DNA from: a virus
Length of the DNA: 42,663 nucleotides
IMG/VR virus record: IMGVR_UViG_3300044631_002537
Span: 1-42,663 of that record
Direction: 5' to 3' (one strand)
In this document: piece after piece, positions 1 through 42,663 of the stretch
How the letters are laid out: every line of letters starts with the position of its first letter
Numbering within the stretch: the stretch's first letter is position 1
The notes under the pieces: model-generated
What the model was told of the DNA's origin: nothing
What the model saw: only the letters and a program-made list of their open reading frames with translations
Databases searched by the model: none
Made by a program: the position numbers and the translations under genes

Positions 1-2
1 AA

Positions 3-134
3 CCTAAAAGAGAAGAGGTAGCTGCTGCTCCACCAGAACCAGAAGCACCAGAAACTCTTGAAGCAAGAGTTGAAGCACTTGAAACCAAAGTAGAAGATGG
101 TGAAGGATACGTTCAACCTCGTACAGGGGCATAA
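3..134 (+). CDS. C-terminal end of an unknown protein (5' truncated by window)
   Basis: An open frame enters from the left edge and stops at TAA 132-134, giving 43 visible residues. It is rich in Glu, Pro and Ala, followed by a short heptad-like stretch (LEARVEALETKVEDG) that looks like a coiled coil. The next gene starts on the last base of its stop (TAATG), so the two are probably translationally coupled. The function cannot be judged from the tail alone; a virion or scaffold-like protein is possible. The start lies outside the window. Confidence 0.6.
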   Translation, partial: PKREEVAAAPPEPEAPETLEARVEALETKVEDGEGYVQPRTGA

Positions 135-247
135 TGTCCAAATCATCAAATAAAGGCAAGAAAGGTTCTGCTGGTGGAAAACAATCCAAGCAGAACCAGG
201 GCAATGCCTCTGCAAAGAAAGCAAAAAACGGTGGTAAGAAAAATTGA
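134..247 (+). CDS. Small basic Lys/Gly/Ser-rich protein
   Basis: 37 residues starting MSKSSNKGKKGSAGG, very rich in Lys, Gly, Ser and Asn, with no hydrophobic core and no acidic residues. Start and stop codons overlap the neighbours by one base on each side (TAATG and TGATGG), an arrangement typical of real tightly packed phage genes. The charge suggests a nucleic-acid-binding or intrinsically disordered protein, but that is inference. No family is recognised. Confidence 0.5.
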   Translation: MSKSSNKGKKGSAGGKQSKQNQGNASAKKAKNGGKKN

Positions 248-423
248 TGGAGTTTATTGCTTTTATGGTAGTTGGTTATTTTGAACTTAGTCCAGGTCAA
301 TGCCAACTTGAATATTTCCGTTATAATGAAATACACGCACTAACTATCCCATGCCAAGAGAATGGAACACTCCAAAGAGGGAGTGTTGGAATGCTCCCAT
401 CCATCAAATACTCAAAGCCATAG
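247..423 (+). CDS. Small hypothetical protein overlapping the next gene out of frame
   Basis: 58 residues, beginning on the last base of the preceding stop (TGATGG). The N-terminus MEFIAFMVVGYFEL is hydrophobic like a short signal or anchor. It is followed by a polar part with two cysteines (GQCQLEYFRYNEIHALTIPC). Its last 73 nt overlap the 351-542 gene in another frame, which is a large overlap even for a phage. The first 36 codons look protein-like; the tail after the overlap begins looks less so. Either both are real or translation here is minor. Confidence 0.45.
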   Translation: MEFIAFMVVGYFELSPGQCQLEYFRYNEIHALTIPCQENGTLQRGSVGMLPSIKYSKP

Positions 424-542
424 ATAATCACACCCGTCTTTTTATGGAGACGGGTGATTTTTGGCACGAAGAACAGGCAAATATATTAAGACAATATCTA
501 AGAGATTTGAAAGATTTTATTCATAAAGAAGAGGGAAGATAA
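351..542 (+). CDS. Hypothetical protein, Trp-rich, helical
   Basis: 63 residues starting MPREWNTPKRECWNAP. It has several Trp and His residues and a charged helical C-terminus (LRQYLRDLKDFIHKEEGR). The composition is that of a folded cytoplasmic protein and the next gene overlaps its stop by one base (TAATG), so I take it as real despite the overlap with the preceding frame. No function is recognised. It lies in a run of short genes leading to the nuclease at 860. Confidence 0.65.
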   Translation: MPREWNTPKRECWNAPIHQILKAIDNHTRLFMETGDFWHEEQANILRQYLRDLKDFIHKEEGR

Positions 543-694
543 TGAATGAATTTCCTTGGGGTGTTGTAATATTATTATCCTGCGGACTTGCCTTTACTGC
601 ATATATCATTTACTACATATTAAAGTTAGCAAACGAGGAGATGAAAGATGAAACATCTGAGTCTAATTCTATCAATCACAAGTCTGGGCATTAG
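542..694 (+). CDS. Small single-span membrane protein
   Basis: 50 residues: a short N-terminus, one strong membrane segment (residues about 6-28, VVILLSCGLAFTAYIIYYIL), then a polar acidic tail. It starts on the last base of the previous stop. The final 47 nt overlap the next gene in another frame. The two neighbouring small membrane proteins (542 and 648) could act together at the host inner membrane, but nothing in the sequence shows how. Confidence 0.5.
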   Translation: MNEFPWGVVILLSCGLAFTAYIIYYILKLANEEMKDETSESNSINHKSGH

Positions 695-860
695 TGCTGC
701 AATTGGTGTAGGAGCATACATTACTTATCAAAAAGCACAGAAAATCTTAGACAATCCAGAAGCATTTGTTGGTGCTGTTGTGGAGAAGCAAGTATCAAAA
801 GCATTTGAAAAACTACCCATTCCTAAACTAAATACTGAGAAGTTCAAATTACCATTCTAA
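648..860 (+). CDS. Small membrane-anchored protein
   Basis: 70 residues. An N-terminal hydrophobic stretch (residues about 4-27, LSLILSITSLGISAAIGVGAYI) could be an uncleaved anchor; no AXA cleavage site is obvious. The rest is amphipathic (KAQKILDNPEAFVGAVVEKQ) with a proline-containing end. Its stop TAA shares its last base with the ATG of the nuclease gene, so the two are likely coupled. Function is unknown. Confidence 0.65.
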   Translation: MKHLSLILSITSLGISAAIGVGAYITYQKAQKILDNPEAFVGAVVEKQVSKAFEKLPIPKLNTEKFKLPF

Positions 861-1273
861 TGGCTGACAAAGATCCTTACGTCTATAGAATACGTTCAGT
901 ACACAAGGTTGTAGATGGTGACACTATTGACGCTGATATTGATTTGGGTTTTGATATCTCCCTTACTAAGCGAATTCGTCTTGCTGGTATCGATACCCCA
1001 GAGAGCAGGACAACTGATGCGTATGAAAAGAAACTTGGTCTCGAAGTTAAAGACTGGCTCAAGCACAGATTAGAATTTGCTAAAGATATTCTCATTAAAA
1101 CAGAACTACCCGATAGCACCGAGAAGTATGGTCGCATTATCGGTCATCTGTTTATTAATGGAGAAGAAATATCCATCAACAATCAAATGGTTAATGAAGG
1201 TTATGCTTGGGAATATGATGGTGGAACAAAGAAAAAGAACTTTGATGAACTTCTGGCAAAAAGGAAAAAGTGA
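860..1273 (+). CDS. Thermonuclease (staphylococcal nuclease-like, SNase fold)
   Basis: 137 residues covering one SNase-type domain. Family landmarks are visible: the VVDGDTID strand with Asp19/Asp21 (metal ligands), Arg40 and IDTPES with Asp45/Glu48 (general base region), and Arg92 in EKYGRIIGHLF. The C-terminal helix NQMVNEGYAWEY is also typical. The family cleaves DNA and RNA with Ca2+. In a phage it could help degrade host DNA or process nucleic acids. There is no signal peptide, so it should act in the cytoplasm. The stop overlaps the next GTG start by 4 nt. Confidence 0.88.
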   Translation: MADKDPYVYRIRSVHKVVDGDTIDADIDLGFDISLTKRIRLAGIDTPESRTTDAYEKKLGLEVKDWLKHRLEFAKDILIKTELPDSTEKYGRIIGHLFINGEEISINNQMVNEGYAWEYDGGTKKKNFDELLAKRKK

Positions 1274-1470
1274 TATATTTCAATATTGTTAGATTATTTT
1301 TAATTATCTGGGCAGCATTAATGATTTCTGCTGTGGAATCAGTTGCGATTCGTACAGAAGGTCAAGTGGAACTGGAAAGTACAAGTCGTGATGCTTATGC
1401 TAAAGTACTTTTACTTGCAGTTGGTTCTTTTCTTGGTGATGCTGCCTTTAAGTTAAAGGGGAAAAAATAA
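1270..1470 (+). CDS. Small membrane protein (GTG start)
   Basis: 66 residues beginning at GTG that overlaps the nuclease stop (GTGA). Two hydrophobic segments are visible: residues about 5-24 (NIVRLFLIIWAALMISAVES) and about 45-60 (KVLLLAVGSFLGDAAF), with a polar loop between. This suggests a two-span membrane protein or an anchor plus amphipathic helix. A holin is one possibility on size and topology, but no lysis gene is adjacent to support it. No family is recognised. Confidence 0.65.
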   Translation: MIYFNIVRLFLIIWAALMISAVESVAIRTEGQVELESTSRDAYAKVLLLAVGSFLGDAAFKLKGKK

Positions 1471-1563
1471 TTTGTTATGAGACCAACACGAAAAACACTT
1501 AAAAAATCGTTACATTTTTATATTAACTATTAAATAGTAAAGATTTGTTTAAGGTGTTACAAA

Positions 1564-1698
1564 ATGACCACGGCACCAGCAAAGGATAAACGTAAAGAAG
1601 AGAAAGATAATATCTTTCTAGAAATTCTTTATAACGTTTTAGTTCAATTGCCAGCAATAATTGTTGTGTGGATTATTTCCAAATTTACTTCAGATTGA
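1564..1698 (+). CDS. Small single-span membrane protein
   Basis: 44 residues: a charged N-terminus (TTAPAKDKRKEEKDN) followed by one membrane segment near the C-terminus (LYNVLVQLPAIIVVWIISKF). An AAGGTG sequence 10 nt upstream is a plausible ribosome site. The gene ends 9 nt inside the convergent minus-strand gene that ends at 1690. Function is unknown. Confidence 0.6.
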   Translation: MTTAPAKDKRKEEKDNIFLEILYNVLVQLPAIIVVWIISKFTSD

Positions 1699-2568
1699 GA
1701 ACTTAGCAGATAATTTTTTAGCAATTTTTTTAGCAGGGGCAAAGAGAGGTTTAAATCTTTCTTTGCCTTCTTTTGTGAACTTATCTTTGATTACATCATC
1801 AATAATGATTTTGTTATCAATCTCATAGAGGGCATTGATTTCAACTTGGTCACGAATGTATTGTTCTACATTAGTTACTTGTTCGACTAAACGAGTTCCT
1901 TCAGCAGAGTATTCAAAAACATCTACGTGACCACCTTCTGCTAAAACATAATGTAGAACTGGTTTAACTTGTTTGATTTTAATTTTAAACTTGTTCTTTG
2001 TTGCTTCTTTAATCATTGGTTCTGCTGCATTTTTTAATGCATTCAGAACAGTTGTTGATGCTATCGTAGCAGCAGTGGTAACTACTGCGACAGCACCAGC
2101 CGTAGCAACAAGAGAAGGGTCAGGTAAATTAATATTGACTCCATAGACACTAAATGTTGGTGTAGTTGTTGGTTTATTTGCAGGTATTTCAGCAATGGGA
2201 GTTTGAGCAGGGGGGGTTTGAGCAACCTGAGGCAGTTGAGGTGGGGGAGTAGTATCAGGTAATCCCCTCTCTTTTGGTTTTTCTTCCTGCTGTTGTTTTT
2301 CCCTTTCTGCTTTTACTGCAGCATCAAATTCTGCTTGAGTTGGAACATTAATAACTGGATATTTAATCGTAGTATTTGGTACATCAACAACGGGTACTTC
2401 TAACCCACGCACTACTGGTGCTTCAACACTACGAAGTGCTGGTCTTTCTATAGTAGAAATTACAGAAGGACCAGCAATTCTATTGGTGTTTGGATTTGGA
2501 ATGTTAATCGGATTATTTCCGATGATTGGTCTTAGATTTGGATTATTAATTAATTCTATTGGTTCCAT
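1690..2568 (-). CDS. Proline-rich membrane protein, last gene of minus-strand secreted-protein operon
   Basis: 292 residues from ATG 2568, chosen because GAGG lies 9 nt upstream; TTG 2583 and ATG 2577 are alternatives. Regions in order: Asn/Pro/Val-rich N-terminus with repeated APVVRGLEVPVVDVP-like steps (1-75); charged helix (QAEFDAAVKAEREKQQQEEK); Pro/Thr-rich spacer (TTPPPQLPQVAQTPPAQTP); one hydrophobic segment (LVATAGAVAVVTTAATIAS); and a Lys-rich C-terminal domain of about 110 residues. The Pro-rich spacer next to a membrane span recalls TonB/TolA-type periplasm-spanning proteins, but that is inference. It follows three genes encoding secreted proteins and overlaps the upstream gene by 23 nt. 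Confidence 0.75.
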   Translation of the reverse strand: MEPIELINNPNLRPIIGNNPINIPNPNTNRIAGPSVISTIERPALRSVEAPVVRGLEVPVVDVPNTTIKYPVINVPTQAEFDAAVKAEREKQQQEEKPKERGLPDTTPPPQLPQVAQTPPAQTPIAEIPANKPTTTPTFSVYGVNINLPDPSLVATAGAVAVVTTAATIASTTVLNALKNAAEPMIKEATKNKFKIKIKQVKPVLHYVLAEGGHVDVFEYSAEGTRLVEQVTNVEQYIRDQVEINALYEIDNKIIIDDVIKDKFTKEGKERFKPLFAPAKKIAKKLSAKFSI

Positions 2569-3130
2569 TAACCACATCCTCAACTCGTGGATACTTCACA
2601 ACTACATCTGCACAAACTTTGTAGTAAGGACTTTCTGGGTGGAACATTATTCCATTCTTATGTGCTTCACCGCATTTTAATAATCTTACAAGTTCAAAAT
2701 CTAATCTTGCTTTATCAGTTTCTGCCTGTTGTCTAGCAATTTCAGTTTCTGCTCTTTTCTTGCACAAGTTCATTAGAGTTCCATCCAATGGAATATTAAG
2801 TCCAGCAGAAATTCCCCAGTTACCATTTCGTGATGCGAATGATTCTGGGTCATCACTATTGTTATTACTACTCATTCCAAATGGAGAAAGTGAAAACGTT
2901 GCTCCTTGGCAACTTACCCCACCACCATAAGTGTTCAATGCATATGGACCTTGTAACACCTGAACTGCCTGGTTTGTTACGTTACCCGTAGCAGATGCTG
3001 AAGGTCCTGCAATATTAGTATTACTTGGTGCTGGAGTGCTTTGTGCAAATGCAGTTCCAGTTGAAATTATTGCGTAAAGACAGAAATTGATGTAGTGGTG
3101 GATTGTGTTTCTGTGGTGCGATCTATCCAT
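2546..3130 (-). CDS. Predicted secreted protein with Cys-containing C-terminal domain
   Basis: 194 residues. The N-terminus carries a hydrophobic segment ending in a signal-peptidase-like site (CLYAIISTGTAFA|QS), preceded by an unusually His/Arg-rich start. After cleavage come a Ser/Thr/Pro/Asn-rich low-complexity part, a glycine-containing middle, and a C-terminal domain with a charged helix (KKRAETEIARQQAETDKARLDFELVRLLKC) and several cysteines (around KC, VC and LC) that could pair in the periplasm. It overlaps the preceding gene by 64 nt. Function is unknown; no phage structural family is recognised. Confidence 0.72.
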   Translation of the reverse strand: MDRSHHRNTIHHYINFCLYAIISTGTAFAQSTPAPSNTNIAGPSASATGNVTNQAVQVLQGPYALNTYGGGVSCQGATFSLSPFGMSSNNNSDDPESFASRNGNWGISAGLNIPLDGTLMNLCKKRAETEIARQQAETDKARLDFELVRLLKCGEAHKNGIMFHPESPYYKVCADVVVKYPRVEDVVNGTNRIN

Positions 3131-3426
3131 GTTTCTTTTGCCACTCCAGGGCCGAGATAGGTTTCACTGAACTGGAATGGAGCACCTTGATTCATGATAC
3201 TATAATTTGCTCCCTGTTGAGGAGTGCCAGGAATGTTAATATTAGTTCCAGTCACAGTATATGATGTGCCAGTTGTATATTCAACTTGGCGGATTGTTTC
3301 TATAACTTTTGTAGTAGATTCTGTAGTCGCATTGATTGTACCCCTAGTGAAATTAGGTACAACACTTTCTGCTAGGGCAGGAGAACAAAACCCTAGCAGG
3401 AATAAACCTGCTAGGATATGTCTCAT
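3067..3426 (-). CDS. Predicted secreted beta-rich protein, paralogue of the 3423-3884 gene
   Basis: 119 residues with a textbook signal peptide (MRHILAGLFLLGFCSPALA|ES). The mature part is Thr/Ser/Gly-rich, beta-strand-like and lacks cysteine. It shares the pattern SYxxxGTNI...Y.I...G..F.FSE and a SVF-type C-terminus with the upstream gene product, so the two look like tandem duplicates. The ATG overlaps the previous stop (ATGA). Likely periplasmic, outer-membrane or surface location. Function is unknown. Confidence 0.75.
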   Translation of the reverse strand: MRHILAGLFLLGFCSPALAESVVPNFTRGTINATTESTTKVIETIRQVEYTTGTSYTVTGTNINIPGTPQQGANYSIMNQGAPFQFSETYLGPGVAKETWIDRTTETQSTTTSISVFTQ

Positions 3427-3884
3427 TTGAATACGCTCAGTTCAATACTACGTTGTGCAGTTGCAGTAGTTCCAGCACCACCAGCAGTTACAGTAGGAAC
3501 ACCAGTTGGGGATAAGGTTCCTGCGAGAGTTCCTTTCTCACCACCAACTTGAGTTACACTATCTCCATAAAGATTTGGAGTTCCAATAACACCATTAGTA
3601 ACTGTTTGAGTTGTTACAGGAGTATCAGCAGCATTAATAGATTCTGAGAAACTAAATGCTTGACCTGGAGTATTGATGTCATAAGTTCCTGCACCACCAA
3701 CTCCACCGAATGAGGATGATTGGATATTGGTTCCTGATGCGGAGTAGGATGCTCCTATTCTGGTTGATTGAATAGCAGCACCGTCAACTTTTAATTGTAC
3801 GGAATCGGTGATTCTTGAGGTGATTTCAGCAGCACTGACGGGAATGGTGAAGAATAACGAAAAAACAAATAATAGTCTTTTCAT
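3423..3884 (-). CDS. Predicted secreted beta-rich protein, first gene of minus-strand operon
   Basis: 153 residues: signal peptide MKRLLFVFSLFFTIPVSA|AE, then a Ser/Gly/Thr-rich mature chain with GASYSASGTNI and GQAFSFSESINAAD, matching the following paralogue, and a longer Gly/Thr-rich insert (TGVPTVTAGGAGTTATAQ). No catalytic motif is visible. As first gene of a four-gene minus-strand unit (3884 to 1690), its upstream region 3885-3962 should hold the operon promoter. I saw no strong sigma70 box there; a CCTAAATA on the minus strand is only a weak late-box match. Confidence 0.75.
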   Translation of the reverse strand: MKRLLFVFSLFFTIPVSAAEITSRITDSVQLKVDGAAIQSTRIGASYSASGTNIQSSSFGGVGGAGTYDINTPGQAFSFSESINAADTPVTTQTVTNGVIGTPNLYGDSVTQVGGEKGTLAGTLSPTGVPTVTAGGAGTTATAQRSIELSVFK

Positions 3885-3924
3885 TTTCTTATTTTGTGGT
3901 ATACACTAAAAATATTTAGGTGAA

Positions 3925-3932
3925 AATAAATA
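3925..3932 (+). promoter_or_regulatory. T4-type late promoter box AATAAATA
   Basis: AATAAATA matches the NATAAATA late box of T4-like cyanophages and lies 31 nt before the ATG at 3963. Confidence 0.5.
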
Positions 3933-3962
3933 CTTAAAAATGTAGTTAGTTTAATACTTTCA

Positions 3963-4139
3963 ATGAATACTTATTCTAGAGCGATGAGACATATCGATAT
4001 GAAAGATGTTAAACAAAAACATCAAGAAAAAATTATTGAAAAACAAATAAAAGAAGAAAGGCAAATGCAAGAGAATGAACATATCCTTTCTGCATTAAAG
4101 GATAAAGAAAGTAATTGGAGATCGGAGTTGTTCGGTTAG
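3963..4139 (+). CDS. Small highly charged helical protein upstream of psbA
   Basis: 58 residues starting MNTYSRAMRHIDMKDVKQK. Nearly the whole middle (residues 14-45) is Lys/Glu/Gln-rich and predicted as one long helix or coiled coil. It ends with an aromatic patch ESNWRSELFG that could be a docking peptide. It is preceded by a late box, so it may be a late, virion-associated or assembly protein. Function is not recognised. Confidence 0.6.
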   Translation: MNTYSRAMRHIDMKDVKQKHQEKIIEKQIKEERQMQENEHILSALKDKESNWRSELFG

Positions 4140-4157
4140 TTGTCATCTAAGGATGGC

Positions 4158-4191
4158 TTGACAGGGATTTCTGACCGTGCTACTATAAATA
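4158..4191 (+). promoter_or_regulatory. Composite early (sigma70) and late promoter of psbA
   Basis: TTGACA (4158-4163), a 17-nt spacer and TACTAT (4181-4186) form a near-consensus sigma70 promoter. The -10 runs directly into TATAAATA (4184-4191), the T4 late consensus. Both would start transcripts near 4193-4198, leaving a leader of about 160 nt before psbA. Confidence 0.8.
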
Positions 4192-4249
4192 GGTAAACAA
4201 ATGTTACGGATTTCTCATAAATCTTAACATTGTCAACACCCCTTAAACC

Positions 4250-4335
4250 GAGACCTCTAGGGTGTATAAATTACGTCTCTCATACCCAGTCTGAGGGTGA
4301 CTGGGGAATAGTATCACCACCATTTCCCTGATGGT
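4250..4335 (+). ncRNA. Structured 5' leader of psbA (candidate cis-regulatory RNA)
   Basis: Within the leader CCCAGTC (4285-4291) pairs perfectly with GACTGGG (4299-4305). ACCAT (4319-4323) pairs with ATGGT (4331-4335), and GAGAC (4250-4254) with GTCTC (4275-4279). Competing pairings exist: GGGTGT 4260-4265 with ATACCC 4282-4287, and GGTGA 4296-4300 with TCACC 4314-4318. No good Shine-Dalgarno precedes the psbA ATG. Conserved RNA motifs called PhotoRC-I/II are known upstream of psbA in marine cyanobacteria and their phages; this may be one, but I could not align it. Confidence 0.5.
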
Positions 4336-4357
4336 CTTACTACTCTTTTAAGAAAAA

Positions 4358-5440
4358 ATGACTGCTACAATTTCACGTCAACAATCACAATCAAATATTT
4401 GGGAACAGTTCTGCAACTGGGTTACTTCAACCGATAATCGTCTTTATGTCGGTTGGTTTGGGGTCCTGATGATTCCTTGCCTACTTGCTGCTACAACCTG
4501 TTTCATTATTGCATTCATTGGTGCTCCTCCTGTGGACATTGATGGTATCCGTGAACCCGTTGCTGGTTCACTCATGTACGGAAACAACATCATCTCTGGT
4601 GCTGTGATTCCTTCGTCCAACGCAATTGGACTGCACTTTTATCCAATTTGGGAAGCTGCTTCCCTAGATGAGTGGCTATATAATGGTGGACCATTCCAAT
4701 TGGTCGTCTTCCATTTTCTAATCGGTATCTATGCCTACATGGGTCGTGAATGGGAACTGTCTTACCGACTGGGTATGCGTCCTTGGATTTGTGTTGCCTA
4801 CTCTGCACCCGTTGCTGCTGCTTCTGCAGTGTTCCTGGTCTATCCCTTTGGTCAAGGATCCTTCTCTGACGCAATGCCTCTTGGGATTTCGGGAACTTTC
4901 AACTACATGCTTGTTTTCCAGGCAGAACACAACATTCTTATGCATCCTTTCCACATGTTGGGAGTTGCTGGTGTCTTCGGTGGTTCTCTTTTCTCTGCTA
5001 TGCACGGATCTCTTGTCACCTCTAGTCTTGTACGTGAGACGACAGAAAATGAGTCACAGAACTATGGATACAAGTTCGGACAAGAAGAAGAGACCTACAA
5101 CATTGTAGCTGCTCACGGTTATTTCGGACGCCTTATTTTCCAATATGCTTCCTTCAATAACTCACGTTCACTGCACTTCTTCCTTGCTGCTTGGCCCGTT
5201 GTAGGAATCTGGTTCACTGCTCTTGGTGTTAGCACTATGGCGTTCAACCTCAACGGTTTCAACTTCAACCAGTCCATCATTGACAGTCAGGGTCGTGTAC
5301 TCAACACTTGGGCAGACGTTCTGAACCGCGCTGGTCTGGGTATGGAAGTCATGCACGAGCGTAACGCTCACAACTTCCCTCTTGACCTTGCTGCTGCTGA
5401 GAACACTCCTGTTGCTCTCACTGCTCCTAGCATCGGTTGA
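4358..5440 (+). CDS. psbA: Photosystem II reaction centre protein D1
   Basis: 360 residues, full-length and uninterrupted (no intron). Functional residues are all present, numbered one above the standard D1 scheme. They are Tyr162 (TyrZ), Asp171, Glu190, His191, His199, His216 and His273 (iron ligands), Ser265 (QB site), and His333/Glu334/His338/Asp343/Ala345 at the manganese-binding C-terminus, followed by a 15-residue processed tail. The position equivalent to residue 130 is Glu (MGREWELSY), the high-light D1:2 type. Phage D1 replaces the photodamaged host protein and keeps electron transport running. It has its own composite promoter upstream and a hairpin terminator downstream. Its GC looks higher than that of the neighbouring methyltransferase gene, consistent with host origin. 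Confidence 0.98.
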
Positions 5441-5465
5441 TAAAAACTGAATAACTGATATAATA

Positions 5466-5490
5466 AGAGGGTGTAACAACCCTCTTTTTT
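5466..5490 (+). terminator. Rho-independent terminator after psbA
   Basis: AGAGGGT (5466-5472), 6-nt loop, ACCCTCT (5479-5485), then a T run to 5490. It ends psbA transcripts 26 nt after the stop codon. The next ATG follows immediately at 5491. Confidence 0.85.
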
Positions 5491-5613
5491 ATGTCTCATA
5501 ATAATCAACACGAACCTGTACCTAACTGGGTAATCTGGGCAGGTGTAGGTATGATGGTATTCACAGTCCTTGTATTTGTCTTATTCACTCTTGGGCAAAT
5601 TTATTGGGGATGA
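5491..5613 (+). CDS. Small single-span membrane protein between psbA and the methyltransferase
   Basis: 40 residues: a polar His/Asn-rich N-terminus (MSHNNQHEPVPN), then a membrane helix (about 13-36, WVIWAGVGMMVFTVLVFVLFTL) and a short end. It is not a high-light-inducible protein, because the ExxNGR chlorophyll-binding motif is absent. Its size and single span resemble small photosystem or cytochrome b6f subunits, but no specific match is recognised. The ATG abuts the terminator T-run, so expression would need read-through of the psbA terminator. Confidence 0.55.
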   Translation: MSHNNQHEPVPNWVIWAGVGMMVFTVLVFVLFTLGQIYWG

Positions 5614-5626
5614 CGGATAAGACAAT

Positions 5627-5655
5627 TTGACACTTACTTTAATTATTGTTAAAAT
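5627..5655 (+). promoter_or_regulatory. Sigma70 promoter of the methyltransferase gene
   Basis: TTGACA (5627-5632), 17-nt spacer, TAAAAT (5650-5655). The start point is expected near 5662, leaving a leader of about 15 nt before ATG 5677. There is no late box here, unlike psbA and psbD. Confidence 0.7.
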
Positions 5656-5676
5656 ATTTACTTCTCGTTGTATTGA

Positions 5677-6465
5677 ATGGATCAAATTCTTCTTGGCGAC
5701 TGTTCTAAAATTTTAAAAACTCTTGGGGAAGAAAGCGTACATCTGACATGCACTTCTCCTCCATATTATAATGCTAGATCATATTCTATTTGGCCAACAT
5801 ATGGTGAATATTTGCAGTTTCTTTCTGATGTCTTTAAAGAAGTTTTAAGAGTTACTAAACCAGGAAGAATGTGTGCTGTCAATTTGTCTCCTGTAATTGA
5901 GGCAAGACAGTCTCGATCACATGAAAGTAAAAGACTTGCTATTCCATTTCATTTTTTTTCCTTGATGGAGTCTATGGGATGGAAGTATATTGATGATATT
6001 GTCTGGTTGAAACCAGAAGGGGCATCAATTAATCGTAATGGTGGGTTTTATCAGCACCGCAAACCTGTTGCATATAAACCAAATATTGTAACTGAAACAA
6101 TTTTTATCTTTCAAAAGCCAGCAGACTTTTTAATTGATAAAGTTGTTAGATCATATGGTGGGGATATATTGGAAAGTTCTTTGGTTAAGGAAGAATATGA
6201 GAGATCCAATGTTTGGAAGATAAACCCAGAAACTGCATCCAAACATCTTGCCCCATATCCAAAAGAACTTAGCGATAAAATTGTAAAATACTATTCCTAC
6301 GTTGGTGACGTAGTTTTAGATCCTTTTATGGGCAGTGGGACGACTGCTATTTCATGTATTGATCTTAAACGTCATTATCTTGGAATTGAGATTCATCAAG
6401 AGTATATTGATATGGCGCAACGACGTATCTCATCATTTTTCCCTCTTGATAATTTCTTTGAGTAG
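5677..6465 (+). CDS. Site-specific DNA methyltransferase (SPPY type, beta order)
   Basis: 262 residues. The catalytic motif SPPY (27-30) comes before the SAM-binding motif DPFMGSGTT (215-223), the beta-class order. SPPY is characteristic of N4-cytosine enzymes, so m4C is the likeliest product; N6-adenine cannot be excluded. The centre holds variable sequence (about 60-200) that could recognise the target site. No restriction endonuclease is adjacent, so it is an orphan enzyme. It probably protects phage DNA from a host restriction system or marks DNA for regulation. It sits between psbA and psbD with its own sigma70 promoter. Confidence 0.88.
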   Translation: MDQILLGDCSKILKTLGEESVHLTCTSPPYYNARSYSIWPTYGEYLQFLSDVFKEVLRVTKPGRMCAVNLSPVIEARQSRSHESKRLAIPFHFFSLMESMGWKYIDDIVWLKPEGASINRNGGFYQHRKPVAYKPNIVTETIFIFQKPADFLIDKVVRSYGGDILESSLVKEEYERSNVWKINPETASKHLAPYPKELSDKIVKYYSYVGDVVLDPFMGSGTTAISCIDLKRHYLGIEIHQEYIDMAQRRISSFFPLDNFFE

Positions 6466-6474
6466 AAAGACTCA

Positions 6475-6508
6475 TTGACTCTTTTGTTAAGGAATGTTAA
6501 CATAAATA
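6475..6508 (+). promoter_or_regulatory. Composite early (sigma70) and late promoter of psbD
   Basis: TTGACT (6475-6480), 17-nt spacer, TAACAT (6498-6503), running into CATAAATA (6501-6508). The layout TAnnATAAATA is the same as in front of psbA. The position fits translation starting at ATG 6529. Confidence 0.75.
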
Positions 6509-6528
6509 TGAGAAATACAATGGAGGCT

Positions 6529-7590
6529 ATGACTTCTTCAACACTTTCACAACCTATTTCACAACGAGGATGGTTTGATGTACTCGATGACTGGCTTAAA
6601 AGAGACCGTTTCGTTTTTGTTGGCTGGTCTGGACTTCTTCTTTTTCCCACAGCTTATCTTGCTCTTGGTGGTTGGCTTACTGGGACAACTTTCGTTACGA
6701 GTTGGTACACTCATGGAATTGTATCCTCCTATCTTGAGGGTGCAAACTTTCTTACTGCGGCAGTTAGTACTCCAGCAGATTCTATGGGTCATTCTCTTCT
6801 TCTGCTCTGGGGTCCTGAGGCTCAAGGGGATATCGTCAGGTGGTTCCAACTTGGGGGACTCTGGACTTTTGTGGCACTCCACGGCGCCTTTAGTTTGATT
6901 GGATTCATGCTGCGTCAGTTTGAGATTGCCCGTCTTGTAGGCATCCGTCCTTATAACGCAATCGCATTCTCTGGTCCTATCGCAGTATTCGTTTCTGTAT
7001 TCTTGATGTATCCACTGGGACAATCCAGTTGGTTCTTTGCACCTTCATTTGGTGTTGCTGCTATCTTCAGGTTCCTTCTGTTCCTTCAGGGTTTCCATAA
7101 CTGGACACTCAACCCCTTCCATATGATGGGAGTTGCTGGTATACTGGGAGGAGCATTGCTCTGTGCAATTCATGGAGCAACTGTAGAAAACACTTTATTT
7201 GAAGATAGTGATCAAGCAAACACTTTCAAAGCATTTGAACCTACGCAAGAGGAAGAGACCTATTCGATGGTTACAGCAAATCGTTTTTGGTCACAGATTT
7301 TCGGCATTGCTTTTAGTAATAAGCGTTGGCTTCATTTTTTCATGTTGTTTGTACCTGTCATGGGGTTATGGACTAGTAGCATTGGTATTATTGGTCTGGC
7401 TCTTAATCTTCGTGCTTACGACTTTGTAAGTCAGGAGATCCGAGCAGCAGAAGATCCTGAGTTTGAAACGTTCTATACAAAGAACATTCTACTCAACGAA
7501 GGACTTCGTGCTTGGATGGCTCCAGTAGACCAACCTCATGAGAACTTTGTGTTCCCAGAGGAAGTCTTGCCTAGAGGTAACGCTCTATGA
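6529..7590 (+). CDS. psbD: Photosystem II reaction centre protein D2
   Basis: 353 residues from ATG 6529, chosen over upstream starts (6475, 6508) because GGAGG lies just before it, the length matches the usual 352, and the promoter occupies 6475-6508. Landmarks, one above standard numbering: Tyr161 (TyrD), His190, His198 (chlorophyll ligand) and His215 (iron ligand), with the conserved [18 protein letters not shown]-terminus. D2 pairs with D1 as the photosystem II core; phages carrying both can replace the whole heterodimer. A strong hairpin terminator follows 6 nt after the stop. Confidence 0.97.
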
Positions 7591-7596
7591 TATACT

Positions 7597-7618
7597 GGGA
7601 GGGAGACCTCCCTTTTTT
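7597..7618 (+). terminator. Rho-independent terminator after psbD
   Basis: GGGAGG (7597-7602), tetraloop GAGA (a GNRA loop), CCTCCC (7607-7612), then six T. It closes the photosystem block. Confidence 0.88.
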
Positions 7619-7619
7619 A

Positions 7620-7742
7620 ATGATTAGTTCAGAAACACCTTATAAACTTGCTGAGATTATTAGAGACACTTGGCCACAACTTTATAGACCTGTTAAAGTG
7701 TCTTATAATAAGAAAAATCAAAATGAACATAAGAAAACTTAA
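7620..7742 (+). CDS. Small hypothetical protein
   Basis: 40 residues starting MISSETPYKLAEIIRDTWPQ, an amphipathic helix followed by a Lys/Asn-rich tail. The ATG lies directly behind the psbD terminator and no ribosome site is visible apart from the terminator's own GGAGGG, so expression is uncertain. Function is unknown. Confidence 0.45.
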   Translation: MISSETPYKLAEIIRDTWPQLYRPVKVSYNKKNQNEHKKT

Positions 7743-7770
7743 ATAATTAGAGAATCAAAAAAGAAAAAGG

Positions 7771-7929
7771 ATGTATACTCCTGATGGATATATTAGTGAT
7801 CCTCCAGATGAAAAGTGCCCTTATTGTGGAAAATCTAAGAAATCTTGTTCTTATGTGAATAGTTTATCTAGATTGTGGGCAAGAGATGCATGTTCTAAAA
7901 AACATGATAAAGTAAAAAATAAAATTTAA
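7771..7929 (+). CDS. Small putative zinc-binding protein (CPYC)
   Basis: 52 residues with CPYCGKSKKSC near residues 16-26 and another Cys/His pair (ACSKKH) near residue 41. This pattern could bind one zinc ion. The tail is Lys-rich. It ends 4 nt before the LOG gene. The function is not recognised; a small zinc ribbon acting on nucleic acid would fit the basic charge, as inference. Confidence 0.55.
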   Translation: MYTPDGYISDPPDEKCPYCGKSKKSCSYVNSLSRLWARDACSKKHDKVKNKI

Positions 7930-7933
7930 TCTT

Positions 7934-8482
7934 ATGAAAAAAGTAGCAATCTTTGGATCGGCAAGAACAAGTCCTGATTCTGGTCTTTATAATGCTGTAG
8001 AAAAACTTGGAAAAAATATTGCATCTGAGGGATGGGTAGTAGTTACTGGGGGTGGTCCAGGAACTATGGAAGCAGCTAATAAGGGAGCAATGAGTGCCTG
8101 CTCAGAAAATTCACTTTGCTCTGTCGCTGAAGCAATCTATCTTCCATTTGAAGATGACGTAAATCCTTATGTTCAGGAATATGAAAAGCATCAAACATTT
8201 TACTCGAGGTTGAAAACCTTTGCTAATTGTGATGCTTTTATTGTAACTCCTGGTGGCATTGGAACTCTTCTTGAAATGGCAATGATCTATCAGTTAGTTC
8301 AAGTAAATCATATTGATAGAAAACCAATCATTTGTGTTGGTAGAATGTGGAGAACATTGAAGCATTGGATTGAGGATGAAATGTTAGATAATGGATTTAT
8401 GAATAATGAGGAAATAAAACTCATTCATTATGTTGATAGGTTTTCTGAGGCAACACATCTACTTAAAGGTCTTTTAGTTTGA
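7934..8482 (+). CDS. LOG-family Rossmann-fold nucleotide hydrolase
   Basis: 182 residues. It has the two family signatures: GGGPGTMEAANKG (39-51) and PGGIGTLLE (106-114), the second being the PGGxGTxxE nucleotide-binding/catalytic motif of LONELY GUY and 'lysine decarboxylase-like' proteins. Known members release the base from nucleoside 5'-monophosphates (cytokinin activation in plants). A phage member might act on nucleotides or a nucleotide signal; the substrate is unknown. It lies just upstream of the talC promoter. Confidence 0.85.
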   Translation: MKKVAIFGSARTSPDSGLYNAVEKLGKNIASEGWVVVTGGGPGTMEAANKGAMSACSENSLCSVAEAIYLPFEDDVNPYVQEYEKHQTFYSRLKTFANCDAFIVTPGGIGTLLEMAMIYQLVQVNHIDRKPIICVGRMWRTLKHWIEDEMLDNGFMNNEEIKLIHYVDRFSEATHLLKGLLV

Positions 8483-8503
8483 TCATTATTTCATGACATT
8501 TAT

Positions 8504-8531
8504 TTGCGTATTAACTTTTTTCTGTTATAAT
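8504..8531 (+). promoter_or_regulatory. Sigma70 promoter of talC
   Basis: TTGCGT (8504-8509), 16-nt spacer, TATAAT (8526-8531), with a perfect -10. It would drive talC, petF and the two following overlapping genes. Confidence 0.65.
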
Positions 8532-8553
8532 TAGATGGAGTTTAGTTTTAGAC

Positions 8554-9213
8554 ATGAGAATTTTTCTTGACACTGCTGATGTAGTGCAAATTGCCAAAGC
8601 ATATGATACAGGATTAATTGATGGAGTCACCACAAATCCAACTTTAGTTGCTAGGAGTGGAAAAAAATATGATCAAGTAATTAAAGAGATTGCCTCTGAG
8701 TTTCCTGATCTTGTAAGTATTTCTGCAGAAGTTGTTGCAGATACTGTAGAAGATATGCTTACCCAAGCATATGATCTTCATAAAATTTCAAACAATGTTA
8801 CAATTAAAGTTCCATGCACTATAGATGGTTTAAAAGTTTGTCGACAATTATCTAAAGAACAAATCACAACAAACGTAACTCTTATTTTTTCAGCAGCTCA
8901 GTCTGTCTTAGCTGCAAAAGCAGGAGCAACTTATGTTTCTCCTTTTGTTGGAAGACTTGATGATAATTCCTTCAGTGGAATGGATCTTGTCTCTGGCATT
9001 GCCAACGTTTATCGTATTCATGGATGCCCAACTATGGTTCTTGCTGCATCTATCAGAAATGCTCATCAAGTTTCTACGGCATTCCATGAAGGTGCTCAAG
9101 TTGCCACTATCCCACCTAATGTTTTTTGGGAAATGTACAAGCATGTCTTGACTGATAAAGGTCTTGAAATCTTCCAAAAAGATTGGGAATCTATTAACTC
9201 TACTACTAACTGA
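8554..9213 (+). CDS. talC: Transaldolase (TalC type)
   Basis: 219 residues, the length of the short TalC/fructose-6-phosphate-aldolase-like subfamily rather than host TalB. Landmarks: FLDTAD start (4-9), TTNPTL (26-31), and the Schiff-base lysine Lys85 in TIKVPCT, with [11 protein letters not shown] later. It transfers dihydroxyacetone units in the pentose phosphate pathway. In cyanophages it is thought to redirect host carbon from the Calvin cycle to pentose phosphate and NADPH for nucleotide synthesis. It is followed after 8 nt by ferredoxin. Confidence 0.96.
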
Positions 9214-9221
9214 TATTAAAA

Positions 9222-9515
9222 ATGACTACTTACAACGTTACTCTTCAATCTCCTGACGGTACTGAAACCACTATTCAGTGTCCCGATGATCAATATATTC
9301 TTGAGGCAGCAGAAGAGGCAGGTGTTGACCTCCCTTCATCCTGTAAGGCAGGCGCCTGTAGTGCTTGTGCTGGTAAACTGATTAGTGGCACAGTGGATAA
9401 TGAAGAACAATCTTTCCTAGATGATGATCAAATTGCTGAAGGATGGGTGCTGACTTGTGTAGCATATCCTACTAGCGACTGTGTAATTCTAACTGAACAA
9501 GAGGAAAATCTGTGA
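9222..9515 (+). CDS. petF: Plant-type [2Fe-2S] ferredoxin
   Basis: 97 residues. The four cluster ligands are Cys41, Cys46, Cys49 (CKAGACSAC) and Cys79 (WVLTCVAYP), the exact C-x4-C-x2-C-x29-C spacing of photosynthetic ferredoxin. It accepts electrons from photosystem I and passes them to NADP reductase, ribonucleotide reduction or phycobilin reductases. Cotranscription with talC suggests a joint role in reducing power. Its stop overlaps the next GTG by 4 nt. Confidence 0.96.
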
Positions 9516-9769
9516 CTGCTGGAATGCTTGGGCAGTTTGCTCTTGCCCTTGAAAAACTTGGATGGGACGCCAATGATGAAATCTCTGTTGAGATTGGTGG
9601 TGTAGCAGTCACAGGAACTGCTACAAACCCAGATGCAAATCCTAAGTGGGCAAAACCATTTGGAACGGTGTCCTATCAAAATGATGCTTTTATTGTAATT
9701 AAAAACAAATCGAGGAATCCTGTTGTTCCTTCTCAACCAAATCCAGAACTTAAACAGCATCATGTATGA
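9512..9769 (+). CDS. Hypothetical protein coupled to ferredoxin (GTG start)
   Basis: 85 residues starting at GTG within the petF stop (GTGA), with GAGG 9 nt upstream. An N-terminal helix ([18 protein letters not shown]) is followed by beta strands ([32 protein letters not shown]). It has no cysteine, so it does not bind a cluster itself. Tight coupling suggests a role linked to ferredoxin, but that is inference. No family is recognised. Confidence 0.7.
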
Positions 9770-10043
9770 TTATTGGGTAGTAATAGAAAAAACTACAGGT
9801 AGAGTGATTGCTCACTGTGGTGAAGAAATGGATGCTAGAATGATGTTTGAATTTGATCCAGATAAAAGATCTTATAGAAAACAAAAATTCATTATGGATC
9901 AAGTGATCACTGTAACATCAACCACAGATAAGCAACTTCCAGGACAGCAAGGTTTACCTTCTGCAAAAGAAGAACTTCCACCCATAGATCTTCAGCAGCA
10001 AGTATGGTTACCCGAAGGACAATCGGAACCTCTTTTATTTTGA
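9762..10043 (+). CDS. Hypothetical protein downstream of the talC-petF unit
   Basis: 93 residues from ATG 9762, chosen over an ATG at 9723 because it overlaps the previous stop by 8 nt and starts at the folded part ([20 protein letters not shown]). The C-terminus is Gln/Pro-rich (GQQGLPSAKEELPPIDLQQQ). Last gene of the talC unit; the following HNH gene has its own late box. Function is unknown. Confidence 0.65.
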   Translation: MYDYWVVIEKTTGRVIAHCGEEMDARMMFEFDPDKRSYRKQKFIMDQVITVTSTTDKQLPGQQGLPSAKEELPPIDLQQQVWLPEGQSEPLLF

Positions 10044-10049
10044 AAAGTA

Positions 10050-10057
10050 AATAAATA
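10050..10057 (+). promoter_or_regulatory. T4-type late promoter box AATAAATA
   Basis: A perfect AATAAATA lies 20 nt before the HNH gene ATG at 10078. Confidence 0.6.
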
Positions 10058-10077
10058 CTCATAAGACGCAAGATCTT

Positions 10078-10449
10078 ATGGAACTCTTCGCTTCTCCGAG
10101 ACAGTACTTGTACAATCTTCAAACTACAAGTTCATCAGAAGCAAAACGAATGTGGAGGCGAAGTATAAAAGAAAGGTGGAATCACGAATGTGCATATTGT
10201 GGTTCCACTGAAAATTTAACTCTGGACCATGTTGTTCCTCAATCAAAAGGAGGTCCAGATGAAACTAAAAATGTTGTCTGTTGTTGCCGAACTTGCAACC
10301 ATGACAAAGGACACACTTCATGGGAAGTATGGTACAACTCTCAGTATTTTTTTGATCTAGGTAGATATCAAAAAATATTAGAATGGATGGAACCAGAAAA
10401 ACCAAAAAATTTGTATTCTTATGGCAGCAGAAGGAACAATGCTACTTAA
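10078..10449 (+). CDS. HNH endonuclease with zinc-finger cysteines
   Basis: 123 residues. The HNH core is LTLDHVVPQSKGGPD with Asp50/His51, then Asn65 (KNVVCCC) and NHDKG at 74-78. It is framed by two Cys pairs, Cys38/Cys41 and Cys70/Cys73, that bind structural zinc. The family cleaves DNA with one divalent metal. It could be a free-standing homing enzyme or, since it has a late promoter and lies before virion genes, a DNA-processing enzyme for packaging or host DNA degradation. The stop overlaps the next late box. Confidence 0.88.
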   Translation: MELFASPRQYLYNLQTTSSSEAKRMWRRSIKERWNHECAYCGSTENLTLDHVVPQSKGGPDETKNVVCCCRTCNHDKGHTSWEVWYNSQYFFDLGRYQKILEWMEPEKPKNLYSYGSRRNNAT

Positions 10450-10455
10450 TAAATA
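10448..10455 (+). promoter_or_regulatory. T4-type late promoter box AATAAATA
   Basis: AATAAATA overlaps the HNH stop codon and lies 26 nt before ATG 10482. It opens the virion gene block. Confidence 0.6.
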
Positions 10456-10481
10456 AGATATAAGAATAGTAAAAAAGGTTA

Positions 10482-10817
10482 ATGTCTGCAATTAATATAA
10501 ATCTAGTGCTTGAGCAAGGTTCAGACTTTGACGTTGATTTTACCATCAGAAATGATGATGGTACTCCTTTAAACTTGACTGATTATACTGCTGAATGTTT
10601 TTTAAAAAAACATCCAAGATCAACAACTTCCTATCCATTTGATGTTACTTTTGTGGATAGAATTGCTGGTGAAATTACAGTATCAATGGCAAGTTCTGTG
10701 ACTGAGACCTTAAAAGAAGGTAGGCATATGTATGACGTTTTATTGACATCTGGTACTGGATTTAAAACTAGAGTAATACAGGGTAATATCTTAGTTAATC
10801 CAGGAGTTACTCTATGA
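10482..10817 (+). CDS. Virion protein with baseplate-upper-protein-like beta sandwich
   Basis: 111 residues. The pattern LVLEQGSDFDVDFTIRNDDG (about 8-27), GTPLNLTDYTAECFLKKH, and a C-terminal YDVLLTSGTGFKTRVIQGNI is the all-beta layout seen in small tail/baseplate proteins (BppU N-terminal type). This is a resemblance judged by eye. It has a late promoter and a 4-nt ATGA overlap with the next virion gene, so the two products probably interact. Confidence 0.65.
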   Translation: MSAININLVLEQGSDFDVDFTIRNDDGTPLNLTDYTAECFLKKHPRSTTSYPFDVTFVDRIAGEITVSMASSVTETLKEGRHMYDVLLTSGTGFKTRVIQGNILVNPGVTL

Positions 10818-11518
10818 CAAAATACGATGTAACCATTTCTCATAATAGGAAAAGAGTTACGGTATCAACTCCTCCAAAATATGGAGTTGATGTTAACTTT
10901 GAAGTTCCGTCAAAATCAATACAGTATAATAATATTATTCTTGACGATATTTCTTCAGGATTTAATGGCATTGGTAGGACATTTTCTTTATATGATGATG
11001 GAACACCATATACTCCAATCAATGATCAGCAACTATTAGTTGGGAAAAATAATTATTTCTTAGAACCTTCAGAAGATTTTGTTGTTTCTGGAAGTTCTAT
11101 CATTTTTACAAATCCTCCACTTGTAACGGATGATATATTTGTAATTGCTTTAGTAACAACTGCTGATCTGACTAGAACTGTCAATTTTATTGTTGATAGC
11201 GGAAATCAAAATATGACGCCAGGTGAAAAAGGATTATTAACAGTTGATGTGAATGGTATAATTGATTCTTGGAAGATATTTGCAGAAACTCCTGGAAATC
11301 TTCAACTTGATATTCAAAAATCAAATTATTCCAGTTATCCTACCTTTACGTCGATTGTTTCTGGCAATTATCCTACAATATCTAATACAAATAAGGGATT
11401 TGATGATACGTTAACTGGATGGAATACTACAATATTATCTGGGGATATTATAAAATTTGTGGTAAATTATTCTGTGGATATTACGCAATTCCTAATATCC
11501 TTTAAATTGAAATTATGA
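10814..11518 (+). CDS. Putative virion structural/tail fibre protein
   Basis: 234 residues, beta-rich and free of cysteine, starting MTKYDVTISHNRKRVTV. A middle motif (GIGRTFSLYDDGTPYTPINDQQLLV...FVVSGSSIIFTNPP) resembles the loading domains of cyanophage fibre proteins. The C-terminal part looks like a jelly-roll (DSWKIFAETPGNLQLDIQKS). It is translationally coupled to the preceding gene. Its exact place in the virion is unknown. Confidence 0.65.
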   Translation: MTKYDVTISHNRKRVTVSTPPKYGVDVNFEVPSKSIQYNNIILDDISSGFNGIGRTFSLYDDGTPYTPINDQQLLVGKNNYFLEPSEDFVVSGSSIIFTNPPLVTDDIFVIALVTTADLTRTVNFIVDSGNQNMTPGEKGLLTVDVNGIIDSWKIFAETPGNLQLDIQKSNYSSYPTFTSIVSGNYPTISNTNKGFDDTLTGWNTTILSGDIIKFVVNYSVDITQFLISFKLKL

Positions 11519-11524
11519 TAAATA
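11517..11524 (+). promoter_or_regulatory. Late promoter box GATAAATA
   Basis: GATAAATA overlaps the previous stop (TGATAAATA) and lies 40 nt before ATG 11565, which also has a GAGGGAG ribosome site. Confidence 0.55.
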
Positions 11525-11564
11525 ACTTTAGTTAAACACGAAAGCCAACGAGGGAGATTTTTAG

Positions 11565-12611
11565 ATGGCACTGTTAGTACCAGCTATTGGTGAAGTAGAA
11601 TCACTTAGATATCTGATTGGCGCAAATAATCATGTGCCAACCCTTTCTGAGACTTCTCCAAGAAATTTAATTCTTAAACTATATTCTAGTAATACTACAC
11701 CTGCTGATGGTGATGAACCAAGCAGAACCAAATATTATGAACCATATGCTGGTGGTGCAGCTGCTGCTTCATGTGGTTATGGAACCGCACCTGTAACTGG
11801 ATATCCAAGTTGCATAAACAATAGAAGTGATCAGTCTTATACATCAAATTATGGTATCCTATTAAATGGATCACGCTGGGTTCTTAGAAGAACTGGTACT
11901 GGTGGAACTACAGTGACTGCAACATATCCAGAGCAAACATTTACCTTTAGTGGTGACGTTGCTCTGAATACAAACGCAGATTACATCTACGGATATTATC
12001 TTGCAAGAGCAAATAATATGCCTGTTACTCTACTTGGTGTTCAAGATGCCGCAACTGTTGGTACTGGAACAGCTATTACTAAAACTGATGTAACTGGAGT
12101 TATTGGAAACCGTTACGTTCAAATCAATAGTGGTGGTGTTGATGAAGTTACTGTCGGAATGGCAATGACTCACCTTGCAATTACTGGTAACACTGTAGGT
12201 ATTGCTACTACCGCACAGGTTGTTGGAGTCGACAGAGCGACTGGATATGTTTATCTTGATAGTCCTCTACTTGCTAACATTCAGGTTGCTACTGGATCAA
12301 CTGTTAGATTTAACTTCTCAAAGGTCAGCACATCTGTAAACCATGGATTGGCTGCAGGAGATGTAATCTTTATTCAAGGTAATCAGTCAGGAACAACCAC
12401 TGGCGCAAACTGGGGTATTACTTCATCTACCTATACTGTTCATAGCGTAAATGGACTTAGAGAGTTCTTTACAACTCCTGCTATTCATGGTACTGGAACT
12501 GCAACTCTTCTGAATAGTGTATTCTACGCTGAAAGATTTACAAATGGTCCTTACAGAATTCAGAACCCTGGTGATGAAATTAAAGTTACTCTTAACGTAA
12601 CTCTTGAGTGA
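11565..12611 (+). CDS. Virion structural protein
   Basis: 348 residues, Thr/Gly/Asn-rich and beta-rich. Start MALLVPAIGEVESLRYLIGA. A middle part VNHGLAAGDVIFIQGNQSG...STYTVHSVNGLREFF carries the HGL..G / Y.V motif also repeated in the 1626-residue protein at 21937, suggesting a shared fold in tail-fibre or neck proteins. It has its own late promoter and a terminator behind it, so it may be needed in high copy. No enzyme motif is seen. Confidence 0.72.
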   Translation: MALLVPAIGEVESLRYLIGANNHVPTLSETSPRNLILKLYSSNTTPADGDEPSRTKYYEPYAGGAAAASCGYGTAPVTGYPSCINNRSDQSYTSNYGILLNGSRWVLRRTGTGGTTVTATYPEQTFTFSGDVALNTNADYIYGYYLARANNMPVTLLGVQDAATVGTGTAITKTDVTGVIGNRYVQINSGGVDEVTVGMAMTHLAITGNTVGIATTAQVVGVDRATGYVYLDSPLLANIQVATGSTVRFNFSKVSTSVNHGLAAGDVIFIQGNQSGTTTGANWGITSSTYTVHSVNGLREFFTTPAIHGTGTATLLNSVFYAERFTNGPYRIQNPGDEIKVTLNVTLE

Positions 12612-12643
12612 TATATACTTATAGATTATATGATTAGTTTTTG

Positions 12644-12667
12644 GGGATTGCTCTTGGGGGCAATCCC
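12644..12667 (+). terminator. Probable Rho-independent terminator
   Basis: GGGATTGC (12644-12651), 8-nt loop, GCAATCCC (12660-12667), then TATTTTC. The stem is perfect but the T run is broken, so termination may be partial. Confidence 0.6.
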
Positions 12668-12690
12668 TATTTTCATATGGAGGGTAGAGA

Positions 12691-13044
12691 GTGCAAAATT
12701 TTCCCGATGATTATGGCAGTATAGTTGATTTGCCAACAGAAATCATAGATTGTGGCAGTATTCCCGTAAAAAAAGATAATGATTTAGAAGATGAAGAGGA
12801 AGATAAACCTCTTCCAAATTCTTTTTCGTATTGTTCTACTGGAAAAACAGAATCTTTTAAGATAAAGGGATCATCTAAAAACAACTTTACTACAATTTTT
12901 ATTCGCATAGAAGATCTCAATGAAGATTCTATAGTCTTCTTTGGGATTATTTTGACCTGGATTGGATTTGGTACAGTATTTGAAATAGAAAATGGACTTG
13001 AAAGAATAGTATCTCCATATCTAGCTTCAGGTAAAGTACGATGA
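12691..13044 (+). CDS. Hypothetical protein coupled to the giant repeat protein (GTG start)
   Basis: 117 residues from GTG 12691 with GGAGGG 8 nt upstream. It opens with MQNFPDDYGSIVDLP; the DDYGSI step recurs many times in the next protein. An acidic linker (NDLEDEEEDKPLP) follows, then a beta-rich domain (TGKTESFKIKGSSKNNF...FEIENGLERIV). The ATG of the giant gene overlaps its stop (ATGA). Likely a virion partner, chaperone or capping subunit of the repeat protein, by inference. Confidence 0.68.
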   Translation: MQNFPDDYGSIVDLPTEIIDCGSIPVKKDNDLEDEEEDKPLPNSFSYCSTGKTESFKIKGSSKNNFTTIFIRIEDLNEDSIVFFGIILTWIGFGTVFEIENGLERIVSPYLASGKVR

Positions 13045-16000
13045 CATTTAACCTGAAGACGTTTTCATATCCTGAATATTATATTCAAGAAGATTGGGGT
13101 TTAGTAACACAATCTTCAACAGAATCTGTAAATTTAGGTCTAGTATCTTCTCCCGATACAGAACGAGAAGATTATGGATCTATACTTACACCTCAACAAG
13201 AACTTTTAGATTATCAAGATCAGCGCAAATTCATATTTGATCTTGATAATGCGTTAGAAGAACGGACATATTCTTATAATGAAAGATCTATAATTCTTTC
13301 ACAGTCGCCAGATGACTATGGAAGCATAGGATCTACTGTAACATCCTTTATTGATTATGGATCTATTGCAGATAATCAGACTGAAGCTTTAGACTATCGT
13401 TATATTTACTATACTGGAGATGCATATCCTTACGGAACTATTGAGTTCTCTGGATCTGCATTATATGAACCAAAATTACTTTATATTCATAAAGCAGAGG
13501 GATCTGGAGATTTTTCTGGTACTAAGGTAGAGAAGAGTTCCTTTAGGGAAATTGGATCTGGATCATTCTCTGCGTTCTCTGGATCTGCAGAAGTTGTTGG
13601 AGCAAACCCACCAGATTCTACAGTTCTCTTTGAGTTCTCTGGTACTAAAGTAGAGAAGAACACTTATTCTTATAATGAGAGAGCGATATTTGTCTTCGAT
13701 GGATACGATGATTATGGTTTCATAAACGTTGTACAAGATTATGATGATTATGGTTTACTTACTGATCAAGTTGTTTATGAAGACTATGGAACTTTAAGCT
13801 CTCCATTTAATGAGACAACCTATCCTTATGGAACTATCCAGGTATCTGGATCTGCAGTTACAGAATTCTTAACTCAATTTATCCATGTAGGTTCTGGATC
13901 TGCTGAGTTTTCTGGAATCAAAGTTGAAAAGAATACCTTTAGGGAAATTGGTTCTGGATCATTCTCTGCAATTACAGGTGCTGCTGAGGTTGCTGGTGTC
14001 AATCCTCCAACTTCAGGTCTTGCTATATTCTCTGGTACTAAGGTAGAAAAGAATACCTTTAGAGAACTTGGATCTGGATCTTTCTCTACCTTCTCTGGAT
14101 CAGCGGAAGAAACTGGAGTCAATCCTCCAGATCAAAATTTACTATTTGAAATCTTTGGTACTAAGGTAGAGAAGAGTTCCTTTAGGGAAATTGGTTCTGG
14201 ATCATTCTCTGCAATTACAGGTGCTGCTGAAGTTGTTGGAGCAAACCCACCAGATTCTACAGTTCTCTTTGAGTTCTCTGGTACTAAAGTAGAGAAGAAT
14301 ACCTATTCTTATAATGAAAGAGCAATATTTATATTTGATGGATACGATGATCATGGTGTTATAAGTGTTATTCAAGATTATGATGATTATGGATTACTTA
14401 CGGATCAAGTCGTTTATGAGGATTATGGATCTGTAAATCCTCCATTTAATGAAACAACATATCCTTATGGAACTATCCAGGTATCTGGATCTGCAGTTAC
14501 AGAATTCTTAACTCAATTTATTCATAAAGCAGAGGGCTCCGCTGAGTTCTCTGGTACTAAGGTAGAGAAAAATACCTTTAGAGAACTTGGATCTGGTACT
14601 CTCTCTGCAATCACAGGTGCCGCTGAAGAAACAGGAGTCAATCCTCCAACTTCAGGTCTTGCTATATTCTCTGGTACTAAGGTAGAAAAGAATACCTTTA
14701 GAGAACTTGGATCTGGATCTTTCTCTGCAATCACAGGTGCTGCAGAAGAAACTGGAGTCAATCCTCCAACTTCAGGTCTTGCTATATTCTCTGGAACTAA
14801 GGTAGAGAAAAATACCTTTAGAGAACTTGGATCTGGATCATTCTCTGCAATCACAGGTGCTGCTGAGGTTGCTGGCGTCAATCCTCCAGATTCTACAGTT
14901 CTCTTTGAGTTCTCTGGTACTAAAGTAGAGAAGAATACCTATTCTTATAATGAGAGATCAATAATACTTGCACAAACTCCAGATGACTATGGAAGTATAG
15001 GATCTACTGCGACAGTATTTGTTGATTATGGATTTATTATTGATTCTGAATTGACAACAGGAGTTGAAGATTATCGTTATATTTTTAATACTGCAGATGC
15101 ATATCCTTTTGGTACTGTTGAAATATCTGGATCTGCATTATATGAACCAAAATTACTTTATGTTCATAAAGCAGAGGGATCTGGAGATTTCTCTGGAACT
15201 AAGGTAGAGAAAAATACCTTTAGGGAACTTGGATCTGGATTATTCTCTGCAATTACAGGTGCTGCTGAGGTTGTTGGCGTCAATCCTCCAGATTCTACAG
15301 TTGTCCTTACCTTCTCTGGAACTAAGGTAGAGAAGAGTTCCTTAAGGGAAATTGGTTCTGGATCTTTCTCTGCAATCACAGGTGCTGCTGAAGAAACAGG
15401 AGTCAACCCACCAGATTCTACAGTTGTCCTTACCTTCTCTGGATCTGCTTCACAATCATTCATACCATCTACTGAAATTGGATCTGGATCTTTCTCTGCA
15501 ATTAGTGGATCAGCAGAATCTAGATTAGTCAATCCACCAGATTCTACAGTTCTCTTTGAGTTCTCTGGTACTAAGGTAGAGAAGAACACTTATTCTTATA
15601 ATGAGAGAGCGATATTTATATTTGATGGATATGATGATCATGGCATTATAAGCGTTGTACAAGATTACGATGATTATGGATTACTCAGTGATCAAGTCGG
15701 TTATGAAGATTATGGAACTTTAAGCTCTCCATTTAATGAGACAACATATCCTTATGGAACTATCCAGGTATCTGGATCTATTACTCAGGATGTTCAAGTA
15801 TATGTTCCATACATAACTGGATCTGGATCAGTCACATTCTCTGGATCTGCTCCACAATCCTTTACTCCAGCTACAGAAATTGGTTCTGGATCATTCTCTG
15901 CGTTCTCTGGATCAGCGGAAGCAATAGGTGTCAATCCACCAGATTCTACAGTTCTCTTTAATGTTTCTGGTACTAAGGTAGAAAAGAATACCTTTAGAGA

Positions 16001-17828
16001 AATTGGTTCTGGATCTGCTACATTTAGTGGTACTACAATTATTCTGAGTACTCCAGAATGGGTTGGTTCTGGATCCGCTGAGTTCTCTGGTACTAAGGTA
16101 GAGAAGAATTCCTTTAGAGAACTTGGTTCTGGTACTCTCTCTGCAATTACAGGTGCAGCAGAATCTGCACTGGTTAATCCACCAGACTCTACACTTCTCT
16201 TTAATGTTTCTGGTACTAAGGTAGAGAAGAATACCTTTAGAGAAATTGGTACTGGATTTGTTACAATTTCTGGAAGTGCTACAAATCTTCAGAATAGATT
16301 TGTTGAAATTGGATCTGGATCATCCACATTCTCTGGATCTTCTACACAATCCTTTACTCCAGCTACAGAAATTGGTTCTGGATCATTCTCTACAATTGGA
16401 GGATCAGCGGAAGCAACAGGTGTTAATCCTCCAGATTCCACAGTTCTCTTTGAGTTCTCTGGATCTAAGGTAGAGAAGAATACATTTAGCGAAATTGGTT
16501 CTGGATCTGCTGAGTTCTCTGGAGAAGGAACGGCAAGAAAGAATCCTGGATTTGCTGGCAGAGGATCATCCACATTCTCTGGATCTGCTCCTCAGGCATT
16601 TATTCCTACAGCAGAAATTGGTTCTGGATCATTCTCTGCGTTCTCTGGATCAGCGGAAGCAACAGGTGTTAATCCTCCAGATTCCACAGTTCTCTTTGAG
16701 TTCTCTGGATCTAAGGTAGAGAAGAATACATTTAGCGAAATTGGTTCTGGATCCGCTGAGTTCTCTGGAGAGGCAATAATTGCTCTTGAAGCACTAGCGA
16801 TACATGTTGGAGAGGGATCGGCCACATTCTCTGGATCTGCTCCACAATCGTTCATTCCTACAACAGAAATTGGTTCTGGATCATTCTCTGCGTTCTCTGG
16901 ATCTGCAGAGTCTACCTTAGTCAATCCACCAGATTCTACAGTTCTCTTTGAAATTAGTGGATCTTATAGTAATCTGAAGGCAACTTATGCTCATCAAGGA
17001 ACTGGCACATTATCAGTAACAGGTAATGCAATCCAAAAATCATTACCTTCATATAAAGGATCTGGAACACTTTCTGCAATTACTGGAGCAGCAGAATCTA
17101 CACTGATCAATCCTCCAGATTCTACAGTTCTATTCCAAGTATCTGGTACTAAGGTAGAGAAGAATACCTTTAGAGAACTTGGTTCTGGATCATTCTCTGC
17201 AATTGTTGGTTCTGTAGAATCCATAGGTGCAAATCCACCAGAAAATACAGTTCTCTTTGAGGTTTCTGGTACTAAGGTAGAGAAGAGTACCTTTAGGGAA
17301 ATTGGATCTGGATCTGTCCAGGTCAACGGAGATTCTCTTAATAGACCAGTATTCATTTATAGTGGATCTGGATCAGCCACATTCTCTGGATCTTCTACAC
17401 AATCCTTTACTCCAGCTACAGAAATTGGTTCTGGATCATTCTCTGCAATTGGAGGATCTGCCGAGGTCTTTGGTGCAAATCCACCAGAAAATACAGTTCT
17501 CTTTGAGTTCTCTGGATCTAAGGTAGAGAAGAATACCTTTAGAGAAATTGGGTCTGGATCTATTTTATTCTCTGGAGGAATAACTCAGAACATACAAGTC
17601 TATGTTCCAAATATAACTGGATCTGGAATAGTTTCAATTAATGAAACTGCTATTGATAAGTTTAGACCAAACTATAAAGCAACTGGTACAATTGCAATCG
17701 TTGGTAATGGACGAGAATCTTATACTCCTACAACTGAGATTGGTGGTGGATTAATTGAAATAAATGGAGTTGGAGTTGGTACATACATTGTTTATAGGCA
17801 ACCATACGTCTTTGTAACTATCATATAA
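13041..17828 (+). CDS. Giant repetitive virion protein (probable long fibre/adhesin)
   Basis: 1595 residues, almost entirely Ser/Gly/Thr/Glu/Phe with no cysteine noticed. The N-terminus (1-130) has DYGSI-type repeats (EDYGSIL, DDYGSIG, DYGSIAD). From about residue 150 on, some 21 copies of an FSGTKVEKNTFREIGSGS-like unit alternate with NPPDSTVLFE links. Three copies are extended by a DDYG-rich insert (KNTYSYNERAIF...YPYGTIQVSG). The last 80 residues are non-repetitive and could form the tip. Such regular beta repeats suggest a fibrous trimeric shaft. The DNA of the repeats is nearly identical, so copy number should vary by recombination. The function as host-contact fibre is inferred. Confidence 0.72.
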   Translation: MTFNLKTFSYPEYYIQEDWGLVTQSSTESVNLGLVSSPDTEREDYGSILTPQQELLDYQDQRKFIFDLDNALEERTYSYNERSIILSQSPDDYGSIGSTVTSFIDYGSIADNQTEALDYRYIYYTGDAYPYGTIEFSGSALYEPKLLYIHKAEGSGDFSGTKVEKSSFREIGSGSFSAFSGSAEVVGANPPDSTVLFEFSGTKVEKNTYSYNERAIFVFDGYDDYGFINVVQDYDDYGLLTDQVVYEDYGTLSSPFNETTYPYGTIQVSGSAVTEFLTQFIHVGSGSAEFSGIKVEKNTFREIGSGSFSAITGAAEVAGVNPPTSGLAIFSGTKVEKNTFRELGSGSFSTFSGSAEETGVNPPDQNLLFEIFGTKVEKSSFREIGSGSFSAITGAAEVVGANPPDSTVLFEFSGTKVEKNTYSYNERAIFIFDGYDDHGVISVIQDYDDYGLLTDQVVYEDYGSVNPPFNETTYPYGTIQVSGSAVTEFLTQFIHKAEGSAEFSGTKVEKNTFRELGSGTLSAITGAAEETGVNPPTSGLAIFSGTKVEKNTFRELGSGSFSAITGAAEETGVNPPTSGLAIFSGTKVEKNTFRELGSGSFSAITGAAEVAGVNPPDSTVLFEFSGTKVEKNTYSYNERSIILAQTPDDYGSIGSTATVFVDYGFIIDSELTTGVEDYRYIFNTADAYPFGTVEISGSALYEPKLLYVHKAEGSGDFSGTKVEKNTFRELGSGLFSAITGAAEVVGVNPPDSTVVLTFSGTKVEKSSLREIGSGSFSAITGAAEETGVNPPDSTVVLTFSGSASQSFIPSTEIGSGSFSAISGSAESRLVNPPDSTVLFEFSGTKVEKNTYSYNERAIFIFDGYDDHGIISVVQDYDDYGLLSDQVGYEDYGTLSSPFNETTYPYGTIQVSGSITQDVQVYVPYITGSGSVTFSGSAPQSFTPATEIGSGSFSAFSGSAEAIGVNPPDSTVLFNVSGTKVEKNTFREIGSGSATFSGTTIILSTPEWVGSGSAEFSGTKVEKNSFRELGSGTLSAITGAAESALVNPPDSTLLFNVSGTKVEKNTFREIGTGFVTISGSATNLQNRFVEIGSGSSTFSGSSTQSFTPATEIGSGSFSTIGGSAEATGVNPPDSTVLFEFSGSKVEKNTFSEIGSGSAEFSGEGTARKNPGFAGRGSSTFSGSAPQAFIPTAEIGSGSFSAFSGSAEATGVNPPDSTVLFEFSGSKVEKNTFSEIGSGSAEFSGEAIIALEALAIHVGEGSATFSGSAPQSFIPTTEIGSGSFSAFSGSAESTLVNPPDSTVLFEISGSYSNLKATYAHQGTGTLSVTGNAIQKSLPSYKGSGTLSAITGAAESTLINPPDSTVLFQVSGTKVEKNTFRELGSGSFSAIVGSVESIGANPPENTVLFEVSGTKVEKSTFREIGSGSVQVNGDSLNRPVFIYSGSGSATFSGSSTQSFTPATEIGSGSFSAIGGSAEVFGANPPENTVLFEFSGSKVEKNTFREIGSGSILFSGGITQNIQVYVPNITGSGIVSINETAIDKFRPNYKATGTIAIVGNGRESYTPTTEIGGGLIEINGVGVGTYIVYRQPYVFVTII
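13507..17555 (+). repeat. In-frame tandem repeat array within the giant gene
   Basis: Around 21 units of roughly 115-125 nt coding for FSGTKVEKNTFREIGSGS plus an Ala/Glu/Pro link, with long runs of identical bases (for example TCTCTGGTACTAAGGTAGAG and ATTGGTTCTGGATCATTCTC recur). Spacing is not CRISPR-like and reading frame is kept throughout. Confidence 0.85.
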
Positions 17829-17846
17829 TAAATCATATAATAAATA
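17822..17846 (+). promoter_or_regulatory. Duplicated 12-bp element containing late box AATAAATA
   Basis: CATATAATAAAT occurs twice in tandem (17822-17833 and 17834-17845). The second copy completes AATAAATA at 17839-17846, 26 nt before ATG 17873. The TATAAT inside each copy could also serve sigma70, although no -35 is seen. Confidence 0.55.
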
Positions 17847-17872
17847 ACTAAAAGTAATCTGGTACTGGATTA

Positions 17873-18955
17873 ATGGTAAAGGGTGTAAAATTTAGGAGAG
17901 GTACTACTGCAGAACATGCCGCTTTTACAGGTGCCGAAGGGGAAATAACGATTAATACTGATAAAGATATTGCAGTGGTTCATGATGGAACAACTGTTGG
18001 CGGAAAAGAACTTGTAGGTATTGCAGCAACGCAGGCAATTACAAATAAAACTTTAATTTCTGCGACAAATGTAACCGTTAGTGGCGTATCAACTTTTACT
18101 ACTGGTCCAGTTTTAATTGGTACTGGAACTTCAACAGGTACTGCAGATCAAGATTTTCAAGTTGTTGGTGGTGGTTATATAAGTGGTAATCTTGGCATAG
18201 GAACCACAAATCCAGATCATCTCTTAAGCATTAATGGTGCTACTAATCATATTCAAGTATCGGGACAAACAGCAAGAGTTCGTGTAAATAGACCTGATGC
18301 TTCAGGAACAAATGCATTCGACTTTCAAACAAATGGACTATTTGATTGGGCTTTCGGATCAGTATCTACAGGATCTAGTGATCTATTTTATAGATCTAGA
18401 AATGATGGCGCTACACTAGATGTTTTAACATTAAAATATTTGGGAGGTAATGTTGGTGTAGGAACAACAAATCCGATATCAAAACTCGACGTCGCTGGTA
18501 ATGGAAACTTTACTGGTGGTATATCCGCTACAGGTATTGTTACTACTACTACTCTAGCTGTTACTGGATTCTCTACTGCAAGAAATCTAACCGTTGTTGG
18601 AGTTACTACTTCATCAACTGTTAATGATAGTAAGGGTGATGTAAGAGCAATTCCTCAAAATGCTCAAACAGGTGCTTATATACTGGCAGCATCAGATGCT
18701 GGAAAACATATTGATATAACAACTGGAGGAGTTACAGTTAATGCTAGTATTTTTTCTGTTGGAGATGTTGTAACTGTATATAACGACTCTGGATCATCTC
18801 AAACAATAACTCAAGGTACAAACGTAACTTTAAGACTTGCTGCTACAGCAACTACGGGCACTAGAACGCTTGCTCAATATGGTATCTGCACACTTCTTTG
18901 TGTCACTGGAGGTGCCAATCCCGTATTTATAATTTCTGGAGCTGGTTTAACTTAA
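17873..18955 (+). CDS. Tail fibre-like protein with Mtd-type N-terminal module
   Basis: 360 residues. Residues 1-50 (VKFRRGTTAEHAAFTGAEGE...VVHDGTTVGG) match the short N-terminal module found in many phage fibre proteins, including the major tropism determinant. The middle has fibre-shaft steps GNLGIGTTNP and GNVGVGTTNP (pseudo-repeats). The C-terminal 100 residues (GDVVTVYNDSGSSQTITQGTNVTLRLA) look like a carbohydrate- or receptor-binding beta domain. One of three proteins in this block with the same start module (also 19884 and 21708). Confidence 0.75.
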   Translation: MVKGVKFRRGTTAEHAAFTGAEGEITINTDKDIAVVHDGTTVGGKELVGIAATQAITNKTLISATNVTVSGVSTFTTGPVLIGTGTSTGTADQDFQVVGGGYISGNLGIGTTNPDHLLSINGATNHIQVSGQTARVRVNRPDASGTNAFDFQTNGLFDWAFGSVSTGSSDLFYRSRNDGATLDVLTLKYLGGNVGVGTTNPISKLDVAGNGNFTGGISATGIVTTTTLAVTGFSTARNLTVVGVTTSSTVNDSKGDVRAIPQNAQTGAYILAASDAGKHIDITTGGVTVNASIFSVGDVVTVYNDSGSSQTITQGTNVTLRLAATATTGTRTLAQYGICTLLCVTGGANPVFIISGAGLT

Positions 18956-18956
18956 T

Positions 18957-19802
18957 ATGACAATACAACAATCATTTTTTCATCAAAGAATGCCTGCTGG
19001 ACAGCAGTTATTTACTACTCCTGGACAAACTAGTTTTGTTGTTCCTCAAGATGTATTTGTAATATCTGCAGTTTGTGTTGGCGGTGGAGGAGGAGGAGCT
19101 AGAAACGCAACATCTGGTACTGAGGTAGCTGGTGGTGGCGGCGGCGGTTTACGTTATATTGTGAACCTTGCAGTTACACCTGGCGAAACTTTAACTATAA
19201 ATGTTGGATCTGGTGGTACTGCAGCTGCTGGAACTGCTAGTGGTATCGCAGGCGTCCTTTCTAATATTTTAAGATCTGGTACTGTTTTAGTTCAGGCAAA
19301 TGGTGGCGGCGGCGGTACTCAGACGACTGGTGGAGCTGGAGGAACTGGAACAACGGTTGGCGCTGGGCCAGTAAGTGGAACAGTCGGTGGTGGTGATGGT
19401 GGAACTGGTGGTAACAACAGTACTTCATATAATGGTGCAGGTGGAGGCGCTGGAGGATATTCTGGAAATGGTGGAAATGGAGCAACAAACAATGCTCAGG
19501 GCGGCGCTGGAACGGGAGGAGCAGCAGGTGGCGGCGGCGGTGGCGGTACAGCGCAGGGTTACGGTGGTGGCGGCGTAGGAATTCTTGGAGAAGGAACCAG
19601 TGGCGCAGCAACCGCAACATCAACAGAGGGTGGTAACGCTGGATCTGGCGGTACAAAACCAACTTTATCTAATGGCGGCGCTTATGGTGGTGGTGGCGGT
19701 GGATCTGATGCTTCTACGGCAGGTGCTGGAGCTCAGGGAGCAGTGAGAATTATATGGGGACCAAGTAGATTGTATCCTTCAACCAATACTGCAGATGTAT
19801 AG
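18957..19802 (+). CDS. Glycine-rich tail adhesin-like protein
   Basis: 281 residues; from about residue 40 to 265 the chain is dominated by Gly runs (GGGGGGA, GGGGGGL, GGAGGTG, GGGGGGGTAQGYGGGG). An N-terminal domain of about 35 residues (FTTPGQTSFVVPQDVFVISAV) precedes them and the end is a short polar tail after VRIIWGPS. Polyglycine-II sandwich domains of this kind form the receptor-binding tip (gp38) of T2/S16-type phages; here that role is inferred. It follows a fibre gene after one base, as gp38 follows gp37. Confidence 0.72.
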   Translation: MTIQQSFFHQRMPAGQQLFTTPGQTSFVVPQDVFVISAVCVGGGGGGARNATSGTEVAGGGGGGLRYIVNLAVTPGETLTINVGSGGTAAAGTASGIAGVLSNILRSGTVLVQANGGGGGTQTTGGAGGTGTTVGAGPVSGTVGGGDGGTGGNNSTSYNGAGGGAGGYSGNGGNGATNNAQGGAGTGGAAGGGGGGGTAQGYGGGGVGILGEGTSGAATATSTEGGNAGSGGTKPTLSNGGAYGGGGGGSDASTAGAGAQGAVRIIWGPSRLYPSTNTADV

Positions 19803-19805
19803 TAA

Positions 19806-19813
19806 AATAAATA
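19806..19813 (+). promoter_or_regulatory. T4-type late promoter box AATAAATA
   Basis: AATAAATA 4 nt after the previous stop and 70 nt before ATG 19884. Confidence 0.5.
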
Positions 19814-19883
19814 ACTTAAAGTATATTTTGATAGATAAAAATTTTAACAAGGTCTATTGAATATAATGAATTGGAGAATATAA

Positions 19884-21647
19884 ATGGTCAAAGAAGTACA
19901 ATTTAGAAGAGGATCTACCTCTGATCATACTTCTGGTGTTGGATTTACTGGCGCTTTAGCAGAAGTAACTGTAGACACTACAAATAAAACTCTAAGAGTT
20001 CATGATGGATCCACTAAAGGTGGTCATGAACTTGTGGGAGTTGCAGCAACTCAAAGAATTACAAATAAAGATATTGAAGCAACGACTTTAATAGTTAGTG
20101 GTGTTACAACGTTACCGAACGTATCAAGAATTAATGTAACTGGAGTCTCTACATTTGCATTAATTAATGTAACTGGAATCTCTACATTTACAAATGGACC
20201 AGTTTTTATTGGTTCTGGAACTTCAACTGGAACCGTATCACAACCACTTCAAGTTACTGGTGGTGCTTATGTTTCTGGTAATCTTGGAATAGGATCCACA
20301 AATCCTGGAGAAAGACTTCAAGTTGATGGTAACTTGAGACTTGGAGTTTCAACAACTTCAAATTATATTGCATTTTATGGAACAACTGGTGATGGTCCTG
20401 GTTCTTATAATCACACCTATATTGGTGAAAGAGTTTGGACCACTGGAACAGAAAGATCGGAACTTCTTCTATTTAAAGGAAATGATGCAGATGCTTCCAA
20501 TGGGTGGGATAGAATAAGACTTGCTGGTGGTCAAGTTAGAATTGATACTTATACAGCAGCAACTTCTGGAACTTTTGAAGGTATTGCTACATCTACAAAT
20601 CTAACCAATAGAGTTGTAGTCCATTCAACAGGTGAAGTTGGAATTGGATCTGACGTTTTAACTGGAACCGTATCACAACCACTTCAAGTTACTGGTGGTG
20701 CTTATGTTTCTGGTAATCTTGGAGTTGGTGTCACTAATCCATCATATAAACTTGACGTAACTGGAGTGGTAAGGTTAGGAAATTCAGTTGCACAAGGAAA
20801 TCCATCAATCAGTGATATTACCGTAAATGCCCATACTATTTTATCGGGACAAGGTGGAAATTATCTTTCAATAGGTCAATATGGTTCTAGTAATAATTTT
20901 GCACAGTGGATACAATCTGGATTTACGGTTCCATCAACAGCAACATATAACATAGTTTTACAACCTTTAGGTGGTAATATTGGAATTAGTGTTACAAATC
21001 CAACTGCAGAATTGCATATTGAAGGAACGGGATCTGCTGCAGCATCCTCAGCTCCATTAAAAATATCAGTTGCATCTACAACTCTACTTACTACGCCAGA
21101 ATCTGGTGCTTTTGAATATGATAGAGTTCTGTTATATCATACAAATGATGATACGACAAATGCTAACCGAAGAGCATTAGTTCCTGAGATTCAGTTTATT
21201 CGCAGACCAGATAATTTATCAATTAATGACACGACAAGTCCTGGAACATCATTTTTTGGTGCAACAAATAGACCCGCTTTACTGGGCGGGTACATCTATG
21301 AAATAGAAGCAGTTGTTTTTGTTACAAAAGTTACGAACGCTGGCACAGTTACGGTTCAAGCATCATTGTCAACAGGTAACTTTACGTTTGCTACGTTGCA
21401 GGCCAATACTGCTTCAAACGCAATTGTTGTTGGTGGAACAGTAAGTCCAGTAACTATATTTACTTCAGCATCTCTTACTGCTGGCACATCTCACGGAATC
21501 ACAATTAAAGGTTTAGTTCAACCAGCATCAAACTCAAGATTAGATTTACTTGCTTTTAGTTCAACTGCAACAATAACAGCATTATCAAACTCTTATATGA
21601 AGGTTACATGCGTTGGTACTGGTACAACAATTGGAAACTTTGGATAA
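19884..21647 (+). CDS. Tail fibre-like protein with Mtd-type N-terminal module
   Basis: 587 residues. The start VQFRRGSTSDHTSGVGFTG...VHDGSTKGG is the same module as at 17873. Shaft steps GNLGIGSTNPGERLQVDG, GNLGVGVTNPSYKLDVTG and GNIGISVTNPTAELHIEG follow. These resemble the head of long-fibre intramolecular-chaperone architectures, though no peptidase S74 motif is visible. The C-terminal 170 residues (from about 420) form a distinct beta domain (NRPALLGGYIYEIEAVVFVTK...). A perfect 64-bp in-frame duplication lies inside. Receptor binding is inferred. Confidence 0.75.
   Translation: MVKEVQFRRGSTSDHTSGVGFTGALAEVTVDTTNKTLRVHDGSTKGGHELVGVAATQRITNKDIEATTLIVSGVTTLPNVSRINVTGVSTFALINVTGISTFTNGPVFIGSGTSTGTVSQPLQVTGGAYVSGNLGIGSTNPGERLQVDGNLRLGVSTTSNYIAFYGTTGDGPGSYNHTYIGERVWTTGTERSELLLFKGNDADASNGWDRIRLAGGQVRIDTYTAATSGTFEGIATSTNLTNRVVVHSTGEVGIGSDVLTGTVSQPLQVTGGAYVSGNLGVGVTNPSYKLDVTGVVRLGNSVAQGNPSISDITVNAHTILSGQGGNYLSIGQYGSSNNFAQWIQSGFTVPSTATYNIVLQPLGGNIGISVTNPTAELHIEGTGSAAASSAPLKISVASTTLLTTPESGAFEYDRVLLYHTNDDTTNANRRALVPEIQFIRRPDNLSINDTTSPGTSFFGATNRPALLGGYIYEIEAVVFVTKVTNAGTVTVQASLSTGNFTFATLQANTASNAIVVGGTVSPVTIFTSASLTAGTSHGITIKGLVQPASNSRLDLLAFSSTATITALSNSYMKVTCVGTGTTIGNFG
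20225..20288 (+). repeat. 64-bp perfect direct repeat, copy 1
   Basis: Identical to 20660-20723, offset 435 nt (145 codons, same frame). It encodes TGTVSQPLQVTGGAYVSGNL within the fibre shaft. Confidence 0.95.
20660..20723 (+). repeat. 64-bp perfect direct repeat, copy 2
   Basis: Identical to 20225-20288 base for base; flanking bases diverge at once, as expected for a recent duplication or gene-conversion tract. Confidence 0.95.
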
Positions 21648-21676
21648 AATCAAGACTAATTGCTATTGATTCAAAG

Positions 21677-21684
21677 CCTAAATA
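21677..21684 (+). promoter_or_regulatory. Weak late promoter box CCTAAATA
   Basis: CCTAAATA differs from NATAAATA at one informative position; it lies 23 nt before ATG 21708. Confidence 0.3.
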
Positions 21685-21707
21685 AGTTTTAGTAGTCCCA
21701 AAGTATA

Positions 21708-21896
21708 ATGACTAAGCAAGTACAGATAAGAAGAGGATCTAGTACACAACATGCTTCTTTCACTGGTGCTGAAGGTGAAATAACTTATGATACTGATAAG
21801 AAAACTGTAGTGACTCATGATGGAACCACCGTATCTGGAACGTCATTAGCAACTGAGTCATTTGCTGTTGCTTTATCAATTGGTTTGGGTGGTTGA
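21708..21896 (+). CDS. Stand-alone Mtd-type N-terminal fibre module
   Basis: 62 residues that consist almost only of the start module seen in the two larger fibre genes (VQIRRGSSTQHASFTGAEGE...VVTHDGTT), followed by a short hydrophobic end (FAVALSIGLGG). It may be a real mini-protein that occupies the attachment site of fibres on the virion, a module donor for recombination, or the remnant of a fibre gene that lost its C-terminus. The frame is clean and ends at a normal stop, so I keep it as a gene. Confidence 0.68.
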   Translation: MTKQVQIRRGSSTQHASFTGAEGEITYDTDKKTVVTHDGTTVSGTSLATESFAVALSIGLGG

Positions 21897-21936
21897 TAAA
21901 TTTGTAGATTTTAAGAAATAGAGGTAAATCTAAAAA

Positions 21937-24900
21937 ATGGCAAAAGCACTTTTACATCGTTACACTTTTACACCATCTACAAATACTGTTTCGATTGAAG
22001 GAAATATTCATAGAAGAAGATTACTTCTTATTACTAACGTTACAAGTAATAAGATAATTTATAATTTTGCTGATCCTAATTTGACAGCAATATCTGTAAC
22101 TTTTGATAATGATACTGAATTAACAACTGTTGTTTTATCAGCTGATTGCTCGGCAATGAGCACTAATGATTCCCTTCAAATCTTAATTGAAGAGGACTCT
22201 GTAAGATTTAGACCATCTCCAACTTATACTGACCCTGTATCAAAATTTAGAATATCTGAAGCTCAAACTCTTATTGATACGGACTTTGAATATGGTCTTC
22301 AGTCAACAAAATGGGAAACCCTAGAGTTAGTAAATAATATTCCTGGATTTTATTCCAGTACTGGAGATATTGCTTTAAACTTAACTTATATAAAATCAAC
22401 TTCTGGAAGTAAAATTCTAACAGTTACTTGTATAGATCATGGACTTATTGTAGGAATTCCTTTTGATGTCAGAGGACTTAACCAATCAAATTTAGATGGT
22501 AGTTATATTGTTGAGTCTGTTTCTGGTACTGATATATTTACATTTTCTGCAAGAAACACTGCAAATTCTACGGGAACAATTAGTGGAGCATATACTTACT
22601 TAGTTCCTGGAAAATTTTATACTGGGTCTGATATCGCATATGATATTGTAACTACTGATGGTGCAACACCTTCAACTATTGCAGTTACAACTCCTTATCC
22701 TCATGGATTTACTTCTGGGACAGAATTTTATGTCGTTGATACACTAGGAACCCAATCTCTTGAATTTAACGCATCAAGTGTTGAAGTTGCTGATACAATT
22801 GTCACAACTAACACATTTGAACCAAATCAATATAATTCAAACAATGGTACGGGAATACGCAAAACAGATATTTGGGATTATACCAGTACATTAAGCACCA
22901 AGTTTGCTAGAGGTGGAGATGATGTTGCTACTAATGCAATCAACATCAATTCTCATGGATTTACTAATGGGCAAGTTGTTCTTTTTATTGTAGCTCCCAA
23001 TAGCACTGCTCCAACTGGACTAACGGCAAATAACCGTTATTATATTGTTAGTGCCTCAACGAATAGTTTTTCATTATCAGATACATCTGGAGGTGCTGCA
23101 GTCAGCATTACTGCAGCTACTGGAACTGGAATTTTGGGATTCTACAGAGGTTATACTGCCCTTAGTATGACTAATACCACATCAGATGCTGTGAACTGGA
23201 ATGAGGATACAAGTGTTACTGATATAAACACACCTTTGCTATGCGTTGGTCCTACTTCTGGAACCAATATCATGCAAACTTTAGTAACTACGCAAAATCC
23301 AGCAAAGTTATATGATGAGTCAACTGTTGTAACTTATTATTATTTCCAAGCAGCAGGTACAACTTCACGTACTTTATCATTAGCATCTGGCGGTGGAACC
23401 AGAATTAACTTTAGTGCAACTACATCTACAGTATCCGAAAATGTTTTTGTTCCTCTTATAGCAAATAGTTCAAGAAATACTTTTTACATTGCTAATCATG
23501 GATTTATTACTGATGAACTATGGACATATAATAACGGTGGAGGAACAACTATAAGTAATCTAACAAACAATACTCAGTATTATATTGATGTTGCAGATAC
23601 AAATCAATTTGGATTAAAAACATCTACAGTTGGTAGTAGAATTGATATTACTGGATACGGTGCAGTGGGAGCTGCCCATTCATTCCAAAAAATAGTTGAT
23701 AATCCAATTAAAAATACTATTTTAATAGCAGGACATGGTTTAAGTGATAATCTTGAAGTTGTTTATGAAGTGGGATCTGGTACAACGATTGGAGGATTGA
23801 CTGGGGGACTAACATATTATACGCGAGATGTAACTGATGATCGTTTTAGATTATCTGAGACACAAGGATCAGCAGCTATTAATATCACCAGTGCTGGAGT
23901 TGGAATTCAAACATTTTTTACTACCACCACAGGCGCATTTGATGGAGTTTATTCAGTATCATCTGTTGGTCTTGGAACAACGGGATTTAGATTTACAAAC
24001 TCCAATATAACAGTACCAAAGATTGAGGCGACATTTAACCCTCAGTCAAAATTATATGTCGGTGGTGATAATTTTATTGAAATTCCTTCGCATAGACTTT
24101 CAACTGGCACTCAAGTACTTTATAATAATGGAGGAGGAAGCAATATAGGCGGACTTACTAGTGGATCATCTTATTATGTTATCAGAATTGCAAAAGATGG
24201 TCTTAGACTCGCTAGTTCTTTTGCAAATGCTACTGCTGGAGTTGCAATTACTTTTAGTTCAACTGGATCTGGTACACAACATACTTTAACTTCTTCAAAT
24301 CTAAATGGAGAAAATATTGGTGTTGGTACAATTAGAATTACTGCAGATTCTGATCTTGTTGAGGGATTTGATACTAAATTTAATCGATCATTCAAATCTG
24401 GAGATCCAATTGTTGTAGGAGTCAGTAGTACAACTGTCTTTGAAGGAACAGTTTATGGTGTTCTTAGTGATACTAAGATACAAGTCAATGGTACTCTCCC
24501 ATCTACTTCAGTTAGTAATACATATTTCTTAAAGCCAACTTCAATTTATGTGAAGTCTAATTCATTTAGTGTACATAGACCTTTTGATGGTGGAGTTGAA
24601 ATAAATGCTGGATTTAATGCAGATTCTCAAATTGTAAGACAAACTCGTAGATATTTCCGTTATCAATCAGGTAAAGGTTTGGCGTCGCAGTTCGCTATTA
24701 ACTTTAATCCTCCTCTTGATATTTCAACTATTTCTGGTATTAGTACAACAGCAACTGCAGTAACACGTTATCCACATGGATTGACTACATCACAAAGTAT
24801 TACTATTAGAGATGCTGAAGTTACAAATGGTCCAAATCCTTATAATGGGCAATTTATTGTAAAGTCTGTTATTGACTCAAATACTTTTGAGTACTATATG

Positions 24901-26817
24901 GATACCGCTCCTTCACAATCAATTGTTGGGGGATTCCCTCAATTGGTCGTACAAGGTTGGGGAGGATCTAAACTTAGAGCTGGAATGTATGATTTCCAAA
25001 ATGGAATGTTCTATGAATATGATGGAGACCAACTTTATGCCGTTAGAAGAGATAGTACAGGTCAGTTAGGGGGGACAATTAGTGTAACTTATAATTCAAA
25101 TGAAATAATTGGATCTGGCACAAGATTTTTACAACAACTGGAAGTTGGAGACCGAATCGTTATACGTGGTCAAAGTTATAAAATAGTTAATATTCCAAAT
25201 AATACTACATTGTATGTTCAACCAGCATACAGAGGAACAACGAATAGCAATGTTATTACATCTAAGACAGTTGATACTAAAACGGCACAAATAAATTGGT
25301 CTATTGATCCTTGCGATGGAACTGGAGAAACTGGTTATGTTCTTGATGTAACTAGAATACAGATGGCATACATGGATTATTCTTGGTATGGCGCTGGAAA
25401 AATACGTTTTGGATTTAAAGATCAAGAAGGTGAAGTTATTTACGTACATCAATATAAGCACAATAACAAAAAAAATGAAGCATTTATGAGATCTGGTAAC
25501 CTTCCTGCAAGGTATGAGATTTTGAATGTTGGAACTCCAGTCTTTGCACCATCACTTGCTCACTGGGGAACAACCGTACAGATGGACGGTAAATTTGAAG
25601 ATGATGATGCTTATCTGTTTACAGCCTCTGCTCCATTTTTGACATTCTCTGGATCTACAGCAACTGGTATTGGAACAGCAGGAAATTATACCTATGTACG
25701 TGCCGATGGTACTACTTCTACTGGAATTACAACATTTACTGCAAGAAATACTTCAAACGTATTTTTTGGTCCAGGAAATGATTATGTAACAATAAACAAT
25801 CATGGACTTAGTACTGGTGCATTAGTTCAGTATATTAATACTGGAGGAACTGTAATTGGCGGACTTACAAGTGCAAATTATTATTATGTCGTAAGAAGAG
25901 ATGGTAATACCTTTAGACTTGCAACTACACTTGTGAATGCACAAGCAAATGCTTATATTGATTTTACTTCAGCAGGAACGGGAACTCATACATTTAGATC
26001 TTCATTTGCATATGCCATAACGCCAACAAATGTTACAGGATTTGGTGAAAGATACATACACAGATTCTTGACTGACGCTAGTGGATTTGCAAGTATAGGA
26101 AACGTTTCTTTTGGTACAGAAATTACTAGTACTGCAATTGCAGCAAAAGGAACTGCATATGTTTATCGTATAATTTCTGCGGGAGGGGGACAAGCATACG
26201 TCGATTTCTTCTTTAGTTCCGCACCGTCTGGACCAACTGCATCTACAAACTTTATTGCAAACCAAACTGCATCTAATATTAGTCATACTTTTGGAGGTGT
26301 AATCCCAGTTCCTGATGTCATTCCATTAATCTCACTTAGACTTGCACCTTCTGTAGATGGTGGAATTACGGGATTATTGGGAGAGAGAGACATTATTAAT
26401 AGAATGCAACTTGCACTTGATTCTCTGGGAGTGTTAACAACACATGACGTTGAAATTCGTCTAATCTTAAATGGTCAAGTTGATAGTGTTACTTGGCAAG
26501 GTCAAGGAATTCCAAGTCTAAGTCAAGTCATTTCTCATAACTCATTTGATATTGTTAGTGGAGGAACTCAAGTATTTTCATTCAGAGCAACTGGAAACCC
26601 TCCAGATTCGACTGGAAGAAGAACTCCAAATGCTTTTACTGCTGATATTTCATCGCTGCTTTCTTTAGGAAATTGTATTCTTGGTGGAGATGGTGTTTAT
26701 CCAAATGGTCCAGATGTTCTTACAATTGCTGCTGCGCCACTAAACACTACTGGTATTACTGTTAATACCCCAATGTCTATTTCAGCAAGATTATCTTGGA
26801 AGGAAAGTCAAGCATAA
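21937..26817 (+). CDS. Very large virion structural protein with HGL/GGLT repeats
   Basis: 1626 residues, beta-rich, Thr/Ser/Asn/Gly-rich. The N-terminus (1-150) is unique (MAKALLHRYTFTP...). The middle contains at least five repeats of about 60-65 residues with the plan HGLxxG..V.Y..GGGTxIGGLT...YYV.....FRL...AxI.FTS.GTGTHTF. Related shorter HG(F/L) steps also occur. The C-terminal 500 residues are non-repetitive, with an RYFRYQSGKG motif near residue 905. Probably a long fibre, whisker or neck protein; its position in the virion is not shown by the sequence. Its stop is followed at once by an early promoter. Confidence 0.75.
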   Translation: MAKALLHRYTFTPSTNTVSIEGNIHRRRLLLITNVTSNKIIYNFADPNLTAISVTFDNDTELTTVVLSADCSAMSTNDSLQILIEEDSVRFRPSPTYTDPVSKFRISEAQTLIDTDFEYGLQSTKWETLELVNNIPGFYSSTGDIALNLTYIKSTSGSKILTVTCIDHGLIVGIPFDVRGLNQSNLDGSYIVESVSGTDIFTFSARNTANSTGTISGAYTYLVPGKFYTGSDIAYDIVTTDGATPSTIAVTTPYPHGFTSGTEFYVVDTLGTQSLEFNASSVEVADTIVTTNTFEPNQYNSNNGTGIRKTDIWDYTSTLSTKFARGGDDVATNAININSHGFTNGQVVLFIVAPNSTAPTGLTANNRYYIVSASTNSFSLSDTSGGAAVSITAATGTGILGFYRGYTALSMTNTTSDAVNWNEDTSVTDINTPLLCVGPTSGTNIMQTLVTTQNPAKLYDESTVVTYYYFQAAGTTSRTLSLASGGGTRINFSATTSTVSENVFVPLIANSSRNTFYIANHGFITDELWTYNNGGGTTISNLTNNTQYYIDVADTNQFGLKTSTVGSRIDITGYGAVGAAHSFQKIVDNPIKNTILIAGHGLSDNLEVVYEVGSGTTIGGLTGGLTYYTRDVTDDRFRLSETQGSAAINITSAGVGIQTFFTTTTGAFDGVYSVSSVGLGTTGFRFTNSNITVPKIEATFNPQSKLYVGGDNFIEIPSHRLSTGTQVLYNNGGGSNIGGLTSGSSYYVIRIAKDGLRLASSFANATAGVAITFSSTGSGTQHTLTSSNLNGENIGVGTIRITADSDLVEGFDTKFNRSFKSGDPIVVGVSSTTVFEGTVYGVLSDTKIQVNGTLPSTSVSNTYFLKPTSIYVKSNSFSVHRPFDGGVEINAGFNADSQIVRQTRRYFRYQSGKGLASQFAINFNPPLDISTISGISTTATAVTRYPHGLTTSQSITIRDAEVTNGPNPYNGQFIVKSVIDSNTFEYYMDTAPSQSIVGGFPQLVVQGWGGSKLRAGMYDFQNGMFYEYDGDQLYAVRRDSTGQLGGTISVTYNSNEIIGSGTRFLQQLEVGDRIVIRGQSYKIVNIPNNTTLYVQPAYRGTTNSNVITSKTVDTKTAQINWSIDPCDGTGETGYVLDVTRIQMAYMDYSWYGAGKIRFGFKDQEGEVIYVHQYKHNNKKNEAFMRSGNLPARYEILNVGTPVFAPSLAHWGTTVQMDGKFEDDDAYLFTASAPFLTFSGSTATGIGTAGNYTYVRADGTTSTGITTFTARNTSNVFFGPGNDYVTINNHGLSTGALVQYINTGGTVIGGLTSANYYYVVRRDGNTFRLATTLVNAQANAYIDFTSAGTGTHTFRSSFAYAITPTNVTGFGERYIHRFLTDASGFASIGNVSFGTEITSTAIAAKGTAYVYRIISAGGGQAYVDFFFSSAPSGPTASTNFIANQTASNISHTFGGVIPVPDVIPLISLRLAPSVDGGITGLLGERDIINRMQLALDSLGVLTTHDVEIRLILNGQVDSVTWQGQGIPSLSQVISHNSFDIVSGGTQVFSFRATGNPPDSTGRRTPNAFTADISSLLSLGNCILGGDGVYPNGPDVLTIAAAPLNTTGITVNTPMSISARLSWKESQA

Positions 26818-26846
26818 TTGACTTTTGATGCGTAAAAGACTATACT
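26818..26846 (+). promoter_or_regulatory. Sigma70 promoter of the glutaredoxin gene cluster
   Basis: TTGACT (26818-26823), 17-nt spacer, TATACT (26841-26846). Placed right behind the last virion gene, it begins the early gene run. Confidence 0.75.
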
Positions 26847-26878
26847 CTAAATATAGGTATATTTCTTTACATAATTTT

Positions 26879-27118
26879 ATGAGATTCACAGTTTATTCTA
26901 AGCAAGGATGCCCCTATTGCCAAAAGATTGCTCAGGTGCTAGAGTTGTCTGACCTTGAGCATAAGATTTATGATCTTCATGATGATTTCACTCCTCAGCA
27001 ATTTTATGCTGAATTTGGAGAGGGATCTACTTTTCCTCAGGTTATTTTGAATGATCAAGAACATCTTGGCGGATGTGTCGATACTATCAAGTACCTTCAA
27101 GAAAATAAAATTATCTAA
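26879..27118 (+). CDS. Glutaredoxin
   Basis: 79 residues from ATG 26879. Upstream ATGs (26825, 26828) are rejected because they lie between the promoter boxes and would add 18 residues absent from the family. The active site is Cys11-Pro-Tyr-Cys14 (SKQGCPYCQK), followed by the cis-proline TFPQVIL and GG(C)-type glutathione-binding end (HLGGCVDTI). It reduces disulfides, most likely those of ribonucleotide reductase, as T4 NrdC does. The next gene begins directly at its stop. Confidence 0.93.
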   Translation: MRFTVYSKQGCPYCQKIAQVLELSDLEHKIYDLHDDFTPQQFYAEFGEGSTFPQVILNDQEHLGGCVDTIKYLQENKII

Positions 27119-27478
27119 ATGAACAGCACTATCCGAGAAGTCTATTTTGATGTAGAAAAGGCTATTGATTTTGCATTCAATGGTCAGTTTGTTTTAAAAT
27201 TTTATGACTATCTCAAGATAAGAGGAACTAAAAGAATTGAAGTTGAGGAATTTATTGTAAGTCCAACAGCTTTAAATATTACAAGTCTTATAACAGACCT
27301 TAGTTCTTACATTGAAGGTGGGGCGGATAATGATCATAAGCAACTTAGAGAAGCATATGGTCATATTCCAAAACCACAAGCAAGAAAAATAAGAGACTAT
27401 CTTCACGGTATCTTAGAGGATGCACAAAGATACAACTATGATAAACGACCAGGAAGACGCAAAAAACAGTCTAAATAG
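27119..27478 (+). CDS. Hypothetical protein with basic C-terminus
   Basis: 119 residues beginning immediately after the glutaredoxin stop (TAAATG). A mixed alpha/beta N-terminal domain (REVYFDVEKAIDFAFNGQF...) is followed by a helix and a strongly basic tail (YDKRPGRRKKQSK) that could touch nucleic acid. No known motif. It probably belongs to the glutaredoxin transcript. The last 41 nt overlap the following gene. Confidence 0.7.
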   Translation: MNSTIREVYFDVEKAIDFAFNGQFVLKFYDYLKIRGTKRIEVEEFIVSPTALNITSLITDLSSYIEGGADNDHKQLREAYGHIPKPQARKIRDYLHGILEDAQRYNYDKRPGRRKKQSK

Positions 27479-27650
27479 TTCAGATCCTCATATCAATAGA
27501 GGATTTGAATTAATGTTACGTCAATATAATAAGGAGGAGGAACCATCAAAGCCGAGAACGTTTCAACTTGCGTTTGGTAAGATGATATCTCTCCTCAAAA
27601 GGGAGATACATTTTCATTTTGAAATTTCTTTTAATATTGTAAAAAAGTAA
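27438..27650 (+). CDS. Small hypothetical protein
   Basis: 70 residues from ATG 27438 (an ATG at 27420 would add six residues). Sequence features: acidic/polar start (INDQEDAKNSLNSSDP), then NRGFELMLRQYNKEEEPS and an amphipathic C-terminus with His/Phe pairs (REIHFHFEISFN). It overlaps the preceding frame by 41 nt. No family is recognised. Confidence 0.55.
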   Translation: MINDQEDAKNSLNSSDPHINRGFELMLRQYNKEEEPSKPRTFQLAFGKMISLLKREIHFHFEISFNIVKK

Positions 27651-27672
27651 CTCTCTTTGTGGAGGTTTAAAA

Positions 27673-27903
27673 ATGTTAGCAGTAACGCTTACCATTACCA
27701 CTTTAATTTCTATCATGTTTTTCTTTGTGGGAGGAATGTTTGGGTGGATGGCAAAACAGCATTTTTATGAAAAAAATTACGTTGCATATACTCATCCAGA
27801 AATGTTTGACGAAAATGGAAATGTAATACCAGATGAAATTTTAGCAGTACGATTTGAGAATGACTATGAGTACAACGAAGACGACGACGAAGAGGAAGAC
27901 TGA
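27673..27903 (+). CDS. Small membrane protein with acidic tail
   Basis: 76 residues: membrane helix at 2-25 (LAVTLTITTLISIMFFFVGGMFGW), then a cytoplasmic domain ending in a long acidic run (NDYEYNEDDDEEED). TGGAGG 7 nt before the ATG is a good ribosome site. The acidic tail could mimic nucleic acid or bind a basic partner, but no role is known. Its end overlaps the following gene by 38 nt. Confidence 0.68.
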   Translation: MLAVTLTITTLISIMFFFVGGMFGWMAKQHFYEKNYVAYTHPEMFDENGNVIPDEILAVRFENDYEYNEDDDEEED

Positions 27904-28456
27904 AACTCCTATTCAAAAACTTCAACCAAATCCATTTCAACACGAGATTTTAGATCTTGTTTCAAAACAAAGATCTAATGCAAAGAAAGTTGAAATTCTA
28001 AAAGAGTACCGAAATGATGGTCTTGTGACTCTTTTAATTTGGAACTTTGATCCTAGTATCACTAGTGCAGTTCCTGAGGGCGCAGTTCCTTATGCAAATG
28101 TAGATGGTCAAACATCTGTTGGTGGAAACTTAACTGATTTGATTGATAGTAAAGCAAAAAATGCTGGATTAAAATCAAATGGATATTATGGCACAGAAGA
28201 ATTTGTAGAAGAAACGTCCAAGACTTCCATTAGAAACGAATGTAAAAACTTTTATATTTTTGTTAATGGTGGTAATAATGAATTGTCTCAGATTCGAAAA
28301 GAGACAATGTTTATTAACATGCTACAAGGACTTCATCCCCTTGAAGCAGAAATTATGTGTCTTGTAAAGGACAAACGATTGACTGATAAATATAAATTAT
28401 CAATTGATAATGTAAAAGAGGCATATCCCGATATCACTTGGGGTGGTCGTTCATGA
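27866..28456 (+). CDS. Conserved T4-like phage protein (DUF6433-like)
   Basis: 196 residues from ATG 27866; an ATG at 27854 would add only MRMT. After a Thr/Lys-rich start, the body has FQHEILDLVSKQRSNAKKVE, LLIWNFDPSITSAVPEGAVPY, FYIFVNGG, ETMFINMLQGLHPLEAE and the end YPDITWGGRS. I associate this pattern with a protein of unknown function common in T4-like cyanophages (DUF6433); that assignment is from memory. The stop overlaps the next ATG (ATGA). Confidence 0.75.
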   Translation: MSTTKTTTKRKTETPIQKLQPNPFQHEILDLVSKQRSNAKKVEILKEYRNDGLVTLLIWNFDPSITSAVPEGAVPYANVDGQTSVGGNLTDLIDSKAKNAGLKSNGYYGTEEFVEETSKTSIRNECKNFYIFVNGGNNELSQIRKETMFINMLQGLHPLEAEIMCLVKDKRLTDKYKLSIDNVKEAYPDITWGGRS

Positions 28457-28788
28457 TATCCGCAGTAGATACGGAGAAAAATATGACAGAATATGGAAAA
28501 GAAGAAAAAAACGTTCTTTCCTCAGATTATGGATGTGAAATTTTACTAGAAAAAACAACTCTAGAAAAAGCAAAAGATACTTCTTTTCCTAACGATGCAT
28601 ATTTGGTTTGGTATACTATCGGAGAAACTGATCATGTTGATTTGACGAGGGGAACAAGGGTTCGAATTTTTGATATGTATTATGATAAGTATGGACCAGG
28701 AGCAATTAAAAAAATTGACTTTGGTTATGGAAGAGTAAGTCCCAAACTTTGGGGATATAAAGCGCCAAATAAAAAGAAAAGAAAATGA
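28453..28788 (+). CDS. Hypothetical protein
   Basis: 111 residues from ATG 28453, chosen because it makes the usual ATGA overlap with the previous stop. Beta-rich core (NDAYLVWYTIGETDHVDLTRGTRVRIFDMYYDKYG) and a very basic end (KAPNKKKRK). It could be a small RNA- or DNA-binding protein, but no family is recognised. It overlaps the next gene by 4 nt, continuing the coupled chain from 27866 to 29006. Confidence 0.7.
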   Translation: MISAVDTEKNMTEYGKEEKNVLSSDYGCEILLEKTTLEKAKDTSFPNDAYLVWYTIGETDHVDLTRGTRVRIFDMYYDKYGPGAIKKIDFGYGRVSPKLWGYKAPNKKKRK

Positions 28789-29006
28789 CTCAAGGATTTG
28801 AAAGTGATAGCAGCAAAGCAAAAGTTACTATCTATACTGATGAAGTTAAAAAACTTTTAAAAAAGTATAAAAAAATTAAAAAATATATGAAGTCTCCCAT
28901 GTACACATTAAAGGTCATGGAAGGAAATGAAAAAATAGTTTCTGAACTTTTAGAAGAAACTGATGAAGAAAATCAACAATCAACTGACGAAAAAATAGAA
29001 GAGTAA
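28785..29006 (+). CDS. Small Lys-rich/acidic two-part hypothetical protein
   Basis: 73 residues: a strongly basic helix (EVKKLLKKYKKIKKYMKSP, 21-39) followed by an acidic tail (ELLEETDEENQQSTDEKIEE). The ATG overlaps the previous stop (ATGA) and the gene ends 1 nt before speD. Function is unknown. Confidence 0.68.
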   Translation: MTQGFESDSSKAKVTIYTDEVKKLLKKYKKIKKYMKSPMYTLKVMEGNEKIVSELLEETDEENQQSTDEKIEE

Positions 29007-29007
29007 G

Positions 29008-29334
29008 ATGGGAAAGCACTACTTGTTAAATCTGTACGGATGTTCATTTGTCCTTTTAGACGATGAACGTTGTCTTATAGATCTACTGGAAAATGCAGCA
29101 GTAGCAAGTGGCGCTACCGTAGTACAAACAATATCTAAAAAATTTGACCCTCAGGGTGTTACCGTACTTTGCTTACTTTCAGAGAGTCATATTAGCATCC
29201 ACACCTGGCCTGAGGATGGTAAGGCAGCTGTGGATGTTTATACTTGTGGAGATTGCAATCCTAAAATTGGTTGTGATATTATCATTCAACAACTTTATGC
29301 TCAGAGTCATACTTTAAGTTATATCGAAAGATAA
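29008..29334 (+). CDS. speD: S-adenosylmethionine decarboxylase proenzyme
   Basis: 108 residues, the short prokaryotic class. Self-cleavage occurs between Glu59 and Ser60 in LSESHISIHTWPE, Ser60 becoming the pyruvoyl group; His65 and Cys80 (VYTCG) are the usual catalytic partners. It makes decarboxylated SAM, the aminopropyl donor for spermidine. In phages, polyamines could balance DNA charge in the capsid or support host metabolism. Last gene of the early run; a weak hairpin (29336-29357) follows. Confidence 0.93.
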   Translation: MGKHYLLNLYGCSFVLLDDERCLIDLLENAAVASGATVVQTISKKFDPQGVTVLCLLSESHISIHTWPEDGKAAVDVYTCGDCNPKIGCDIIIQQLYAQSHTLSYIER

Positions 29335-29361
29335 TATTTGTATCGTAATTTACAAATTTAC

Positions 29362-29390
29362 TTGAATAGATATTGTAATGGGTCTATAAT
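29362..29390 (+). promoter_or_regulatory. Sigma70 promoter of the YRGV micro-protein leader
   Basis: TTGAAT (29362-29367), 17-nt spacer, TATAAT (29385-29390). The expected start near 29397 gives a leader of about 126 nt before ATG 29523. Confidence 0.8.
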
Positions 29391-29403
29391 GACCTTACGT
29401 TCA

Positions 29404-29492
29404 TCCAGGAAACTGGACGCAAGTAGGACGGCGGAACGGAACGTTCATTTGCTATTTGCAAATAGCAAACGCAAACCGCCCGAAGGAACGGG
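29404..29492 (+). ncRNA. Structured 5' leader RNA (candidate cis-regulatory element)
   Basis: Three structural parts: TCCAG-GAAA-CTGGA hairpin with a GNRA tetraloop (29404-29417); a perfect 22-nt palindrome (29448-29469, two 11-nt arms) enclosed by GGCGG (29430-29434) and CCGCC (29476-29480); and CCCG (29479-29482) pairing with CGGG (29489-29492). The last two stems share bases 29479-29480, so they exclude each other. GC content is well above its surroundings. A strong GGAGG (29510-29514) follows 8 nt before the ATG. No known Rfam family could be assigned by eye. Confidence 0.6.
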
Positions 29493-29522
29493 ACTAATCA
29501 TCTCATTCTGGAGGAAATCCTA

Positions 29523-29660
29523 ATGTCTAAAGTAGTATATCGCGGTGTTGAATACGATACGCAAAAGCGTCTTGAGTATCAACAGCAAATGATGCAGCAA
29601 CCTCAACAGTACAACGAAGTTTATCGCGGAGTTAAGTACACTAAGGAGGGTCATAAGTGA
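29523..29660 (+). CDS. YRGV-repeat micro-protein (DUF4278-like)
   Basis: 45 residues with two copies of a Y-R-G-V-x-Y step: VVYRGVEYDTQKR near the start and EVYRGVKYTKEG near the end, joined by a Gln/Met-rich linker (QQQMMQQPQQYN). This two-step pattern recalls the small cyanobacterial DUF4278 family. GGAGG lies 8 nt upstream. It stands behind a strong promoter and structured leader, so it is probably abundant early in infection. Function is unknown. Confidence 0.75.
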   Translation: MSKVVYRGVEYDTQKRLEYQQQMMQQPQQYNEVYRGVKYTKEGHK

Positions 29661-29758
29661 TGAAAAAACTCAACGTACTTCAACTCATCAAAGAGCAGAA
29701 ACAAAAGGAGAATCGTCGTCACCAGGCATCACTTGCACAACTTATTGGAAATAAGTAA
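29660..29758 (+). CDS. Basic helical micro-protein
   Basis: 32 residues (MKKLNVLQLIKEQKQKENRR...), Lys/Gln/Arg-rich and predicted as one amphipathic helix ending in LAQLIGNK. AAGGAGGG 10 nt upstream gives an excellent ribosome site, and the ATG overlaps the previous stop (TGATG). Likely coexpressed with the YRGV protein. Function is unknown. Confidence 0.62.
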   Translation: MKKLNVLQLIKEQKQKENRRHQASLAQLIGNK

Positions 29759-29823
29759 TGCAAGATTACCATTATCACTATGATGATACAGACAAGGACA
29801 ATAGACCAATCGTATTCATCTAG
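29758..29823 (+). CDS. 21-residue acidic/His/Tyr-rich micro-ORF
   Basis: MQDYHYHYDDTDKDNRP plus four residues. It starts on the previous stop (TAATG) and ends 28 nt before the terminator hairpin. The overlap suggests coupling, but the ORF is very short and might be chance. Confidence 0.35.
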   Translation: MQDYHYHYDDTDKDNRPIVFI

Positions 29824-29851
29824 TGCAATGGTTTGAAAAAATATTTAAATC

Positions 29852-29881
29852 AGAGGGGGGATTGACTCCCCCTCTTTTTTT
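29852..29881 (+). terminator. Rho-independent terminator containing a -35 box in its loop
   Basis: AGAGGGGG (29852-29859), 8-nt loop, CCCCCTCT (29868-29875), then a T run to 29881. The loop contains most of TTGACT, the -35 box of the next promoter. Confidence 0.9.
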
Positions 29882-29890
29882 GTGTAGAAT
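29862..29890 (+). promoter_or_regulatory. Sigma70 promoter embedded in the terminator
   Basis: TTGACT (29862-29867) in the terminator loop, exactly 17 nt (the 3' stem and T run), then TAGAAT (29885-29890). The start is expected near 29897, 17 nt before ATG 29914. Confidence 0.68.
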
Positions 29891-29913
29891 ATATTGGGAC
29901 TATTTAATTCAAG

Positions 29914-30081
29914 ATGAATACAAAGAAAGTATTTGAACTAATTGAAGAAATTGAATCAAATCTTAATGCCTTAAAAGAAGAACTCGAAGGTTCTAATCTT
30001 GATTCACTTTATGAGTATGAAGAAATTACTCCCTATGTTGATGATGATGTTGAGTATTATGATCCATCTGAGGAAATCTAA
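29914..30081 (+). CDS. Small acidic hypothetical protein
   Basis: 55 residues: a helical N-terminus with heptads (KKVFELIEEIESNLNALKEELEG) and a Tyr/Asp/Glu-rich tail (YEYEEITPYVDDDVEYYDPSEE). Net charge is strongly negative, so it could mimic DNA, but no evidence goes beyond composition. The stop shares a base with the next ATG (TAATG). Confidence 0.62.
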   Translation: MNTKKVFELIEEIESNLNALKEELEGSNLDSLYEYEEITPYVDDDVEYYDPSEEI

Positions 30082-30269
30082 TGTATGAAGATTTAACTGC
30101 TTTTGAAAGAGCACTTGCTAGGTTTGGAGATAAAGTTCAATATATTGTTGGACTTGAAGTGTCAGATAAGATGTCTCCCGAAGTTGCATATCAAGAGATT
30201 AAGGAAATGATGAAGGAATTGAAAAAACTACGCAAAAAAGAAAGAGAGTATTGGGAGGAAAAAGAATGA
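30081..30269 (+). CDS. Small hypothetical helical protein upstream of thyX
   Basis: 62 residues: MYEDLTAFERALARFGDKVQ, a central MSPEVAYQEIKEMMKELKKL and a charged end (RKKEREYWEEKE). All-helical by composition. The ATG shares a base with the preceding stop and the end overlaps thyX (ATGA), so it is likely translated together with thyX. Function is unknown. Confidence 0.68.
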   Translation: MYEDLTAFERALARFGDKVQYIVGLEVSDKMSPEVAYQEIKEMMKELKKLRKKEREYWEEKE

Positions 30270-30952
30270 ACCAAAGCGTTAAACTTATTTCTGTAACGCC
30301 AGATGCAGAAAAACATATGGCATATTGTGCTCGGGTAAGTAACCCTGCTAATCAGGATAATGAAAAATTTTCTGGACTGCTTAAGTATTGCATTCAGCAT
30401 CAGCACTGGAGTATTTTTGAGCAGGCAACAATGACTCTTGAGATTAATACTACTCGTGGTCTGGCAGCTCAAATTTTGCGCCACCGTTCATTTACATATC
30501 AAGAATTTTCACAGCGGTATGCTGATAGTTCTTTACTGGGAAGCATTCCAGTTCCCGAACTACGTCGCCAAGATACTAAGAATCGCCAGAATAGTATTGA
30601 TGATGTAGATCCATATGTTATTCAAAAATATCAAATTCTAATGCAGCATCATTTTGGTGAAGCAATGAAACTATATCAAGATATGTTGAATGATGGAATT
30701 GCAAAGGAGTGTGCAAGGTTTGTATTGCCCTTAGCAGTGCCCACAAGACTCTACATGACAGGCTCAGTCAGGTCATGGATACATTACATTGATTTGCGTT
30801 CTGGACACGGTACACAGAAGGAACACATGGATATTGCGAATGAAGCAAAGTGTATCTTTACATGCCAATTTCCAGCAGTATCTGAAGCACTTGGATGGTT
30901 CCGTGATGGTTGTTCAGAGTGTGTAGATCCTCCCTCCATTATAATTCAATAA
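30266..30952 (+). CDS. thyX: Flavin-dependent thymidylate synthase
   Basis: 228 residues from ATG 30266 (a TTG at 30251 would add five residues; GGAGG lies 8 nt before the chosen ATG). The ThyX motif RHRxxxxxxxS is at 72-82 (RHRSFTYQEFS), followed by QRYADSS; a later RSWIHYIDLRSGHGTQKE holds further FAD/dUMP-binding residues. It makes dTMP from dUMP using FAD and methylene-tetrahydrofolate, supporting AT-rich phage DNA synthesis. Confidence 0.96.
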   Translation: MNQSVKLISVTPDAEKHMAYCARVSNPANQDNEKFSGLLKYCIQHQHWSIFEQATMTLEINTTRGLAAQILRHRSFTYQEFSQRYADSSLLGSIPVPELRRQDTKNRQNSIDDVDPYVIQKYQILMQHHFGEAMKLYQDMLNDGIAKECARFVLPLAVPTRLYMTGSVRSWIHYIDLRSGHGTQKEHMDIANEAKCIFTCQFPAVSEALGWFRDGCSECVDPPSIIIQ

Positions 30953-30955
30953 ATA
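30948..30955 (+). promoter_or_regulatory. Late promoter box AATAAATA
   Basis: AATAAATA overlaps the thyX stop codon and lies 21 nt before ATG 30977. Confidence 0.5.
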
Positions 30956-30976
30956 GCACATACATCATATAAAATT

Positions 30977-31222
30977 ATGCCTACATATCCTGTTATCAAT
31001 AACAATACTGGCGAGACTCAAGAACTTGTAATGACAGTTGCATCCTATGAACAATGGAGAAAAGATAATCCAGATTGGGACAAAGATTGGTCAAAAGGTT
31101 GTGCCAGTGTTGGTGAAATTGGCGAATGGAAAGATAAATTGATTAAGAAAAATCCTGGTTGGAATGATGTTCTTCATAAGGCATCTCAAGTTCCTGGATC
31201 AAAAGTAAAACCAATTAACTAA
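30977..31222 (+). CDS. Small conserved cyanophage protein, FmdB-like start
   Basis: 81 residues. The start MPTYPVINNNTGETQELVMT is like the beginning of FmdB-type regulatory proteins, but the zinc-binding cysteine pairs are missing (only one Cys, KGCASVGE). A Trp-rich middle (YEQWRKDNPDWDKDWSKG) and PGWNDVLHKASQVPGS follow. Eight bases separate it from phoH. The function is not established. Confidence 0.7.
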   Translation: MPTYPVINNNTGETQELVMTVASYEQWRKDNPDWDKDWSKGCASVGEIGEWKDKLIKKNPGWNDVLHKASQVPGSKVKPIN

Positions 31223-31230
31223 AAAAAAGT

Positions 31231-31986
31231 ATGGCAAGAAGAAGGAGAGGTTCTGATCAACCTATTGGGGTTGGTATGACAGCAAAACAAATGAAGCGCA
31301 AAAAACCAATCAATCTTGAGTTGATGAGAGATATTGAACCTCTCACAGACAATCAAGAATCCTTATTTAAATCATATGCAGACAATAAAAATATTGTGGC
31401 ATATGGGTGCGCTGGAACAGGTAAAACATTTATCACTCTCTACAATGCTCTTCAAGATGTACTAGATGAGAATAGTCCATATGAAAAGATCTATATTGTA
31501 AGATCTTTAGTAGCAACTAGAGAAATTGGATTTCTTCCAGGAAGTCATGAAGATAAGTCTGATATCTATCAGATACCATACAAGAACATGGTCAAGTATA
31601 TGTTCTATATGCCAGATGATGCTTCTTTTGAGATGCTTTATGGTAGTCTAAAAACTCAAGGTACTATTAGTTTTTGGAGCACATCTTTTATCAGAGGTAC
31701 TACTCTTGACAAATCTATTATTATTGTAGATGAGTTTCAGAATCTAAACTTTCATGAACTTGATTCTATTATTACTCGAGTTGGCGAAGATTCTAAAATT
31801 ATGTTCTGTGGAGATGCCACTCAGACTGATTTAGTCAAAACAAACGAGAAGAATGGTATTGTCGATTTCATGAGAATTCTTAATATCATGCCATCATTTG
31901 ATACTATTGAATTTGGCGTTGAGGATATTGTACGCTCAGGAATCTGTAAAGAATATCTTATTACAAAAATGGAATTGGGATTCTGA
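31231..31986 (+). CDS. phoH: PhoH-like P-loop ATPase
   Basis: 251 residues. Walker A GCAGTGKT at 59-66, Walker B IIIVDEFQN at 163-171, and a sensor-like GDATQTDL motif near 197, all typical of PhoH (an SF1-helicase-like ATPase core). A basic N-terminus (MARRRRG) precedes. phoH belongs to the phosphate regulon in E. coli, but its biochemical role in phages is not settled; a link to RNA or nucleotide metabolism is suspected. The stop overlaps the next ATG by 1 nt. Confidence 0.92.
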   Translation: MARRRRGSDQPIGVGMTAKQMKRKKPINLELMRDIEPLTDNQESLFKSYADNKNIVAYGCAGTGKTFITLYNALQDVLDENSPYEKIYIVRSLVATREIGFLPGSHEDKSDIYQIPYKNMVKYMFYMPDDASFEMLYGSLKTQGTISFWSTSFIRGTTLDKSIIIVDEFQNLNFHELDSIITRVGEDSKIMFCGDATQTDLVKTNEKNGIVDFMRILNIMPSFDTIEFGVEDIVRSGICKEYLITKMELGF

Positions 31987-32660
31987 TGTTTAATCATATT
32001 GAATTGAATCTTCCTTCTCTTGAGAGGGTATTGATTGATGGAGTTCGTTACTATAAGATTCCAGAGGAAAATTCTCCTCTGGAGTTTGTTTCTATTACTT
32101 CAGTCACAAGTAATTATAAAAAAGAATTCTTTAATAAATGGAGAAAAAGAGTTGGTCTAGAGGAAGCAGATAAGATTACAAAAAAAGCAACAAGTCGTGG
32201 AACAGATATGCACACACTTGTGGAACATCATCTTAAAAATGAAGAACTTCCTACAGTTCAACCTTTATCTGAGATGTTATTTAAAATTGCTAAGCCAGCT
32301 TTAAATCGTATAAATAATATTCACGCTCTTGAAGGATCTCTTTATAGCAAGTTCTTAGGAATCGCAGGAACAGTAGACTGTATTGCAGAATTTGATGGGG
32401 AACTTTCAATCATTGATTTCAAAACATCAAAACAACCAAAGCCAAGAGATTGGATTGAAGGGTATTTTGTTCAATGTTGTGCATATGCGTGTATGCTTCA
32501 TGAATTAACTGGTCTTTCAGTTAAAAAATTTGTAATCATTATGGCATGTGAAAATGGAGAAGTTGAAGTTTATGAAGAGCGGGACAAAGAAAAACACATT
32601 AGACTTTTGACAAAGTATATTAAAAAATTTGTTTCTGATAAAACAAATCAGGTTTCTTGA
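31986..32660 (+). CDS. PD-(D/E)XK exonuclease
   Basis: 224 residues. Catalytic layout of the RecB/Cas4-type nuclease fold: His82 (RGTDMHTLVEHH), Glu116, Asp131 in GIAGTVDCIAEFD, and Asp144-Phe-Lys146 (SIIDFKTSKQPK), then a Gln/Tyr motif (YFVQCCAYACML). Lacks the four-cysteine iron-sulphur cluster of Cas4. Probably works on phage or host DNA ends in recombination-dependent replication. Coupled to phoH. Confidence 0.88.
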   Translation: MFNHIELNLPSLERVLIDGVRYYKIPEENSPLEFVSITSVTSNYKKEFFNKWRKRVGLEEADKITKKATSRGTDMHTLVEHHLKNEELPTVQPLSEMLFKIAKPALNRINNIHALEGSLYSKFLGIAGTVDCIAEFDGELSIIDFKTSKQPKPRDWIEGYFVQCCAYACMLHELTGLSVKKFVIIMACENGEVEVYEERDKEKHIRLLTKYIKKFVSDKTNQVS

Positions 32661-32685
32661 CTTTATATGTCTTAACTGGTAAAAT
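32657..32685 (+). promoter_or_regulatory. Sigma70 promoter before gene 33
   Basis: TTGACT (32657-32662), 17-nt spacer, TAAAAT (32680-32685). Overlaps the stop of the exonuclease gene; would drive 33, 59 and the DUF1825 gene. Confidence 0.72.
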
Positions 32686-32711
32686 CGTAAAAGAATTACG
32701 GGTGAATTAAT

Positions 32712-33008
32712 TTGCAAATAACACTATTAGAACTTATGGAGAATAATTTCAATCAACAAGTGTTAGAAAAGGTATTAGAAAGCAAGTTTTTTTGCCCGTC
32801 TAAATTTGCACAAGAAATTGAAAAGCTTGTCCTCAATAATGAGGATATGAATTACATTGATGCCATTGTATTTTTCTGTGAAAAGAATAGTATTGATTTA
32901 GAATCAGTTCCTAAACTAATTCCAAAACCATTGAAAGAAAAAATTAAATATGAAGCAATGGAATTAAATTTTTTGAAGAAAACATCTAGAGCAAAATTAG
33001 TATTCTAA
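32712..33008 (+). CDS. 33: Late transcription co-activator gp33
   Basis: 98 residues from TTG 32712; ATG 32736 (90 residues) is an equally possible start. The conserved C-terminus LIPKPLKEKIKYEAMELNFLKKTSRAKLVF is what I recognise from cyanophage gp33. In T4, gp33 binds the RNA polymerase beta flap and links it to the sliding clamp, activating late promoters together with gp55. The place before gp59 matches T4 gene order. Late boxes throughout this window are its expected targets. Confidence 0.8.
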   Translation: MQITLLELMENNFNQQVLEKVLESKFFCPSKFAQEIEKLVLNNEDMNYIDAIVFFCEKNSIDLESVPKLIPKPLKEKIKYEAMELNFLKKTSRAKLVF

Positions 33009-33599
33009 ATGACACCATTTGATTGTTATAAATTATACTTATCTTTAAAAAATCATTTTACTAAAAATAATTACGATTATCACAAGTATTGTGGTAAAAC
33101 AAGAGCAAGTTTAGAATCCTTTTATAAAAGAAAAGATAGATTTTTCTATGAAAAACTATCCAGACAAAAAACTGATAAAGAAATAGAAGCATTTTTTGTT
33201 TCTAATTTTGTTTCTTGTAGTGATCCTCAATCATTATGGATTGGAGAAATTATAAGAAACGGGGAAGAAAAGCATAAAGAATGGTCTAAAAAGATTCAAT
33301 CTCTTTCTTATCTTTTTAAAGAAGAGGTTGAATCTATTTTTTCGGGTCAAAATTTTGATGAATTTTTTAAAATAGAAAACAACAGACATCCTATTATTCT
33401 AAAAAAACACCTTCAAGGTAATTTATCTTTAGAGACTTTGCTTATACTTGAGAAAATTCTTGGATATAAAAAACATTTTGACAAAAAACTTGAGGATCCA
33501 ATATGGCAGATCGTTTCTATGAAATTAAACAAGTACACGCCATTTCTAAATATTGATGTATTTCGTTATAAAAAAATTTTAAAGGAGTCTCTTTTATGA
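33009..33599 (+). CDS. 59: DNA helicase loader gp59
   Basis: 196 residues, near T4 gp59 (217). Matching landmarks: YKLYLSLKNHF...NYDYHKYCGK at the start, RKDRFFYEKLSRQ, AFFVSNFVS...LWIGEI, and a C-terminal LSLETLLILEKILGY. gp59 loads the replicative helicase gp41 onto gp32-coated forks. Neighbours 33 and 32 agree with this. It starts directly after the gp33 stop and overlaps the next ATG by 4 nt. Confidence 0.85.
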   Translation: MTPFDCYKLYLSLKNHFTKNNYDYHKYCGKTRASLESFYKRKDRFFYEKLSRQKTDKEIEAFFVSNFVSCSDPQSLWIGEIIRNGEEKHKEWSKKIQSLSYLFKEEVESIFSGQNFDEFFKIENNRHPIILKKHLQGNLSLETLLILEKILGYKKHFDKKLEDPIWQIVSMKLNKYTPFLNIDVFRYKKILKESLL

Positions 33600-33940
33600 G
33601 TTTTTTCGATTCTGAGGTTGTCCGCGCTGAACTTACAGAAATATCTGAACTTCAAGAGGCAATTTATAAAAATGTATTTGAATTTGTTAGAATGAATAGT
33701 GATGAAAAAATTCATCATGTTGATCTTTTGCAAAGACTTTTAGATAAGCAAAAAATCTTATACACTAGATTAAGTTTATCTGATGATCCAAAAGCAAAAG
33801 AAATGAAAGAAAAGATATCTCATTCAGCGACCATGATGGGATTACCCCCTAATGTGGATATGAATGTTATCTTTAACAATATGTCCTCCCTGATCCAGGT
33901 CATGCGCGAACAGATTGACAAAACTGGGTCTGACTCCTAG
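33596..33940 (+). CDS. DUF1825-family protein
   Basis: 114 residues starting MSFFDSEVVRAELTEISELQ, with LLQRLLDKQKILYTRLSLSDD and NMSSLIQVMREQID. The pattern matches DUF1825, a small helical family of unknown function in cyanobacteria and their phages. It lies between 59 and 32, so a role near replication or recombination is plausible. Its last 26 nt and its stop contain the promoter of gene 32. Confidence 0.8.
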   Translation: MSFFDSEVVRAELTEISELQEAIYKNVFEFVRMNSDEKIHHVDLLQRLLDKQKILYTRLSLSDDPKAKEMKEKISHSATMMGLPPNVDMNVIFNNMSSLIQVMREQIDKTGSDS

Positions 33941-33943
33941 AAT
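33915..33943 (+). promoter_or_regulatory. Sigma70 promoter of gene 32
   Basis: TTGACA (33915-33920), 17-nt spacer, TAGAAT (33938-33943). The -35 is perfect. The boxes lie inside the end of the DUF1825 gene; its stop codon TAG is part of the -10. Confidence 0.78.
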
Positions 33944-33988
33944 AACGGGGTACACAAAAGCCAAATCCAATTAATCCGAGGTACACAA

Positions 33989-34945
33989 ATGTCTTTCGAA
34001 AATCTTAAGAAGCAATCTTCTCTTGGCAGTTTGACTGCTAAACTTGTTAAAGAAGTGGAAAAGGTAAATAACACTTCTGGTGGAGGTGCTGATGAGCGTC
34101 TCTGGAAACCCGAACTTGATAAAACTGGCAATGGATATGCAGTTATCCGTTTTCTACCTGCACCTGAAAATGAGGAACTTCCTTGGGTGAAACTCTACAC
34201 TCATGCTTTCCAAGGTACTGGTGGATGGTATATTGAGAATTCTCTCACCACCATTGGACAAAAAGATCCTGTCTCTGAGCACAACCGCGAACTGTGGAAC
34301 AGTGGTAGTGATAAAGATAAGGAGACTGTCCGTAAGCAAAAGCGTAAACTGAGTTTTTACTCAAACATTTACGTTGTAAAAGATCCCGTAAATCCTCAAA
34401 ATGAAGGAAAAGTTTTCCTCTTCAAGTATGGCAAAAAGATCTTTGATAAGATCATGGCAGCGATGCAACCCGAATTTGAAGATGAAACTCCCATCAATCC
34501 CTTTGACTTCTGGCAAGGTGCTAACTTTAAACTGAAGATTCGTAAGGTTGACGGTTACTGGAACTACGACAAGTCTGAGTTTGAATCTCCTGGTGCTCTT
34601 CTTAGTGATGATGATGCTCTTGAAGCACTCTGGAAAAAAGAGTACTCTCTTGAAGAAATTATTTCTCCCTCTCAATTTAAAACTTATGAGCAACTGGAAG
34701 TACGTCTTAAGGGTGTTCTGGGGCAAAAATCAAGTTCTGCTTCTGCCGCCGTTGCTGCTGTTGCACGAGAAGAGGAATCTTATGAGGCGTATTCTCAGAA
34801 TGAAACGTCTGAAAGCCGTGTCATGAAGGAACTTGAAGACTCTTATGCACGTAGTAAGTCTGTACCTGAACCTACATCTAAAAATGATGTAGACGAAGAT
34901 GAAGAAGATGCACTGTCTTACTTCAGTAAACTTGTAGATATGTGA
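33989..34945 (+). CDS. 32: Single-stranded DNA-binding protein gp32
   Basis: 318 residues. N-terminal LAST-like and cooperative region (1-35), then the OB-fold core with WKPELDKTGNGYAVIRFLPAP, KRKLSFYSNIYVVKDPVNPQNEGKVF (T4: conserved) and FGKKI-like YGKKIFDKIMAAM, and an acidic C-tail ending DEDEEDALSYFSKLVDM for protein contacts. Unlike T4 gp32, no cysteine is present, so the zinc site is lost. GAGG 9 nt before the ATG. It has its own sigma70 promoter and a double hairpin at the end. Confidence 0.95.
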   Translation: MSFENLKKQSSLGSLTAKLVKEVEKVNNTSGGGADERLWKPELDKTGNGYAVIRFLPAPENEELPWVKLYTHAFQGTGGWYIENSLTTIGQKDPVSEHNRELWNSGSDKDKETVRKQKRKLSFYSNIYVVKDPVNPQNEGKVFLFKYGKKIFDKIMAAMQPEFEDETPINPFDFWQGANFKLKIRKVDGYWNYDKSEFESPGALLSDDDALEALWKKEYSLEEIISPSQFKTYEQLEVRLKGVLGQKSSSASAAVAAVAREEESYEAYSQNETSESRVMKELEDSYARSKSVPEPTSKNDVDEDEEDALSYFSKLVDM

Positions 34946-34953
34946 TCTACAAG
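34931..34953 (+). terminator. First hairpin over the gene 32 stop
   Basis: CTTGTAGAT (34931-34939), loop ATGTG, ATCTACAAG (34945-34953), a perfect 9-bp stem spanning the stop codon. It has no T run of its own, so it may protect the mRNA 3' end rather than terminate. Confidence 0.6.
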
Positions 34954-34977
34954 AAAGGGGGCATATGCCCCCTTTTT
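34954..34977. terminator. Bidirectional terminator between gene 32 and gene 53
   Basis: AAAGGGGGC (34954-34962), loop ATAT, GCCCCCTTT (34967-34975), T run to 34977. On the minus strand the same stem is followed by TTTCTT, so it can also end the convergent gp53 transcript, whose stop codon begins at 34979. Confidence 0.85.
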
Positions 34978-36041
34978 CATTCGTATAGTCTTATGTTATC
35001 TCCGCGTTTCAAGGTACTATTGATATATTGATCTCCCCCTTCTTTATATTCCATCTGAGTTTGAATATCATCAAATAATACTGGAAGATATTCTCTCTTT
35101 AATGCAAAGATAATTCTTTTTCTTTCTTCTAAACGAATTTCATGTTCGTAGTTTGTCACTGGAACTAAAAATTCTGTAGAAGGAACTTGTACTAATTTTT
35201 CTAGAATCTTATCAAAATATTCGAAGTAGTATGCGTTTCCAGGTATTGGAGAATTTGATAAGGTAACTCTTATTTCCTCAACTTGACTTCCGACTGGTAT
35301 TCCTTCATTATCTAAAACAAAAGACAGTTTTGGTTCTGGTACTTCAGGTGCAGTTGGCAATTCGTATGAGAAAACTTTAACTTGATAATCATTGACAGTT
35401 ACTTGATTAACTTCTACAAGTTCAGTTACTACATGAGGTCCGTTATAAATGTCTTGAGATACATTTGCGATAGTTACTTGATCTCCAACTTTAAGATTAG
35501 TAAATCCAGTACCATATGCTTCAACTGTTACAGTAGTTGATGTATTGGTTCTGTTTCCAGAATAAATGTCTAGGAGTTTAGATGTGCTTGTCTCTATCCA
35601 ACTACCATTTGTTTTCCACTGATTGCTAGTTCTAATTCCAGATTTAAGAACAACAACATCTTTTGAATTTTTTATTTCTTTTGTTTCATAATGACGAATA
35701 CCATTATATAATGTATTATAATCTCCGTACTTACTCAGGAGATATTCATCAAGTGCTTGCTGAGTCATAGGCCACTCAGATAATACATTTTGAATATTAT
35801 TAGAAAGTAAAATAACCCAATCTAAGGTGTCATCTCCATATAACTGGAATGCTGTATTATCTGGTCTTTCATCTCCCTCAATAATATACTGATCAAAATA
35901 TTTCCCATCACCAAATATTTCATCTCTTATTTTTCCACGCTTAAATAAATTTTTCACAGGAGTATAATCAGAAATATTTTTCCTTTCTGGATTACGATCT
36001 ACATATTCAAAATTTGGAACTCCGTCGAAATATCCTGGCAT
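34977..36041 (-). CDS. 53: Baseplate wedge protein gp53
   Basis: 354 residues starting MPGYFDGVPNFEYVDRNPER, with TPVKNLFKRGKIRDEIFGD, DNTAFQLYGDDTLDWVILLSNNIQN and a Trp-Pro-Met motif (EWPMTQQALDEYL) in the N-terminal half, as in cyanophage gp53. The middle is variable (beta-rich), and the end (KREYLPVLFDDIQTQMEYKEG) is helical. In T4, gp53 joins neighbouring wedges into the hexagonal baseplate. It is followed upstream by gp48. Confidence 0.85.
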   Translation of the reverse strand: MPGYFDGVPNFEYVDRNPERKNISDYTPVKNLFKRGKIRDEIFGDGKYFDQYIIEGDERPDNTAFQLYGDDTLDWVILLSNNIQNVLSEWPMTQQALDEYLLSKYGDYNTLYNGIRHYETKEIKNSKDVVVLKSGIRTSNQWKTNGSWIETSTSKLLDIYSGNRTNTSTTVTVEAYGTGFTNLKVGDQVTIANVSQDIYNGPHVVTELVEVNQVTVNDYQVKVFSYELPTAPEVPEPKLSFVLDNEGIPVGSQVEEIRVTLSNSPIPGNAYYFEYFDKILEKLVQVPSTEFLVPVTNYEHEIRLEERKRIIFALKREYLPVLFDDIQTQMEYKEGGDQYINSTLKRGDNIRLYE

Positions 36042-36065
36042 TTTAGTTAATTGATTAGTTTAGTA

Positions 36066-37367
36066 TTAATAGAAAATTTGTCCATCATTTACACCTTCAT
36101 AATCTTTATCTGTTAATGGAGATGTCTCTGAGAATTGCAAAGTAACTTGAAAAGATGTCATTGACCCATCTTCTTCGTAAGTCATATAAGATCCATCTGG
36201 AGTGTAATTTACGCTACATTCTAGTAAAGCACATCTTTCTTTTATTAAATTAAGACTTGTTGCACCTTTTCCCTTGTATATAATATCAAAATAATAAGGT
36301 CTTTTGAAGAACATTTGAGATGCTCTAGGAGCCATATTTGATTTAAAGAAGTTTATAATATTTCTTATTGCTTTAGATTCATCTGCTTCTCTTGGAGTCA
36401 TCTTGAACGTATAAGAAAATGTTCTTAGAGATGGTCCAGTATAAACTAATTCTAAGTTGGGGTTCATAATAACTCCCATACCAACATCACTACGAGCAAG
36501 TAATTGATTTGTATCCATACTCATTGCCTGTGCAGCAAAAAATGTTTGTGCAGCTTGCTTCATCATAGGGTCTCCAGTTGCTGCTTTAAATGCATCCATT
36601 AATTTAGTAACTTCCTCTCCAGCTTGCTTAGCATAATCTTCCGCTCCAACTAATCTACTTGCAGATTTAAGACCTGCAAGTTGAAAAGGATTTAATTGAC
36701 TTTCTCCCCAGTTTTGTCTATTTGAATCTTGAATAGTTGGTTGAATACCTATTACTACGGATCCACCCTTCTCACTTTTAAACATTACATAATCTTGATC
36801 ATCTTTCATTCTTAGCGGATATCTTCCTCCACCTCCACTTGCAGTTTCTGCACCAAATCCAGTTCCTGGCAAATTTGCTGCAGATGCAGGCGCTACGCCT
36901 GGAGCGGCACCAGCAGCTCCTGCAGCTGCAGCAGGAGCAGCAGAACCAGGCGCCGATCCTGCTTTACTTGTTAAATTGTTTTGAAGTTTTGCATCAGCCG
37001 CAGCCCCATTGATAGCATTCTTAGCTGCAGTTTGTCCTGCAGTGCTTGAAATATCGTTTCTTACTGCTTCTGGTAATTTATTAAAATTTCCACTTGGAGC
37101 AAACTGAGTAGATCCGTTTGCTGCTACTGTTGTTGTTCCGACTTTTCCAAGACTTTGTGCCGCTCTTCCTGTGCCAGTTGTTGCATAAACATCAATAGCT
37201 GTTTGATTAGGATTTGCTCCAGTCAAAACTTTATTGTTAAAATCAGTCTGATTTACAGCTGTTCCATATGAATACGAAACAGATCTAGTTCCTGTAGTAG
37301 CACTTTTATCTACAATTGTTTTTGGTATTGATTTTGTTGTAAATTGACCGTTAACTAATCCAGCCAT
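36066..37367 (-). CDS. 48: Baseplate tail-tube cap gp48
   Basis: 433 residues. N-terminus MAGLVNGQFTTKSIPKTIVD, an Ala/Gly/Pro-rich low-complexity spacer (about 130-180), then the tube-like domain with GMGVIMNPNLELVYTGPSLRTFSY, FKMTPREADESKAIRNIINFFKS and YTPDGSYMTYEEDGSMTSFQVTLQFSE. The tube-fold C-terminus is shared by gp48, gp54 and gp19. gp48 caps the baseplate hub and is the platform for tube growth. A TCTAAATA box (37399-37406, minus) lies 32 nt before its start. Confidence 0.87.
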   Translation of the reverse strand: MAGLVNGQFTTKSIPKTIVDKSATTGTRSVSYSYGTAVNQTDFNNKVLTGANPNQTAIDVYATTGTGRAAQSLGKVGTTTVAANGSTQFAPSGNFNKLPEAVRNDISSTAGQTAAKNAINGAAADAKLQNNLTSKAGSAPGSAAPAAAAGAAGAAPGVAPASAANLPGTGFGAETASGGGGRYPLRMKDDQDYVMFKSEKGGSVVIGIQPTIQDSNRQNWGESQLNPFQLAGLKSASRLVGAEDYAKQAGEEVTKLMDAFKAATGDPMMKQAAQTFFAAQAMSMDTNQLLARSDVGMGVIMNPNLELVYTGPSLRTFSYTFKMTPREADESKAIRNIINFFKSNMAPRASQMFFKRPYYFDIIYKGKGATSLNLIKERCALLECSVNYTPDGSYMTYEEDGSMTSFQVTLQFSETSPLTDKDYEGVNDGQIFY

Positions 37368-37393
37368 GAATTATTTGGAGACAGGAAATTGCT

Positions 37394-37744
37394 TTATCTA
37401 TTTAGACGATGTTTTCCATATTCTAGTTCTAACAGATCATCAATTTCATTATTCCTTATCAAATGATATTTACTCTTTATAGACTTCCATTTATAACTTT
37501 TATAATTTTTTGAATGAAAATTTAATCCTTCAAATCCCCATTCTTGCAATTTAATTGTTGCGACAAGAGGATATTGATCATATATTATTTTCTTTTCTGG
37601 AATATGTAAAAAAGTATAGAAGTTTCCAATTTCTGGTAAGGCATGAGTTTCACTTAATGAATTTAGAATTTCTTTTCTTAATTCATCCTTTGTGCTAAAT
37701 GAATCTAAATTCTTTTTAATTGAACTTATTCTATTACGTGCCAT
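37394..37744 (-). CDS. Conserved hypothetical protein between gp48 and gp4
   Basis: 116 residues. A helical N-terminus (RISSIKKNLDSFSTKDELRK) is followed by a beta-rich core with GNFYTFLHIPEKKIIYDQYPLVA and LQEWGFEGLNFHSKNYKSYKW. The pattern YDxxPL, EWGFxGxNFH strikes me as conserved in myophages, but I cannot name a function. It overlaps the gp4 stop by one base. Possibly a virion assembly factor. Confidence 0.75.
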   Translation of the reverse strand: MARNRISSIKKNLDSFSTKDELRKEILNSLSETHALPEIGNFYTFLHIPEKKIIYDQYPLVATIKLQEWGFEGLNFHSKNYKSYKWKSIKSKYHLIRNNEIDDLLELEYGKHRLNR

Positions 37745-38196
37745 TATATAATACCCAATTCATCTTCTGTTATTATTTTAAACTCAAGTAAATTATCTTT
37801 GCAAAATTCTTGTGCAGCTTTCCACTTTGCTTCATTTGTCACATAGGTATATATTTCATTAATGTATGTTTTATTTTTTTGTGACTTTTTCTGGGGAGGC
37901 ATTGTTTGTTTTTTTGGTTTTATCTCAATTAAATATTTGCACTTTCTTCCATCTTTATGTACAATTTCGACAAAAGCATCTGGAAAATATCTTCTCACTT
38001 TTTTTGTTACTGGATCATAATAAGGAATTGAAATTTCTTCAGAACCATATTTTAAAATACTGGGATTTCTATCACACCACCTTAAAAACTTTAATTCCCA
38101 ACTAGATCTATAGATTATATTGTTTGGATTTCCAACATACTTCTCAGGATTTTGTGGTCTAAACTTGCCCTGATGATACTTACTATCTTTTGGCAT
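37744..38196 (-). CDS. 4: Head completion protein gp4 (gp50)
   Basis: 150 residues, the same length as T4 gp4. Conserved blocks: NPEKYVGNPNNIIYRSSWELKFLRWCDRNPSILKYGSEE, then PDAFVEIVHKDG and YLIEIKPKKQTMPPQK, a PD-(D/E)XK-type arrangement (Asp and Glu-x-Lys) like the TnsA nuclease fold. T4 gp4 completes the head before tail joining and may trim DNA. A late box (38233-38240, minus) sits upstream. Confidence 0.92.
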   Translation of the reverse strand: MPKDSKYHQGKFRPQNPEKYVGNPNNIIYRSSWELKFLRWCDRNPSILKYGSEEISIPYYDPVTKKVRRYFPDAFVEIVHKDGRKCKYLIEIKPKKQTMPPQKKSQKNKTYINEIYTYVTNEAKWKAAQEFCKDNLLEFKIITEDELGII

Positions 38197-38232
38197 TACA
38201 AAATCTCTTATACATATTATATAAACTAGGAA

Positions 38233-38240
38233 TATTTATA
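38233..38240 (-). promoter_or_regulatory. Minus-strand late promoter box TATAAATA
   Basis: Read on the minus strand the sequence is a perfect TATAAATA, 37 nt before the gp4 start. It would drive gp4, the unknown gene, gp48 and gp53. It also abuts the plus-strand ATG at 38242. Confidence 0.72.
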
Positions 38241-38241
38241 G

Positions 38242-39336
38242 ATGGCTTTAAAAGCATCTTCAAATAATACTGCTCTTGCGTTTGGTGGTGGAACGGATTT
38301 TACTTCGAGTGCTGCGCCAATTAATTCAACAGCAACACTTCCAAGCACAACAAGTGTAAATACTCAGCAAGCATATTCTTCTGGATTAAATTTAACGCCT
38401 ACAAGTCAAACTGGAGACGGATCAACAACAAATCCTGGTCCATCAGGAAATGGTCCAGGTAAAGGTGCATCAACTAGACCAAGAAGTATTGCAGATATTA
38501 AAACTCAGATTTTACAACCAGCAACAACATCTCACTTTATATGTAAATTTCAACCACCTGCTCCTGTCGATTCTTGGCAGAAACAAAAAGAACCTCAGTA
38601 TGCAGGAGCTCCTTATAACTCCATAAATTCTGATCTAATTGAAATTTCATGCAGTGAAGCATCATTGCCTGGATCAACACTTGCCACTCATGATGTCAAT
38701 AATGATTATCATGGTGTATCACAGAAGATGGCATATAGAAGACTTTATGACGATAGAGCTGATTTTACATTTTATGTAGATACTAGATATACAGTTATTA
38801 GATTCTTTGAAGGTTGGATAACATATATTGTCAATGAACAGCAGGCAAAAGGATTTACTGATAATAATTATTATTATAGAATGAACTATCCTGTAAAATA
38901 TAAAACAGATACTTTAATTATTACCAAGTTTGAAAAAAACACAGGAAGACCAGATGTTACTCCTCCTCTTGAATATGTCTTTTTAGAGGCATTTCCAATT
39001 GCTATTAATTCAATGCCAGTGACTTATGATCAATCTCAATTACTTAAGTGTACTGTTTCTTTTAGTTTTTCTAGATACTTTGCTAGGGTAAACCCAACAG
39101 CTAAAGATACAGCATCTCCCGATCCTAAAAATCCAGGTAGTCCAGAATTTAAAATTACTGGAAATGAAATGCAGCAGGCATATGGTAGAGCAGAAGAATT
39201 CCAAAACCCACAATTTGGCGTTGATAATACTGGTGCGTATGATCTGAATTTGGGACAACCTACAGGAAGTACAAAACCATTTTCTGGTTCTGTAGGAGAT
39301 TTCCAGCAAACACCTGGATCAATGAACATTGCATAA
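38242..39336 (+). CDS. 54: Baseplate tail-tube initiator (gp54-like)
   Basis: 364 residues. A Ser/Thr/Gly-rich flexible N-terminus (1-85) precedes a tube-like domain: IADIKTQILQPATTSHFICKF, SEASLPGSTLATHD, YRRLYDDRADFTFYVDTRYTVIRFFEGW, and NINSMPVTYDQS-like end IAINSMPVTYDQSQLLKCTVSFSFSRYF. The tail is polar and disordered. These steps are shared by the gp19/gp48/gp54 tube family; the position next to gp26 and divergent from gp48/gp53 supports gp54. gp19 itself is less likely because of the long extensions. Confidence 0.7.
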   Translation: MALKASSNNTALAFGGGTDFTSSAAPINSTATLPSTTSVNTQQAYSSGLNLTPTSQTGDGSTTNPGPSGNGPGKGASTRPRSIADIKTQILQPATTSHFICKFQPPAPVDSWQKQKEPQYAGAPYNSINSDLIEISCSEASLPGSTLATHDVNNDYHGVSQKMAYRRLYDDRADFTFYVDTRYTVIRFFEGWITYIVNEQQAKGFTDNNYYYRMNYPVKYKTDTLIITKFEKNTGRPDVTPPLEYVFLEAFPIAINSMPVTYDQSQLLKCTVSFSFSRYFARVNPTAKDTASPDPKNPGSPEFKITGNEMQQAYGRAEEFQNPQFGVDNTGAYDLNLGQPTGSTKPFSGSVGDFQQTPGSMNIA

Positions 39337-39340
39337 CCCT

Positions 39341-39348
39341 AATAAATA
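39341..39348 (+). promoter_or_regulatory. Late promoter box AATAAATA
   Basis: AATAAATA 4 nt after the tube-initiator stop and 25 nt before ATG 39374. Confidence 0.62.
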
Positions 39349-39373
39349 ATCCATATGAATTGTTTAGGAGATT

Positions 39374-40093
39374 ATGCCTTTACCTAAGATTTCTACGCCA
39401 ACATATGAGTTGGAACTTCCCTCAACTGGGGAAACGATTAAATACCGACCATTCCTTGTTAGAGAAGAAAAACTTCTCGTAATCGCACTTGAGAGTGAAG
39501 ATACAAAACAAATTACAAATGCAATTAAAACTGTAATTAAAAGTTGCATAGAAACAAAAAATATCAAAGTAGAATCTTTACCCACTTTTGATATTGAGTA
39601 TTTGTTTTTGAACATTAGAGGAAAATCAGTTGGTGAGGATATTGAAGTTGGAATCATCTGTCCAGATGATGAGGATACTTCAGTTCCAGTTAAAATTAAT
39701 ATTGATGATATTAAGGTCGTTAAAGATCCAGAACATAATAAACAAATTAAAATTGATGATAAGATTACGATGGAAATGAGATATCCATCACTTGAGCAAT
39801 TTATCAAGAGTAATTTTGATTCATCTGCTGGAGATACTATGGAAAAATCTTTTGAACTTGTGGCGGATTGTATTGATAAAGTTTTTACAGAAGATGAAGT
39901 TTGGACTTCTTCAGATGTAACTAAGAAAGAACTAGTTGACTTTATGGACCAAATGAACTCAAGTCAATTTAAAGAAGTTGAAAAGTTCTTTGATACGATG
40001 CCAAAATTATCTCACAAGGTCAAGGTAAAGAATCCAAATACAAAAGTTGAAAGCGAAGTAACGCTGGAGGGACTCTCAAGTTTTTTCGCATAG
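39374..40093 (+). CDS. 26: Baseplate hub/tail assembly protein, gp26 family
   Basis: 239 residues. N-terminus MPLPKISTPTYELELPSTGE, RPFLVREEKLLVIALESED, and a C-terminal helical half (VWTSSDVTKKELVDFMDQMNSSQFKEVEKFFDTMPKL) are characteristic of the T4 baseplate gp26 family (T4_baseplate). A Cys in ICPDDEDTS is conserved near a zinc-ribbon-like loop. The last codons read over a canonical -1 slippery heptamer (40081-40087), so a fused longer product with the next ORF is likely. This and its place before the tape measure suggest a tail assembly chaperone. Confidence 0.85.
   Translation: MPLPKISTPTYELELPSTGETIKYRPFLVREEKLLVIALESEDTKQITNAIKTVIKSCIETKNIKVESLPTFDIEYLFLNIRGKSVGEDIEVGIICPDDEDTSVPVKINIDDIKVVKDPEHNKQIKIDDKITMEMRYPSLEQFIKSNFDSSAGDTMEKSFELVADCIDKVFTEDEVWTSSDVTKKELVDFMDQMNSSQFKEVEKFFDTMPKLSHKVKVKNPNTKVESEVTLEGLSSFFA
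40066..40087 (+). other. Candidate programmed -1 ribosomal frameshift site
   Basis: T_TTT_TTC (40081-40087) in the zero frame of gene 26, two codons before its TAG. A Shine-Dalgarno-like GGAGGG (40066-40071) lies 9 nt upstream, the spacing that stimulates -1 slipping in E. coli dnaX. After slipping, reading continues CGC ATA GCA ATG straight into the next gene with no stop, giving a fusion of about 301 residues. No strong downstream hairpin is seen. Confidence 0.72.
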
Positions 40094-40095
40094 CA

Positions 40096-40278
40096 ATGTC
40101 TCATATGGATCTTGAGAATTATTTTAAACTTAATTTTTCTCTAATGCAGTATCATAAATATTCATTAACTGAGATTGAAAATTTGATTCCTTGGGAAAGA
40201 GACATTTATGTTGAGTTACTCAAGCAGCATATAGACGAAGAAGAAAGAAAACAACAGTCCGCAAATGCCAGCCTCTAA
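40096..40278 (+). CDS. Small gp51-like protein, probably also made as a gp26 fusion
   Basis: 60 residues (MSHMDLENYFKLNFSLMQYHKYSLTEIENLIPWERDIYV...). The motif YHKYSxxEIExLxPWERDIYVxLL fits the short gene following 26 in cyanophages, often called gp51 (baseplate hub assembly catalyst); T4 gp51 is far longer, so the name is tentative. The only Shine-Dalgarno (GGAGGG) is 24 nt upstream, too far for normal initiation, which supports expression by frameshifting. It overlaps the next ATG by 14 nt. Confidence 0.72.
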   Translation: MSHMDLENYFKLNFSLMQYHKYSLTEIENLIPWERDIYVELLKQHIDEEERKQQSANASL

Positions 40279-42663
40279 GACTTCAAAAACAGAATCTATA
40301 GATGAAAGAATTCTTAGGCTGCTTGGTCTTGAGGATGTATTTGACTTAGACTATGACACCTATGCTACTCTGCTCAAAGAGGCATTAGTAAAATATGGTG
40401 TCATAGGTAAACAAAAGATCCCAACTGAAGAGATTGAATTATTAAGAGACGAATTTAAAAAAGTAAAAGGAAAGTCTGGAAGATTTAAAGCAAAGAGTAA
40501 AAAGATTAGTGCAAAGTCTGTAACTAATCTTAATATATTAAAAGAAAAGAAAGTACCAAATACTCCAAAATTGCTTCCAGGAACTGCTGTTAAGAAAGAA
40601 AAGGAAGAAGATAAAAAAGAAGAACCAAAAAAACAAGAACCTAAAAAAGATTCTAAAGATTCTCTTGAAAAATTAGTTTCTTCTATACGCAAGTCAGTAG
40701 ACTCTATTGCTCAGTCAGTAAAAACTCTCAGTAAACTTTTGGATAAAGGTTTACTGGCGGATAAGAGACGTGCTGAAAATGAGAGAAGATCTGAAAAAGA
40801 ACAGGGAATGGAATCCCGCGGGGGTGAAGTTCTTAAGAGTATGGTGAGTGCGGTTGTAAAACCATTCGAAAGTATCTTTGATAAGATCTTTAAGTTTATA
40901 TTTTGGACTCTTCTTGGAAATACTTTCTTTAAATTGTTGGATTGGTTTAATGATCCAAAGAATCAAAAGAAAGTAGGAAGTATTTTTAGATTCTTAAAGG
41001 ATTGGTGGCCTGCAATATTGACTGGATTCTTGGCATTTGCCACACCTTTAGGGGGATTTATCGCAACTATTACAGGTACTCTAATAAGAGGACTGTTTAT
41101 GTTAGCAAGGATTAATCCTGCTTTAACTGCCGCAATTGCTTTATTCAGTGCAGGGGCAGTGATACCAATGCTCTTCCCCAAAACAGTAGATGAGCAAGAA
41201 AGAAAAACAGAAGAAGCACCTGGCACTCCTGAAGAAAAGATTGAGAAGTTAAAGAAGCAAAAAGAAAATCTCAATTGGTTCCAAAAAAATGTTCAGGGAA
41301 TGGGGTCTGAAATTGATGAGCAGATTCATCGACTTGAGACTGGAGAAACAAAATCATATGCAAGTGGTGGTCTCATAGGATCAAAAGATATTTCCTTTAA
41401 AAAAGGAGGTAGAGTAAAAAATAATAGTGGGGTTAGAATTACTGGCGCTGGTCCAGATACTCAATTAATCGCAGCTCAACCTGGAGAGGTTGTAATTAAT
41501 AAGAAGACTGTTGATGCAGTGGGTGCTAAGAATTTACTCGCATTAAACTCTCAGCATGGAGGACCAAATGCAAATAAACCAAAATATGCAGGTAACATAA
41601 GAGCTGCTAGATTTGGCGGAATACTCCAGGCGTTTCATGAAGGTGGAGTAGTTGGGGGAATGAATCAATCTCCAGAAACTGGAGTTAGTTTAAGATCTGG
41701 TGCTCCAGAATCTAGAAGGACATATTCTGGTGGACCAAGATCTGCTGCTGCAACTATAGACAGAACAATAGAGCAGAGAGTAAAAAGAATAGAATCTCAA
41801 TTACAAGTGCAAAAAGCACTTGCATCTGGTACTGGAATTAATATTAAAGGAGCACAACTCGGAACTAATATAGGCACAGGATATGGAGCAAAGTATAAAG
41901 GAAGAGATGCTGTTAAGGTAAAACTTCCACCTGGAGGATCTTATGAAAAGCAAATAACTCTTGCTGGAAAAATATACTATGGAATGAAACAAGGAGATAA
42001 GGTTATCTATGTTGCTCAAGATCACAGAGATAAGAGTGGAGGAGGATTCTTAAAACCAGGAGGATTATTTGGCGGACCTAGAAATTCTGCGAGAATGGAT
42101 TACGCAGAATCAAAGGGTAAATATTATTCATCATCTGATCAAAAGACATATGGAAATTATAATGACGCAGCGGCTGCTAGAAAATCTAGATTAACCTCTT
42201 TGGAATCTCAGCAGAGATTGAATAGATTGACTTGGAGTGATGTTGGTCCAGATATGATGCCAAGAAGATTTTCTGAAGAGAATAGGGCTAGAGGAGAAGA
42301 ATACAATAAGAGAGGTGGATTTTTTGGACAAATGGGAAGATGGAGTCAAAGAGCTTTTGGTGGTCCAGAAGCAAATAGAAGATTAGATGCTCAACAAAAA
42401 GCATCAGAAGCAAGAGCAAAACAAGCAGGGGCTGCAGCAATTGGAAGATATTATTCATCTTCTGATGGTAAATATTATAAAGACTATAATGCTGCGAAAG
42501 CAGCAGCGGATAAGAGAAAAGCAAATCCACCTAAACCTGCGGCAAAACCTGCATACAAACCAGCTGGTGGTGGTATGGGAGGAGGTAGAAGTTCAAAAAA
42601 ACAAGGTGGAGGAATTATAGATATAAATGAAAACACTGGTTATAATATTCCTGGAGAAGGTGC
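40265..42663 (+). CDS. Tape-measure-like/virion structural protein (3' truncated by window)
   Basis: At least 799 residues, open to the right edge. N-terminus (1-130): helical, Lys/Glu-rich. Near residues 210-300: hydrophobic segments (FIFWTLLGNTFFKLLDW, ILTGFLAFATPLGGFIATIT, NPALTAAIALFSAGAVIPML). Then a helical linker and a Gly-rich repetitive part with SYASGGLIGSKD, GPDTQLIAAQPGEVVINKKT and ILQAFHEGGVVGG, motifs common at tape-measure ends. Membrane-like segments and position after gp26/gp51-like genes support a tail tape measure that also enters the host membrane. T4 gp29 is the functional counterpart; identity is inferred. Confidence 0.75.
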   Translation, partial: MPASKTSKTESIDERILRLLGLEDVFDLDYDTYATLLKEALVKYGVIGKQKIPTEEIELLRDEFKKVKGKSGRFKAKSKKISAKSVTNLNILKEKKVPNTPKLLPGTAVKKEKEEDKKEEPKKQEPKKDSKDSLEKLVSSIRKSVDSIAQSVKTLSKLLDKGLLADKRRAENERRSEKEQGMESRGGEVLKSMVSAVVKPFESIFDKIFKFIFWTLLGNTFFKLLDWFNDPKNQKKVGSIFRFLKDWWPAILTGFLAFATPLGGFIATITGTLIRGLFMLARINPALTAAIALFSAGAVIPMLFPKTVDEQERKTEEAPGTPEEKIEKLKKQKENLNWFQKNVQGMGSEIDEQIHRLETGETKSYASGGLIGSKDISFKKGGRVKNNSGVRITGAGPDTQLIAAQPGEVVINKKTVDAVGAKNLLALNSQHGGPNANKPKYAGNIRAARFGGILQAFHEGGVVGGMNQSPETGVSLRSGAPESRRTYSGGPRSAAATIDRTIEQRVKRIESQLQVQKALASGTGINIKGAQLGTNIGTGYGAKYKGRDAVKVKLPPGGSYEKQITLAGKIYYGMKQGDKVIYVAQDHRDKSGGGFLKPGGLFGGPRNSARMDYAESKGKYYSSSDQKTYGNYNDAAAARKSRLTSLESQQRLNRLTWSDVGPDMMPRRFSEENRARGEEYNKRGGFFGQMGRWSQRAFGGPEANRRLDAQQKASEARAKQAGAAAIGRYYSSSDGKYYKDYNAAKAAADKRKANPPKPAAKPAYKPAGGGMGGGRSSKKQGGGIIDINENTGYNIPGEG

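Follow-up and report, generated by a model that had tools for sequence, protein, structure and literature searches.

A phage leader RNA predicted to be a glutamine-I riboswitch with a second, permuted aptamer core nested in its P3 arm

The stretch of DNA analysed here (the window) comprises the 42,663 nucleotides of the IMG/VR virus record IMGVR_UViG_3300044631_002537. The gene order at the locus is SpeD, leader, YRG gene and thymidylate synthase, as in S-PM2, and the window is therefore assigned to a T4-like cyanophage. The leader and its neighbouring features are as follows.

29362-29390, plus strand: sigma70-type promoter, with the -35 box TTGAAT at 29362-29367, a 17-nt spacer and the -10 box TATAAT at 29385-29390
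29398-29491, plus strand: predicted nested double glutamine aptamer, 94 letters as a whole (RF01739, 40.7 bits; nested model R1, 87.0 bits; covariation)
29510-29514, plus strand: Shine-Dalgarno GGAGG, from the sequence
29523-29660, plus strand: putative regulated gene, encoding a 45-aa YRGV micro-protein (phrog_5049, E 1e-10)
29657-29758, plus strand: second small ORF, 33 aa from the GTG at 29657 or 32 aa if it starts at the ATG at 29660 (weak match to phrog_545, E 0.011)

The initial annotation had described this region as a GC-rich regulatory leader RNA preceding YRGV genes. Both boxes of the promoter it reported were located with the 17-nt spacing, and from their position the transcript would start at about 29397. 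In the relatives, a -10-like box is found within the upstream 30 nt in 150 of 175 cases, mostly 7-8 nt from the aptamer, against a background of 24%. The GNRA hairpin (29404-29417, UCCAG GAAA CUGGA, capped by GAAA) and the perfect 22-nt palindrome TTTGCTATTTGCAAATAGCAAA (29448-29469), flanked by GGCGG (29430-29434) and CCGCC (29476-29480), are present as described, as is the GGAGG, with an ATG at 29523. GC enrichment was also observed (0.49 over 29380-29499, compared with about 0.24-0.40 in nearby flanks). In single-sequence folding the whole leader is only slightly better than shuffled sequences (z -1.2), so homology and covariation have to carry the argument that the RNA is structured; the leaders of the relatives contain conserved, covarying pairs, which supports a regulatory leader RNA in front of these genes.

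With regard to the downstream genes, a YRG protein is encoded directly downstream of the element in 163 of 171 relatives. The 45-aa YRGV protein of the window scores 19.3 against DUF4278 (PF14105), below the gathering score of 25.3 (E 0.0015), and is called DUF4278/IF17-like here by resemblance. In the glutamine synthetase inhibitor IF17, DUF4278 spans the N-terminal part; cyanobacterial glutamine aptamers are associated mainly with DUF4278 genes (PMC6316151). The ORF at 29657 is possibly on the same transcript as the YRGV gene. Across 29523-29758, the ORF from 29660 matches the N-terminal part of phrog_545 and the YRGV ORF its C-terminal part, a pattern that resembles the fused 55-aa protein of other phages, split and reordered.

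An Rfam cmscan matched RF01739 (glutamine-I, glnA) to 29396-29494 of the window with 40.7 bits, above the cut-off of 35. RF01704 (glutamine-II) reached 27.3 bits over the same leader, under its cut-off of 33, and membership of glutamine-II was rejected. The manA, wcaG and PhotoRC families, to which the initial annotation had pointed for comparison, gave no match at the leader in the Rfam scan; a PhotoRC-II RNA (RF01717, 82.4 bits) lies elsewhere on the window, at 4225-4319. The cmscan alignment and the pair counts give an outer aptamer with a three-way junction of P1, P2 and P3, a loop E adjoining P3, and a Watson-Crick 23-60 pair in all 50 aligned relatives (C-G in 36, G-C in 14). By homology, the segment 29398-29491 is assigned to the type-1 glutamine riboswitch aptamers and is predicted to bind glutamine. 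RF01739 exceeds its cut-off in only 3 of 13 phage isolates tested, and it reads the S-PM2 element as two weaker serial halves (33.3 and 24.4 bits). A covariance model of the nested form, R1, gives 93.4 bits for S-PM2 and 87.0 bits for the window, but these scores are not independent evidence, as R1 was trained on these same elements, including the window sequence and S-PM2-like relatives.

The leader might instead belong to a new RNA class with no glutamine aptamer, built around an alternative CCCG/CGGG stem that had been proposed to switch the RNA between two folds. This stem exists (29479-29482 with 29490-29493) and is part of the computed fold of the window, and the leader is indeed GC-rich and structured. 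Nevertheless, the stem is kept in 4 of 98 short-loop relatives, so the switch based on it is not conserved, and RF01739 exceeds its cut-off on the leader. A new class is therefore very improbable. The initial interpretation is partly supported, in that the leader is a regulatory RNA in front of YRGV genes. It appears to be a glutamine-I aptamer, a class that the initial annotation had not named, carrying a nested second core, and the following parts are assigned to it.

29398-29403, plus strand: outer strand a, the P1 5' strand CGUUC (29398-29402) and an A; invariant in 50 of 50 relatives
29404-29417, plus strand: outer P2 hairpin, UCCAG-GAAA-CUGGA; compensatory changes in 3 of 4 counted pairs
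29418-29425, plus strand: outer strand b, CGC followed by the 5' half of loop E, AAGUA; long-range pair of C29420 with G29491, a C-G or G-C pair in all 50 relatives
29426-29431, plus strand: 5' strand of the shared P3, GGACGG; 34 strand combinations, nearly all complementary
29433-29439, plus strand: inner strand c', GGAACG with G60' at 29439; GGAACG invariant, 60'-23' pair in 49 of 50 relatives
29434-29438 with 29442-29446, plus strand: P1' of the inner module, with GAACG as its first strand
29442-29447, plus strand: inner strand a', a second copy of CGUUCA, placed on the 3' side of the c' with which it pairs; no variation among the 50 relatives
29448-29469, plus strand: inner P2' hairpin, formed by the 22-nt palindrome; covariation at all 4 counted pairs
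29470-29475, plus strand: inner strand b', CGCAAA, with a covarying long-range pair between C29472 and G29439
29476-29481, plus strand: 3' strand of the shared P3, CCGCCC; complementary across relatives
29482-29491, plus strand: outer strand c, made up of the 3' half of loop E (GAAG), the P1 3' strand (GAACG) and G60 at 29491

The palindrome and its GGCGG/CCGCC arm, although real, had thus gone unrecognised as the P3 of a glutamine aptamer holding a second core. In the Rfam model, the interval from AAGUAGG to CCGAAGG is variable. In the relatives from IMG/VR and in named phages, it takes the form P3-GGAACGS-n(2 or more)-CGUUCA-hairpin-CGSAAA-P3', which gives the inner core the strand order c'-a'-b', not a-b-c, with the glutamine-site strands permuted. 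P2' in the relatives is CCCAAUGGG, another stem, or a loop holding an ORF of 49-67 aa. From these sequences, the P3 arm of the first core probably contains a second glutamine core in circularly permuted form, that is, a strand-swapped tandem. The hairpin UUYGCUAUUYGCAAAUAGCRAA, found at 29448-29469 of the window and as P2' of many relatives, is conserved in sequence as well as in pairing among lineages with different P3, and may be a site for a protein or a hairpin that spreads.

The same RNA could be drawn as an ordinary tandem, in which a-b-c' forms one aptamer and a'-b'-c another, the two being independent and pseudo-cooperative. As the strand order of both arrangements is identical, the test is which strands pair. 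Both modules of the window carry C-G, so that it cannot separate the two by itself and the relatives carry this test. Among the matches listed, 176 distinct elements were parsed, of which L019 and L110 are true tandems; the pair counts are based on an alignment, A1, of 50 diverse representatives. The long-range pair within each module is Watson-Crick in 50 of 50 relatives for the outer core and in 49 of 50 for the inner core, compared with a shuffle mean near 30, and occurs as both G-C and C-G among lineages. With the partners swapped as in a tandem, each pair forms in 29 of 50, which is the level of chance in shuffles, and 21 of 50 become G-G, C-C or A-G mismatches each way. On this covariation, serial tandem pairing was rejected. 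Among the distinct elements listed, the departures from within-module pairing are L019 and L105 only. On a tree built without the columns concerned, the G/C state changed at least 4 times for the outer pair and at least 8 times for the inner pair, one of these being the state in L105. The search patterns limited some of the long-range bases to G or C, but never their combination; the patterns and the parser fix other parts of the core, whose lack of variation is therefore in part a product of the search. All sequence counts are inflated by relatedness, and the frequencies, drawn from relatives listed in IMG/VR, are no estimate of abundance.

Other features of the alignment are also those of the nested form. 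Compensatory changes occur in P2, in P2' and at the outermost P3 pair, and RNAalifold recovers P1, P2, P1' and P2' of the nested form unaided. P1 and P1' are invariant and therefore neutral as covariation. The 34 strand combinations of P3 contain A.C mismatches at fixed places. Columns 43 and 108 of A1, in P3, hold A.C, C.A or U-A and almost never another combination, which suggests a conserved A.C wobble adjoining loop E. All insertions seen in nested elements fall within hairpin loops predicted by the nested model, namely P2' (78 elements among the matches listed), P1' (S-B43) and the outer P2 (Sf-FS3). The tandem arrangement does have points in its favour: RF01739 reads S-PM2 as two serial matches, glutamine doublets are common in a tandem-riboswitch survey (PMC9481103), and true tandems exist in other phages (L404-L410). 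However, it would split loop E across both aptamers, whereas each copy in these true tandems has a full loop E, and the 6-9 nt from AAGUA to GGAACG make a P3 hairpin impossible. Taken with the chance-level swapped pairs, we regard a serial tandem as quite improbable and retain the nested arrangement.

The inner module has the CGUUCA, CGS and GGAACGS strands, P1', P2' and the 23'-60' pair, so that all of these core elements are present, but its loop E is absent in the window (CGCAAA/CGGAACG) and, among the elements listed, present in L105 only. Of 33 nested elements from a scan unconditioned on the inner module, 32 have loop E in b and c and lack it in b' and c'. L105, which retains a complete inner loop E, looks like an evolutionary intermediate. 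Without loop E, the inner core could have a low affinity. In the glutamine-II structure, glutamine is contacted by C1, G2, G18, C39 and G40 (PMC6698751), and the strands a', b' and c' carry all of these bases without variation in the 50 relatives. The closing pair of that structure is C19:G41 (PMC6698751), which we equate with 23-60 of glutamine-I by our own numbering map. A glutamine-II aptamer cut into two strands still binds (PMC6698751); connectivity is thus not essential, which makes a permuted core plausible. It is unlikely, though somewhat less so than a serial tandem, that the inner module binds no ligand and that its GGAACG and CGUUCA act as decoys for the outer P1 in a strand-displacement switch. 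The inner hairpin repeats the GAACG/CGUUC of outer P1 exactly, the unconstrained folds of the window use it, and the missing inner loop E would also fit. Such a switch, however, requires no invariant CG in b', no covarying P2' and no 23'-60' pair whose two bases change together, G-C in some relatives and C-G in others. L105 also retains a complete inner loop E. A second ligand site thus remains the preferred reading of the inner module.

Nested elements occur in named isolates including S-PM2, Bellamy, P-TIM68, P-SSM7 and S-SM2. The element of the window is a short form with no in-loop ORF; that of S-PM2 is short as well, whereas those of S-SM2 and P-SSM7 carry the ORF. In 78 distinct IMG/VR elements among the matches listed, the inner P2' loop is 138-245 nt long and holds an ORF of 49-67 aa; those tested include matches to phrog_504 and phrog_13397. 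The start codon lies 3-5 nt past the inner CGUUCA and, in 71 of 78, at least its first base is inside the uninterrupted P2' stem. The C-terminal residues, mostly DAND or DAKAD, are encoded by inner b' and P3, and in 77 of 78 the stop (UGA in 55, UAA in 22) consists of the last base of P3 and the first two of outer c. Substitutions by codon position are 1260:640:2406, a pattern like that of coding sequence, and the ORF is annotated as a gene in the records of P-SSM7, S-SM2 and S-SKS1. Phage S-B43 (L393, 976-1548) has a 190-aa homing-endonuclease-like ORF in its P1' loop (phrog_314, E 1.3e-8); both P2 loops of Sf-FS3 contain ORFs. A further 17 distinct loci listed (including L002, L003, L010, L014, L018 and L040) have a glutamine-I aptamer whose P3 holds another kind of large conserved insert, GAAAACCUC...GCAAGUACC...GGGAACGAGACCGAAAG; further sequence that looks structured lies beyond it. 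A tmRNA (ssrA-type) reading of these inserts was rejected, as ARAGORN called no tmRNA in any of five loci examined with it.

The homology, the promoter position, the nested pairing and the association with YRG genes are best explained, with a probability of about 0.8, by a phage type-1 glutamine riboswitch of two interlocked aptamer cores that would control the translation of the YRGV protein. In the strand order a-b-c'-a'-b'-c, a and b would pair with c to form the outer core, and a' and b' with c' to form the inner core, giving two three-way junctions back to back on a single shared P3. Each core is predicted by homology to bind one L-glutamine. As P3 is common to both, folding or binding of one core would stabilise the other, and the response would be steeper than that of a single aptamer. 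The ligand state would then act on translation of the downstream YRGV (IF17/DUF4278-like) micro-protein.

Concerning the direction of control, imposing the aptamer in computed folding leaves Shine-Dalgarno accessibility in the window unchanged (0.27 to 0.26), so that folding gives no ON or OFF signal for the window. In the G-C clade, where C60 starts an anti-Shine-Dalgarno CUCUUU, accessibility rises from 0.04 to 0.30 and goes up in 31 of 35. Because the C-G clade of the window has no such change, we infer an ON direction from the host homologues; glutamine raises expression of cyanobacterial genes linked to the aptamer (PMC6316151).

We propose more tentatively, with slightly less than even confidence, that the interlocked, mutually permuted aptamers bind glutamine cooperatively through the shared helix and that the element also serves as a gene cradle, controlling two genes in opposite senses. 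In the sister phages, the inner, ligand-dependent hairpin would hold the start codon of the in-loop ORF in paired form, and the ORF ends at a stop that overlaps with the outer aptamer. Translating this ORF and adopting the glutamine-bound fold would therefore be mutually exclusive, and a single RNA could control both genes in this manner.

When compared with known systems, the element shares with glutamine-I (RF01739; cyanobacterial gifB and DUF4278 leaders) the P1 CGUUC/GAACG, P2, the loop E AAGUA/GAAG, the long-range 23-60 pair and a DUF4278-like gene downstream, but its P3 carries a second, permuted core. The tandem glutamine doublets (PMC9481103; phage L404-L410) also have two cores and the strand order a-b-c-a-b-c; in the nested form, by contrast, partners are exchanged, loop E is in the outer core only, and one P3 is shared where the doublets have two. 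Glutamine-II (Downstream-peptide, RF01704) has the ligand-site strands CGUUCA, CGS and GGAACGS, lacks loop E as the inner core does, and precedes a small gene, whereas the nested c' lies 5' of a' and is closed by the P3 of the outer aptamer. In the domain-swapped dimer of the glutamine-II crystal (6QN3, PMC6698751), sites are likewise made of exchanged strands, but that form is intermolecular and crystalline, whereas the phage element is intramolecular and evolutionarily conserved.

Among the sequences searched, the nested form was seen only in viral contigs and phage isolates. When about 85,000 prokaryote species were scanned with the exact pattern, none of the 35 matches was cyanobacterial by title and none was a full element, and a host origin of the nested form was rejected. 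The excerpted accounts of cyanophages S-CREM1 and S-H34 and of methylophage Melnitz (PMC9964418, PMC10665884, PMC9004378) already annotate glnA RNAs, given there as Rfam hits or simple riboswitches, and these excerpts contain no inner core, in-loop ORF or pairing analysis. The 2022 tandem-riboswitch survey puts its 157 glutamine doublets in the pseudo-cooperative class, and no mention of the nested form was found when its text was searched (PMC9481103); some of the 157 could be nested, because RF01739 reads S-PM2 as two serial halves. Cyanophage glutamine riboswitches and glutamine tandems are thus known. We could not find a nested or permuted riboswitch in the literature searched, although an earlier mention in key glutamine-I papers or their supplements is possible, and the nested arrangement with in-loop genes is apparently undescribed.

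If correct, this would be a natural circularly permuted (strand-swapped) aptamer nested within a second aptamer of its class; neither the RF01739 model nor the tandem survey (PMC9481103) represents this topology. Cooperativity of RNA aptamers would become testable by simple pair-swap mutants, and coding sequences would be packed within an RNA of predicted ligand-binding function. The small protein that would be controlled resembles a domain of the cyanobacterial glutamine synthetase inhibitor, and our results suggest that many cyanophages sense host glutamine, a nitrogen signal, to control it.

Follow-up and report, generated by a model that had tools for sequence, protein, structure and literature searches.

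The gp26-like gene and its 3' junction

The window analysed here, from a T4-like cyanophage, is the whole of an IMG/VR virus fragment of 42,663 bases, and it carries a single copy of a PF12322 gene. This gp26-like ORF (239 aa; 39374-40093, on the plus strand like all features described below) matches PF12322 (T4_baseplate, 1.4e-75) and phrog_150 (5.3e-81), and is predicted to encode a short product of the TAC-N, or lambda gpG-like, kind. It is located between the tail tube gene and a large gene that probably encodes the tape measure protein. Its 3' codons, read directly, are AGT TTT TTC GCA TAG. The slippery heptamer T_TTT_TTC occupies positions 40081-40087 in the zero frame, one codon 5' of the stop codon of the short product (TAG, 40091-40093), with a spacer of 3 nt (GCA). 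A GGAGGG sequence, SD-like and a possible stimulator, lies at 40066-40071, 9 nt 5' of the heptamer. A sequence-only reading of this DNA had already pointed to these elements, and direct inspection bears out the heptamer, its phase and the position of GGAGGG; the distance of 4 nt at which that reading placed TAG is right when counted to the first base of the stop codon.

After a slip of one base backwards, reading would continue as CGC ATA GCA ATG TCT, with CGC at 40087, in a frame that is open to 40278. The predicted slip product, deduced from the sequence, is 301 aa long and runs ...SSFF-RIAMSHMDLENYF... across the junction. The -1-frame tail (40087-40278), which we call the T domain and which is annotated as 'gp51' in relatives, includes a 60-aa ORF starting with an ATG (40096-40278), and the open frame leads into this ORF just as the sequence-only reading had it. 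The ORF matches phrog_634, 'baseplate hub assembly catalyst', in a profile search (5e-28) and corresponds to the C-terminus of T4 gp51. It had been described as lacking a good ribosome site of its own and this is indeed the case, since the ATG at 40096 has no SD match and its predicted duplex amounts to +0.8 kcal/mol, compared to -5.8 for gp26. The next ORF, which probably encodes the tape measure protein, begins without an SD at 40265, shares 14 nt with the tail and continues past the end of the window at 42663.

The window is AT-rich and contains 125 TTTTTTN sequences on the two strands combined. The heptamer by itself is therefore no proof of frameshifting, and the case is borne by its position, its frame and its conservation.

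Conservation of the T run

T_TTT_TTN is present in frame within the last 16 codons of the gene in 173 of the 176 related loci whose junction can be read; its last codon is TTC in 152 of them, TTT in 20 and TTA in one. This conserved heptamer, together with the conserved frame relation, supports the earlier proposal of a -1 frameshift site fusing the gp26-like and gp51-like genes. The carriers include cyanophages, Pseudomonas, Sinorhizobium, Aeromonas, Vibrio KVP40-like, Stenotrophomonas, Delftia and Agrobacterium phages, the most distant of which share about 25-30% protein identity. The codon 5' of the Phe pair is AGT, AAT, TCT, GAT, GCT, ACT or CAT, ending in T in every case: the residue varies (S, N, D, A, T, H), the final T of its codon does not. 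Since the distance from heptamer to stop ranges from 0 to 27 nt among relatives, retention of the T run does not depend on where the stop codon lies.

All of the 40 representatives (<75% nucleotide identity), which were taken from heptamer-bearing loci and so leave the three loci without a heptamer outside the set, have an in-frame X_XXY_YYZ at the slip codon; at other codons of the gene a slippery heptamer is found in about 5% of representatives at most, the overlapping neighbour excepted. A synonymous-codon null puts the probability of finding both a T before the Phe pair and TTT as the first Phe codon at about 10^-23 in the 40 representatives, a figure that assumes independence of sequences that share ancestry. 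Among 50 dereplicated cyanophage genes, codons 237 (TTT) and 238 (TTC) are invariant, no synonymous change having broken the T run in any of them, and the only codon equally fixed elsewhere in the gene is codon 72, also TTT.

Some loci depart from the common form. The Rhizobium phage RHph_I1_18 has T_TTT_TTA as its slip site and reaches the zero-frame stop about 27 nt later. The heptamer is absent at three Vibrio phage loci (SD25, K452 and 207E48.1; L182, L185 and L189), where the junction reads GTTTTTCGCTAATG, CTTTTTGCGTAATG or CTTTTTCGGTAATG and the tail is still in the -1 frame, with a TAATG overlap. This arrangement suggests either reinitiation or a different slip signal in these three phages.

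Comparison with gp26 and gp51 of T4

Both T4 gp26 and T4 gp51 match PF12322 and belong to the same protein family as the window's gene, and only gp51 has the extra C-terminus that matches phrog_634 and is homologous to the window's -1 tail. T4 gp51 is colinear with the predicted frameshifted product across the junction (VFKLLVNPDEIFTFYQINH versus FFRIAMSHMDLENYFKLNF); in T4-like coliphages this fusion is an ordinary protein, gp51. T4 gp26, on the other hand, consists of the N-domain alone and ends at the same FF (RGLKEFFELL, encoded by ...TTC TTT GAG TTA CTA TAA) with the T run lost. No sign of slipping was seen in T4, where gp26 and gp51 each have a complete gene and the two genes are paralogous. 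The short and long forms with a common N-domain, which the sequence predicts here from one gene and a slip, are thus encoded separately in T4, and there are two ways of obtaining this pair of proteins.

The number of PF12322 genes per record follows this division: two in 6/6 T4-like coliphage-type records (one of the six having one gene in two pieces) and a single one in 20/20 frameshift-type or Ackermann-like records searched. The frameshift form is also found in KVP40-like and PX29-like phages, which likewise belong to the Straboviridae. In a tree of the family, gp26 forms one supported group and gp51 another, but the gp51 branch is very long (2.43) and its attachment is not to be trusted, which rules out placing the T4 duplication on the tree. 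The gp51 gene in two pieces is that of a T4-like phage (L094; G006:C1:125062-125666), in which one frame runs into a stop after 120 codons; this is either a sequencing error or a disrupted gene.

The cyanophage 'gp51' is equivalent to T4 gp51's C-terminal tail alone. An apparent N-terminal truncation of the cyanophage protein was noted by Sullivan et al. (2010; PMC3037559), in a text that makes no mention of frameshifting. Both this truncation and the erratic annotation of its start would be accounted for if 'gp51' is the frameshifted tail of gp26.

Candidate stimulators of slipping

The GGAGGG upstream of the heptamer had been put forward as a stimulator. It turns out not to be a conserved element: 20 of the 50 cyanophage genes have GAA instead of GAG at this codon, GAAGGG takes its place in many relatives, and codon choice favours SD-likeness only weakly over synonymous shuffles (mean z -0.89 against 0.10 in the control; significant in 5/40). 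The LEGL peptide context in itself predisposes to the motif. An essential role of GGAGGG was rejected on these grounds, as was a trade-off between SD strength and the downstream hairpin (correlation 0.17).

The RNA 3' of the heptamer is more stable in the representatives than in synonymous shuffles that preserve the -1 peptide (mean z -1.50, standard error 0.25), with p<0.05 in 17 of 38 compared to 0-13% in controls. Close relatives of the window have a hairpin, GGTCC-ATAT-GGACC, starting 10 nt 3' of the heptamer and held by rare codons, Val being GTC in 20/22 cases (background 7%) and Ile ATC in 11/11 (background 15%). The stem covaries: Asp is GAC where Val is present (20/22) and GAT where Ile is present (11/11), with a Fisher value of 4e-7 that ignores relatedness and becomes 9e-7 after dereplication at 90%. 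In the window itself, MSHMDL is encoded with TCT and GAT, which breaks two of the five GGTCC/GGACC pairs. The weak hairpin TCTCA/TGAGA found there 3' of the stop (40099-40117) is no better than synonymous shuffles (z -0.09), so that no selected downstream structure is detected in the window by this measure. As the window lacks the hairpin of its relatives and its GGAGGG is not a conserved element, any local stimulator is a tentative assignment. Other stems occur in more distant clades; at L107, L109, L146, L144 and L133, long-range stems pair the beginning of the tail with later stretches of it (GCTGAATCA, for example, with TGATTCAGC), in contrast to the cyanophage clade and its short hairpin.

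How the tail is reached

The -1 tails are 56-73 aa long in nearly all loci. In 33 of 111 distinct tails, ATG, GTG and TTG are all absent from the first nine post-slip codons and the peptide is still conserved; at L132, L151, L166 and in P-SSM7 no usual start codon is found in the first 20. Judged by this retained peptide, the -1 tail is under coding constraint even where a start codon is missing, and independent initiation is not enough to account for 'gp51'. In P-SSM7, gp51 is annotated as an ORF of 96 nt (L188:2301-2396), and no usual start codon occurs in the tail upstream of this ORF; it is likely, on this arrangement, a misannotated frameshift product.

The reading that best accounts for these observations, to which we give a probability of about 0.9, is that the locus specifies tail assembly chaperones of the lambda G/GT type by -1 frameshifting. 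The gp26-like gene would provide the short, G-like chaperone. On reaching T_TTT_TTC with tRNA-Phe in both the P and A sites, the ribosome would sometimes re-pair one base back, on TTT TTT, bypass TAG and continue in the -1 frame. We infer from the sequence that this slip takes place, at a rate that would make the 301-aa, GT-like long form the minor product. The sequence-only reading had seen the gp26/gp51 pair in the same way, which is supported by the conservation of the frameshift site and by the predicted short and long forms.

A separate small tail protein could instead be made by termination at TAG (40091-40093) and reinitiation at ATG 40096. In the window this ATG is only 2 nt past the stop, several relatives show a TAATG overlap, and the three Vibrio phages without the heptamer have TAATG and a -1-frame tail. 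Restart leaves the fixed T run unexplained, however, and is difficult to reconcile with the 33 tails that retain a conserved peptide with no usual start in their first nine codons; moreover, ATG 40096 has no SD and T4 makes the fused form. We consider it improbable as the main explanation, although, with the ATG so close to the stop, restart could be an additional source of free tail in the window. Slippage of the polymerase rather than of the ribosome, at the run of six T, would yield a mixed mRNA population. Homopolymer runs can indeed make a polymerase slip in AT-rich DNA, but a run of six is short for such an effect, and most loci have just six T followed by C (152/173). The run is, besides, always phased T_TTT_TTN in the zero frame, and downstream RNA structure is under selection in many relatives. 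Polymerase slippage is very improbable. The last alternative is mere coincidence, in which a T run happens to end an AT-rich gene beside an unrelated small ORF and nothing shifts frame. The abundance of TTTTTTN in the window and a possible need of the protein itself for FF would favour coincidence. It is hardly credible in the face of a position-specific conservation that extends down to about 25-30% protein identity, of a preceding codon that ends in T whatever its amino acid, of coding conservation in the -1 frame and of the T4 fusion.

Proposed chaperone function and the gene downstream

With frameshifting as the preferred reading, the 'gp51' tail of the long form would probably bind the tape measure protein encoded next. 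T4 gp51 is required for assembly and is not present in the particle (PMC3004832). The N-domain was modelled with AF2 (pLDDT 86.5) from an alignment of the window and IMG/VR loci only, and in BFVD the model matches baseplate hub proteins from many phages. In a Foldseek search of the PDB, the tail assembly chaperone of HK97 (2ob9) ranks second (prob 0.77, TMt 0.43), with an E-value of 1.1 that is not significant; the likeness of the modelled N-domain to the HK97 fold is suggestive only. A sequence search with T4 gp51 gave no matches among proteins of solved structure.

The ORF after the tail has a weak match to tape-measure profiles in the window (E 0.0026). The corresponding next gene matches at 1.9e-6 in SynMITS9220M01, and in RHph_I1_18 the match is 2.7e-13 for a gene beyond an intervening ORF of 127 aa. 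These profile matches make it plausible that the gene at 40265 encodes the tape measure protein. Hydrolase_2, chitinase (GH19) or VanY domains are present in the gene 3' of the tail at three loci (L223, L230 and L231), and some phages thus have cell-wall-degrading domains at the tape-measure position.

The start at 40265 is inside the end of the tail, as it is in the nearest representatives (L005, L061, L064, L070, L082 and L107), which have overlaps of 4-14 nt and a weak SD or none; in more distant clades the tape-measure start often has an SD. From these start contexts, translation of the tape measure gene might be coupled to that of the slipped frame. A wider proposal, which we regard as doubtful at this stage, combines this with the data on stimulators: behind a near-universal T run the stimulator would change with the lineage, being an SD-like element, a 5-bp hairpin 10 nt past the heptamer or a set of longer stems, and in the window's clade slipping would jointly set the amounts of long chaperone and tape measure protein.

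Relation to known systems and significance

The arrangement resembles gpG/gpGT of lambda in its short product and predicted minor -1 fusion, in the heptamer just 5' of the zero-frame stop, and in its location between the tail tube gene and a large, here probable, tape measure gene. It differs in that the protein is of the PF12322 family and the heptamer is T_TTT_TTY, which is not the slippery heptamer of the lambda chaperone gene. No significant sequence link, and no fold link supported by E-value, was found between the lambda-type proteins and the PF12322 protein. In the Vandenendeviridae and Andersonviridae (phage Adele, PMC12846349), a TAC-N gene with a -1 tail and a T-rich slip signal also adjoins the tape measure gene; the motif there is GTTTTT instead of T_TTT_TTY, and the likeness drawn here is one of arrangement.

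The sequence-only reading took the G/GT idea not to be established for T4-like phages. It had in fact already been proposed, tail chaperone genes of T4-like phages having been identified, according to papers that cite the work, by Vladimirov, Gautam and Davidson (Virology 2022, pmid 34826709). In passages citing that work, PMC10885494 describes T4-like phages in which a short gene is accompanied by a longer, fused one, and PMC12846349 poly-T frameshift signals in T4-like TAC-N genes. The mechanism is therefore known in kind and the present locus is a further member; what may be new is the covariation of the hairpin and how broadly conservation was tested.

If coupling holds, the dose of tape measure protein would also be set by slipping. 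The conserved hairpin of the window's relatives offers a testable stimulator of frameshifting in cyanobacterial hosts. More broadly, one gene with a slip in these phages and two genes in T4 provide an evolutionary contrast at a step of tail assembly.
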